From contig JABJBS010000201.1 in NCBI GenBank assembly GCA_018668695.1, positions 1 through 46,655 of the forward strand: 46,655 bases of DNA, given 5' to 3'. The first letter of the stretch is position 1. Every line of letters starts with the position of its first letter. This stretch comes from Deltaproteobacteria bacterium (GTDB lineage Bacteria > Myxococcota > XYA12-FULL-58-9 > JABJBS01). This document shows, piece after piece, positions 1 to 46,655 of this stretch. Position numbers and translations under genes: made by a program. The notes beneath the pieces were generated by a model, which was not told the origin of the DNA, ran no database searches, and saw only the letters and a program-made list of their open reading frames with translations.

Positions 1-67
1 CATTTCACTGAGCAGTGATACGGATAATTGGTCCTGTGTCAACTCACCAGAGTGCCCTATTTACAAG

Positions 68-1594
68 TTATCTCACTTGTTCGGCTTTTAGCGCCGGTTT
101 AACTGTGCGTTGCTTCTCAAAAGCCTTGAGCATCTTCTTTTTTTGCTCTTCTTGCTCTAACTGCATCAAAATCTGCTTACGAATTTCGGGCGGCAATTGG
201 CTCAATGAACTCGGATCTAAATTACCCAGATTGGGCCGCTGGGGTGCAACCTTTTTACCCATCGACTTCAGATCGCTCAAAACTGCGCCCAAAGAGCCCT
301 GGTCTGCGTAATATAGAGCGGTATCGATGGCGCCTCGTGCATAAAGCATGGTCTCGCCTTTCACGTCGGCGACTGCGCCGAACTCAATCTTGCGGGTCGA
401 TCCGTCTCCCAACGTGACGCGTACCTGCTTTTTCGAACGTTTAAACTTGGTTTTGCGCGGCTTTGTATCAGGAGCCAGTGCTTTGGCTCGGTAGTTCTTA
501 AGAACTTGTAACCGGGCCTCCACAGCTAAGACATCCAGTTCGAAACCTTGAGGCAACGGTGGATTAGCTGAGCCAACCACCCACCCTTCCCCTTGCCGTT
601 TGAGCTCGGCTTTCATGGAACCATCCATAATTTCGAAGCTCTGCACGTCGGGTAGGGAGAAATCGATAAGTCTCAAATCTCGAAAATCACGAGGAGCTTG
701 AGTGAGGAGCTGAGAAGAATGGGACGAAAAGATAAAAACATCCCCCTGAGGCAAGACCTTGCCATAGACCAATTTACTCCCAGCCTCCTGGCCTATCACC
801 AAGGTTTGAGCCGCCCGGCCGGTGTCCTTGAAATGTACAACAACTCGGCTCGCCTCCTCACCAAGACCCATAGTTTCATGACTTGCGCCGTCGACGAATT
901 CACGTGCACGTAAATCAGACAATGCATTCACGAGACGGTAGGCGGCCGCGTGGTCAAAACGAAACCCATCAGGCAGCACCGAAGCATTGGCCAGTGACCA
1001 TGCTCGGGTGTCATCAGCACTGGGCACCAAGCTATAAGACTCACTTTCCCGTACCTTAATCTCGACCCGCGCTATCGCATCCATTTCTGCCTGGACCACA
1101 CGCCGGTCGACCCAAGAGGCGGTGGGTCGTGAAAAGGTCCCGGGGAATACTCTCTTCATCGAGTAAACTTTGTTCTCGAACAGGATATAAGAGCCGCCTG
1201 CATCGGCGCTACCGATCACAAAGTCTGCTACAACCGAATCGCCAGACGAGACAACCACATGTGTTCCCTCTTTCTCGTCGACCTTTAATTCTGCGAAACG
1301 TTCAGGCTTCTGCGTAACCAAGTTGGTAGAATCAATCTTTACAAGAGCATCCAGCGCTGCCTTCACTGCAGTTGCATCGGCACGTCGACCGCTCTCAACC
1401 GTCCAAGAATCTTCCTGACGCTTTAAAACCACAGGGTGCTTACCCTTAATCGTCAACCCGCTGATCTGCGTACTATCCAGCTGCGTAAAAGACACCCGAG
1501 ACACACCGCGCTCTTGTTTTTCGCCCTGCTTAACCCAAACCATTCCGGCCAAGACGATACAGACGAAGACCGCTAGGCCCGTTGACTTATTCAT
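68..1594 (-). CDS. DUF4340 domain protein, membrane-anchored
   Basis: The protein is about 508 aa with one N-terminal membrane segment (residues about 5-22) followed by a long, beta-rich soluble part that resembles DUF4340. It ends in a charged tail rich in Gln, Glu and Lys. DUF4340 proteins typically sit beside GldG-type ABC auxiliary proteins, and here the gene lies 20 bp after a gldG-like gene and closes a four-gene ABC cassette. The role is probably periplasmic and accessory to the exporter; the substrate is unknown. I chose the ATG at 1594 over that at 1600 because the AGAAGG Shine-Dalgarno sits 8 nt before it. The family call is from overall sequence pattern, not from a profile search. 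Confidence 0.8.
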   Translation of the reverse strand: MNKSTGLAVFVCIVLAGMVWVKQGEKQERGVSRVSFTQLDSTQISGLTIKGKHPVVLKRQEDSWTVESGRRADATAVKAALDALVKIDSTNLVTQKPERFAELKVDEKEGTHVVVSSGDSVVADFVIGSADAGGSYILFENKVYSMKRVFPGTFSRPTASWVDRRVVQAEMDAIARVEIKVRESESYSLVPSADDTRAWSLANASVLPDGFRFDHAAAYRLVNALSDLRAREFVDGASHETMGLGEEASRVVVHFKDTGRAAQTLVIGQEAGSKLVYGKVLPQGDVFIFSSHSSQLLTQAPRDFRDLRLIDFSLPDVQSFEIMDGSMKAELKRQGEGWVVGSANPPLPQGFELDVLAVEARLQVLKNYRAKALAPDTKPRKTKFKRSKKQVRVTLGDGSTRKIEFGAVADVKGETMLYARGAIDTALYYADQGSLGAVLSDLKSMGKKVAPQRPNLGNLDPSSLSQLPPEIRKQILMQLEQEEQKKKMLKAFEKQRTVKPALKAEQVR

Positions 1595-1614
1595 TTCCAT
1601 TACCTTCTCTAAAA

Positions 1615-3189
1615 CTAAAATTGCGCAGTAAGACGACGGGCTTCACGTCTTCGCCATCGCACGATACCGAAGAGCATGAACAAAAGTGGCAGACCCACAA
1701 TATTCCCGTACTTCACCGTCAATCGCTCTGAATCCTCTAATTCCTCTAATGGTGCGGCCGCGAGCCCTCTGGTTCGCACCGCTAACAAGTCTTCATCCAA
1801 GACGAGCCAATCCAGCAAATTCAAAACCAAAGCTTCGTTGCTGCGTTGCATGAACTGGTCTGTTAAAAAGCTGGATGTACCGGCGACTAAAACGCGTGAT
1901 TGACGCGCCGATGTTTGCTTCAATTTTACAACAGCCACCAACGGATGCGCCGCCTGCTCTCCGAGTGCATCTAACGTCCAGCGCTGAAATGGGTCCATGT
2001 TGAATGGCGCATTCGCAAGCCAAGACTCTTTAGACGAACGAACCAAGACATCAACCTCATGACCAAGCTGCGAATCCTCAACAACCAGCGGACTCGCAAA
2101 TGGTAATGCAACTTGCCCCAGTCCTCGGGTCAAAGGATGCTCGTTATCTAAATCTTCCGATACCGGCATAAATGGATATGCAACCTGTTGAGCTACTCGC
2201 ATATAACCTTGTTGGCGCATCACGTTAATCGTTGAGCATGACTTGTCTAAAACAAGCTCAGAGGATGGAACCACACCGTAAGTTGCCAAAAGACCTTGAA
2301 GTCCGTGTACCTTCGGCTCAGTTTGCAAAGTTTGCTGATCGACTGAAAGCGCATCGAGTAAAAACGCCGCCGACCCACCGCCTGCAATAAACTCTTCAAT
2401 TTGACTTATTTCATTGGCACCCAACGCAGACTTTGGACCCGCAATGATCAAAGCGTCTAAATCTTCCATCATCGGCATCTGGGTTAAATCGAGTTCAGTC
2501 AGACTGTAGAGCTGGCCAAGCATTCCCCAAAGTCGCCCCATATCTTTTTTAGGTTCAGGGCCATCGTGCCCTACTAAAAAAGCTACCTTCGGTATGCGAG
2601 GACGTACCATTTTGCGGATGATGGTTGTGAGTTCGTACTCGAGATTAGCAGTGTTTTGAACAACAGGAATGACCTCGGTTTGGTCACCATAATGAAGAGC
2701 CAAGCCCATAAAAATACGCTTCACCTCAAGCTTATCATCTTCATTCACACGCAACTCAACCGGAGGGATACCAAGCTCCTGAAGCTTCGTCTCGAGTTCG
2801 GTTGCCTCCCGAACACTTCGTCCGAAAATATCTTTTTGAACGTTCTTCTTCTTCTCTTTATCTGCATCACTTTCAGCAGTTGCGGGGTCTATAAATTGAA
2901 AGCTAAAGTCAGCGCTATTACGAGCGTAATACTCCTCGAGCAAATCACGCACGTACCGAGCATTGTTTCCATAAGGCGCCGGCAAGTTCGCCGTAAAATA
3001 AGCATCGATGCGAACCGGGTCTGGTAATTCTTCCAGGCTCTTAACTGTGGCGTCACTCAGCGTAAACTGTCCGTCTCTCGTAAGGTCTGCTCTTGCAAAC
3101 ATCTCAAGCGCCAAAACGTTTAACGCAATTAAGCTACCGATGACTGCGAATACCAAAATCGATTTATCTATAGTCTTAGTTTGCTTCAT
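1615..3189 (-). CDS. GldG-like ABC transporter auxiliary protein
   Basis: The protein is 524 aa with a membrane segment at about residues 10-30, a large extracytoplasmic region and a second membrane segment at about 495-512 followed by a basic end (RWRRREARR). This is the GldG / ABC_transp_aux layout. The central part has the IPKVAFLVGHDGPEP stretch typical of that domain. It is encoded 10 bp after the ABC permease and just before the DUF4340 gene, as in gliding-type and related export cassettes. In Bacteroidota GldG works with GldA and GldF in gliding; outside that phylum the role is unclear. The ATG at 3189 follows a GGAG at 6 nt; the GTG one codon upstream lacks good spacing. Confidence 0.85.
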   Translation of the reverse strand: MKQTKTIDKSILVFAVIGSLIALNVLALEMFARADLTRDGQFTLSDATVKSLEELPDPVRIDAYFTANLPAPYGNNARYVRDLLEEYYARNSADFSFQFIDPATAESDADKEKKKNVQKDIFGRSVREATELETKLQELGIPPVELRVNEDDKLEVKRIFMGLALHYGDQTEVIPVVQNTANLEYELTTIIRKMVRPRIPKVAFLVGHDGPEPKKDMGRLWGMLGQLYSLTELDLTQMPMMEDLDALIIAGPKSALGANEISQIEEFIAGGGSAAFLLDALSVDQQTLQTEPKVHGLQGLLATYGVVPSSELVLDKSCSTINVMRQQGYMRVAQQVAYPFMPVSEDLDNEHPLTRGLGQVALPFASPLVVEDSQLGHEVDVLVRSSKESWLANAPFNMDPFQRWTLDALGEQAAHPLVAVVKLKQTSARQSRVLVAGTSSFLTDQFMQRSNEALVLNLLDWLVLDEDLLAVRTRGLAAAPLEELEDSERLTVKYGNIVGLPLLFMLFGIVRWRRREARRLTAQF

Positions 3190-3199
3190 CACCCACTCC

Positions 3200-3919
3200 T
3201 TACGCGTGCTGACGGTTCATCGATTGAACCGACAAGAAGAGTGCACCCGAAGTTACGCTCAAATAGTAAAGAACATCGCGTGTATCGATCACGCCCCTCG
3301 CCAAATTATCAAGATGGAAGCTTAAGGACAGGTACTCAACAATCGCGCCCAGACCTTGAGGCATGAAAAACTGCAGCCAATAAACAAAATAGAGTCCCGC
3401 ACAAACCAGAAAGCCAATGATAAAGGCCACGATTTGATTACTCGTTAATGTTGAACACAAAAGGCCGATAGCAGTCATAGCCGCTACAAAAAGCAGGAGG
3501 CCAACATAACCGGAGATTACTGGACCCCAGTCCAAATCCCCGACGAAACTTACACAAACCGCATAGATGAGTGTGGCTAAGATAGCAGAACTTAGTAAGG
3601 CAAAAGCGCCAAGGAATTTCCCGAGGATAACCTGAGTGTCCGTAACCGGCATCGTTGTCAAAAACTCAATCGTTCCTGATTTCTTTTCTTCGGCCACAAG
3701 GCGCATCGTGAGTGCAGGAACCATGATAACCAGCAGCATCGAAGGACTAAATGGTGATGGAGCAAAGAACATTCTCATATCCGCTCGTTCCATTAAGAAA
3801 AACGAACCAAAAAACATCCAACCTGCAACCAACAGAAATGAAACGACCACAATATACGCGATTGGAGAATCGAAATAACTTTTCAGTTCACGCCCGGCGA
3901 TTGTTAATATGGGATTCAT
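3200..3919 (-). CDS. ABC-2 type permease (GldF-like)
   Basis: This 239-aa integral membrane protein has about six hydrophobic segments and the ABC-2 N-terminal signature pattern ILTIAGRELKSYFDSPIAYI. The segment EEKKSGTIEFLTTMPV is the amphipathic coupling stretch common to ABC-2 permeases. The gene lies between the ATPase (11 bp away) and the GldG-like gene, so it forms the membrane channel of the cassette. The ATG at 3919 has a GGAG 7 nt upstream; the upstream in-frame TTG was not used. GldF is the closest named relative by context; the exported substrate is not visible in the sequence. Confidence 0.88.
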   Translation of the reverse strand: MNPILTIAGRELKSYFDSPIAYIVVVSFLLVAGWMFFGSFFLMERADMRMFFAPSPFSPSMLLVIMVPALTMRLVAEEKKSGTIEFLTTMPVTDTQVILGKFLGAFALLSSAILATLIYAVCVSFVGDLDWGPVISGYVGLLLFVAAMTAIGLLCSTLTSNQIVAFIIGFLVCAGLYFVYWLQFFMPQGLGAIVEYLSLSFHLDNLARGVIDTRDVLYYLSVTSGALFLSVQSMNRQHA

Positions 3920-3930
3920 CAATAATCTCC

Positions 3931-4902
3931 CTACCCCTGAGTTAAGCGTCTAAAAGTATCTTCGAGAGAAACGTGCTCTCGATGTAAATCTAAAAGAACC
4001 CAATCCTGTGCCACGGCTGCGCCAAAAATATCTCTTCTTGGGTCATCGGTTCCCGATGTGCGAATTTTGAAGCCCAGGGTGCCCTGCCCGTCACCATCGG
4101 TGTGGGCCACAGATCTTACGCCAGGTAAGCCCTGGAAATGCTCTTGGATTCGGTTCCGCTCAAGTGGAGTACCGTTTCGGGGAGCAACCACAACATTTAT
4201 TTGGCCGCCTTCTTGCTGCTCCATCAAAGCCTCTGGCGTATCATCGGCAACCAACTCACCATCATTAATGATGACAATCCGGCTACATGTAGCCTGGACC
4301 TCTGGGAGAATATGCGTTGATAAAATGACTGTTTTTTCTTGCCCCAATTCACGAATGAGCTGGCGAATCTCAACGATTTGATTGGGATCGAGCCCGGAGG
4401 TTGGTTCATCGAGAATCAATAAATCAGGGTCATGAACCAGTGCCTGCGCAAGTCCTACTCTCTGACGGTATCCTTTAGAAAGCTGGCCGATGTCTTTACC
4501 TAAAACTTTCTCTAATCCACAGCGCTGGCCAATTTCCATCAAGCGGCTCTTGCGAAGGTCCAGTGGTACGCCTCGAAGCTTTGCCGCAAAATGTAGAAAA
4601 TCAACGACCATCATGTCGTCGTACATGGGCGCGCTTTCCGGCAGATAGCCAATGCGGCGCTGCGCCTCCAATGGCTCGTCCGCCACCGCGATTCCGCCAA
4701 CTGTGACTGAACCCGACGTTGGCTTTAGAAAGCCCGTCAGCATTTTCATGGTGGTACTTTTACCTGCACCATTTGGACCGAGAAAACCTAAGACCTCACC
4801 CTTAGAGACCTCGAAGGAAATTCCTTTAACAGCGCGATTAGGTCCATAGTCTTTTATGAGGCCATGAGTTTGAACCATGACCTGACCCGTTTTATGAATC
4901 AT
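3931..4902 (-). CDS. ABC transporter ATP-binding protein (GldA-like)
   Basis: The 323-aa protein has Walker A GPNGAGKST at residues 42-50, an LSKGYRQR signature and Walker B with LLILDEPTSGLDP, followed by the H-loop region (STHILPEV). The last about 100 residues form a C-terminal domain seen in GldA- and CcmA-type exporters. It energises the permease next door. I placed the start at the ATG at 4902, preceded by GGGGAG at about 6 nt, because the longer reading frame upstream has no family similarity. A later ATG at 4878 is possible. It is the first gene of the cassette and follows a leader of about 110 nt. Confidence 0.9.
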   Translation of the reverse strand: MIHKTGQVMVQTHGLIKDYGPNRAVKGISFEVSKGEVLGFLGPNGAGKSTTMKMLTGFLKPTSGSVTVGGIAVADEPLEAQRRIGYLPESAPMYDDMMVVDFLHFAAKLRGVPLDLRKSRLMEIGQRCGLEKVLGKDIGQLSKGYRQRVGLAQALVHDPDLLILDEPTSGLDPNQIVEIRQLIRELGQEKTVILSTHILPEVQATCSRIVIINDGELVADDTPEALMEQQEGGQINVVVAPRNGTPLERNRIQEHFQGLPGVRSVAHTDGDGQGTLGFKIRTSGTDDPRRDIFGAAVAQDWVLLDLHREHVSLEDTFRRLTQG

Positions 4903-5020
4903 TCCGAGCTCCCCTTCATACAAGTTGAAGTCCAGCGAGAGCCATAGGGCTCGGCGCAGAGAGGCATTCATAGGCTATTTGTGGAGCTATTGTGAAGGGT
5001 TCACCAGCTTATTTAAAACG

Positions 5021-5026
5021 ATTATA
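5021..5026 (-). promoter_or_regulatory. Possible -10 box for the ABC cassette
   Basis: A perfect TATAAT (read on minus) lies about 120 bp upstream of the ABC ATPase start, just after the hldE stop codon. No convincing -35 box is present at 16-18 bp, so promoter activity is an inference. A short inverted repeat (GTGAA-GGG-TTCAC, 4992-5004, flanked by AGCT on both sides) lies in the leader and could also help end hldE transcription, but no T-tract follows. Confidence 0.3.
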
Positions 5027-5033
5027 GGCAATC

Positions 5034-6512
5034 TTAGCCCGCCTGGGTGTTAGCACTTTCTCTCGCTAAAATCGTATTCACGATCTCAGTGCTGGAGCGG
5101 CCTTCCAAGGTGTCGATTAGGACAAGTTTGCCCCCTCTACCTTCGACAAAGTCACGGCCTACAACCTTATCGGCCGGCCAGTCAGCACCTTTGACGAGAA
5201 CATCAGGCTTAAGTGATTCGATTATATTTTTCGGGGTATCTTCATCAAAGAGCACAACATGACTCACGCACTCCAGAGCGCTAAGTACAGCGGCTCGTTC
5301 TTTTTCTGGAACAATGGGGCGCTTGGGGCCTTTAAGCCTTTGAACAGATGCATCTGTGTTGAGGCCAATCATTAAGAGATCGCCACTGAGCCGCGCTTGC
5401 TGCAGGTAATGAACATGGCCCGCATGAAGCAGGTCAAAGCAACCATTTGTAAAAACGATATTTTTACCCGCTTGCCGGTACCTCTCAGCCACCGATACCG
5501 CCTCGTCGAAATCCAAAATCTTTGCATACTGGTCACTGCCACCGCGAGCCACACTTGACCTTAGCTCTTCCGGTAAGACTACCACGGTTCCGAACTTTCC
5601 GACCGCTATCCCCGCTGCAATATTGGCAAGTTCAGCGGCATCGCTTACGGCCATACCACAAAAAACTCCCATGGCTGCAACTGAGATCACTGTATCGCCA
5701 GCACCCGTCACATCATACACCTCGGAGGCTTGGGCAGGTAATCTCAACGCCTGCTTATCCGACTCATAAACAAGCATGCCGTCTGCACCGCAAGTGGCCA
5801 GAACAACCTCTGCCTGGGTTTGCTCCTTCAGCTCTGCAACCGCTTGCTGGAAATCCTCAGGTAAATCGATATTTCGCTGAGCCGCCTCGCCAACTTCCCG
5901 GCGATTGGGGGTAATCATATAAGCACCGCGATATCGGCTGTAATCACGGCCTTTTGGATCGACGCAGACTTTCAGGCCAAGCTTCGTAGCTTCAGCTATA
6001 AGGCGATTCATTAATGAGATGCCTACAACCCCCTTGGCGTAATCAGAAACAACGACCCCATCAACCCGCGCTAAAAGAGGTTCTATCTTGTTCCAGAGCG
6101 CATCCGTCATAGCTGCGGTTGCCAGGTTCTTGGACTCTCTGTCGATTCGCAACATATGTTGGTTTTGAGCGACGATCCGAAGCTTATAAGTTGTCGGTCT
6201 GCTGGGATCTTTTACGAAGCAATGCTCAATACCTGCAGCCTGAACCAAATGTGCCAAAGTCTTTCCTTCAGCGTCATCCCCGGTAAATCCGGCCAGGGTA
6301 ACATGAGAGCCCAGAGCTCTGAGATTATTGGCTACGTTTGCAGCACCGCCTGCAACATGACGGGTATTTTTCGAGAGAACAACGGGTACGGGGGCCTCGG
6401 GTGAAGTCCGACCGACATCACCTTCAAGGTAACCATCTATCATCACATCGCCCACCACGAGAATCCTCAGAGGTGTGTCCCGAACGAATAAGGTATCAAG
6501 TGCTGTGGTCAT
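5034..6512 (-). CDS. hldE: Bifunctional heptose-7-phosphate kinase / heptose-1-phosphate adenylyltransferase
   Basis: The 492-aa protein is close to the family size (477 in E. coli). Residues about 15-320 are a PfkB/ribokinase domain with GGAANVANN near the substrate site and the catalytic DVTGAGDT motif. Residues about 345-475 are a nucleotidyltransferase domain with FTNGCFDLLHAGH, whose HxGH motif is catalytic. It phosphorylates D-glycero-D-manno-heptose 7-phosphate and then adenylylates the 1-phosphate, two steps towards ADP-heptose for LPS inner core. This implies a heptose-containing LPS. The ATG at 6512 is preferred to an upstream TTG; no strong Shine-Dalgarno is visible. A TTGACC resembling a -35 box lies upstream without a good -10. 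Confidence 0.95.
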   Translation of the reverse strand: MTTALDTLFVRDTPLRILVVGDVMIDGYLEGDVGRTSPEAPVPVVLSKNTRHVAGGAANVANNLRALGSHVTLAGFTGDDAEGKTLAHLVQAAGIEHCFVKDPSRPTTYKLRIVAQNQHMLRIDRESKNLATAAMTDALWNKIEPLLARVDGVVVSDYAKGVVGISLMNRLIAEATKLGLKVCVDPKGRDYSRYRGAYMITPNRREVGEAAQRNIDLPEDFQQAVAELKEQTQAEVVLATCGADGMLVYESDKQALRLPAQASEVYDVTGAGDTVISVAAMGVFCGMAVSDAAELANIAAGIAVGKFGTVVVLPEELRSSVARGGSDQYAKILDFDEAVSVAERYRQAGKNIVFTNGCFDLLHAGHVHYLQQARLSGDLLMIGLNTDASVQRLKGPKRPIVPEKERAAVLSALECVSHVVLFDEDTPKNIIESLKPDVLVKGADWPADKVVGRDFVEGRGGKLVLIDTLEGRSSTEIVNTILARESANTQAG

Positions 6513-6598
6513 AGTGGTTAGAGTACCCAAAGTCCCGCACGGGTCAACAGCCCGGCTCCACCTAAACCAGGAGTGCTCTAACGCTTAGGAAGCGGCTT

Positions 6599-7384
6599 CT
6601 AAAAACTGAACTCAAGAGATGTCTTTAGGTTGGTATCTAGAGACTCGATCACTGTATCGACATCACTGTAGGGCTCACTGTCGTAAGTTGCGTTAAAGGA
6701 GACCTTCACGGAAAAAATATCATTCGCCTTCACCGTTAAGCTATTTTCAGAATAAATTCTTAGATCTGAAAAATCGTCCAGGCGCGGTTGCAAGAAGTTG
6801 GTGGAGTTCAAGCCAATAGTCTCGGTGATATTCCAGCCCAGTTGAACGTAGTTGGACCAACGGTGGTCAAAATCTGCGAAACTTGAAATCGTGATGGGTT
6901 CATCGGTCCCTTCAATTTCACGCTCGAGTAAATAAGTTGAGCCAAGCACCATGCTTAGATTCTCAAAGGGCTGCCAATTCGCTGCAAGCCCCCAGCCAAG
7001 AAGCGCCCTGAACTTAAGTGCCTTAAACATATCATACTGGTGCTGAAACAAGGCTTCAGTCGTTAGCCAGTCCGTTAACGTGTAACGATAGCGGATATGC
7101 TCAAAGGTACGAGCAATATAAACTTCTTCACTCTTTGAGCCGTAGGTAACCTGCGCCTTAAACAACAGGCCGTGGTCAGCGTGATGGTAAGAAGCATTCG
7201 CACTGCCCGACCATTGAAGCAAATTTGTGTTGCCGGTTCGCCAGGTAACCGATGTTGCAAACTTGCCCGCAAAACCATCTTTCTGGGTTCCACTTGGTAA
7301 AACATTTACGATGGCTAAAGCCGGCGCAGAGGTGACTAAAACACCCAATATAAGGACGCTCGAAAGGAATATTCTATTGTTCAC
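6599..7384 (-). CDS. DUF481 (YdiY-like) outer-membrane beta-barrel protein
   Basis: The predicted product is about 261 aa with a clear signal peptide (NNRIFLSSVLILGVLVTSAPALA, cleavage after ALA) and then alternating aromatic/polar strands. It ends in SLEFSF, a terminal-Phe signature typical of outer-membrane barrels. The pattern TGNTNLLQWSGSANASYHH and the rest match DUF481/YdiY-like proteins, whose function is poorly known; YdiY is called salt-induced. I used the GTG at 7384 because it places the signal peptide at the N-terminus; the longer frame overlaps the HEAT gene. It lies 19 bp after the HEAT lipoprotein gene and is probably co-transcribed. Confidence 0.8.
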   Translation of the reverse strand: MNNRIFLSSVLILGVLVTSAPALAIVNVLPSGTQKDGFAGKFATSVTWRTGNTNLLQWSGSANASYHHADHGLLFKAQVTYGSKSEEVYIARTFEHIRYRYTLTDWLTTEALFQHQYDMFKALKFRALLGWGLAANWQPFENLSMVLGSTYLLEREIEGTDEPITISSFADFDHRWSNYVQLGWNITETIGLNSTNFLQPRLDDFSDLRIYSENSLTVKANDIFSVKVSFNATYDSEPYSDVDTVIESLDTNLKTSLEFSF

Positions 7385-7403
7385 AATAAGCTCGCTTCTT
7401 TGA

Positions 7404-8270
7404 TTACTTACCTGCCGCTGCATCCAGCGCATTGGCTTCTGCTTCCAAAGCTGCTGCTTTGGCTTCAGGGCTATTGGGGTCAACTTCGTTGCCGCTTACA
7501 GCTTCACGTTCACCAATGTAACGAAGCATGTCGCCGGCCATTGAAGTCACGTCGCCGTCGCCTTCTTCGTTATCAACCAAGGCCTGAAACACGGGTGCAG
7601 CTTTTTCTTTCGTAACAACTGTTGCCAGAGCTGAGACCAAGGTGCGTCGAAGCATCGGAGGCTGTGTCTCATCTTGAATCAGTTTAATCATCGTATCCGC
7701 CGCAGGAGCAGCCGGAGTTCCGATTTTACCCATCAACCGAGCTGATTCAATTCTGATGGGCTCATAAGTATCTTGAACCCCCTTCATCAAGAGATCGACC
7801 AACGCGCCTTTTTGCCGAACAATAATATGTCCTGCGTCGCGTGCGATCTTGGCATTTCCCGTACCGGTATAAGCCGCGTAGAGAGCATCACGCCCGCTAA
7901 CGTTGGCTGGGTCAATTTGCACCAAAGCCGTCGCTGCATTCAAGCGCACATTCGGTACTTGTTCCTGAGCTAAAACTTTCTCAAGTTCAGGAATCGCTGC
8001 CGGGCCCACTGCTGCCAACGCTTTTACAGCATAGGTCTGCACCCCGTCGTTTACGTCGTCTAGGAGCTTAGCCATGGCCGGTACAGCCGGAGCACCAGCA
8101 GGTCCCGCCGTTGCAATCGCTTCACAAGCCGCTCTTCGCGCGTAATCATTGTCACTTTCTAGATCCATGGTCCAAGAGCCCATGGTTCGCCCCATAAAGC
8201 GCGGTTCATTACATCCAACAACGACCAACGAGGCCAAAGCGATCATCCAACTCAAATTGCGTAAACCCAT
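7404..8270 (-). CDS. HEAT-repeat lipoprotein
   Basis: The 288-aa protein begins with a lipoprotein signal (WMIALASLVVVGC, lipobox VVGC at about residues 17-20). It then has about five helical HEAT/PBS-lyase-type repeats, for example DNDYARRAACEAIATAGPAG and DGVQTYAVKALAAVGPAAIP, and an Ala/Glu-rich C-terminal end. Such repeats usually form protein-binding scaffolds. The ATG at 8270 has GGAGG 5 nt upstream, and the lipobox confirms this start. It faces hutU across a 218-bp intergenic region and precedes a DUF481 barrel gene, suggesting an envelope-linked pair. The partner is unknown. Confidence 0.85.
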   Translation of the reverse strand: MGLRNLSWMIALASLVVVGCNEPRFMGRTMGSWTMDLESDNDYARRAACEAIATAGPAGAPAVPAMAKLLDDVNDGVQTYAVKALAAVGPAAIPELEKVLAQEQVPNVRLNAATALVQIDPANVSGRDALYAAYTGTGNAKIARDAGHIIVRQKGALVDLLMKGVQDTYEPIRIESARLMGKIGTPAAPAADTMIKLIQDETQPPMLRRTLVSALATVVTKEKAAPVFQALVDNEEGDGDVTSMAGDMLRYIGEREAVSGNEVDPNSPEAKAAALEAEANALDAAAGK

Positions 8271-8488
8271 AGGTTCCTCCAGTTTTCCAGATTCGTAGAG
8301 GGGAGATACACTACCGGGACCAAAGTGCCAATATAGGTTCGACATACTTGCGCGACGCGTCATCTTTGTAAGGTTTTCTTTCGGCAATTCTCGCGTTATA
8401 TGCGGCCCTTGATACTCCTGAAAAAAGGGGTCAATAGGCAACAAACGAACTCAGCCGCACAGAGTTCTGAGACCGAGGAGAAGACCAT

Positions 8489-10135
8489 ATGTCACGGGTA
8501 ATTCGAGCCGCACGAGGCACAGAAAAAAGCTGTAAGGGCTGGGTTCAAGAGGCTGCATTACGAATGCTTATGAACAATCTGGACCCTGAGGTAGCAGAAC
8601 GTCCAGAAGATCTGGTGGTTTACGGCGGAACAGGAAAAGCCGCGAGAAACTGGGAAGCATACGACAACATCGTCAAAAGCCTTCAAGATCTCGAGGACGA
8701 CGAAACGCTCCTGGTACAATCGGGCAAGCCCGTCGCGATCATGAAGAGCCATCCAGATGCACCCCGCGTCCTAATCGCCAACAGCAACTTGGTCGGAGAA
8801 TGGGCTACCTGGGATCATTTCCACGAACTCGAGAAAAAAGGCCTGATGATGTATGGCCAGATGACTGCGGGTAGCTGGATTTACATTGGAACCCAGGGAA
8901 TTTTGCAGGGTACCTACGAAACCTTCTGCGCGGCCGGCAAAACCCACTATGGCGATGCAAATCTCAGCGGTAAGTCCATCTTAACCGGCGGACTTGGCGG
9001 TATGGGCGGAGCGCAACCTCTAGCGGCCACCATGGCCGGTGCCTGTATGCTTGCAATCGACGTGGACCCACAGCGAATCCAGCGGCGCCTCGAAACCCGT
9101 TACCTCGACGAAGTAGCTGACAATCTCGACCTAGCACTGGCCCGTATTGACGAAGCAAAAGCTAAGGGCGAGGCGGTCTCTATTGCGCTTTGTGCCAACG
9201 CTGCAGATGTCTTTCCCGAAATCGCTAAACGAGGCTACGACTTCGACTTAGTCACAGATCAAACCTCAGCTCATGACCCTCTAGGCGGTTACGTGCCTCA
9301 CGGCATGACGATGGCAGAGGCAGACACACTCCGAGAGGCCGATCCTAAAGTCTATGTAAAGCGTTCTCAAGAATCGATGGCTGCCCACTGCAAAGCGATG
9401 GTGGATATGAAAAAACGCGGAAGCCACGTTTTTGATTACGGTAACAACCTACGAGCACAAGCTAAGCTTGGCGGCTTTGAAGACGCCTTTGCTTTTGAAG
9501 GCTTTGTACCTGCTTATATTCGCCCACTGTTTTGCGAAGGAATGGGTCCATTTCGCTGGGTCGCACTTTCCGGCGATCCTGAAGACATCAAGCGTACAGA
9601 CGAATGTGTCAAAGCGCTCATCGACAAGCCCGAGCTTCACCGCTGGATTGACATGGCTCAAGAGCGCATTCAGTACCAAGGGCTGCCCTCTCGAATCTGC
9701 TGGCTCGGCTATGGCGAGCGCGAAAAGGTAGGCCTGGCTTTTAATGAACTCGTTCGAAAAGGTGAGGTAAAAGGCCCCATTGTTATTGGGCGTGACCACT
9801 TAGACTGCGGCTCCGTTGCAAGCCCGAACCGAGAAACTGAAGCCATGAAAGATGGTTCCGATGCTGTGGCTGATTGGCCTATTTTAAACGCGATGCTCAA
9901 TGCTGTGAATGGCGCAAGCTGGGTGAGCTTTCACCACGGCGGCGGTGTAGGCATCGGCTATTCTCTACACGCTGGTATGGTTATCGTGGCAGACGGTACC
10001 GAAGAAGCTGACAAGCGTATCAAACGTGTTCTTCAAGGTGACCCTGGTATGGGCGTCGTAAGGCACGTGGACGCAGGTTACGACCTCGCTAAAGATGTGG
10101 CCCGAGAACGCGGCGTAAACGTTCCCGGTTTATAA
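8489..10135 (+). CDS. hutU: Urocanate hydratase (urocanase)
   Basis: The 548-aa protein is full length for the family (about 555). It has the NAD+-binding glycine-rich [13 protein letters not shown] at about residues 167-180. The conserved [16 protein letters not shown] segment carries the active-site Cys near residue 404. It converts urocanate to 4-imidazolone-5-propionate, the second step of histidine degradation, in the cytoplasm. A GAGGAGAAG Shine-Dalgarno precedes the ATG. It is followed 3 bp later by hutI, clearly an operon. No hutH or hutG is in the window, so the first and last steps must be encoded elsewhere. Confidence 0.97.
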
Positions 10136-10138
10136 TCC

Positions 10139-11359
10139 ATGGGTACCATACACTATCAGGGTATTTCAGAGCTGGTGCGCCCCTTCCTAGATGAGGGCGA
10201 TACCCGTTCACCCATCGAGGTGGTTAAGCAGGCCACACTCAGTGTTTCGGATGGCGTTGTCGTTTTTGCCGGACCACAGGATTCGGCAACCATCAACGAT
10301 GGGGACACCACCATCGACTTAGAAGGACGCGCAGTCCTACCGGGTCTCATCGATTCCCACACGCACATTGTATTTGCCGGTGACCGTATGGATGAGATGG
10401 CCCGTCGAACCCGCGGCGAGACATATGAAGAGATTGCCAAAGCTGGGGGCGGCATTGTTCGATCGGTTGAAGCTCTACGCGCCACGGAGCTCAGTTCGAT
10501 TGTCACCCAATCGCAAAAGCGCCTTCAGAATATGCTGGCAAGAGGAACCACAACTTTAGAAATCAAAACAGGTTATGGCTTAGAACCAGAACTTGAAAAC
10601 TTACAACTGCAGGTCATCCAAAAGCTGCGCCAGACGGTTCCAGATCAAACCATTTTTGCAACAGCACTCGCCCACGTGATTCCGCCCAATCGCCGCGACA
10701 ACCGCAAAGAGTATATCGATGAATTCTGTAGCCAAGTGTTGGGGCCAGCAGCTGCGAGTCAGACGGTTCAGTTTTGTGATGTGTTCGTTGAAGCCACTGC
10801 CTATACCCCAGATGAGTGCCGCTACATTGCTGAGCGCGCAAAGGCCGCGGGGCTCAAAATCAAGCTTCATGTGGACCAACTTCATGAAGGCGGAGGTGCT
10901 GCGCTGGCCGCCGAGCTGGGTGCACTTTCTGCTGACCATCTAGAGTTAACCTCTGCGCAAGGTCGTGAGGCATTGGCTCAAGCTGGAACCATCGCAACCA
11001 TTCTTCCTGGCTGTGGTCTTTTCTTGGGCGGCGCTAACTGGCCAAACGGTAGAGCACTGCGAGATGCGGGATGCGAAGTTGCGATTGCCACAGACTGTAA
11101 CCCCGGCTCATCAATGGTTATAGATCTTCCTCTCTGCGCCACCATGGGTGCGACCCAGTGTGGACTCTCACTGGAAGAATCTCTTTGGGGGATGACTCGA
11201 GGCGGTGCGAAAGCACTTGGTTTAAACGACCGAGGCTCTCTAAGCCCGGGAGAACGCGCTGACTTTATCGTTTTAGATCACGCAGATTGGCGCTCGCTGC
11301 TTTACAACCCAGCAGCGGCTCCTCTTCACTCTGTATTTATTCAGGGAAACGAGCTTTAA
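10139..11359 (+). CDS. hutI: Imidazolonepropionase
   Basis: The 406-aa amidohydrolase has the metal-binding DSHTHIVFAGDR motif (His at about 74 and 76), further metal/catalytic His in LKLHVDQLHEGGG and ATDCNPGSS near the end of the barrel. It hydrolyses 4-imidazolone-5-propionate to N-formimino-L-glutamate, directly after the hutU step. The start lies 3 bp after the hutU stop, so translation is probably coupled. The length matches the family (about 405-410). It converges on the last gene of the che operon. Confidence 0.97.
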   Translation: MGTIHYQGISELVRPFLDEGDTRSPIEVVKQATLSVSDGVVVFAGPQDSATINDGDTTIDLEGRAVLPGLIDSHTHIVFAGDRMDEMARRTRGETYEEIAKAGGGIVRSVEALRATELSSIVTQSQKRLQNMLARGTTTLEIKTGYGLEPELENLQLQVIQKLRQTVPDQTIFATALAHVIPPNRRDNRKEYIDEFCSQVLGPAAASQTVQFCDVFVEATAYTPDECRYIAERAKAAGLKIKLHVDQLHEGGGAALAAELGALSADHLELTSAQGREALAQAGTIATILPGCGLFLGGANWPNGRALRDAGCEVAIATDCNPGSSMVIDLPLCATMGATQCGLSLEESLWGMTRGGAKALGLNDRGSLSPGERADFIVLDHADWRSLLYNPAAAPLHSVFIQGNEL

Positions 11360-11404
11360 GCAGCTCGTATTCAGAGACGGTTGTTAGGTGTAGAGCCCTA
11401 ACAA
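11349..11404. terminator. Two inverted repeats between convergent hutI and che operon
   Basis: An inverted repeat (ACGAGCT, 6-nt loop, AGCTCGT; 11349-11368) spans the hutI stop. A perfect 8-bp inverted repeat (TTGTTAGG, loop of 8, CCTAACAA; 11381-11404) overlaps the last codons of the response regulator on the other strand. Being between convergent genes, they may act as a bidirectional terminator, but neither is followed by a clear T-tract, so this is tentative. Confidence 0.35.
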
Positions 11405-11764
11405 ATCACCGACAGTGGCTACGACCTCTGATGGCTTCACTGGCTTGACCAAGTAAGCATCCGCTCCAAGAGATAAGCCGCGATCGCGATCTTCACGTGC
11501 GCCTTCAGTCGTGACAATGATAATTGGGATGTCGCGATGCTTTGGATCCTTACGAACCATCCCGACCAATTTAAGACCATCCATCATCGGCATGTTGATA
11601 TCAGTAATCAAAATGTCAATTTGATGCTCTCTCATTTGTTTAAGACCATCAACGCCATCTTCAGCTTCAAGTATCTTAAGCTCTCCCATTTGCCCCAAAG
11701 CAGAGACAAGGAGTTGACGCATGGTCGGAGAATCTTCAACAACGAGTGCAGTGTAATCGTTCAT
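11384..11764 (-). CDS. CheY-like response regulator
   Basis: This 126-aa single receiver domain has the acidic pocket ED at residues 10-11, the phospho-acceptor Asp55 in ITDINMP, Thr in VVTTEG and Lys in YLVKPV. There is no output domain. It closes the che operon: its ATG overlaps the stop of the GAF-like gene. It resembles the cheY that opens the operon (shared TEGA-DR-GL-LGA-YLVKP pattern), so the system has two small receivers. One may be the output and the other a phosphate sink or adaptation regulator; the sequence does not say which. Confidence 0.93.
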   Translation of the reverse strand: MNDYTALVVEDSPTMRQLLVSALGQMGELKILEAEDGVDGLKQMREHQIDILITDINMPMMDGLKLVGMVRKDPKHRDIPIIIVTTEGAREDRDRGLSLGADAYLVKPVKPSEVVATVGDLLGLYT

Positions 11765-12417
11765 TACTCGGCCTCCCCAGGTAACATCACCGCGAGTAAA
11801 TCACTCCGATTGGAAAAATCCCTACCAGATATAGTAACAAGCCTGGCAGCGAGTAGAGAGACGAGAATCGTCGTACTTAACATTTGGTAGAGCTGTAACT
11901 CGGCTGCCCTAACTTCTGTCTTATGTCCCAAAAATCGGTAACAAAGCAAAAGAGCTGCTCGTTTATTAGCAAGCTTAAGTGGCACCACAACGCGCGGTTC
12001 CGCTGCGTTTAATTTTTCCATGACGATCAACGAATCTGAAGTGAACGGCTTATCGGACTGCACGCAATTTGCAACGACGCCACTTGCCAAATCAATCTCC
12101 GATACGGCTTCTTCACTTAATCCAACCGCCATAACGGGAAGTAGCTTATCACCCTCTTCCGATACCATCGCGATCGCAAAATCGGTTGCGCCAACGAAAT
12201 TCACCATGATTTCTTGAAGTACCTTTTTAGCGTCTTCGAAACCCAAGGCTTGCTGCAATTGAGATGTCGCAATCAATGTTTCCAGTAAATGATTATTTCT
12301 CGCCTCAGCCTTCTGCAGACGAAGCTCGGCTTCGTCCAGCGCCTGTTGGAGGTCATTCATCTGGTCTTCGTGCCCAAGTGAGATATTATCTTCCACTGGG
12401 TTATCTTCGGAATCCAT
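11764..12417 (-). CDS. Coiled-coil / GAF-like protein of the che operon
   Basis: The 217-aa protein has an acidic N-terminus, a heptad-rich coiled coil at about residues 20-50 (LQQALDEAELRLQKAEARNN) and then an alpha/beta region of about 140 residues that looks like a GAF domain (VGATDFAIAMVSEEGDKLLPVMAVGL, later VVVPLKLANKRAALLLCYRF). I see no kinase, cyclase or DNA-binding part. It sits between cheB and the second receiver, overlapping the latter by one base, so it belongs to the chemosensory system. It could be a cytoplasmic sensor or a partner of the receiver. The GAF assignment is by eye and moderate. Confidence 0.6.
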   Translation of the reverse strand: MDSEDNPVEDNISLGHEDQMNDLQQALDEAELRLQKAEARNNHLLETLIATSQLQQALGFEDAKKVLQEIMVNFVGATDFAIAMVSEEGDKLLPVMAVGLSEEAVSEIDLASGVVANCVQSDKPFTSDSLIVMEKLNAAEPRVVVPLKLANKRAALLLCYRFLGHKTEVRAAELQLYQMLSTTILVSLLAARLVTISGRDFSNRSDLLAVMLPGEAE

Positions 12418-12467
12418 TAGGCTCCCCTTTAATTAGACTCATATTTATCACGATCCGTTCACCCGCC

Positions 12468-13532
12468 TCAACTCTGCTGACCAGATCGGACACCTTCTCC
12501 GCGGGCAAATTGGCATAATCGGGTGCCGATCTCATCTAATGCCAAAACCTCTTTAGCGGCTCCCCGCTCGATGGCCTCCTTCGGCATTCCAAAAACCGCA
12601 GCAGTTTCAGCCGACTCCGCCACTGTATGCCCTCCTGCCTCCACCAAGGACTGCATTCCTCGCCCGCCATCGCTCCCCATTCCCGTGAGCAATATTCCGA
12701 GCACCGAACCATCATAATCTCGCGCTACGGACTGAAATAAGGTGTCCACCGATGGTGAGGTCTCCATATATTCAGCCTGCCACACCCTAAGGCGCCAGCC
12801 TCCTTGGTAGGATTTCAGCTCCATATTGTGAGCCCCAGGGCAAATGTAGATATGACCGGGCGACACTTCGATATTATTTGTGGCCAATAGCACCTTTGGA
12901 GAAAGTGCTCGATCTAAGCGCTCGGCAAAAGCACCCGTAAACGTCGCCGGCATATGCTGCGCAACAAGGTAAGCAGTACCGCCGCCACCAGGTAACATTC
13001 CTAAAATATGCCTCAGTGCTCTGGGTCCTCCCGTTGATGCACCAATACAAGCCACACGCCTAACGACACCGCCAGGTACCTCTGCTAATTTCTCTATATT
13101 CCGAGTGTCTTCTTCATTGGTGCTTGCAAGTTTGATTTGCCGAGCAACCCGGGCTTTACGAAGAATCTCATTTCGCAAATGCTCTGAAATCTCTCCGGGG
13201 AAAAAGTGCTTCGACTTTGCTACAAAATCATAAGCACCTAACTCCAAAGCATTGAAGACATCTTGTGCCCGGCTGTGCGCGCTGACAACAAGGATAGGCA
13301 TTGGCTTTTGTTCCATAATGACACGTAGAAACGTAAAGCCATCCATTCTTGGCATTTCTAAATCTAATGTCACCAAGTCGGGATCCAGCGTCATCGCCAG
13401 CTTAAGTCCAACTTCGCCGTCCGCAGCGGTTCCAATCACTTCAAAGTCCGGATGACTATTCAGAGTTTGCACAATTGTTTCACGGTTAAAGCTCGAGTCA
13501 TCAACCACCACAACTTTAAGTGGTTTGACCAT
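12468..13532 (-). CDS. cheB: Chemotaxis protein-glutamate methylesterase
   Basis: The 354-aa protein has an N-terminal receiver domain (DD at 11-12, phospho-acceptor Asp57 in TLDLEMPRMDG) and a C-terminal CheB esterase domain. The catalytic triad is visible as Ser in GASTGG, His in AQHMP and Asp in TGMGSDG. It demethylates or deamidates chemoreceptor glutamates when phosphorylated by CheA. The ATG at 13532 overlaps the cheR TGA by one base; an upstream TTG was rejected. About 50 bp separate it from the GAF-like gene. Confidence 0.96.
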   Translation of the reverse strand: MVKPLKVVVVDDSSFNRETIVQTLNSHPDFEVIGTAADGEVGLKLAMTLDPDLVTLDLEMPRMDGFTFLRVIMEQKPMPILVVSAHSRAQDVFNALELGAYDFVAKSKHFFPGEISEHLRNEILRKARVARQIKLASTNEEDTRNIEKLAEVPGGVVRRVACIGASTGGPRALRHILGMLPGGGGTAYLVAQHMPATFTGAFAERLDRALSPKVLLATNNIEVSPGHIYICPGAHNMELKSYQGGWRLRVWQAEYMETSPSVDTLFQSVARDYDGSVLGILLTGMGSDGGRGMQSLVEAGGHTVAESAETAAVFGMPKEAIERGAAKEVLALDEIGTRLCQFARGEGVRSGQQS

Positions 13533-14410
13533 CAAACGTCGCCCCCGGAACCGGTGCTAGGATCGAGTGGCTTACGGTAGACGATACCGCGCTTGAGCGG
13601 AATCAATTCAAAACCCGTTGAAAGATTTACAAGGCTCTCAGAGTGGCCCAGCAGCAGGTAACCGCCAGGTCGCAATCGTTCAAGAAACTCTTGTAAGAGT
13701 TGCTCTCGGCTCTCCCGAGCGAAATAGATCATAACGTTTCGGCAAAAGATGACATCGAAATTTTGATAGCCAACGAGGGTGGACGAATCGATGAGGTTTG
13801 CTTGCTCGAAAGTAACTTGGCGACGAATATTCTCGTTGATTCGAAACCGAGCTCCCTCTCTTCGAAAGTAACGTGTCATCACATCGGGACGCGTTTCTCT
13901 AAACGAAGCTTCTCGGTAGATACCGTCGCTCGCCTTATCTAAGACCTGCTGCGAAATATCGTTGGCGAGAATATTAAAGTCGAATGAGTTTGTGAACCCT
14001 GAATCATTGAGCAGCATCGCCAGCGTGTACGGCTCTTCTCCACTGGAACAGCCCGCCGACCAAATATTAACCGGCAAATCCCGCTCGTGCTCCTGAAGAA
14101 TATCGGGAATAATTTCTTCGATGAAATCTTTAAGCTGATATTCTTCTCGAAAAAAGTATGTCTCGTTGGTCGTAATACGCTCAACAATCTCACACAGTTC
14201 TTCATAGCCATCACGGGTATACTTAACGTAACGGTAATAACTTCGAAAATCTTCAAGCTCGAGCGCCTTCAAACGTGGTCTTAAACGTCGTTCCAGAAGG
14301 AAAGTGACGTTGTCCGGTAAAAAAATCCCACAATGCTCATGGATGATCTCCCTGAGCAATCTAAACTCCGCTTCTTGGAGCCGGATGTTGTGAGAACCGT
14401 GACCACTCAC
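13532..14410 (-). CDS. cheR: Chemotaxis protein methyltransferase
   Basis: The 292-aa protein has the CheR N-terminal helical domain (about 10-75), then the SAM-binding domain with NIWSAGCSSGEEPYTLAM, a hallmark of CheR, and the later FDVIFCRNVMIYF motif. It methylates receptor glutamates using S-adenosylmethionine. The GTG start at 14410 overlaps the TGA of the HEAT gene (GTGA). No tetratricopeptide extension is present. Together with CheB it shows that the pathway uses receptor methylation, although no receptor is in the window. Confidence 0.96.
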   Translation of the reverse strand: MSGHGSHNIRLQEAEFRLLREIIHEHCGIFLPDNVTFLLERRLRPRLKALELEDFRSYYRYVKYTRDGYEELCEIVERITTNETYFFREEYQLKDFIEEIIPDILQEHERDLPVNIWSAGCSSGEEPYTLAMLLNDSGFTNSFDFNILANDISQQVLDKASDGIYREASFRETRPDVMTRYFRREGARFRINENIRRQVTFEQANLIDSSTLVGYQNFDVIFCRNVMIYFARESREQLLQEFLERLRPGGYLLLGHSESLVNLSTGFELIPLKRGIVYRKPLDPSTGSGGDV

Positions 14411-16452
14411 GCATCAGCCTCCACCAGAGACTCTAGCTCTTCAAAGGCGGCACGCACTATAACTTCACGCTCTTCTTTCAAAAGACGAGTAAGGTCCTCT
14501 TTCTTCATCACTATGCGGCGACGCTGAGCCATTTCCGCTGCAGCCAACCGAACATCCCATGACGGGTGCTCCATGGCCTTCAAAAGGCGCTCGCCTGCCT
14601 CATCTCTTGATAGACAACGCAAAACATTCATAGCTTCAACGACCACTTCAGAGTCGTGGTTCTTTAAGGCTACATCGATAATGCCATCAACTCCGAGAGG
14701 ACAAAGTCTCGCCAGTGCTTGTAAACTCGATATAGCGACTGCAGGAGATTCATGTTCGACCATTCGAAATAGTTCATCAACCACCAGGTGTGCTCCTGAG
14801 CGCCCCAGCGCCTCAACCACTTCAGAAACAACCCAAGGGTCATCATCTTCCATAGCCTGTCGAAGTGCTACCAATGCTTGGTCAGTACTAAACGCACCCA
14901 ATGCTCTCGCTGCTGCCGCCCTCACTGTGGCCACAGCATCGTTAAGTGCCTCCAGAAGAACCTCTTCCGGAAAACTACCCCCATAAGATAAGGACGCGCC
15001 GAGCGCTGCTTTTCTTATTTTGGGATTCGCATTGCGAACACCTTCAACAACAACATCTAAATCTTTAGATCGTCTTAGCGCGCCGAGAACTGAAAGCCAC
15101 ACAGCGTTCTGACCTTTACGCTCAATCATCATTCGAACCTGGTCAGCCACTCTTTGTGGATGACGCTTGCCAATGGCCGATAGAGCAAGCGTTGCCGGCT
15201 GCTTGAGGTCGGACTCACCTGTCACAATCAATTCAACAATAACGTCAACTTCGGTTGCGCCGCCGATACGAGCCAACGCATGAATCGCGGCCTCTGCTGC
15301 TCGAGAGTCACCACCATGTGCCGTACGAACCAAGGTGGGTATCACCGAGTCATCGCCGAGCAATTCTAAGACTTCAAGGAATAAAACCCGCGCACTCGCT
15401 CTGGTGGTACTGAACTCGCGCATAAGCGGTTCAACCACTTGCGGACCCATATTCACAACAGCTTCCACAGCCCTCGGTTCCCACGCTTCACCTGTGCCTG
15501 CCCGCAGAATATCTGAGGCGAAAACCGGATCCCCAATCATCACCAGAATATCGAAAGCAGATTCGGCGATGCTTGTTTCTTTATCGCCCAAAGCTTCACG
15601 AATTCTCTCGAGAACCTCTGGTTTTTTGAACAGTTCTTTTTTGAGATCGGATAGGTCAAGAGGTGCGAATACAGTCATCGCATGTCTTACGCCTTTTAGG
15701 GCCCCTGTTCGTACACTTCGTGAACCATCCATCATATGCTTAGCGAGGAGCGGAAACGCCCTGGGATCACCTGACAGACCTAGAAGGGGTCCAACCAACC
15801 GAACGATAGACCGTTCTCTCTCCCATACCTCAAGGATCTTAAAATCGACTTCTGCTTTACATGTACCGAGCGCTCCAACCAAATAATTCAGGAGCTGCTT
15901 GTCTCCAATGGCCTCAGAAGCGCGTCTCACCAGTTCACTGACGACTGCACGTCCGCCAATACTTCCCAGCGCCTCTACCACTGCAGCCTGCACATTTCGG
16001 TCTCGGTCATTGAGAGCTGCAAAAAGGCTCACACGAGCTGTGTCTGTTCCAATGGAGCCAAGAATTTCTACGATAAACTTACGTCGACTGCTGTCTGCGG
16101 TACCAAGCGCGACGACGAGGTGCTCCAGTGCGCCGGAGCCTATTTCAATCAATGCCTCGGCTGCAGTGTTTCGTAAACGCGCATTGTTATCGGCGCTTAG
16201 AGCCTCAGTGAGTGTGGCAATTAGCTCAGCCGTATGCTCAAAGGATGCAATCTTCTCAACTGAAGCTTTTCTAACACGCCAACTTGGGTCACCCATCAAT
16301 TCGATAATTTGATCAATGGCATTATCAGCCGCAGGGTTAATCGCCTGAATGGATGCGTAACGCGCATTCTCAGGAGTGAGCCCTACATTTGTCTCATGGT
16401 GAGCAGTCTCAGAAAAAGATGCTGGCGTTTTAAATTTTGAATCGGTTGTCAC
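14407..16452 (-). CDS. Large HEAT-repeat protein of the che operon
   Basis: The 681-aa protein has a polar N-terminus (about 40 aa) and then about 15-20 tandem HEAT/PBS-lyase-like repeats of about 31 residues throughout, for example DRDRNVQAAVVEALGSIGG and DDPWVVSEVVEALGRSGAH. There is no signal peptide, membrane segment or enzyme motif, so it is probably a cytoplasmic solenoid scaffold. It lies between the second cheW (22 bp) and cheR (overlap), well inside the operon. As I recall, HEAT-type proteins accompany some myxobacterial chemosensory clusters, but what they bind is not well established. The start is GTG with only a weak AGG upstream. Confidence 0.85.
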   Translation of the reverse strand: MTTDSKFKTPASFSETAHHETNVGLTPENARYASIQAINPAADNAIDQIIELMGDPSWRVRKASVEKIASFEHTAELIATLTEALSADNNARLRNTAAEALIEIGSGALEHLVVALGTADSSRRKFIVEILGSIGTDTARVSLFAALNDRDRNVQAAVVEALGSIGGRAVVSELVRRASEAIGDKQLLNYLVGALGTCKAEVDFKILEVWERERSIVRLVGPLLGLSGDPRAFPLLAKHMMDGSRSVRTGALKGVRHAMTVFAPLDLSDLKKELFKKPEVLERIREALGDKETSIAESAFDILVMIGDPVFASDILRAGTGEAWEPRAVEAVVNMGPQVVEPLMREFSTTRASARVLFLEVLELLGDDSVIPTLVRTAHGGDSRAAEAAIHALARIGGATEVDVIVELIVTGESDLKQPATLALSAIGKRHPQRVADQVRMMIERKGQNAVWLSVLGALRRSKDLDVVVEGVRNANPKIRKAALGASLSYGGSFPEEVLLEALNDAVATVRAAAARALGAFSTDQALVALRQAMEDDDPWVVSEVVEALGRSGAHLVVDELFRMVEHESPAVAISSLQALARLCPLGVDGIIDVALKNHDSEVVVEAMNVLRCLSRDEAGERLLKAMEHPSWDVRLAAAEMAQRRRIVMKKEDLTRLLKEEREVIVRAAFEELESLVEADA

Positions 16453-16474
16453 AGCGCCTAAGCCCCACGTATTA

Positions 16475-16987
16475 TTAGGGTTGCCCCATCAACTCTGATG
16501 CTGTCATCACGTCGATTGCCTCTTCAGACTCAACAACGTTACGAACATTCAAAAGGATCAGGATCCTCTCTTTGTGGTAACAGACACCCATAAAATAGGG
16601 AGCTCGTTCTGCGTCAAGAAAACCTGGCGCGGGTCGGATAGAAGTCCGAGGCACACGGACTACCTCGGTAACCGCATCTACGATGAGTCCCAAAACCCGG
16701 CCGTCAATAACCAGGATGATAACCCGTCGCTTGGATGAATCTGTTGACAGTGGTCCCAAACCGAACCGGTTGCGCATATCGACCACGGGGATAACAGAGC
16801 CTCGCAGGCTGATTACGCCTTCAACAAATCTAGGACCTCTCCGAACCGGTGTTACCGGCAGAGGTCTGATAATTTCTCGAATTCTTAAGATATCGACGAC
16901 GTATTCCTCATCACCCACTTTAAAAGCAGTAAGCTGAGTAATTTCCTCGGTTTCGATACTACCTAAAGTTAAACTTTCACGTTCCAT
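16475..16987 (-). CDS. cheW: CheW coupling protein
   Basis: This 170-aa single CheW domain contains EYVVDILRIREIIRPLPVTP, the VEGVISLRGSVIPVVDMR motif and VVRVPRTSIRPAP. CheW links receptors to CheA. Its ATG overlaps the stop of the longer upstream cheW. The two CheW proteins in this operon are clearly related, but this one lacks the long N-terminal extension of the other. Confidence 0.94.
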   Translation of the reverse strand: MERESLTLGSIETEEITQLTAFKVGDEEYVVDILRIREIIRPLPVTPVRRGPRFVEGVISLRGSVIPVVDMRNRFGLGPLSTDSSKRRVIILVIDGRVLGLIVDAVTEVVRVPRTSIRPAPGFLDAERAPYFMGVCYHKERILILLNVRNVVESEEAIDVMTASELMGQP

Positions 16988-17613
16988 TAGGTTCGCTCCA
17001 ATACACTAACGACGCTGTCGCCATCTAGAATGATTAGAACCCTCTCACCAATACGACCGACGCCGCGAATAACGTCACCGGCCTCAAGACGCATCGTCTG
17101 CGGCTTTGGCTCAATCTGAGTTCGCTCTAAACGAACAACGCTTGTTACACGATCAACCAGAATGCCGACCGGTTCATCGTCGGCTCTTAGAACCAGAACA
17201 CGGCTCGCTCGGGTGACCTCTTGCTTATCGAGTTTTAATACGATTCTTAAATCAAGAATGGGTACAACCGTACCGCGTAATGAAATAACACCCAAGAGCC
17301 AACGCGGCCCTCTGGGTACATCTGTAATTTCCGGGACCTTAATAATTTCGCCGATTTCTAAAATATCAACGGCGTACTCTTCATCAGCAACCCAAAAGCT
17401 CAAAAGCTCGACGATATTATCGGACAGAACAGCGGCTGTAGAAAACGCAGGATCGGATAGATAACTTGCAAGGCTCTGCTTCTGTTCCTCTTTTGAAACA
17501 AAAAACTCGCTGATATCTGTGATATCCTGCGCGCCTAAGAGCGGAGGTAGAACTCCCCGTCGCAATGAGAAACCTTCTCCCGGATCAAAACCACCGTTGT
17601 CTGACTCGCTCAT
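16987..17613 (-). CDS. cheW: CheW-domain protein with N-terminal extension
   Basis: The 208-aa protein has a CheW domain from about residue 68 (VELLSFWVADEEYAVDILEI; LLGVISLRGTVVPILDLR). It is preceded by about 65 residues that do not look like CheW: a Gly/Asp-rich start and the stretch DITDISEFFVSKEEQ. The extension may bind another component or a receptor class. The ATG overlaps the cheA stop (ATGA), so the N-terminus is firm and the extension is not an artefact of a wrong start. Confidence 0.92.
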   Translation of the reverse strand: MSESDNGGFDPGEGFSLRRGVLPPLLGAQDITDISEFFVSKEEQKQSLASYLSDPAFSTAAVLSDNIVELLSFWVADEEYAVDILEIGEIIKVPEITDVPRGPRWLLGVISLRGTVVPILDLRIVLKLDKQEVTRASRVLVLRADDEPVGILVDRVTSVVRLERTQIEPKPQTMRLEAGDVIRGVGRIGERVLIILDGDSVVSVLERT

Positions 17614-19742
17614 CTTGCAGCACTCGCTCTCTCTTCATTTTGAGAAGTCATTTCATTAATTAAGCCAACCATATCAATCACCAGAATTGTTTTCTGGTTA
17701 CCAAGCTCGGTTGCACCCGCGATGCCCGGTAAGTTTCTCAATCTTCGGCCAAGAGACTTAATAACAATATCCTGTTGACCAATCAGCTCATCCACGACCA
17801 AGGCCATCCGGCTCTCACCTACTCCCGCCACAACACTAAAAGCATCGTGAGAGCGCTCACCCTCCATACCGAATATTTCTCGTAAGTCGACCAATGGAAC
17901 CGTCGTGCCGCGTACCGAAATCACCTCACGTGTTTCGATGGTTTTAATTTGCGTTTCTTGGAGTGACAGTGTCTCCATCACGTTATTCAACGGCAGAGCA
18001 TAAACGCGGTCGGCAATTCGAACAATCAACGCCGGAATAATGGCCAACGTGATTGGCAATGTAACCGTAGTCTTCGTTCCGACACCCATCTCAGATTCAA
18101 CATCAATGATTCCACTGAGTTCGGCAATATTCGTTTTAACAACGTCCATCCCCACACCGCGACCACTGTATTCAGTGACCTGATCAGCAGTTGAGAATCC
18201 AGGCATAAAAAGAATATTAAAGATTTCGCGGTCCGTCATTTCGCGGGCTCGCTCTTCAGTAATGAGCTCTCTTTCAAGCGCCCGGGCAAGAACCTTCTCG
18301 GTGTTGATACCGCGTCCATCATCGGCGATTTCAACGACAACGTGGTTACCTTGTGCAACCGCAGTTAACCGAACTCGGCCTTCTTCATCTTTCCCAGATT
18401 CTCTACGTTCGTCTGGAGCCTCGAGACCGTGGTCAACCGAGTTACGAATCAGGTGCATCAATGGATCGGCGAGATCTTCGACAATAAGCTTATCCAGCTC
18501 GGTGTGTGCACCCTTCACCTCAATCCGAACGCGCTTACCGAGTTCACGCCCAATTTGACGGCCGATACGAACCATACGCTCGAAGAGGTTATCAAGCGGA
18601 ACCATACGCACTTCCATGATGCCAGCTTGTAAATCAGCCAAACGTCGTTCGAAGTTACGACTCGCTTTGTGCAGTTCAACGGCCATGCCGGTAAACCCAA
18701 TATCTTGCTTAAGCTCTTCACTGAGCCGCTGAACAGCCATTTTCGTTAAGGCAAGTTCACCAACCATATTCATCAGTCTATCCAAGCGGCGGATATCAAC
18801 ACGTACGGTTTGCATCGCTGCACGTTGTGGACTTGGACTCGGCGCGGGCTCAGCTTTTTTCGCTGCTTCAGCTTTTTTTGCCGGCTTAGGCTTTGCCTCC
18901 GCCGGGGCAGCTTCAGATGTAGCGGCTGCTTCGGGAGCAGGAGCACCGATTGGCACCGCTTCTTTCTTGGCTGGTGCGCTGCTGCCCTTACTGTTCTTAC
19001 GTGCAATGGGAACTATTTCGGCCCCATCGACTGTAATGATTTCAGTAAGTTCACCTTGCGATAGTTCAGAGCCCACAATGATATCAAACGCCAGAGTTCC
19101 TGGGTCGGTCTCTTGTGAACTTGGTAGCTTCGAGATGACCTCGCCCTTGCCTTTGAGCGCAGCATCAAGCTGAGCAAGGCCCTGGTCAAAAGTCGCTAAA
19201 TCGAAAGCAGTATGAAGCGTAAATAAATTCTTACCACGCTTAACGTTTTCGCGAAGCCTGTGTTCTTCGTATTCTGTAAGGACACCGAGGACTTCTTCAC
19301 CGATGTCGATGGTATCCAGGATATCCTCGCCGCCCTCATCCTCATCACCCTCTGCAACCTTTTGCAGTTGGTCTCTTAAGCTTTGAGAACCGGTGCCTTC
19401 GCCTTTAACACCTCTTGAAGCCTCTTCAATCAACACGCCGAAGCGATCAACGCAGCTAAAGAGGACGTCTACGGCGCGAGTGTCGAGAGAGACTTTACCG
19501 AGTCGCATACCATCGAGCACATTTTCCATATCGTGCGCGAGGCCAGCAACTTCTTCCAAACCAAACATCCCAGCGATCCCTTTTAGGGAGTGGGCACTTC
19601 TGAACAGATTGTTTAAACGGTCCGGATCAATTTCATCCGCACCCGTACGCATTTCATCTTCAACCGCAATAAGATCACGGTTCAGTGCATCCACAATCTC
19701 TTGAGCTTCAGCGACAAATTCAGGACTGACGAGAGTAGTCAT
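17610..19742 (-). CDS. cheA: Chemotaxis histidine kinase
   Basis: The 710-aa protein has the full CheA layout: an N-terminal Hpt domain with phospho-accepting His51 in RSAHSLKGIAG, a second region (about 130-245), an Ala/Pro/Lys-rich linker (about 250-310), a dimerisation helix pair (VDIRRLDRLMNMVGELALTK), an HATPase domain (HLIRNSVDHGLEAPDER; DDGRGIN; GRGVGMDVV) and a C-terminal CheW-like domain. It phosphorylates CheY and CheB according to receptor state. Its start overlaps the cheY stop by ATGA. All key motifs look intact. Confidence 0.97.
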   Translation of the reverse strand: MTTLVSPEFVAEAQEIVDALNRDLIAVEDEMRTGADEIDPDRLNNLFRSAHSLKGIAGMFGLEEVAGLAHDMENVLDGMRLGKVSLDTRAVDVLFSCVDRFGVLIEEASRGVKGEGTGSQSLRDQLQKVAEGDEDEGGEDILDTIDIGEEVLGVLTEYEEHRLRENVKRGKNLFTLHTAFDLATFDQGLAQLDAALKGKGEVISKLPSSQETDPGTLAFDIIVGSELSQGELTEIITVDGAEIVPIARKNSKGSSAPAKKEAVPIGAPAPEAAATSEAAPAEAKPKPAKKAEAAKKAEPAPSPSPQRAAMQTVRVDIRRLDRLMNMVGELALTKMAVQRLSEELKQDIGFTGMAVELHKASRNFERRLADLQAGIMEVRMVPLDNLFERMVRIGRQIGRELGKRVRIEVKGAHTELDKLIVEDLADPLMHLIRNSVDHGLEAPDERRESGKDEEGRVRLTAVAQGNHVVVEIADDGRGINTEKVLARALERELITEERAREMTDREIFNILFMPGFSTADQVTEYSGRGVGMDVVKTNIAELSGIIDVESEMGVGTKTTVTLPITLAIIPALIVRIADRVYALPLNNVMETLSLQETQIKTIETREVISVRGTTVPLVDLREIFGMEGERSHDAFSVVAGVGESRMALVVDELIGQQDIVIKSLGRRLRNLPGIAGATELGNQKTILVIDMVGLINEMTSQNEERASAAR

Positions 19743-20113
19743 TCTTTTTCTTGTAGCAACCTGCGCACCGTCTCAATTAAAACCTCATTCTCAAAGGGTT
19801 TAACCAAGTAATCTGTAGCGCCCAGTGCAAGACCTTTCTCACGATCACGGGCAGCTCCTTCAGTAGTAACTACAAGAACTGGCGTGTCGACGTGTTGCGG
19901 ATTGTTTCGGATAAAGGAAAGCAATTCCAAACCATTGATATTTGGCATATTGATATCTGTGATGATGAGATCAAAACTTTCCACCGGAAGCACACGCAGT
20001 GCTTCCAAGCCGTTCTCGACTTCAACAACATCTATTTCTCCGAGTTCGTCAACTAAAGAGCCTATAAGCCCTCTCATGACGGGAGAATCTTCAACAACCA
20101 GTACCCTGGGCAT
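19739..20113 (-). CDS. cheY: CheY-like response regulator, first gene of che operon
   Basis: This is a single receiver domain of about 124 aa: ED at residues 8-9, phospho-acceptor Asp53 in ITDINMPNINGLE, Thr in VVTTEGA and Lys in YLVKPF. Receiver-only, so it probably binds a motor or another effector. I prefer the ATG at 20113 because GGAGG lies 10 nt upstream, whereas it is too close to the ATG at 20122. It is followed by cheA with a 4-bp overlap. It is the first gene after the predicted operon promoter. Confidence 0.94.
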   Translation of the reverse strand: MPRVLVVEDSPVMRGLIGSLVDELGEIDVVEVENGLEALRVLPVESFDLIITDINMPNINGLELLSFIRNNPQHVDTPVLVVTTEGAARDREKGLALGATDYLVKPFENEVLIETVRRLLQEKE

Positions 20114-20185
20114 GGGAGCCATCCCTCCAATATTATTTCGGTTTCACCCACTAAACAGCTTAGGAGCTTACCGAATTCGAGGCAA

Positions 20186-20215
20186 CACCTGACACAAACA
20201 GGTACGATGCACCTG
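20186..20215. promoter_or_regulatory. Inverted CACCTG/CAGGT half-sites near the che transcription start
   Basis: CACCTG (20186-20191), CAGGT (20199-20203) and ACCTG (20211-20215) give two overlapping inverted repeats with 7-bp gaps, just downstream of the predicted che -10 box. The position suits an operator or leader hairpin. The regulator is unknown, and short repeats of this kind can arise by chance. Confidence 0.3.
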
Positions 20216-20222
20216 CGCATTA

Positions 20223-20252
20223 ATTATCGGGTATTTTTGAGACTTTTGCCAA
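20223..20252 (-). promoter_or_regulatory. Sigma70-like promoter of the che operon
   Basis: Read on minus: -35 TTGGCA (20247-20252), 18-bp spacer and -10 GATAAT (20223-20228), each 5 of 6 to consensus. The leader to cheY is about 100 nt. The -35 overlaps a small inverted repeat (GCCAA-ATTA-TTGGC, 20248-20261). Three CACCTG/CAGGT half-sites follow just downstream, at 20186-20215. Confidence 0.55.
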
Positions 20253-20274
20253 ATTATTGGCGGAAATAAGGGAC

Positions 20275-20757
20275 TTAGGCGCTACAAAACTCAGGACTGA
20301 CCAAAATTCCAGTAAGATGGCGCTTAATTGTCCGAGAGGTCACATCTAAAAAGCTTTGAGCAATATCTTCGCGTCCGTAAACTTCGGGCTGAGAAAGATG
20401 AATTGAGGTGGCTCCCGCTCGGCCCATGACCTCAATAGCGGTACCACAGACGCTCGAAAGTGTAGACTGACTGAAAGTCCGCAGTGGTCCGAGGCCAAAA
20501 ATGAAAAGTCTCTGGATATTGAGTGTTCCCGTGACCGGCATCAAAACGTGCTCGTCACGTCGACCTTCGAAATGGCCGGCAAGGATCAAACGAGACAAGG
20601 ATCCACATAAACGCCAATCAATATAACCAGCTACACCGCGCAGTGGCCTCACATCTTGAAAGACGAAGACCGCCAGCGACTCAAGTTGAAGTTGATCCAG
20701 GCCTGAAAGATCGGCCGAGAGGCGTGTGGGGAGTTTAGCTACCTTAGACTTGGACAC
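20275..20757 (-). CDS. Orphan leucyl-aminopeptidase (M17) N-terminal-domain protein
   Basis: The 160-aa protein matches the pattern of the non-catalytic N-terminal macro-like domain of PepA-type M17 peptidases: LAVFVFQDVRPLRGVAGYID, then RLCGSLSRLILAGHFEGRR, a turn, and RLFIFGLGPL. The metal-binding peptidase half is absent, so no peptidase activity is expected. Its GTG start lies 5 bp after the nusB stop without a clear Shine-Dalgarno, so it is probably translated by coupling as the last gene of the rib-nusB operon. Function unknown; a ligand- or nucleic-acid-binding role is possible because PepA also binds DNA. Confidence 0.7.
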   Translation of the reverse strand: MSKSKVAKLPTRLSADLSGLDQLQLESLAVFVFQDVRPLRGVAGYIDWRLCGSLSRLILAGHFEGRRDEHVLMPVTGTLNIQRLFIFGLGPLRTFSQSTLSSVCGTAIEVMGRAGATSIHLSQPEVYGREDIAQSFLDVTSRTIKRHLTGILVSPEFCSA

Positions 20758-20762
20758 GGTGA

Positions 20763-21191
20763 TTAGTGGTCGTCTGATTCAGGCTCTAATTTGTCGAGAA
20801 TGCCGTTGATGAAGGCAAAAGAGTCCTGGCCACTGAACCGTTTTGCTACCTCAATAGCTTCGTTGATCGTGACAGATTTTGGGATATCGGGGCAATAAAT
20901 GATCTCGTAAGCGGCCATTCGTAAAAGATTACGATCAACCTGAGCCATTCTGCCCATTTTCCATCGATGACTGACGCCTTCAATGGCCTGATCCAGTCCA
21001 CCGAGCGCCTCAATGACACCATTGACCAAGCGTGTGGCAAAACGCCTGTCGTCTGGTCCCACCTTGTCAAAGCTGCCCCAAAAATCAGAAATCGCTTTAA
21101 GCCGCGACGATTCGTCTTTGCTTGTGAGCAAACTCTGCATGTCCATTTGGTAGAGGATCTGTAATGCGCACTCGCGCCCATGTCTGCGCAT
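20763..21191 (-). CDS. nusB: Transcription antitermination factor NusB
   Basis: The 142-aa all-helical protein begins RRHGRECALQILYQMDMQ, the usual NusB N-terminus, and ends with the family segment SVTINEAIEVAKRFSGQDS-FINGILDKL. It binds boxA RNA with S10/NusE and supports rRNA antitermination. It lies 5 bp after ribH, the classic rib-nusB arrangement. Confidence 0.95.
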   Translation of the reverse strand: MRRHGRECALQILYQMDMQSLLTSKDESSRLKAISDFWGSFDKVGPDDRRFATRLVNGVIEALGGLDQAIEGVSHRWKMGRMAQVDRNLLRMAAYEIIYCPDIPKSVTINEAIEVAKRFSGQDSFAFINGILDKLEPESDDH

Positions 21192-21196
21192 AATAT

Positions 21197-21685
21197 TTAC
21201 GACTCTCCGGCCGGAAGGCTCTTAAGTAAATTAGCTGTTTCGATAGCTGCAACTGCTGCTTCAAAACCCTTGTTACCCATTTTAGTGCCAGCACGTTCAA
21301 TGCATTGCTCAATTGAATCTGTTGTCAGCACACCAAAGACAACCGGAACATCCGCATCCCACCCAGCCTGCGATACGCCGCGGGCACACTGACCTGCAAC
21401 GTAATCAAAATGAGGCGTACCACCACGGATAACTGCGCCCACGCAAATGACTGCATCGTATTTCTTGCTGGTCGCCATACGGCGAGCTACCAACGGCATT
21501 TCAAAAGTACCGGGTACCCAAGCGACATCAACGGTCGAAACATCGGCACCGTGACGGCGTAATGCATCGAGAGCACCTTCAACCAATTTCTCAACGATAA
21601 ATGCGTTGAATCGGCTAGCAACAATTGCATAGCGCCCACCGGCCGCGTTGAAATCACCTTCGTATACTGTGGGTTGCTGGCTCAT
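21197..21685 (-). CDS. ribH: 6,7-dimethyl-8-ribityllumazine synthase
   Basis: The 162-aa protein has the family signatures [32 protein letters not shown] and [16 protein letters not shown]. It condenses 5-amino-6-ribitylamino-uracil with 3,4-dihydroxy-2-butanone 4-phosphate to give lumazine, the penultimate riboflavin step. Its ATG overlaps the ribBX stop (ATGA). Confidence 0.97.
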
Positions 21686-22863
21686 CCTTCGCCTCCTGCT
21701 TTTTGGTCTTGCGACACCAATTCATGAATTTTCGTTGGCATCTTCGTCTCGTCCTGAATCAATGGAACCATCTCGTCCACTTCCAGTCCAAAACCTTTGA
21801 TAGCCGCCAAGCGGCGTGGGTTATTGGTCAGAAGACGAATATGGTTCAACCCTAATTGACGCAGAATTTGGGCTCCAATGCCATACTCTCGCAAAACGCC
21901 GCTGTTATCGCGCGTAGCTACAGGACGTTTATCACCCAATGTCTCGATACGCTTATCAAGTGGAGTTTGAGGTGCGCCGCGGTCAATACAGACCATCACA
22001 CCGCGCTCTTCTTCGCCCAATCTATCGAGTGCCGCGTTTAGCCAACCTCTATCGTTTGAAAAGAGATCACCAAATACATTCGCGAAAGGGTAACCTGAGT
22101 GCACGCGTACCAGAGGCGGAGGGCCGTTAAATAGGTCTCCCTTTACGACCGCGAGGTGCTGCTTTCCGTCTAGCCGAGTGCCAAAGGCCCAAAGCTCAAC
22201 CTCACCCCAAGTCGGGTGTTCCACTTTGCGAGAAACAATCGGGTGCACAAGGCTTTCTTGAGTAAGACGGTACTGAACCAAATCCGCAATCGCGAGGATC
22301 GGCGTATCGTGCTCTTCCGCAAACTTCTTAAGATCCGGCATGCGCGCCATCGTGCCATCTTCGTTCATAATTTCGCAGATGACCCCTGCAGGATAACATC
22401 CAGCCATTCGTGCCAAATCGACACTGCCTTCTGTTTGCCCCGTTCGAACCAACACGCCGCCCTCGCGAGCTCGCAAAGGAAATACGTGACCTGGTCGAAC
22501 CAAATCTTCAGCGGTGCTCTCTTCAGCAACAGCAACCTGAATGGTGCGGGCTCTATCGGCGGCACTGATACCTGTGCTCACACCAGTTCGTGCCTCAATA
22601 GAAACCGTGAATGCAGTCTCAAAGGGACTGGTATTCTGGTCCACCATCATCGGGATTTTAAGCTCTTTGAGCCGGTCTTCCATCATGGTGAGACAGATCA
22701 AACCTCGACCTTTCGAGGCCATGAAGTTGATCAATTCGGGGGTAACTTTATCAGCAGCACAGCACAAATCGCCTTCATTCTCGCGATCTTCGTCATCAAC
22801 TAAGATGACCATGCGGCCTTCACGGATAGCGCTCAAGGCGCGTTGTACTTTTTCGTGGCTCAT
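21682..22863 (-). CDS. ribBX: DHBP synthase fused to a degenerate GTP cyclohydrolase II domain (RibBX type)
   Basis: The 393-aa protein has an N-terminal 3,4-dihydroxy-2-butanone-4-phosphate synthase domain (about 1-200) with [12 protein letters not shown] and further intact motifs. Residues about 205-375 align with GTP cyclohydrolase II ([29 protein letters not shown]), but the three zinc cysteines are replaced: Tyr258, Ser269 and Asp271 stand where E. coli RibA has Cys54, Cys65 and Cys67. The QEGRGIGL motif reads DRGAPQT. This matches the described RibBX variant of Proteobacteria, in which only the RibB half is active, so a separate RibA should exist elsewhere. The gene overlaps ribE and ribH. 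Confidence 0.88.
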
Positions 22864-23504
22864 GCGAACCCCTTATCTTTCAGGTATTGCTCGGTCAACC
22901 CGGTGCTAACCGGTGTCTGGCGAGTGGCTAACAACTTTTCCACATAGCGCCCCAGCATATCAGCCTCCACATTGATGGCCTGCCCAATTTGCAGGGTCTT
23001 CAATGTGGTGACTTCGCGGGTATGAGGAATTAAACCTACAAAAATCATGGACTTATCAACATCGTTGACCGTAAGACTCACCCCGTTGAGGGTAATTGAG
23101 CCACGGGCAACTGTTATTCTACTCACACTATCAGGCACTTCGACCCCGACCCAAAGCATACTGCCACGCATTTCGCAGACACCAACATGCCCTACTGCAT
23201 CCACATGGCCAGAGACCAGATGTCCGCCAAGCCTGTCACCTACGCGAAGCGCACGCTCCAAATTGACTTCCTCTGCAACCTGAAGACGAGCGATGGTTGT
23301 ACGGTCCATTGTTTCTGTGGCAGCCTCGAAGGTCATAGAATCTTTAGACTTTTCGACAACTGTAAGGCAGCAGCCGTTGATGGCAACCGAATCACCGAGG
23401 GCGACTTCTGAAGTATTCATGGTCGATTGAATCGTCACACGCAGCGGTGAGCGGCCTTGAAGGCGACTGACCGTTCCTACACATTCGACCAAACCAGTAA
23501 ACAT
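22860..23504 (-). CDS. ribE: Riboflavin synthase, alpha subunit
   Basis: The 214-aa protein begins with [12 protein letters not shown], the standard N-terminus, and has two lumazine-binding repeats ([12 protein letters not shown] and [26 protein letters not shown]). It dismutates two lumazines to riboflavin. I used the ATG at 23504, preceded by GGAG at 6 nt, instead of the long upstream extension, which lacks family similarity. No ribD and no FMN riboswitch were found upstream; the operon here is ribE-ribBX-ribH-nusB. Confidence 0.96.
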
Positions 23505-23669
23505 CATGTACTCCAGAGCCCCTTGGGGAAGGTGCTGGGGGCTCGATTGAGGCTGCCATACACACAAAAGGGCCGAATCGAAAGAGGATTTCTCGTAAAA
23601 GTTCTTCAATTTTAAGGATTTTCGGAATCCCCAGCGAGGTGAAGAAGCTCTTGAAAACGGGTGTCTACT

Positions 23670-24905
23670 TTAAGAATCCGCTCTGCGCTGAAGGGCTCGG
23701 CGAAGCAAATCTAAAACACCAAAAGCGCTGACCACTTTATTGCGCTCCCGGCCATAGACCAAAGATAGCTTCCGAACTTCTTCAAAGTGCTCTCCGACGG
23801 CTGCCAAGAATACCGTGCCGACTGGCTTTTCAGGCGTTCCCCCTGAGGGTCCAGCAATACCGCTGATGGCTAAGCCATAGGTCGCTCCCGCTTTTTCTCG
23901 AACGCCCCGCGCCATTTCAAGAACAACGGGCTCACTCACTGCCCCGTGGGCCTCAAGTGTTTCGGGTTTGACGGCCAACCGGCTTACCTTAACCTCATTA
24001 CAATAGGCCACGACTCCCTCTCGAAAGACCGCGCTACTCCCAGATACATCCGTAATCAAATCTCCGACCTTACCTCCAGTGCACGACTCGGCTGTGGCAA
24101 CGGTGGCTTGAGCCTCTTGCAGCATTTTTACGAGACTCGCAGCAAACGGTCCCTTCTCTTCGCTAAAGAGATGGTTCCCTAATTTTTCCCGCGCGTAGCC
24201 CGCCGCTTCTTCTAAAGCCGGACGGTCATCGGCATCGCTGCTGAGTGAAACATCAATGGTTGGGAAATGTGCTCGAAACCCAAGACGAACCATCGGCCAC
24301 TTGGTGCTCAATTCTTTAATCTTCGTCTCGACCTGTGCTTCCACCATCCCAAAGGTTCGCAAAACGACACGAGCGGGTTCGGCACTCGTCTCCTGTAATG
24401 GGGCCAAAACCGCGCTTTCAATCATTGGATCAAACTCGCGCGGCACACCTGGTACCGAGACAAATCGACAACCTTGGTAGACCACGGCAAAACCCGGCGC
24501 AGTGCCATGATGGTTCTCAATCACTTCTGCCCCAAGAGGTCTGTCTGCTTGTTTCAGTTGGTTTGCCGTCACTTCACGGCCACGGCCAATCAAGCGGTCC
24601 GTAATTTTCTGTGCCTGGGCTGCGTCGCGCTCAAGCTCTACGCCCAGTAAGCGTGCAAAAGACTCAGCTGTAATATCATCACTGGTCGGCCCCAAGCCTC
24701 CACTGACCACACACACCTTGGTCTCGCGCTCCGCAATGCGCTTGGCCTCACAAATGATAATGTCCAAGTCATCCGTAATAGTCGTGCGTTGTTGAATCTT
24801 TAGGCCCATTTCACCAAGCTTCTGGGCTAAACGCACTGTATTGGTGTCAGTCACACGCCCGTCGAGTAATTCATCGCCAATGATTAAGGCTTCAATACGC
24901 GTCAT
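23670..24905 (-). CDS. cinA: CinA-family nicotinamide-nucleotide amidohydrolase
   Basis: The 411-aa protein has an N-terminal MoCF-biosynthesis-like domain (MTRIEALIIGDELLDGR; VSGGLGPTSDDITAE) and a C-terminal CinA/PncC amidase domain (ATAESCTGGKVGDLIT; AISGIAGPSGGTPEKPVGTV). Family members recycle pyridine nucleotides by deamidating NMN. The ATG at 24905 has GGAG at 6 nt. A gap of 165 bp separates it from ribE downstream. The usual recA neighbour is not here. Confidence 0.94.
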   Translation of the reverse strand: MTRIEALIIGDELLDGRVTDTNTVRLAQKLGEMGLKIQQRTTITDDLDIIICEAKRIAERETKVCVVSGGLGPTSDDITAESFARLLGVELERDAAQAQKITDRLIGRGREVTANQLKQADRPLGAEVIENHHGTAPGFAVVYQGCRFVSVPGVPREFDPMIESAVLAPLQETSAEPARVVLRTFGMVEAQVETKIKELSTKWPMVRLGFRAHFPTIDVSLSSDADDRPALEEAAGYAREKLGNHLFSEEKGPFAASLVKMLQEAQATVATAESCTGGKVGDLITDVSGSSAVFREGVVAYCNEVKVSRLAVKPETLEAHGAVSEPVVLEMARGVREKAGATYGLAISGIAGPSGGTPEKPVGTVFLAAVGEHFEEVRKLSLVYGRERNKVVSAFGVLDLLRRALQRRADS

Positions 24906-24959
24906 AAAAATCTCCACATCATCTTTTGATTCGAACCCACCCTAACACTTCGCCTTAGG

Positions 24960-26039
24960 TTAACGCGTCTGCGTTTCTCCAATTGCTAAGGTTGTAAACT
25001 CATCTTCACTGAGCCCCTTCTGGTCTCTGAATTTGAGTAAATCTTTTCGAGGGTCGAGCGGCGCCTCATCCGTAAGTTGGAACGTTCCCCAGTGAACACC
25101 AAAGGACCAGCGCGCTCCAATATCTTCATGAATATTTAACGCCTCTTCGGGATTCACGTGCATCTCTTTCATAAACCAACGTGGCTCATAGGCACCAATA
25201 GGAATCGCCGCGATATCAATCGGCGCAAAGCGTTTTCCAATCTCTTTAAATTGAATATCGTTGTAGCCAGTATCGCCGCCAAACCAAAATCGGACACCAT
25301 CTATTTCAACCAACCATGATGCCCACAGCGTTTCAAATTGGTCAGCTAGGCCTCGGGCTGACCAGTGCTGAGTTGGGGTTGCCACAAAACGAACATCGCT
25401 AAGCGTGGTCTCGGCCCACCAGTCCAGCTCGGTGACCCGTTCAATACCCAAGTCGTTGAACCAGGATTTGAGACCCAACGGTACGAGCCAATGCACCTCT
25501 TTACCCATCGCAATCACGGATGCTTTATCGAGATGGTCATAGTGGTTATGGGAAATCACCGCAAAATCCACTTTAGGAAGCTCAGCGACAGAGAGCGCTG
25601 GCGCTTGGTAGCGCTTCGGGCCGGCAAAACTAACGGGTGAGCAACGGTCGGAAAAAACAGGATCTGTTATGACTGTTTTACCAGCCATTTGGAAAAGAAC
25701 AGTGGAGTGCCCTATCCAAGTCACTTGAGGCGCGGAGCCCGGTTTATTTAACGAGGCTTGATCTACATCAACCCGCGGTACACTTTTCCTATCGGTGTCA
25801 CTGCCCCTCGGACCCTCCCCCGAGACTTTCCACTTCCACATATCACCGAAACCTTTGGCCTTGGATTCGATAAAAAGATTTCGAAAACCGGTCTCGGTAT
25901 GATGTTCAGGTGATTTAGGATCAATAGGGTTCATCGTGGCACATCCCGTGGAGCTGGCTAACCAAAACGCGGCCGTTAAATAAAAATAGTTTGTATGTCT
26001 TAAGAACTTTGCAGAACTGATGATGCTCAACATTCCCAC
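24960..26039 (-). CDS. Metallo-beta-lactamase-fold hydrolase, NAPE-PLD/UlaG-like
   Basis: The protein is about 359 aa. A hydrophobic N-terminus ends in ASSTGC, a possible but imperfect lipobox, so it may be a lipoprotein. The MBL domain begins at about residue 100 (VTWIGHSTVLFQMAGKTVITDPVF) and carries the metal motif SHNHYDHLD, a later HW and FGGDTGY, and VHWGTFQL. This order fits NAPE-PLD-like enzymes, which act on N-acyl phosphatidylethanolamine in animals; the bacterial substrate is not known. The GTG at 26039 has AGGAG at 8 nt, within a palindrome (ACTCCTGGAGT, 26047-26057). The gene is not overlapped by neighbours. Confidence 0.85.
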   Translation of the reverse strand: MGMLSIISSAKFLRHTNYFYLTAAFWLASSTGCATMNPIDPKSPEHHTETGFRNLFIESKAKGFGDMWKWKVSGEGPRGSDTDRKSVPRVDVDQASLNKPGSAPQVTWIGHSTVLFQMAGKTVITDPVFSDRCSPVSFAGPKRYQAPALSVAELPKVDFAVISHNHYDHLDKASVIAMGKEVHWLVPLGLKSWFNDLGIERVTELDWWAETTLSDVRFVATPTQHWSARGLADQFETLWASWLVEIDGVRFWFGGDTGYNDIQFKEIGKRFAPIDIAAIPIGAYEPRWFMKEMHVNPEEALNIHEDIGARWSFGVHWGTFQLTDEAPLDPRKDLLKFRDQKGLSEDEFTTLAIGETQTR

Positions 26040-26157
26040 GATTACAACTCCTGGAGTATCGAGTAAAAGAATCCTCAGGAGCTGTATTATGTGAGTCTAC
26101 CCATCAAATTACAAGGTGAACCCTGGCCGTGCTACGCGGTTCGCTGAGTTTGAAGCG

Positions 26158-27483
26158 CTAGATTTCTTGCTCCGCCCAACGACCACGAAAACAGGCAATA
26201 CTCGTTGCTATCGCCTTTGCGTACGTCGTTAAGTTGATAGCCCACCAGATCCCAGCGGCACCATAGCCCAGCGTAAATGCAAAAAAGTAAGCAAGCGGTA
26301 CCCGCACGACAGTAAGCGGCGTGGTCAGCCAAAAGACCGTTCGAGTATCTCCGGCCCCAGCGAGCACACCTTCATTAAGCACCGTGATTGCGACAAATAT
26401 CTGCGAGAAAGCTAAAATCGTGGCGTATAAAATGGCCTGGTCATGTACCTTCTGGTCTTCGGTAAAAATGCCAGTTAGGAACTCTGCACCGAAATAAAAA
26501 GCCACTGAGGACACCACGCCTAAAAACAACGAAAGTGGCAGCGCCAACCGGATGGCCCGGCGTGCTTGGTCTGGGCGTCCCGCGCCTAAACTTCGGCCCA
26601 CAAAAGATGCCACTGCCAGTTCCACTCCATGGAAGCATGGCCACGTGAAACCCTCGAGCACCGAGAATCCTATACCTAAGGCGGCGTTCACATGAGGCCC
26701 TAAAGGAGAGATCGAAGTATAGAGCATTCCCCAATACACCAGCGCATAAGAGATGGTCCCCAGGCCAATCGGGGTACCCAATCGCAAAATTCTTTTAAGC
26801 TGGAAGCCCAATCGAATATCCGAGCGAGTCGCACCTGCTCTTTTCCAAATAATCGCAAAACCAATACTTCCGCCGATTAAATAGGAAAGGTTAGAAGCCA
26901 AAGCTGCGCCCACAATTCCAAGACCCATCGTGTGAATCATAAAGGGCGTAATCACGATGTTTAAAGCGAGCATAGCGCCATGGAGAATCATCGGCGTTCG
27001 TGCACTGCCCATCGCGATAAACGCCTGATCAACCAGTGGTATGAGAACCAACGGGAAGCAGGTTAGCGACAACGCGGAAAGGTATCGAACACATTCAGTA
27101 TGGGTCTCCCCGTGAAGGCCCAGCAGGGTCGCTATTTCAGGCGCGAAAACAGAGCCCACAACCATCGTTACAAGCGTAATAAAGATGACTCCGTAAAACG
27201 AGGCCCCAAGCACCTTTCGCCGCAGCTCTAGATCCCCAGCTCCTGTCGCACGCGCAATCAAAGGACCCGCGCCCGCCGAGAGCATCACGAAGAGGCCCGA
27301 AAATAGAATCAGAACAAAAGTAGAGGAGCCAATAGCGGCTTGCGCCTCAGTGGATACATGTTGAATCCAATACTGGTCCACGGTTCGGTAGCCATGACGT
27401 AATACAGAGAAGAGTGTACTGGGAATTGCAAACCGCAACACCTCGCCGCGAGTCAGCTCAAAGTCTTTACTAAAACTGGTCAT
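26158..27483 (-). CDS. MATE-family multidrug/toxin efflux transporter
   Basis: The 441-aa integral membrane protein has about 12 hydrophobic segments in two related halves, as in MatE/NorM proteins. Typical parts are GEVLRFAIPSTLFSVLRHGYRTVDQYWI at the start of the first half (the VDQYWI region follows TM1) and GLGTISYALVYWGM in the second half. It presumably exports cationic compounds using a Na+ or H+ gradient; the substrate cannot be read from sequence. The start ATG follows a GGAG at about 9 nt. It stands alone between the MBL-fold gene and pgpA. Confidence 0.92.
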   Translation of the reverse strand: MTSFSKDFELTRGEVLRFAIPSTLFSVLRHGYRTVDQYWIQHVSTEAQAAIGSSTFVLILFSGLFVMLSAGAGPLIARATGAGDLELRRKVLGASFYGVIFITLVTMVVGSVFAPEIATLLGLHGETHTECVRYLSALSLTCFPLVLIPLVDQAFIAMGSARTPMILHGAMLALNIVITPFMIHTMGLGIVGAALASNLSYLIGGSIGFAIIWKRAGATRSDIRLGFQLKRILRLGTPIGLGTISYALVYWGMLYTSISPLGPHVNAALGIGFSVLEGFTWPCFHGVELAVASFVGRSLGAGRPDQARRAIRLALPLSLFLGVVSSVAFYFGAEFLTGIFTEDQKVHDQAILYATILAFSQIFVAITVLNEGVLAGAGDTRTVFWLTTPLTVVRVPLAYFFAFTLGYGAAGIWWAINLTTYAKAIATSIACFRGRWAEQEI

Positions 27484-27563
27484 GGACCAACGCTCCGCTT
27501 ACGCCTCACCGGCAACGCTGGCTCGTCTAGTTCATTAAACGAGAATTAAGGTGGGCCTAATCT

Positions 27564-27585
27564 GTTTCCCGGGGCACCGGGAGAC
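27564..27585. terminator. Hairpin between pgpA and the MATE gene
   Basis: A 9-bp stem with one G-U pair (GTTTCCCGG, loop GGCA, CCGGGAGAC) lies in the 130-bp gap downstream of pgpA. No T-tract follows on minus, so if it ends pgpA transcription it does so imperfectly. Confidence 0.4.
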
Positions 27586-27613
27586 ACTCTCTAAGGCTCG
27601 AGCAGACAAATAG

Positions 27614-28090
27614 CTAGAGGAATTTATCCATTAGGTAAAGAACGCCGTGAACCAGTGGGCAAGCCATGAGTCCGGCGATGGTGTCATCAATCACCACACC
27701 AAAACCGCCTTCGACTTTCTTATCCACGGTGCCAATGGGCGGAGGCTTAATAATGTCGAAAATCCGAAACATGATAAAAGCGACAATGACTTCACGAAGA
27801 CCAAAATCCACAGCAATCACGGTGGCTAGAAAACCGACAACTTCATCGATAACAATCTTGCCCGAATCATGGCTCCCATAAATTCGCTCCGCGTGACCAG
27901 ACACCCAAACGGCGAAAGCAGTTAGCAAAGCCACAACCAGGACGAACTGCCATACGGGGAGCTGCAACTGCGAGAGCGCCCACCAAAGCGGGATGCCCAT
28001 CAAGGTACCAAAGGTACCGGGTGCTTTCGGGGCGTAACCGAGCCCACCTGCACTTGAAAAAGTTAGAATCAAATAATCAAAAGCGCGCAT
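27614..28090 (-). CDS. pgpA: Phosphatidylglycerophosphatase A
   Basis: The 158-aa membrane protein has the PgpA motifs SAGGLGYAPKAPGTFGTLMG near the N-terminus, HDSGKIVIDEVVG in the middle and FRIFDIIKPPPIG, followed by GGFGVVIDDTIAG. It dephosphorylates phosphatidylglycerol phosphate to phosphatidylglycerol. The ATG at 28090 has GAGG at 7 nt. It lies 170 bp after ftsZ, separated by a strong hairpin, so it is at most partly co-transcribed with the dcw cluster. Confidence 0.95.
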   Translation of the reverse strand: MRAFDYLILTFSSAGGLGYAPKAPGTFGTLMGIPLWWALSQLQLPVWQFVLVVALLTAFAVWVSGHAERIYGSHDSGKIVIDEVVGFLATVIAVDFGLREVIVAFIMFRIFDIIKPPPIGTVDKKVEGGFGVVIDDTIAGLMACPLVHGVLYLMDKFL

Positions 28091-28193
28091 GACCCATCCT
28101 CAATCAAGGTTAATCCAACAACCAACGGCTCAGGAGCTGGCTTCGTGGTCGCAGTCGGGGGATTCGGATAACAAAGATAGCCACAAATGAGTA

Positions 28194-28229
28194 GAGGCCG
28201 GATGAGCATATTCTGCGTCAGCCGGCCTC
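28194..28229 (-). terminator. Strong hairpin after ftsZ (end of dcw cluster)
   Basis: An 8-bp GC-rich stem (GAGGCCGG and CCGGCCTC) encloses 20 nt that can pair further (TGA/TCA and GCA/TGC). It lies 32 bp after the ftsZ stop. No U-tract follows, so it may act as an mRNA-stabilising end or a Rho-assisted stop and not as a classical intrinsic terminator. Confidence 0.55.
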
Positions 28230-28260
28230 CAAGGAGCAAATGGAAAACAATTAAAAAAGC

Positions 28261-29412
28261 TTACTGAGGACGACGGCGCATAAAAGCGGGAACATCAAAA
28301 GTAGCTTCTTCAACTTCAACCGCAGCTTCAGGTGCACGCACCTTAGCAAACTGGTTCTTTTCGCGGTCTAAACGAATTTTTGTAGGAATGTCATGAGTTT
28401 CCTTGGCAACCATCATGTTGGAGCCAGCTGCCGGATCAGGACGTCGTGAGTCCCGGCGGTCAAAGCCCGTGGCAATCACTGTGACTTTAAGCTCTTCTGC
28501 TTCCATCGTATCATCGATAACAGCGCCAAAGATGATTTCCGCATCTTCATCGGCTGCTTCTTGGATTTGAGTAGAGGCTTGATGAACATCGTTAAGGCTC
28601 ATGTTGCGTCCACCAGTCAGGTTCAGAAGAATGCCGGTTGCCCCATCAATGCTCACATCTTCAAGAAGAGGCGAATCAATGGCTTGGCTGGCTGCTTCGA
28701 TTGCTCGATTTTCACCCGTCGCACGCCCGGTACCCATCAACGCCATGCCTTGATCAGTCATAACTGTTCGAACATCAGCAAAATCGACGTTTACGACACC
28801 GTGACACGTAATCAAATCACTGATGCCCTGTACCGCGTTTAGCAAAACGGTATCGACAGACTTAAATGCATCCATCATGGGCGTGTTTTGATCAGTAATT
28901 GAAAGCAGTCGCTGGTTTGGAATCGTGATCAAAGTATCAACAGAATCACGAAGCTCCATGATACCGCCTTCAGCATGACGGCGCCGACGGTTGCCTTCAA
29001 AGAAGAATGGCTTTGTGACAACACCAACAGTCAAGCAGCCCATCGAGCGTGCGAGTTCCGCAATCACAGGTGCAGCTCCGGTACCAGTTCCGCCGCCCAT
29101 ACCACAGGTGACGAAAACCATATCTGCACCATCGAGACATGCAGCAATTTGCTCACGGTCCTCAAGTGCAGCTTCGCGGCCCACATCTGGATTAGCACCA
29201 GCGCCGAGACCCTTGGTGAGCGTTGACCCAAGTGGAATCTTAACGCCCGCTAGGTTTTTCGCCAAAGCCTGCTGATCCGTGTTTGCGGCGATAAATTCTA
29301 CGCCGGTAATATTGTGCTCAATCATTGTGTTGATGGCATTACCACCACCACCGCCAACTCCGATGACCTTAATCAATGCATCTTGTGCATTATAGTCGTC
29401 CAGGTGAATCAT
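28261..29412 (-). CDS. ftsZ: Cell division protein FtsZ
   Basis: The 383-aa tubulin homologue has [13 protein letters not shown] at 14-26, the GTP-binding signature GGGTGTG at 106-112 and the T7-loop FADVRTVM. It has a linker of about 55 residues and the C-terminal peptide [11 protein letters not shown] that binds FtsA and other partners. It polymerises into the Z-ring. The ATG at 29412 follows an AGGAGG; the longer frame is rejected because the family starts here. It is the last dcw gene, 68 bp after ftsA, with a bulged stem-loop just upstream of its ribosome binding site. Confidence 0.98.
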
Positions 29413-29421
29413 AACTTGCTC

Positions 29422-29459
29422 CCTCCTAAATGCCTGGGGCGCGCACCCCATATCGGCAT
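29422..29459 (-). promoter_or_regulatory. Bulged stem-loop just before the ftsZ Shine-Dalgarno
   Basis: On minus: ATGCC, bulge GATA, TGGGGT, loop GCGC, GCCCCA, GGCAT (29430-29459), then TT and AGGAGG (29422-29427). The stem ends only 2 nt before the Shine-Dalgarno without covering it. It may protect a processed ftsZ mRNA 5' end or tune FtsZ versus FtsA translation; this is inference. Confidence 0.5.
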
Positions 29460-29480
29460 GTTTCCATTGCTATTTATTTT

Positions 29481-30710
29481 CTAAAAAATATCACCGAGCC
29501 AAGACTTCATTCGGCTCTTGACCTTCGTATAAACGTTTTCTTCTCGTACCTTAAAGTAACGGTGGTCTTCGTGGTCACGCCCGTAGAGGACGAGTCCAAC
29601 ACCTGTTGAATAGACAGGGCTTCTCACCACATCCATCAACCCGCCTAGATCTTCCGGCATCCCCAATCGCACCGGAAGCCCTAAAATATCTTCGGCAAGC
29701 TCTGGCATACCTTCAAGCAATGTTGCTCCTCCAGTAATCACCACGCCACTTGCCAAGAGATCTTCGTAGCCAGTTCGCTGAATCTCTTGATGAACCAGAG
29801 AGAACATCTCTTCAACCCGCGGCTCAATAATTTCAGTAAGAATTCTCTTAGAAAGTACGCGGGGTTTACGACCACCCACACTTGGCACTTCGATGGTTTC
29901 TTCTTCATCCACCATACTTGCCATCGCGCATCCAAATTTCTGCTTGATTCGCTCGGCGTCATCCATCGGAGTACGCAGCCCCACGGCGATATCGTTGCTG
30001 ATGTGAGCACCACCAATGGCTAAAACCGAGGTATGAATGATGCTGCCCTCGCTCCAAATCGCCAGGTCGGTTGTTCCGCCACCAATATCAATCAGTGCTA
30101 CACCCAACTCTTTTTCATCCTGAGACAGTACTGCTTCGGAAGACGCGAGCTGCTCGAGGACGATGTCGGCTACGGTCAGACCGCAGCGCTGAGCGCATTT
30201 GATGATGTTTTGAGCACTGGTCACAGCGCCAGTTACGATATGAACCTTTGACTCCAAACGCACACCGCTCATGCCAAGAGGCTCACGAATACCGTCTTGG
30301 TCGTCAATGACATATTCTTGAGGCAAGATATGAATGACTTCGCGGTCCAATGGAATGGCAATGGCACGAGCTGCGTCAATGACTCGCTCAACATCCGCTT
30401 CAGTGACTTCCTTGTCTTTTACCGCGACAATACCGTGACTGTTCAGACCCTTGATATGCCCACCTGCAATGCCAGCATAAACATGGGAAATCTCACAGCC
30501 TGCCATTAATTCAGCCTCACGAATGGCTTCCTTAATCGATGCGACTGTGGCCTCGATGTTAATCACCACGCCCTTGCGCAAACCACGAGATGGATGCGTT
30601 CCGATGCCTTGTATTTCTACGGAGCCGTCTGATTGGACTGCTGCGACGATTGCGCAGATTTTGGTGGTGCCGATATCTAAGCCGACGATGAGATTTTCAT
30701 CTTGTGCCAT
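29481..30710 (-). CDS. ftsA: Cell division protein FtsA
   Basis: The 409-aa actin-fold ATPase has the phosphate-1 motif GLDIGTTKICAIV near the N-terminus, ALIDIGGGTTDLAIW (phosphate-2) and VITGGATLLEGMPELA (adenosine). Its C-terminal amphipathic helix (KVKSRMKSWLGDIF) anchors to the membrane. It tethers FtsZ and recruits later divisome proteins. It follows ftsQ by 3 bp and precedes ftsZ. Confidence 0.97.
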   Translation of the reverse strand: MAQDENLIVGLDIGTTKICAIVAAVQSDGSVEIQGIGTHPSRGLRKGVVINIEATVASIKEAIREAELMAGCEISHVYAGIAGGHIKGLNSHGIVAVKDKEVTEADVERVIDAARAIAIPLDREVIHILPQEYVIDDQDGIREPLGMSGVRLESKVHIVTGAVTSAQNIIKCAQRCGLTVADIVLEQLASSEAVLSQDEKELGVALIDIGGGTTDLAIWSEGSIIHTSVLAIGGAHISNDIAVGLRTPMDDAERIKQKFGCAMASMVDEEETIEVPSVGGRKPRVLSKRILTEIIEPRVEEMFSLVHQEIQRTGYEDLLASGVVITGGATLLEGMPELAEDILGLPVRLGMPEDLGGLMDVVRSPVYSTGVGLVLYGRDHEDHRYFKVREENVYTKVKSRMKSWLGDIF

Positions 30711-30713
30711 GTG

Positions 30714-31658
30714 TTACCTCAGAGTTGCTGTGAAAGTTGTCGAATCCGCGAATTGTCCTGAATCGGCAAAGCGAATGTGTACCCGTTCTGGATGGGTTTC
30801 CCCGTCTAACCAGATCACACGTGGTACACGCGTACGTTGTCTAAGTTGTCCTAAGACCTGCCGGGCCACGCTTAAGCGGCGACCGGGGTGCTCTCCAAGA
30901 TGCATCGTCAAAACGCCATCATCCTTATGAGGATGACCGGTGACGATGGACCAATGTAGATGAGAGTCGTAATGAATTTCTTCAAGGCGTCCCATGACCG
31001 CCTCGTGCTCAGCAATATTAGCCGCCAAAGCCATGGCGTCAGTAAGTATCTGCTGATTGCGCAGTTCTTCATCTGCATTCTGAGCTGGGCTCAACCCGGT
31101 GACGACAGGAAGGTCGAGACTGTCAGTTCGTGATAAGCGCTTAAAGATTCGCCCTTGCGGGTTGGCCAGATAAAGATTGCCCATGGAGACTAAGATGCCG
31201 GTAGTAAATTCTTTAACGTCAACGAAAATTCCATCGGGCAGTCGCCGACGAACCGTTGCTTCCTCAATCCAGGGGTGCTGCCGCACGCTCTCTGCACAAT
31301 CTGCAAGGTCGATGTCGAAAACCGGGATGCCCACTTTCAAATCCGCATAAGCCAGAACTTCATGCTCCGCTACACGCTGAATCCCAGCGACCTCGATGTT
31401 CTTCACCAAAAGGCTGTCGCTTTGTTGAAAATGTTGCCAGCCGGTGTAGCCAGCAAAGGTGAGACCGCAAACCAACGCAAAAGAGCCCGTCCACACCACG
31501 GCAGTTTTTGTGAACTGCCAGAGTGCTCCCAGGTTCAAAGCGGATGTATTCTTCCGCCCCTGCTTCACACGTCGGTTGCGCGGCCGACGGCTTGCTGGTT
31601 TTACCCTTCTACTTTTCAAAGCCCCTCCAGGCTTATGCAGTACCCACTTCGTGGGCAC
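30714..31658 (-). CDS. ftsQ: Cell division protein FtsQ
   Basis: The 314-aa protein has a basic cytoplasmic N-terminus (many Arg/Lys to about residue 40), one membrane segment (about 46-66) and an extracytoplasmic POTRA domain (LLVKNIEVAGIQRVAEHEVL) followed by an FtsQ domain (PVVTGL). It joins the divisome with FtsL/B. I chose GTG at 31658 since GAGGTG lies 6 nt before; another GTG is three codons upstream. A 106-bp AT-rich gap separates it from murC, where many relatives keep murB or ddl. Confidence 0.92.
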   Translation of the reverse strand: MPTKWVLHKPGGALKSRRVKPASRRPRNRRVKQGRKNTSALNLGALWQFTKTAVVWTGSFALVCGLTFAGYTGWQHFQQSDSLLVKNIEVAGIQRVAEHEVLAYADLKVGIPVFDIDLADCAESVRQHPWIEEATVRRRLPDGIFVDVKEFTTGILVSMGNLYLANPQGRIFKRLSRTDSLDLPVVTGLSPAQNADEELRNQQILTDAMALAANIAEHEAVMGRLEEIHYDSHLHWSIVTGHPHKDDGVLTMHLGEHPGRRLSVARQVLGQLRQRTRVPRVIWLDGETHPERVHIRFADSGQFADSTTFTATLR

Positions 31659-31764
31659 GATTGCCACCTCTATGAAACTAGACTTTTCTCAATTTGGCCA
31701 AAATTTCGCTTAATAAAATCATTATTTACGAGACATCCGACACTATAATCACCTATCGAAAAGT
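31659..31764 (-). promoter_or_regulatory. AT-rich murC-ftsQ gap, possible internal promoter
   Basis: This is the longest gap inside the dcw cluster other than around the small ORF and ftsZ, and it is visibly AT-rich (for example AATAATGATTTTATTAA on minus). A secondary promoter for ftsQAZ is a reasonable inference, but I see no pair of boxes I would defend. Confidence 0.25.
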
Positions 31765-33165
31765 TTATTCATCTTCTTTTTTAAAAACGTTCTTTTTTAG
31801 CTCTTCTAAAAGCATTTCACCGGCTTGATAGATATTTCCTGCACCGCAGGTAATCACCAAGTCGCCAGGTTGAACACGTTCCTGTAGAGCTTTTCCTGCA
31901 TCTGCAACTGAGCCCACCCAGCTTACGTCATGGTGCCCATGGGCTCGAATGACGTCCGCCAACGCAGAGGCTGTTACACCTTCAATCGGGTCTTCACTTG
32001 CCGCATAGATATCCGTGAGCAAGAGCACATCTGAAGCGTTGAAGCAGGTCGCAAAATCATCCATCAGATTCTGCGTTCTACTGTAGCGGTGGGGTTGAAA
32101 AGCCACGACGACGCGGCGGTCAAACGCCTCTCGCGCAGCGCCAAGGGTGGCTCTAAGTTCTTCTGGGTGGTGTGCATAGTCATCAACCACCTCAATCCCG
32201 CCAACCTCACCTTTGGACTCAAAGCGCCGTCCAATGCCCTCAAACGTACCAAGTGCTCGAATGGAAACGGCAAAGTCGACACCGACTTCATCCGCCACGG
32301 CAATTGCAGCCAATGCATTTTGTACATTGTGCTGACCAATCATATTCAATGTTACGCGTCCCATGGCCTCGCCATGAGCCACCACATCAAATGAGACCTG
32401 GCCGTTGACCGTCTCGAGGTTCGAAGCACAATAATCAGCTTGAGGAGATAATCCGTAGGTTAGGTAGCGTTTTTCGATGCGCGGCAAGGAAGCTTGAACC
32501 GTTGGATGGTCCAAACACACCACTGAACATCCATAAAACGGGACCTTGTTTACGAAATCGACGAAGGCATCAACAATCTCAGGTAAACCTCCGGACCAGT
32601 GGTCCAAGTGCTCGGGATCGATATTCGTTACAACCGCGATGGTTGGCATCAACTTCAAGAAGGAGCCATCACTCTCGTCGGCTTCTGCTACCAGGTATTC
32701 GCCTTCGCCCAGCCGCGCATTCGATGAAATCGACTTCAGCCTGCCACCGATAACCACAGTGGGATCAATACCGCCCTCGCCTAAAATCGTAGCGCACAAA
32801 CTCGTGGTCGTGGTTTTGCCGTGAGTACCCGCAACAGCGATGCCATATTTCATTCGCATCAGCTCCGCTAGCATTTCAGCTCGTCGGATTACAGGGATAC
32901 CAATCCGGCGGGCTTCTTTCACCTCTGGATTATCGGCGCGAACTGCGGTGGAGGTGACGACAACGTCACACTCGGAGACATTTTCAGCTGCGTGGTCTTG
33001 ATGAATCACAGCGCCCATTGAAGTTAAACGCTCAGTCACTGAAGATTTTCGCATATCAGAACCGTGAATTTCATAGCCCAAGTTCAGGAGAACTTCGGCA
33101 ATACCACTCATCCCAATTCCGCCAATACCAACAAAATGGAGCCGATGGGCACGTCCTCTAAACAT
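31765..33165 (-). CDS. murC: UDP-N-acetylmuramate-L-alanine ligase
   Basis: The 466-aa Mur ligase starts with [22 protein letters not shown] (UDP-binding domain), has the ATP-binding GTHGKTTT and the [10 protein letters not shown] and [10 protein letters not shown] segments, and the C-terminal domain with [14 protein letters not shown] and FQPHRYSRT. It adds L-Ala to UDP-MurNAc. It overlaps murG by 8 bp. The C-terminal end is Lys/Glu-rich. Confidence 0.98.
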
Positions 33166-34237
33166 GCTTAATCTCCTCTTTCAAAGCATCAAAAATCTGT
33201 GAGACGGCATCTGGACGACCTGCATCGAAACTTGCCTGAGCCATGGTTTTTAACTTGTCTGAATCTGCGAGAAATCCCTTGAGAAGCTCTAAAATCTTCT
33301 GAGCCGAAAGTTCGGTTTGAGGTAAATGCAGCGCAGCACCCTGGTTTTCTAGTTCCAACGCATTCGCCGTTTGATGGTCATCAACTGCAAACGGAAAAGG
33401 TACAAGAATCGAGGGACGTCCGACCACGGTAAGCTCTGCGATGGTCGTGGCGCCTGCACGGCAAATCACCAAGTCGGCGGCCTCATACTCAGTCGCCATA
33501 TCATCAATGAATTGACGGGCCTCGATTCGCTCAATACCAAGCGTTTTATAGTGTTCCTTAACTCGCTCATAATCCAAGCGGCCAGTTTGGTGGACAATGC
33601 GAACGTTTAAGCCCTCTTGGTCTAATACCGGAGCCAACTCCATCATCGCTTCATTTAGAGCTCGTGCGCCTTGTGAACCTCCAAAAAGAAGGATCTGCGG
33701 AGTTTCGCTCAAGGTGTAGCCGGTATCACGGACACGGAGTAAATCTGAACGAACTGGATTTCCTAAGACCCGAACCTTCTCCGGAGAGAAACCTTTTACC
33801 GGAAGCGCGGAGATAACTCGGTGGGCAACTTTACCCAATATTCGATTCGTAACACCTGGAACGGCATTTTGCTCCATCACAATACACGGCACACCGAGTA
33901 TCCGGGCCGCCAAAACTGCAGGACCTGCGGCATAGCCGCCACAAGAAACCGCAACATCTGGCCGAAACCGAGCGACGACCCAAAACGCCTGCACCATCGC
34001 CACCGGCAATCGCATGAGACCTAAAAGTCTTTCTTTCAAACCTTTGCTTCGTAAACCACTCACGGGAATCAGCCGCAGATCAAACCCAGCTTTGGGGACT
34101 GCATGTTTTTCGATGCCCCGGGGAGAACCTACAAATACAATGCGCGCATTGGGGTCTCGTCGCCGAACCTCTTGGGCCAGCGCGATTCCAGGAAATAGGT
34201 GGCCACCGGTACCGCCGCCGGCAATCAACACATCCAT
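33158..34237 (-). CDS. murG: UDP-GlcNAc:undecaprenyl-PP-MurNAc-pentapeptide GlcNAc transferase
   Basis: The 359-aa GT28 glycosyltransferase has [17 protein letters not shown] near the N-terminus, [18 protein letters not shown] and [13 protein letters not shown]. The C-terminal donor-site region contains [28 protein letters not shown]. It converts lipid I to lipid II at the inner membrane face. ATG at 34237 overlaps the ftsW TGA by one base. The longer frame adds 24 unrelated residues; an in-frame GTG immediately upstream is possible. Confidence 0.97.
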
Positions 34238-35379
34238 CACGCGTGTTCTCCACCGATGTCGTGGCCATCTTGAGTTTCCAGGTGAATTCTTAAAAGAACT
34301 CCCACACAAACAAGCGCCATCAACATATTGGAACCACCTGAACTCATAAATGGTAACGGGAGACCCTTTGTAGGAACCAACCCAGTCACCACTGCCAAAT
34401 TAAACAACATCGGGATTGCCAGCATCGCCGTAATACCCGTTGCCAGGAAAACCCGGAACAGATCTGGTGCCTTCATAGCAATTCGAACGGAGCGGAATAC
34501 CAGAATTGAAAAGGCTGTGACAAAGAAAACCACACCAATAAGGCCCAATTCTTCGGCTAAAATTGCGAAAATAAAGTCGGTATGTGCTTCTGGTAAGAAA
34601 AAGAGCTGTTTCTTACCCTGACCAAGTCCTAAACCGGTCAGTCCTCCAGAGCCAATCGAAATCAATGCCTCTGTTAATTGGTAGCCTTCGTCTGATCGAT
34701 GAGCCCAAGGATCGATAAATCCCATCACCCGGCGTAGCCGGTAGTGTGTTCCCATAATCAGATGGTAAACAATGGGAGCAATGGCCAAGGTCACCATGGC
34801 CACGACCCGTATTTTTAAGCCCGCCACCAGCAACATAGTCAAAAGAACCATTTCTATTACAAAAGCGGTGCCCAAATCGGGTTCAAAATAAATCAAGGCG
34901 ATGGGAATCTGAGCGAAAAGAAAAGGAACGATTAAGCTTTTTGTATCTGTGTCACCGCGGGCTGCTCGGCGAGAGCAAACGACTGCGAATAAAATAACCA
35001 ATGCTACCTTCGCAAACTCAGATGGCTGAAATCTAGCTAAACCCAAATCAAGCCAGCGGCGGGCACCGCCAACTTTGACGCCTATTCCGGGAATCAAAAC
35101 GATTGCACAAAGTACAACCGCAAAAAGTGCGAACCAACCCGCTCGGCGCGAGAAAATATGAGTGGGAACGCGCAGCACAAGAGCAATACCCCCCAGTCCC
35201 AACGTGCACCACATCAACTGGCGACGGATAAAGAACTCGGGATCTCCGAAAGATTTTGCTGCATGGGCGGAGCTGCTGGAGTAAACCATGACCAAGCCCA
35301 GTGTTAAGAGAGCAATCACGGAGCCGCATAACCAAAGATCGATCTTGGGTGCTTCTTTCAACTTCAACTGCTGACTCAT
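34237..35379 (-). CDS. ftsW: Septal PG glycosyltransferase FtsW
   Basis: The 380-aa SEDS protein has about ten membrane segments, the family FYRRQLMW-like stretch FFIRRQLMWCTLG, GGARRWLDLGLARFQPSEFAK, and the final GLVPTKGLPLPFMSSGGSNML signature. SEDS proteins polymerise glycan from lipid II with a class B PBP, here FtsI. It overlaps murD (ATGA) and murG. Confidence 0.97.
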   Translation of the reverse strand: MSQQLKLKEAPKIDLWLCGSVIALLTLGLVMVYSSSSAHAAKSFGDPEFFIRRQLMWCTLGLGGIALVLRVPTHIFSRRAGWFALFAVVLCAIVLIPGIGVKVGGARRWLDLGLARFQPSEFAKVALVILFAVVCSRRAARGDTDTKSLIVPFLFAQIPIALIYFEPDLGTAFVIEMVLLTMLLVAGLKIRVVAMVTLAIAPIVYHLIMGTHYRLRRVMGFIDPWAHRSDEGYQLTEALISIGSGGLTGLGLGQGKKQLFFLPEAHTDFIFAILAEELGLIGVVFFVTAFSILVFRSVRIAMKAPDLFRVFLATGITAMLAIPMLFNLAVVTGLVPTKGLPLPFMSSGGSNMLMALVCVGVLLRIHLETQDGHDIGGEHA

Positions 35380-36797
35380 CGCGCTGCCCCTTCGCCCAGA
35401 GCAAGAACAGCTTGTTTAAAAACCTGTCCTCGCACGGTGTAATTGGGAAATTCATCAAAACTAGAACAAGCTGGCGCAAGCACCACGGTTGTTCCCTCTG
35501 TACAACCGGTCAAGGATCCCGCAACTGCTTCTAGCATCGTTGTGCATTGCCTCGTATCTAACGGCTCTTTGGAAAATCGTTCGTAAATCTCATCGCCGGC
35601 TTCACCAAAAGCTATCACCTGAGTCACTTTGTCTTTGCTCGCCTGAACCAGGGCTTCATACCCGCCGCCCTTGCTGCGACCGCCGGCCAGTAACACGACC
35701 GGAGCCGGCAAGGCTCTTAACGCAACCGCCGCAGCTTCATCGTTGGTCGCCTTGGAGTCATTGATAAAGCGCACTCCATCTACTTCGCGAACCCACTCAA
35801 GCCGGTGCTCAAGGCCACCAAAACCCCGATAACCCTTAAGGATGCCGGACCAATTGTGGTCGGCGAGACCCAAGCCATCTACCGCGAGGAACGCAGCCAA
35901 AGCATTTTCTCGGTTATGCCTGCCAAAGAGTTTTTCGTGCTCAAGGTTGAGATTCAGTTCTGAGCTAAGTTTACCACTGCCTTGGGCGGTATCGTTGTTT
36001 AAGTAGAGGCCATCTCGATTGCTCAAATCTGCGCCGGTTGAAAACCAACGAACTTGAGCAGCTGTATTTTGAGCCATCTTTTCGACCCGAGTATCATCTG
36101 CACTTAAAACGGCGACCTGCTCATCTGTTTGACTGGCCAAGATATTGGCTTTCGTTAATGCATAGTCTTCTAAATCGTCATATCGCTCGCCATGGTCTGG
36201 CGTCACATTGAGGACAACGGATACATCAGGCCGGTAACGGTACGCCGTTTCAAGTTGGAAACTCGACAACTCAAGGACCAACACATCAACCGACTCTCCA
36301 CTGGCGGCAAACCGGCTTAATGGATCACCGAGGTTACCGCCCACAAAAACGCTGTAACCCAAGCCCTCGATCAGACGACCGATCAATGCCGTGGTGGTGC
36401 TTTTTCCATTGGTCCCAGTAATGGCAACAACCTTCGCTCCCAAGTTACCTACCAACTCAAGTTCGCCGAAAACTGGTCGTCCAGATGCTCGAACCGCTTG
36501 GACCGCTGGTTGCTCTGGATGCGCTCCTGGTGAAATAACCAAAGCCTCCACATCGTCAAACGTGCTTTCAGACATTGAGCCCAAACGAAGCGTCAGATTT
36601 GGACTGAGATTTTCATCCTGCCCAAGCTCTGTTCTCAGGTCCGCGGCTACAACATTTGCGCCCTGCTTGACGAGGTAATGAGCCATGGCCCTCCCGGCGA
36701 CACCAAGCCCCAGTAGACCGATGCGCCTACCAGGCAATGAGCCGAGTATCTCGTCGAGCTTTGCAAGCTCGCTATTGGAGGGCTTCCATAAACTCAT
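35376..36797 (-). CDS. murD: UDP-N-acetylmuramoyl-L-alanine-D-glutamate ligase
   Basis: The 473-aa ligase has an N-terminal Rossmann-like domain (RRIGLLGLGVAGRAMAHYL), ATP-binding GTNGKSTTTALIG, LELSSFQLE and VLNVTPDHGERY. The C-terminal segment contains FINDSKATNDEAA. It adds D-Glu. ATG at 36797 overlaps the mraY TGA (ATGA), so the extra upstream residues in the longest frame are not used. Confidence 0.97.
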   Translation of the reverse strand: MSLWKPSNSELAKLDEILGSLPGRRIGLLGLGVAGRAMAHYLVKQGANVVAADLRTELGQDENLSPNLTLRLGSMSESTFDDVEALVISPGAHPEQPAVQAVRASGRPVFGELELVGNLGAKVVAITGTNGKSTTTALIGRLIEGLGYSVFVGGNLGDPLSRFAASGESVDVLVLELSSFQLETAYRYRPDVSVVLNVTPDHGERYDDLEDYALTKANILASQTDEQVAVLSADDTRVEKMAQNTAAQVRWFSTGADLSNRDGLYLNNDTAQGSGKLSSELNLNLEHEKLFGRHNRENALAAFLAVDGLGLADHNWSGILKGYRGFGGLEHRLEWVREVDGVRFINDSKATNDEAAAVALRALPAPVVLLAGGRSKGGGYEALVQASKDKVTQVIAFGEAGDEIYERFSKEPLDTRQCTTMLEAVAGSLTGCTEGTTVVLAPACSSFDEFPNYTVRGQVFKQAVLALGEGAAR

Positions 36798-37939
36798 CGT
36801 AGTTTCAGTGTTACCAATCCAACCAAGGCAAGGATAATTGAAGCAATCCAAAAGCGAACAATGATTTTCGGTTCTGCCCAGCCTTTGAGTTCAAAGTGGT
36901 GATGAATTGGCGCCATTCGAAAAACGCGTTTTCCGGTAAGCTTAAAGCTGGCCACCTGAGTGATGACACTCAACACTTCCACCAAAAATACACCGTGGAT
37001 AATCGCACTTAAGAATTCATTCTTCGTTAAAACCGCGATGGCTCCGAGTGCCCCTCCAAGGGCCAATGAACCAACATCACCCATGAATACCGAGGCTGGA
37101 AATGTGTTGAACCACAGAAAACCGATGCCTGCTCCGGCAATGGCCGCGCACAAAATCGCCAGCTCACCCATACCTTCGATATGAACCAAGTTGAGATAAT
37201 CAGCTGCGTTGAACTCAACGTAGGTTCCGCCGGCATTCACACCCAAAACCAAACCTGCAATATAGGCCAAGATCATGAAGGTTGATGCGCTCACGACTGT
37301 TGGACCGATGGCCAGTCCATCCAATCCATCGGTGAGGTTCACCGCGTGGGAGGTACCCATGACGACCAAGAATGCGAATGGGACATAAAGCCAGCCAATA
37401 TCAGGGTTAAATAGTTTTACCGAAACAAAAGGAAGTGAAACCGTGGTATCAAGTTCGATGGGTGTTCCAAAATACCCCGCACGCGCAGCCATTAAAAAAG
37501 CTGTCAGTCCACCTAATACAAAAACTTGATAGAGAAGTTTCTTGCGCCCCGGTAGACCCTTGGAGTCTTTCTTTTTTACCTTGCGATAATCATCGATGAA
37601 CCCGATGGCTCCAAAGCCAGCAGTGACCAATAAAACAGCCCAAACAAAAATGTTACTCAAATCAGCCCAGAGTAAAGTGCTGACCATCAAGGTGATTAAA
37701 ATAAAAACACCACCCATCGTAGGAGTGCCTCGTTTAACCTGGTGCTGTTCCGGCGTGTCCTCTCGAACATTGCTGACGCCGTGTTGCTGCGATCTCAAAA
37801 ATTCAATGAAGCGCGGAAATAACCAAAGCATCAAGACCAGAGCCGTGAGCGCAGCCGCAGGGATTCTAAACGAAGGGTATCGAAAAACTCGAAAAGGCCC
37901 AATGACATCGGCCCATGCTGTGAATAGATGATATAACAT
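36794..37939 (-). CDS. mraY: Phospho-MurNAc-pentapeptide translocase
   Basis: The 381-aa membrane protein with about ten segments has GTPTMGGVFIL, FIDDYRKVKKKDSKGL, NLTDGLDGLA (catalytic Asp region), FMGDVGSLALGG and the MAPIHHHFELKGW His triad. It transfers phospho-MurNAc-pentapeptide to undecaprenyl phosphate, forming lipid I. It is slightly longer than usual (about 360). ATG overlaps the murF TGA by one base. Confidence 0.98.
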   Translation of the reverse strand: MLYHLFTAWADVIGPFRVFRYPSFRIPAAALTALVLMLWLFPRFIEFLRSQQHGVSNVREDTPEQHQVKRGTPTMGGVFILITLMVSTLLWADLSNIFVWAVLLVTAGFGAIGFIDDYRKVKKKDSKGLPGRKKLLYQVFVLGGLTAFLMAARAGYFGTPIELDTTVSLPFVSVKLFNPDIGWLYVPFAFLVVMGTSHAVNLTDGLDGLAIGPTVVSASTFMILAYIAGLVLGVNAGGTYVEFNAADYLNLVHIEGMGELAILCAAIAGAGIGFLWFNTFPASVFMGDVGSLALGGALGAIAVLTKNEFLSAIIHGVFLVEVLSVITQVASFKLTGKRVFRMAPIHHHFELKGWAEPKIIVRFWIASIILALVGLVTLKLR

Positions 37940-39354
37940 CAGTTAGTCATTTCCGTATCTAACGCATCAAAAACGCGTTCCATTCGCATTCCTCGCGAAC
38001 CTTTAACCAGCAACCACTCGCCATCTTTCAGCGATTGAGTGAGGTGACCAGTGAGGTCATTCATTTCTTCGAATGCATATCCACGAGCACCGGCTTCTTG
38101 AGCACCGGCAGCTAAATCTTTTGCCCAAGGCCCTAAAGCAAATACTTCATCAATTCCTGATTTCGCCGCATTTTCGCCAACTTGAAAATGCAAGACCGCT
38201 GCTTCATCACCAAGCTCAAACATGGAGCCTAGAGCCGCCAATCGGCGGTTACTTCCCGCGAGAACTTCCATGGTCTTGAAAGCCGCAGACATCGATGCTG
38301 GGTTTGCATTGTAGGAATCATCGATCATATTTCGGCCAGACTGCATAAACACTCGGCACCGACCACCAGGAACCGCTACTCCCGAGAGGCCGGCCTGGAT
38401 AGACGCTGGCCGGGAGCCAAGGGCAAGGGCAACTGAAACCGCCGCTGCAATATTGGAAGCCTGATGAACGCCAAAGAGTGGAACCGGGAAATCAAAACCA
38501 TGGCCCTGAATACTCAACCGTACAATACAGCCTGTTTTCGTACTGATGTATTCTAGAATTCTCACATCTGCAGATCGGCCTTTTCCGAAAGTAAGGCGAG
38601 GGCGAGTTCCCAGTAAAGGCAGGCAAACAGAGCAAATCATCGGGTCATCTAAATTCACCACGCCCACAGCGTTGGGAGGTAAGTTTGCAAAAAGCTCACC
38701 TTTGGCGCGCGCCACGCCTTCGATGCTTCCGAGTCCCTCAAGATGTGCGCCCGCTACATTTGTGATCACTGCCACATCAGGCGCTGCTATCTGAGTTAAC
38801 CGCTCTATCTCACCCGGAATGTTCATGCCCATTTCGACCACTGCGGCCCAGGCATCATTCTTCCAGTCGAGAATTGTTTTTGGAACGCCAATGAGATTGT
38901 TGAAGTTACCGGCAGTTTTGTGAACGGGCCCTCGAGAATTTAATGCCGCCGCCATCAGCTCTTTCGTCGTTGTCTTACCATTGGAGCCGGTAACCGCCGC
39001 AACAGGACGAGCCATTTGTCGTCGGTGGAAAGCAGCAAGCTCCCCGTAACCAAAGAGTGTGTCATCAACGACCAAAGCCGGAACGGGAGAACCCTCTAAA
39101 CTGTGCACAGCATCTGCACCTTGCTTATCAACCATCAAAGCGAGGCAGTTGGAATCGAGAGCTTTTTGGAGAAATTCGTGACCATCGAAATTTTCGCCCC
39201 GAAGGGCAACAAACAAACTTCGTGGTGGTAGGGACCGGGTGTCGGTCCCTACCGATTCAATGTGGGCTGGGAGCCCCCCTCCACGAAGTTCTGCTTGAGT
39301 CGCTCGCGCAAGCTCATCAAGCAGCCATTGATTTGTTTCGATTGTTTCTTGCAT
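37939..39354 (-). CDS. murF: UDP-MurNAc-tripeptide-D-Ala-D-Ala ligase
   Basis: The protein is about 471 aa. It has SVGTDTRSLPPRSLFVALRG in the substrate domain, ATP-binding AVTGSNGKTTTKELM, VEMGMNIPGEIERLTQIA, and DSYNANPASMSAAFKT in the C-terminal part. It adds D-Ala-D-Ala to give the pentapeptide. I used the ATG at 39354; an in-frame TTG 7 codons upstream is possible. No clear Shine-Dalgarno is visible. The preceding gene is the 59-aa ORF, whose stop lies 36 bp upstream. Confidence 0.96.
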   Translation of the reverse strand: MQETIETNQWLLDELARATQAELRGGGLPAHIESVGTDTRSLPPRSLFVALRGENFDGHEFLQKALDSNCLALMVDKQGADAVHSLEGSPVPALVVDDTLFGYGELAAFHRRQMARPVAAVTGSNGKTTTKELMAAALNSRGPVHKTAGNFNNLIGVPKTILDWKNDAWAAVVEMGMNIPGEIERLTQIAAPDVAVITNVAGAHLEGLGSIEGVARAKGELFANLPPNAVGVVNLDDPMICSVCLPLLGTRPRLTFGKGRSADVRILEYISTKTGCIVRLSIQGHGFDFPVPLFGVHQASNIAAAVSVALALGSRPASIQAGLSGVAVPGGRCRVFMQSGRNMIDDSYNANPASMSAAFKTMEVLAGSNRRLAALGSMFELGDEAAVLHFQVGENAAKSGIDEVFALGPWAKDLAAGAQEAGARGYAFEEMNDLTGHLTQSLKDGEWLLVKGSRGMRMERVFDALDTEMTN

Positions 39355-39390
39355 AGTCAATGTATCGTTTCGCAACAGTCAATAACAGAG

Positions 39391-39570
39391 TTAATTACTT
39401 ACTTCACTCTTCTTTTTATCAGTCTCTGTACGAGACATCTCTCTTACGTACTTTTTATCGAGCAGCCCTTGAGGCGCTACGAGGTTACGGGTTCTAAATT
39501 TCTCTTGTTTCGTTTTGATACTCGCCTGAATACGAAAATGCTCAGGCGCTATATACCATGGCTTACTCAT
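39391..39570 (-). CDS. Small basic protein encoded between murE and murF
   Basis: A 59-aa frame starts at ATG 39570 with a strong GGGAGGGG run upstream, and ends with TAA at 39391. It begins MSKPWYIAPEHFRIQASI, is rich in Lys and Arg (14 basic against 7 acidic residues) and has no membrane segment or signal peptide. It fits snugly between murE (stop 39614) and murF with no overlap, on the same strand. I do not recognise the family. A good ribosome binding site, fitting spacing and position inside a conserved operon support a real gene; a regulatory or structural role in PG synthesis would be guesswork. Confidence 0.6.
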   Translation of the reverse strand: MSKPWYIAPEHFRIQASIKTKQEKFRTRNLVAPQGLLDKKYVREMSRTETDKKKSEVSN

Positions 39571-39613
39571 AATAGGAGCCCCCCTCCCTTATGTAACCGC
39601 TTAAAGAAAAAGT

Positions 39614-41083
39614 TTATTCCCGTGCTTTTAAGGCACTTCGTGCTTCTTCTCGGTCGTCAAAATATCGTTTCTCATCTCCAGTTATTTGATAGTCCTCGTG
39701 TCCTTTGCCTGCGATCAATACTGCATCGTTGGGTCCAGCCGCGCGCACGGCTTTTCCAATCGCAAGGGAACGGTCCAATTCTATTTCGTATTCTTTTAGG
39801 TTTCCTAAATGCCCCGAGGCCATCCCACTGGTCACCAAGCCCGGTCTTATCATTTCGGCAATCGCTTCCGGTGATTCACCGCGAGGATTGTCATTGGTTA
39901 CAACTGCACTGTCTGCACCAAGGCCCACTGCTTGTCCCATGGGCTCGCGCTTTTCAGTGTCTCGGTCACCACCGCAACCAAAGACGCAAAAAACATTTCC
40001 ATTCGTAATTTCTCGAACAGCTGTAAGAGCCTTTTCCAAAGCGTCTGGTGTATGGGCGTAATCTACAACCACCAACGGTTCACCAACTTGATTCACTCTC
40101 TCAAGCCGGCCGGGCACCGCGTCCACACTTTCAATACCTTGGCGGATCACATCGTGGCTAAAACCGAGAGCTGCGCCAACACCTGCGGCTGCAAGAATAT
40201 TTTCAACGTTGAAGCCACCAACCATGCGGCTATGAATGTTTAGGCTGTGCCCATCGATAGATACTTGAACTCGGGTGTCGTCGCGGCCCATCTCAATTTG
40301 CTCAGCAACGATTCGAGCTTGTGGATGACCTTTGACACTAAAGCCCCAAACGCCCTCGACGTTTAGCCCGGCTATGGTCGGGTCATCGAGGTTCAACACT
40401 GCCGCTCCGTTTTGCTTCAAACGCTCGTTAATCAAGATAGACTTAGCATCGAAGTATGCATTCATAGAGCCGTGATAATCTAAATGGTCTTGAGTTAAGT
40501 TTGTGAAAACACCAACGTCATACTGGACACCGCCGACTCGATCTTGCTCCAAGGCATGAGAACTCACTTCCATAACCACGCTGGCGACACCCTCCGTAGT
40601 CATCTGTGAAAGCATGGAGGACAGGTCAACAGATTGCGGCGTGGTAAGTCCGGTTTCGATGGTCTTGTTTAGATAACGTGCGCCGAGAGTTCCGATGACG
40701 CCAGGAGCCAGACCAGCTGCCTCAAGAATTCCTTCAACCAAATGGGCGACGGTGGTCTTACCGTTCGTCCCGGTAATCCCTATCATTTTAAGTTTTTGAT
40801 CAGGGCGAGCGTAAAAATTATTGGCCGCAAGCGCCAGGGCTTTACGGGGATGCTTAGCGAGAATGTTCGTAACACCTGGTTGAGCAATGGGATCAGCGCT
40901 GAGAACAGCAACCGCGCCACGTGCAACCGCATCGTTTACATGCGCCTTGCCATCTCCCTGCGAACCCTTAAGTGCTGCAAACAAGAATCCATTTTTCACA
41001 GCTCTGGAATCATAAGCCAATCCAAGAACCTCCACGTCGGGGCCCTCCTGCTTAATATCCTGATCTATGAATAGAGAACTCAC
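39614..41083 (-). CDS. murE: UDP-MurNAc-tripeptide synthetase, meso-DAP type
   Basis: The 489-aa ligase has LAYDSRAVKNGFLFAALKG, ATP-binding GITGTNGKTTVAHLV, LTTPQSVDL, EVSSHALEQDRV, NLTQDHLDYHG, and the DNPRGE motif, which is the mark of meso-diaminopimelate-adding enzymes. Thus the cell wall is probably DAP-type. GTG at 41083 lies 5 nt after GAAGAGG; a TTG 11 codons upstream is rejected. It starts 13 bp after ftsI. Confidence 0.97.
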   Translation of the reverse strand: MSSLFIDQDIKQEGPDVEVLGLAYDSRAVKNGFLFAALKGSQGDGKAHVNDAVARGAVAVLSADPIAQPGVTNILAKHPRKALALAANNFYARPDQKLKMIGITGTNGKTTVAHLVEGILEAAGLAPGVIGTLGARYLNKTIETGLTTPQSVDLSSMLSQMTTEGVASVVMEVSSHALEQDRVGGVQYDVGVFTNLTQDHLDYHGSMNAYFDAKSILINERLKQNGAAVLNLDDPTIAGLNVEGVWGFSVKGHPQARIVAEQIEMGRDDTRVQVSIDGHSLNIHSRMVGGFNVENILAAAGVGAALGFSHDVIRQGIESVDAVPGRLERVNQVGEPLVVVDYAHTPDALEKALTAVREITNGNVFCVFGCGGDRDTEKREPMGQAVGLGADSAVVTNDNPRGESPEAIAEMIRPGLVTSGMASGHLGNLKEYEIELDRSLAIGKAVRAAGPNDAVLIAGKGHEDYQITGDEKRYFDDREEARSALKARE

Positions 41084-41096
41084 TTTCACCTCTTCG

Positions 41097-43082
41097 CTAC
41101 CGTTGTCCCAATACAAGTCGTAATTTATCTACGTCCCCAAAACGTGTTCCAGCTCGTGGCTCTTGCTTCACAACCGCTCCAGATCCAACCAATTCAATAT
41201 GGCTGTCTATTCCCAGCTCTTGATAACGCGCTAAAGATTGACGAGCGCTTAAACCTAAGAACGATGGAATGGTTCCAGAGCTTGGCTTATCCAGATTATC
41301 TTCAGCTGGCTCTGGATTCGTTGAAATAGATGGAAGCTGATTAATTCGCGCGATAGCTGCAGCCACATTCGATGTAGGCCGTGCCTCTTGCTCTAAAGTC
41401 GGTAGAACTTTTAAATGCAACATCGCAGCTGAACCGATTTCACTGAACACAGGACCTGCAACGGCCCCGCCGGTATGTTTGCCGATTGGCTCATCTACTA
41501 CCACCGCAATAACAACCCGTGGATCACGTGAAGGAAGAAATCCTCCAAAGACCGCTCTAAAGAGTTCGTCACTGTAACCCCCTGAAATGGGATCAATCTT
41601 TTGAGCGGTACCCGTTTTGCCTGCTACGCGATAACCCGGCACGGCAGCCAACCGGCCTGTACCGCCCTCGCCCACCACTGCCTCCATCATTCTCACAGTA
41701 TGTGCTACCGCCTCCGCATCGAAGATACGTTTTTCCTGCCGCGGCTGGTCTGATTCTTCGATGCCATCGGGGCCTTCGATGCTATGAATGAGGGTTGGAG
41801 TTTTGTAGACGCCTTCGGCTGCCAATACGCGGTAAGCTCCCGCGAGCTGAAGTAAATTGGAAGCCATTCCGTGTCCGAAGGAAATCGTTGCGCTTGAAGA
41901 TGCAGACCACCGAGAAGGTGCTGCAAGCATACCTAGAGTTTCACCCGGAAAATCAATTCCTGTCCGTGTACCAAAACCTAAGTTGATTAAAGTCGAGTAG
42001 AGTTTTTCGTTACCTAAGGTTTGACCGATTTTCGCGGAGCAAATATTCGATGACTTCTGAATGATCTGAGTAAGCGTCATCCAACCGTATGGCTTATAGT
42101 CGCGAATAGTATGTCCGCCCACTCGCATTTTACCATCTTCACAAAAGAGCTGGTCATCGGCTTTGTATGAACCCTCGTCCAAGGCAGCCGCAACCACAAA
42201 GGGTTTCATCGTTGAACCAGGCTCGAAAAGGTCGACCAAGGCGCGGTTACGGCGGTCACCAGTCTTGGAGCCTGTAATCTTATTTGGGTTGAAGCTTGGA
42301 ACTGTTGCCATGGCTAAGATTTCAGAAGTCTCAACATCAAGCACAACCGCCGAGGCCGATTTTGCATTGGTTTCTTCAATCATCTTCATCAAAGCGACTT
42401 CAGCCACGTGCTGAATATTCAAGTCCAACGTTAACCGAATATCATTGCCCCGCGCTCGGCCTTCTGGATCCAAACCGCCGGCCAAAACCGGACGCCCTCT
42501 GGCGTCTCGTGCCGTCTTAATAATTTGCAGCTGGCCCTTAAGCTTGCCCTCAAGTGCGCGCTCAACCCCTTCAAGGCCTCGGCCATCAATATCTGTAAAT
42601 CCAAGAATCTGAGAGGCTACGTTCTTATTTGGGTAGAAGCGCTTGGCCTCTTGGCGAACAAAAATTCCTGGTAATTTAAGGCTGCGAACTTTCTCTGCGA
42701 TCTCTGGCTGGACTCGGCGCTGCATCCAGGCAAAACGGGTATCAGAACTCAGGCGTTTATAAAGCGCTTCGTAATCTAAGCCGAGAGTTTTGGAGAGAGC
42801 TTTGGCGACCGGGCGTGGATCTTGAATTAAAGAAGGGTCAGCAGCGATGGAAGGAACATCAACTGAAATGGCAAGATTCTGCCCATTGCGGTCGTAAATA
42901 TTTCCACGTTTGGCTGCGATATGAACACTGCGCAGATGCTGACGGTCAGCCATCCCTTTTAAATGTTCGTGCTGAACGACTTGGAGCTGTACAAAACGCG
43001 CTACAATGCAGAGACTCAGAGCAATGAATAGCCCAAAGACAAACTTGAGACGGCCAACTGCTATTTGATGACTACTCGACAT
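41097..43082 (-). CDS. ftsI: Division transpeptidase (class B PBP) with PASTA domain
   Basis: The 661-aa protein has a membrane anchor (about 14-34), a PBP dimerisation domain beginning with KRGNIYDRNGQNLA, a transpeptidase domain with SxxK (EPGSTMKPF), SxN (KSSNICSAK) and KTG (VAGKTGTAQK), and a C-terminal PASTA-like domain of about 60 residues (IPSFLGLSARQSLARYQELG onwards). It crosslinks septal PG with FtsW. The PASTA tail is absent from E. coli FtsI but common in Deltaproteobacteria-type and Gram-positive enzymes. The ATG at 43082 overlaps ftsL by 11 bp and has GGGGGA upstream. Confidence 0.96.
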   Translation of the reverse strand: MSSSHQIAVGRLKFVFGLFIALSLCIVARFVQLQVVQHEHLKGMADRQHLRSVHIAAKRGNIYDRNGQNLAISVDVPSIAADPSLIQDPRPVAKALSKTLGLDYEALYKRLSSDTRFAWMQRRVQPEIAEKVRSLKLPGIFVRQEAKRFYPNKNVASQILGFTDIDGRGLEGVERALEGKLKGQLQIIKTARDARGRPVLAGGLDPEGRARGNDIRLTLDLNIQHVAEVALMKMIEETNAKSASAVVLDVETSEILAMATVPSFNPNKITGSKTGDRRNRALVDLFEPGSTMKPFVVAAALDEGSYKADDQLFCEDGKMRVGGHTIRDYKPYGWMTLTQIIQKSSNICSAKIGQTLGNEKLYSTLINLGFGTRTGIDFPGETLGMLAAPSRWSASSSATISFGHGMASNLLQLAGAYRVLAAEGVYKTPTLIHSIEGPDGIEESDQPRQEKRIFDAEAVAHTVRMMEAVVGEGGTGRLAAVPGYRVAGKTGTAQKIDPISGGYSDELFRAVFGGFLPSRDPRVVIAVVVDEPIGKHTGGAVAGPVFSEIGSAAMLHLKVLPTLEQEARPTSNVAAAIARINQLPSISTNPEPAEDNLDKPSSGTIPSFLGLSARQSLARYQELGIDSHIELVGSGAVVKQEPRAGTRFGDVDKLRLVLGQR

Positions 43083-43365
43083 TCGGTCCCCCGCTCGGGT
43101 AGACCGCACCAACAACTTGTGAATTCTCTGGCTGGTTCAGCCCCAGCCGAGCAGCAAGCTCTTTAAGGCGCTCGGGTGCGCACTCCGCGGCCAACTCGAC
43201 TTCTAATTTCTTCAAAGTCATAACGAGCTCGCGGTGTCGCTTTTCTTCCTTCATCAACTTGTAACCAAGCTGAACACCATCTTGGTGCACATGAACAATG
43301 AAGAGTCCGGCTATCAAAGGGCACACAATTGCGACCGCACAAAGAAATCGTCCCACAATCGACAT
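43072..43365 (-). CDS. ftsL: FtsL-like division protein
   Basis: A small bitopic protein of 97 aa: short cytoplasmic end, one membrane segment (about 6-24) and a heptad-rich coiled coil (YKLMKEEKRHRELVMTLKKL), ending in a region (RLKELAARLGLNQPE) typical of FtsL. Sequence conservation in this family is low; position between rsmH and ftsI is the main support. ATG lies one base after the rsmH TGA, with GAGGGG about 9 nt upstream. The longer frame overlaps rsmH and is not used. Confidence 0.85.
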   Translation of the reverse strand: MSIVGRFLCAVAIVCPLIAGLFIVHVHQDGVQLGYKLMKEEKRHRELVMTLKKLEVELAAECAPERLKELAARLGLNQPENSQVVGAVYPSGGPNVE

Positions 43366-43366
43366 T

Positions 43367-44320
43367 TCAGTTATCCCCTCGAGCAAGGCGACGAGCGACA
43401 CGCAGCTTCGCGCTTCGGCTGCGCGGGTTGCTCCTAATTTCATCGTCATCAGCAACCAGTGGCTTCCGGGTTACGACTTCCATCGTCGGTGCCACGTACT
43501 GAACATAGACCGGAATTTCAGGCGGTGTTTCTTCACCTTTTGCAGCCTTGCGAAATGCGTGCTTCACAGCTCTATCTTCCAAGCTGTGAAAACTTATTAA
43601 GGCCGCGACTCCATCATCGTTAAGTAAGTTTGGAATCGCGTTAAGCAGATTTTCCAGTTGGTCCAACTCACCATTGACCAGCATTCTGATTGCCTGAAAA
43701 GTTCGGGTTGCCGGATCCAGCTTGTCTTTACCTTTTCGCACCACACTGCGAATCACATCGGCGAGTTCAGCCGTGGTCGTGAGGTTAGCCTCCTTGATCA
43801 CCCGGGCTACGCGGCCGGAATAGCGTTCCTCACCGTAAACCTTAATGATTCTAGCCAGTTCTTTCTCGGGAATCTCTTCTAGAATCTCTGCCGCAGATTG
43901 GCCCACCGAAGTGTCCATGCGCATATCCAAGGGCCCATCCATTCGAAAGGAGAAACCTCGGTCTGCTGTATCTATTTGGTGAGATGAAACGCCAAGGTCT
44001 GCCAGTAAAGCATCGACGCCATCAATGCCCAGATCTGCTAACACTTGTGGTGCATTCTCGAATGAAGAGTGAACGATGGTTACCCTATCGCCAAATTGAG
44101 ACAGTCGTTTCTTGGCGACGCTGATGGCTGTTTGGTCTCTATCTAAGCCGATTAAATGAGCTTGTGGAATAGCTTCTAAAAGCGCTGCGGAGTGACCTGC
44201 GCCGCCAAGAGTGCAATCCATAATGAGCTTGGGATTTTCGGCAGCAATGCTCTCGACCACTTGCCGTAGCAATACGGGCTCGTGCTCAAAGTCTTGCTTG
44301 GGCGGCTCTGAATCCATCAT
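43367..44320 (-). CDS. rsmH: 16S rRNA (cytosine-1402-N4)-methyltransferase
   Basis: The 317-aa protein begins HEPVLLRQVVESI, has the SAM motif DCTLGGAGHSAALLEAIP, LADLGVSSHQIDTADRGFSFRMDGPLDMRMD, and ends with FHSLEDRAVKHAFR and ARSAKLRVARRL. All are family hallmarks. It methylates C1402 of 16S rRNA. It overlaps mraZ (ATGATG around the stop) and is the second gene of the dcw operon, as usual. Confidence 0.97.
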   Translation of the reverse strand: MMDSEPPKQDFEHEPVLLRQVVESIAAENPKLIMDCTLGGAGHSAALLEAIPQAHLIGLDRDQTAISVAKKRLSQFGDRVTIVHSSFENAPQVLADLGIDGVDALLADLGVSSHQIDTADRGFSFRMDGPLDMRMDTSVGQSAAEILEEIPEKELARIIKVYGEERYSGRVARVIKEANLTTTAELADVIRSVVRKGKDKLDPATRTFQAIRMLVNGELDQLENLLNAIPNLLNDDGVAALISFHSLEDRAVKHAFRKAAKGEETPPEIPVYVQYVAPTMEVVTRKPLVADDDEIRSNPRSRSAKLRVARRLARGDN

Positions 44321-44775
44321 AAGCCCAATCCCGCAAGTGCCGCTGACACAGCCTGAGGGTCAGACCTCGAATCATCAGCCTTTTGGTTCCACTGCTCCTT
44401 GTCCCAGAGTTCAACGGTAGAACCCGTGCCTGCCCAAACAACATCCCGGCACAAACCGGCCCACTCTCGAAGCATCGGTGGTACGAGGAGGCGGCCATTC
44501 TTATCAAGCGTCACCTCGGCTGCTCCAGCAAGGTAGATTCGTCTAATCGCAACCACCGCCGGGTCAAACTGGGACAGGCCTGCCAGCTTTTCTTCAAACT
44601 CTTGCCATTGCTTCACTGGGTAGAGAACCAAACATCGATCGATTCCCGTGGTCAAAATGAAATTCACTTCTCCGGACTCACCGCTCGACACGGGCGCGAG
44701 CTGCTCACGAAAACGCACCGGCAGACTCATCCTGCCTTTGGCGTCGATGGTGTGCTGGTGTTGTCCTAGAAACAT
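44317..44775 (-). CDS. mraZ: Transcriptional regulator MraZ
   Basis: The 152-aa protein has two SpoVT/AbrB-like MraZ repeats with the motifs DAKGRMSLPVRFRE and DKNGRLLVPPMLREWAGL. It forms ring oligomers and binds its own promoter, usually repressing the dcw operon. The true N-terminus is MFLGQHQHTIDAKGR at ATG 44775; the longer frame runs into the operator. It is the first dcw gene and has five putative binding boxes upstream. Confidence 0.96.
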   Translation of the reverse strand: MFLGQHQHTIDAKGRMSLPVRFREQLAPVSSGESGEVNFILTTGIDRCLVLYPVKQWQEFEEKLAGLSQFDPAVVAIRRIYLAGAAEVTLDKNGRLLVPPMLREWAGLCRDVVWAGTGSTVELWDKEQWNQKADDSRSDPQAVSAALAGLGL

Positions 44776-44807
44776 GAAATGACCGCTTGGTTTGTTTTGG
44801 TTACGAG

Positions 44808-44853
44808 TTCCACTTAGATCCACGAAGATCCACTATGATCCACTATCTCCCAC
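44808..44853 (-). promoter_or_regulatory. MraZ operator: five boxes at exact 10-bp spacing
   Basis: Read on minus, the boxes are GTGGGA (44848-44853), GTGGAT (44838-44843, 44828-44833, 44818-44823) and GTGGAA (44808-44813), each 10 bp apart, 33-78 bp before mraZ. Known MraZ sites are direct TGGGN- or GTGG-type repeats with one helical turn between units. Five units suit the MraZ ring. Confidence 0.85.
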
Positions 44854-44858
44854 TTTGA

Positions 44859-44887
44859 TCTAAATTAAAAAAACGTAGAAAGGTCAA
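44859..44887 (-). promoter_or_regulatory. Likely dcw promoter
   Basis: On minus: TTGACC (44882-44887) is a good -35 box, and at 17 bp lies a weak TTTAGA (44859-44864) as -10. Transcription would start within or next to the MraZ boxes, explaining repression by occlusion. The weak -10 leaves the exact start open. Confidence 0.5.
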
Positions 44888-45283
44888 GCAGGTTCACGGT
44901 TTCGTAAGGGTTTACGCAGGCCCAGATCACTTTGCTCAGACGCGTTATGAACTTTGGTTTTTTTTCAAAAACTAATAAAATCAGGTAGATCTGGCCATTA
45001 ATGAAAGTACTCTCTAGCAATCGGCTTGAAACAGAGAGCGATGAGTATGGCCTGAAGGTACTACCAGGCACCCGCTGGCCCAGTGGGCGTTAAGGCTTTG
45101 TAATCAATGACAATTTTAGCGACACCAGCCCACAAACATCCCCAATTACTTACATAAGTGCTTAGGGTGAGAGCCTTAACGATCGCATCCACCGGAAAAG
45201 ATCCAGCAAAGTCGATTTTCTAGCCTCTCATGGAGCAGTACGCAAAAATCCAGCGGAAAAAATGACCAAATGATTCAATTCCA
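44888..45283. other. Intergenic region between divergent mraZ and transglycosylase genes
   Basis: No convincing gene in this nearly 400-bp stretch. It holds a 13-bp direct repeat ATCCA(C/G)CGGAAAA at 45187-45199 and 45248-45260 with a related ATCCAGC at 45201, and a short hairpin (CCCGCTG-GCC-CAGTGGG, 45071-45087). A promoter for the transglycosylase gene is expected but I see no strong box pair. Confidence 0.5.
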
Positions 45284-45928
45284 ATGCTGCAAGGAATTCG
45301 TAGTGCTCACTCAATCGTTCTACAAAGCGTTATGCTTGGTGGATTACGTAAATGGGTTTTCTTATGCTGTCTTATTGCCCTTGGTGCGATGGTGGGCGTC
45401 AACCAATCCGTGCGAACTTTCGGCGGCGGCTATCCGCATCTACTCTCACCGTTTCATTTTCAAAATAAGGTAAGCGCCCTCGGAAAGCTCGCGGGTCACG
45501 CTATCCAGTACCCATTCCTAAATAAAGACAAATCTATCCGAGAGCTTTTGAGACATTACGCACATATTAATAAAATTCCCTACTCACTTGTAGCTGCAGT
45601 AGCTGAGGCCGAGTCCAATTTGATGCCGTACCGTATTAGCAGCACGGGAGCGATGGGCGTCATGCAACTGATGCCGGGCACCGCACGAGATATGGGCGTT
45701 ACAGATCCATTTGACCCAAAAGATAATATTCGCGGAGGCGTGCGGTACTTAAAAATTCTTTGGAAAAGGTACCGAGGTAATAAAGAAAAAATTGCAGCAG
45801 CATACAACTGGGGGATGGGACGTGTCTCAAAGCGTAAACGTTTGGGCAAGGTGCCCTCCGAAACCCGGCACTACATTAAACGTGTTTTAAAGCTCGAGCG
45901 GCGGTACCGCCAAAGAGCGAGTAAATGA
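45284..45928 (+). CDS. Membrane-anchored lytic transglycosylase (SLT domain)
   Basis: The protein is about 214 aa: an N-terminal hydrophobic segment (about 24-40) serving as signal or anchor, then an SLT domain from about residue 90. The domain shows IPYSLVAAVAEAESN with the catalytic Glu, STGAMGVMQLMPGTA, and AAYNWGMGRV with the conserved Tyr-Asn. It cleaves the MurNAc-GlcNAc bond to form 1,6-anhydroMurNAc. Start is uncertain: ATG 45284 or ATG 45332, neither with a good Shine-Dalgarno. It is transcribed away from the dcw cluster, so it may serve wall remodelling near division. It overlaps the next gene by ATGA. Confidence 0.9.
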   Translation: MLQGIRSAHSIVLQSVMLGGLRKWVFLCCLIALGAMVGVNQSVRTFGGGYPHLLSPFHFQNKVSALGKLAGHAIQYPFLNKDKSIRELLRHYAHINKIPYSLVAAVAEAESNLMPYRISSTGAMGVMQLMPGTARDMGVTDPFDPKDNIRGGVRYLKILWKRYRGNKEKIAAAYNWGMGRVSKRKRLGKVPSETRHYIKRVLKLERRYRQRASK

Positions 45929-46500
45929 TGCCTGAAGAATACACACTTTCAAGTCATGGCTATTGGGTAGGAACGAACTTTCAAGAAGAGCATATGTTCG
46001 ACTCAAATCTTGCGAATGCCATCGTAGAGTTTATCCCTATGGGTCAATCGGTCATCGATCTCGGTTGTGGTACGGGCAATTATGTAAGGCGATTGCAAGA
46101 GGCTGGTTTTGACTGCGACGGAGTCGACGGGAATCCCAATACACCAGAACTCTCCGGTGGCCTCTGTGGCCAAGCCGACCTTGCCCGCCCTCTGGAACTT
46201 TCAAGGGTTTACGATTGGAGCTTATCTCTAGAGGTGGCCGAACATATTCCGGCCAAATATGAACGCATCTACCTTGAGAACCTCCACAGCATGAACCGTG
46301 AAGGCATCATTTTAAGCTGGGCGATTCCTGGTCAGACTGGACTTGGGCATGTGAACTGCAGAGACAGCGAATATGTTAGCTGCCGACTGCAAGCGATGGG
46401 GTATGAAGAACTCGTTGACGTTGGTCAATCTTTTCGGGACCGAGCGACGTTGGACTGGTTTAAGTACACAGTGATGGTTTTTAAGCGCCTAAAGCCCTAA
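45925..46500 (+). CDS. SAM-dependent class I methyltransferase
   Basis: The 191-aa protein has the SAM-binding motif VIDLGCGTGNYVRRL (about 40-54), an acidic residue after the second strand (DGVDGNPNT), LSLEVAEHIP (motif IV region) and a final strand ending VMVFKRLK. Substrate cannot be predicted; the short size and HIP motif resemble small-molecule or lipid methyltransferases. It overlaps the transglycosylase stop by four bases, so the two are co-translated; an ATG one codon later is also possible. Confidence 0.85.
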   Translation: MMPEEYTLSSHGYWVGTNFQEEHMFDSNLANAIVEFIPMGQSVIDLGCGTGNYVRRLQEAGFDCDGVDGNPNTPELSGGLCGQADLARPLELSRVYDWSLSLEVAEHIPAKYERIYLENLHSMNREGIILSWAIPGQTGLGHVNCRDSEYVSCRLQAMGYEELVDVGQSFRDRATLDWFKYTVMVFKRLKP

Positions 46501-46524
46501 AGAGGGCTACAACGAGTAAGTGAA

Positions 46525-46655
46525 CTAATCTTCGGACGCTTTCTTCTTAGTGGCCTTTTTCTTGGTTACTTTCTTCTTAGTGACCTTCTTCTTGGTCACC
46601 TTTTTCTTAGTGACCTTTTTCTTGGTGGCCTTCTTCTTGGTCACTTTTTTCTTCG
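46525..46655 (-). CDS. Lys-rich pentapeptide-repeat protein, C-terminal part (histone H1-like)
   Basis: The minus-strand frame open to the window edge encodes (V/A)TKKK repeats, at least seven, and ends ASED before TAG at 46525. On the DNA this is a 15-bp tandem repeat (CTTNTTCTTGGTNAC-type on plus). Such tails occur on H1-like and HU-type nucleoid proteins and other nucleic-acid-binding proteins of Myxococcota. The N-terminal domain is outside the window, so the identity is open. It converges on the methyltransferase gene, 24 bp apart. Confidence 0.7.
   Translation of the reverse strand, partial: KKKVTKKKATKKKVTKKKVTKKKVTKKKVTKKKATKKKASED

Follow-up and report, generated by a model that had tools for sequence, protein, structure and literature searches.

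A probable small-protein gene between murE and murF in the dcw cluster of one bacterial order

Few bacterial gene clusters are as highly conserved as the dcw cluster, and a short open reading frame (ORF) lying inside it, between murE and murF, raises the question of whether it is an overlooked gene and, if so, what its product might do. The locus is part of a window of 46,655 nucleotides, the whole stretch of DNA that was analysed. The same-strand gene order is mraZ, mraW, ftsL, an ftsI-type PBP gene, murE, the small ORF, murF, mraY, murD, ftsW, murG, murC, ftsQ, ftsA and ftsZ; the names were read from the translations, with murE and murF also compared with homologues. The frame was found exactly as the initial annotation had placed it (Table 1), and its minus-strand sequence, 39570-39391, is MSKPWYIAPEHFRIQASIKTKQEKFRTRNLVAPQGLLDKKYVREMSRTETDKKKSEVSN. 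Within the 259-nt spacer that separates the murE stop from the murF ATG, it starts 43 nt after the end of murE and stops 36 nt before the ATG of murF, or 15 nt before the TTG. The ribosome-binding site had been called strong. A purine run is present, but its GGAGG core ends 12 nt upstream of the ATG, which is a long spacing for a Shine-Dalgarno (SD) site, and this description does not hold. A GTG-started plus-strand ORF of 248 codons (39262-40008) extends over the small ORF as well as the end of murE, and probably arises as a side effect of murE codon usage. Because it covers the same stretch, an open frame at this place means little by itself.

Table 1. Features of the murE-murF junction in the window
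Feature	Coordinates	Strand	Remarks
Small ORF, 59 aa, MSKPWYIAP...	39391..39570	-	ATG to TAA; syntenic WY[VI].P ORFs in four other genomes of the order
W-Y-I-A-P motif, codons 5-9	39544..39558	-	W, Y and P common to all five ORFs
Purine run AAGGGAGGGGGG, putative ribosome-binding site	39579..39590	-	Upstream of the small-ORF ATG
murE, upstream neighbour	39614..41116	-	Compared with homologues
murF	37939..39354	-	ATG at 39354, TTG at 39375 also possible; compared with homologues

The case for a gene comes from the corresponding junctions of related genomes. The junction was read in all eight genomes sampled from the order, including the window (G000); the relatives belong to families other than the window's. 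With gap lengths counted to the farthest upstream murF start, five of the eight have wide gaps (window, 238 nt; G007, 251 nt; G005, 188 nt; G001, 267 nt; G006, 193 nt), and the other three measure -4 (G004), -47 (G003) and 72 nt (G002). W-Y-[VI]-x-P is encoded on the operon strand in all five wide gaps and is absent from the remaining three junctions. The same-strand ORFs in these gaps are 55-83 codons long: 59 aa in the window, 68 in G007, 58 in G005, 83 in G001 and 55 in G006. Their starts overlap the murE stop by 4 nt in G007 (ATGA) and G001 (GTGA) and follow the end of murE by 8 nt in G005 and 22 nt in G006. Since four other genomes of the same order, from other families, carry a motif-bearing ORF in the same gap, the frame is conserved among these relatives, and the synteny comparison that had been proposed supports the suggestion of an overlooked gene.

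Junctions were also examined at 107 murE loci: 80 named loci and 27 from 28 genomes drawn from a 58-genome set, one of the 28 (G018) giving no murE match. No murF was found downstream in 26 of the 107. Among the 81 that remain, the gap is 60 nt or less in 54, 61-120 nt in 3 and more than 120 nt in 9, with 13 overlapping and 2 fused, which bears out the earlier remark that murE and murF are usually adjacent or fused. The nine loci with the widest gaps are those of the five order members and four others (L023, L047, L050 and L066), and the motif is absent anywhere in the latter four loci. At the phylum level, all 19 murE loci read outside the order are tight (gap of 33 nt or less, or overlapping).

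Searches with a family profile gave a similar distribution. When the family HMM was run against 195 genomes of the phylum, E values of 7.5e-17 or below were obtained, among the matches listed, for the five ORFs only, all of which are in the model; at least 136 of the 195 genomes have some match at E <=1. The best non-family matches listed have E values of 3.7e-5, with two in-frame stops, and 8.3e-5, with no stop, covering model positions 18-59 only and lacking the motif. Twenty-five weaker matches examined as loci (L119-L143) have neither WY[VI].P nor murE or murF nearby. The profile was also run on 43 of the 80 genomes that supplied the named loci and gave two matches at E <=0.01, both with in-frame stops. 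Overall, no convincing family member outside the order was found among the matches listed from the 195 phylum genomes or in these 43 of 80 genomes.

Comparison of the translated ORFs points to conservation at the protein level among the relatives. In the alignment, the G006 protein is 39% identical to that of G007 and 37% identical to that of G005. In leave-one-out HMM searches of 23,826 segments, G006 (E 4.4e-6), G007 (1.9e-4), G001 (0.001) and, weakly, G005 (0.016) each ranked ahead of all non-training segments. A second block, a hydrophobic strand followed by P-x-A, reads LFLHPTAG in G006, VFVHPGAG in G007 and LLIRPAAF in G005; its recovery against 15,007 background placements gave 0.0004, 0.0005 and 0.0036, respectively. 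On the same background the second block is not significant in G001 (0.32) or in the window (0.21). All five are small proteins of hydrophilic character (GRAVY -0.22 to -1.12), the window's being at the hydrophilic end (-1.12) with a predicted charge of +6.6. These two values make a membrane segment unlikely, as had been stated at the outset. The basic character noted at the same time holds for the window protein and does not extend to the family: the other charges are +4.6, +2.5, +0.7 and -0.5, and binding through general basicity is therefore no family trait.

The window ORF is joined to this family only by its gap position, its strand and the motif near its start. It failed the whole-length leave-one-out match (rank 388, E 150), and thus no whole-length signal joins it to the other four. 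The start-proximal block, KPWYIAPEH, spans codons 3-11; its W and Y fall at residues 5 and 6, the positions they also occupy in G001 and G006. When the nine-residue block was scored by leave-one-out, 18 of 1,339,852 9-mers did as well as the window's or better, namely the 4 training blocks, the window block itself and 13 others; by our own arithmetic, the chance expectation of such a 9-mer in the coding strand of the gap is ~0.003. The expression WY[VI].P was composed with the alignment already in view. The looser W[YF][VIL].P has 9 matches outside the family in 113 loci, 4 of them strictly WY[VI].P. A single-sequence search of the 58 genomes with the window ORF recovered only itself below E 0.03. 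Genes of 55-83 codons with a conserved block of ~9 residues are thus missed by single-sequence search and can be found through syntenic gaps.

The family is undescribed in Pfam, NCBIfam, PHROGs and PDB sequence searches: none of the five proteins has a match in Pfam, NCBIfam or PDB sequences, and the PHROGs search gave one weak match (phrog_12835, E 0.43) for one of the five, not the window's. No description of this family was found in the literature covered, subscription journals being mostly outside that coverage. For the window protein AlphaFold2 predicted no fold (pLDDT 58.7, pTM 0.17), and for the G006 protein it gave a weak model (pLDDT 65.3, pTM 0.46). The G006 model has strands at residues 6-9, 28-32 and 37-42, the first coinciding with W-Y-V-V-P and the next with the second block. 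A fold search with this model gave nothing at E <=0.001, the best E being 6.0. The N-terminal strand of NusG also opens W-Y-V-V, and the likeness is a short string of this kind near the N-terminus; the five small proteins differ in having no Pfam, NCBIfam or PDB sequence match, and they are too short for an NGN domain.

Taken together, the ORFs of the relatives are very likely real genes, and the window ORF is probably a real gene as well. It is likely to be a member of the relatives' family, and fairly likely to be translated and functional in its source organism. As for its role, we tentatively consider the product a lineage-specific, fast-evolving soluble small protein that is encoded in the dcw operon and made with MurE, and that may act at the Mur ligase step. 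In outline, the gene, so far seen in one bacterial order only, sits at the murE-murF junction of the dcw operon, and its product would be made together with MurE and MurF. The start-stop overlaps in G007 and G001 have the arrangement that translational coupling would predict; the window ORF has an SD-like site ahead of it in place of such an overlap. The protein would stay in the cytoplasm, where its N-terminal W-Y-V-x-P strand may dock onto MraY or one of the Mur ligases; the second strand, which ends [HR]-P-x-A in three members, may share in the docking, and docking would tune UDP-MurNAc-pentapeptide synthesis. The partner is placed among MurE, MurF and MraY on account of operon position alone. 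A more speculative extension is that these proteins, encoded in the dcw operon, are small cytoplasmic regulators of the Mur ligase pathway and make up a new family. They would bind MurE, MurF or MraY through the W-Y-V-x-P strand, and the family would have arisen in one order and then disappeared from some of its species. If a small protein has been kept at a dcw junction across an order, it offers a lead to an unstudied control point in peptidoglycan precursor synthesis.

Of the alternatives, the one that survives best, as a minority possibility, is that the ORF is cargo at a permissive site, the murE-murF junction accepting lineage-specific genes with functions unrelated to the cell wall. Its distribution is patchy. 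The junctions of G002, G003 and G004 lack the ORF, and the family HMM found no match in the G004 genome at E <0.9, or in the G002 and G003 genomes at E <=1, among the matches listed. G004, whose -4 overlap resembles many loci outside the order, is of the same genus as G007, which carries the ORF; the gene is thus dispensable over evolution. The window ORF is also AT-rich (GC 0.406 vs 0.503 for its locus). Precedent exists in Neisseria, where dca is reportedly linked to competence, going by the title of one paper. In Neisseria the interval from murE to murF is occupied by dca or by a hypothetical gene, the latter in lactamica (PMC1538595). To that extent the junction is a known site for lineage-specific genes, and the early impression that a gene there is unusual has to be given up. 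The two cases are alike in that an extra lineage-specific gene occupies the same dcw junction and is absent or replaced in some relatives. They differ in that the present family consists of ORFs of 55-83 codons in another bacterial group, and no sequence relation is claimed. Against cargo, the motif, its place and its strand are the same in four families of the order, which favours vertical keeping over replacement, and in G001, G005, G006 and G007 the GC of the ORF differs from that of its locus by no more than 0.03. In a MurE tree of 17 rows, the eight order members form a 100/100 clade, the forks inside it being mostly unresolved. Presence of the ORF takes three changes on this tree, two of them forced by well-supported branches, and 43 of 500 shuffles were as low; among other histories, the three changes fit one gain and two losses.

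It is also conceivable, though doubtful, that the ORF is a translated leader, in which the act of translation and not the protein delivers ribosomes to a murF that lacks an SD site and so sets the level of MurF relative to MurE. Inspection by eye revealed no SD-like site before either murF start in the window. The distance from the ORF stop to the murF ATG is 36 nt there and 3 nt in G005, and the C-terminal halves of the five ORFs are poorly conserved. However, several other dcw genes of the window (e.g., mraY, murD and ftsZ) also lack a clear SD-like site, and the missing site before murF is therefore weak evidence. In G007 the stop lies 78 nt from the murF ATG, or 48 nt from a TTG. Moreover, a pure leader would have no need to keep W-Y-V-x-P and a second block at the level of amino acids, as the relatives have done.

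A small functional protein, the reading preferred here, is harder to defend for the window than for its relatives. The window ORF could be a decayed remnant that keeps the family start and the N-terminal motif while the rest has drifted, and this we regard as unlikely. Its leave-one-out rank, the lack of a significant second block and the lack of a predicted fold are all in line with decay, as is its codon usage. The score per codon is -0.254, lower than that of another of its frames (-0.217). The mean for in-frame gene pieces is 0.135, with 0.6% of 166 as low as the window ORF; among 830 out-of-frame or antisense pieces, 53% reach the score of the ORF or exceed it. The codon usage thus resembles out-of-frame DNA and not coding sequence, and short AT-rich genes may give such non-coding-like scores. 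On the other side, the frame is intact over 59 codons and is preceded by an SD-like site. When the 259-nt gap was put through 10,000 dinucleotide shuffles, 3 of them gave an ORF of at least 59 codons with a five-base SD core within 20 nt, a limit chosen after the real site was known.

A chance ORF in a non-coding spacer would account for the same codon usage and for the missing whole-length profile match, and ORFs of such length arose in 111 of the 10,000 shuffles when no SD core was demanded, but it is quite improbable, given that every one of the order's five wide gaps has a syntenic ORF with the motif close to its start. An RNA element at the spacer was rejected: the window has no Rfam match at gathering scores; the SD-like run may pair with a CTCC just downstream, the SD/ATG hairpin folding no better than shuffles (z -0.06); and promoter-like sites (1 vs a shuffle mean of 0.7) and terminator-like sites (1 vs 0.4) are near shuffled counts.

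Other variants of the junction were seen along the way. In one family, MurE proteins have acidic-rich C-terminal tails beyond the match, of 108 (G023), 90 (G008) and 43 residues (G017), at loci L092, L095 and L096; fusion of the ORF to MurE was considered for these relatives and rejected, the tails being without the WY motif. At L042 and L059, murE and murF are fused into one ORF. In a Candidatus Binatia genome (L050), a gap of 1086 nt between murE and murF contains what reads as an mraY-like frame. The 72-nt gap of G002 (L093) contains a possible remnant of the family, a 14-codon micro-ORF, MMKTYAKTDGGVTF.
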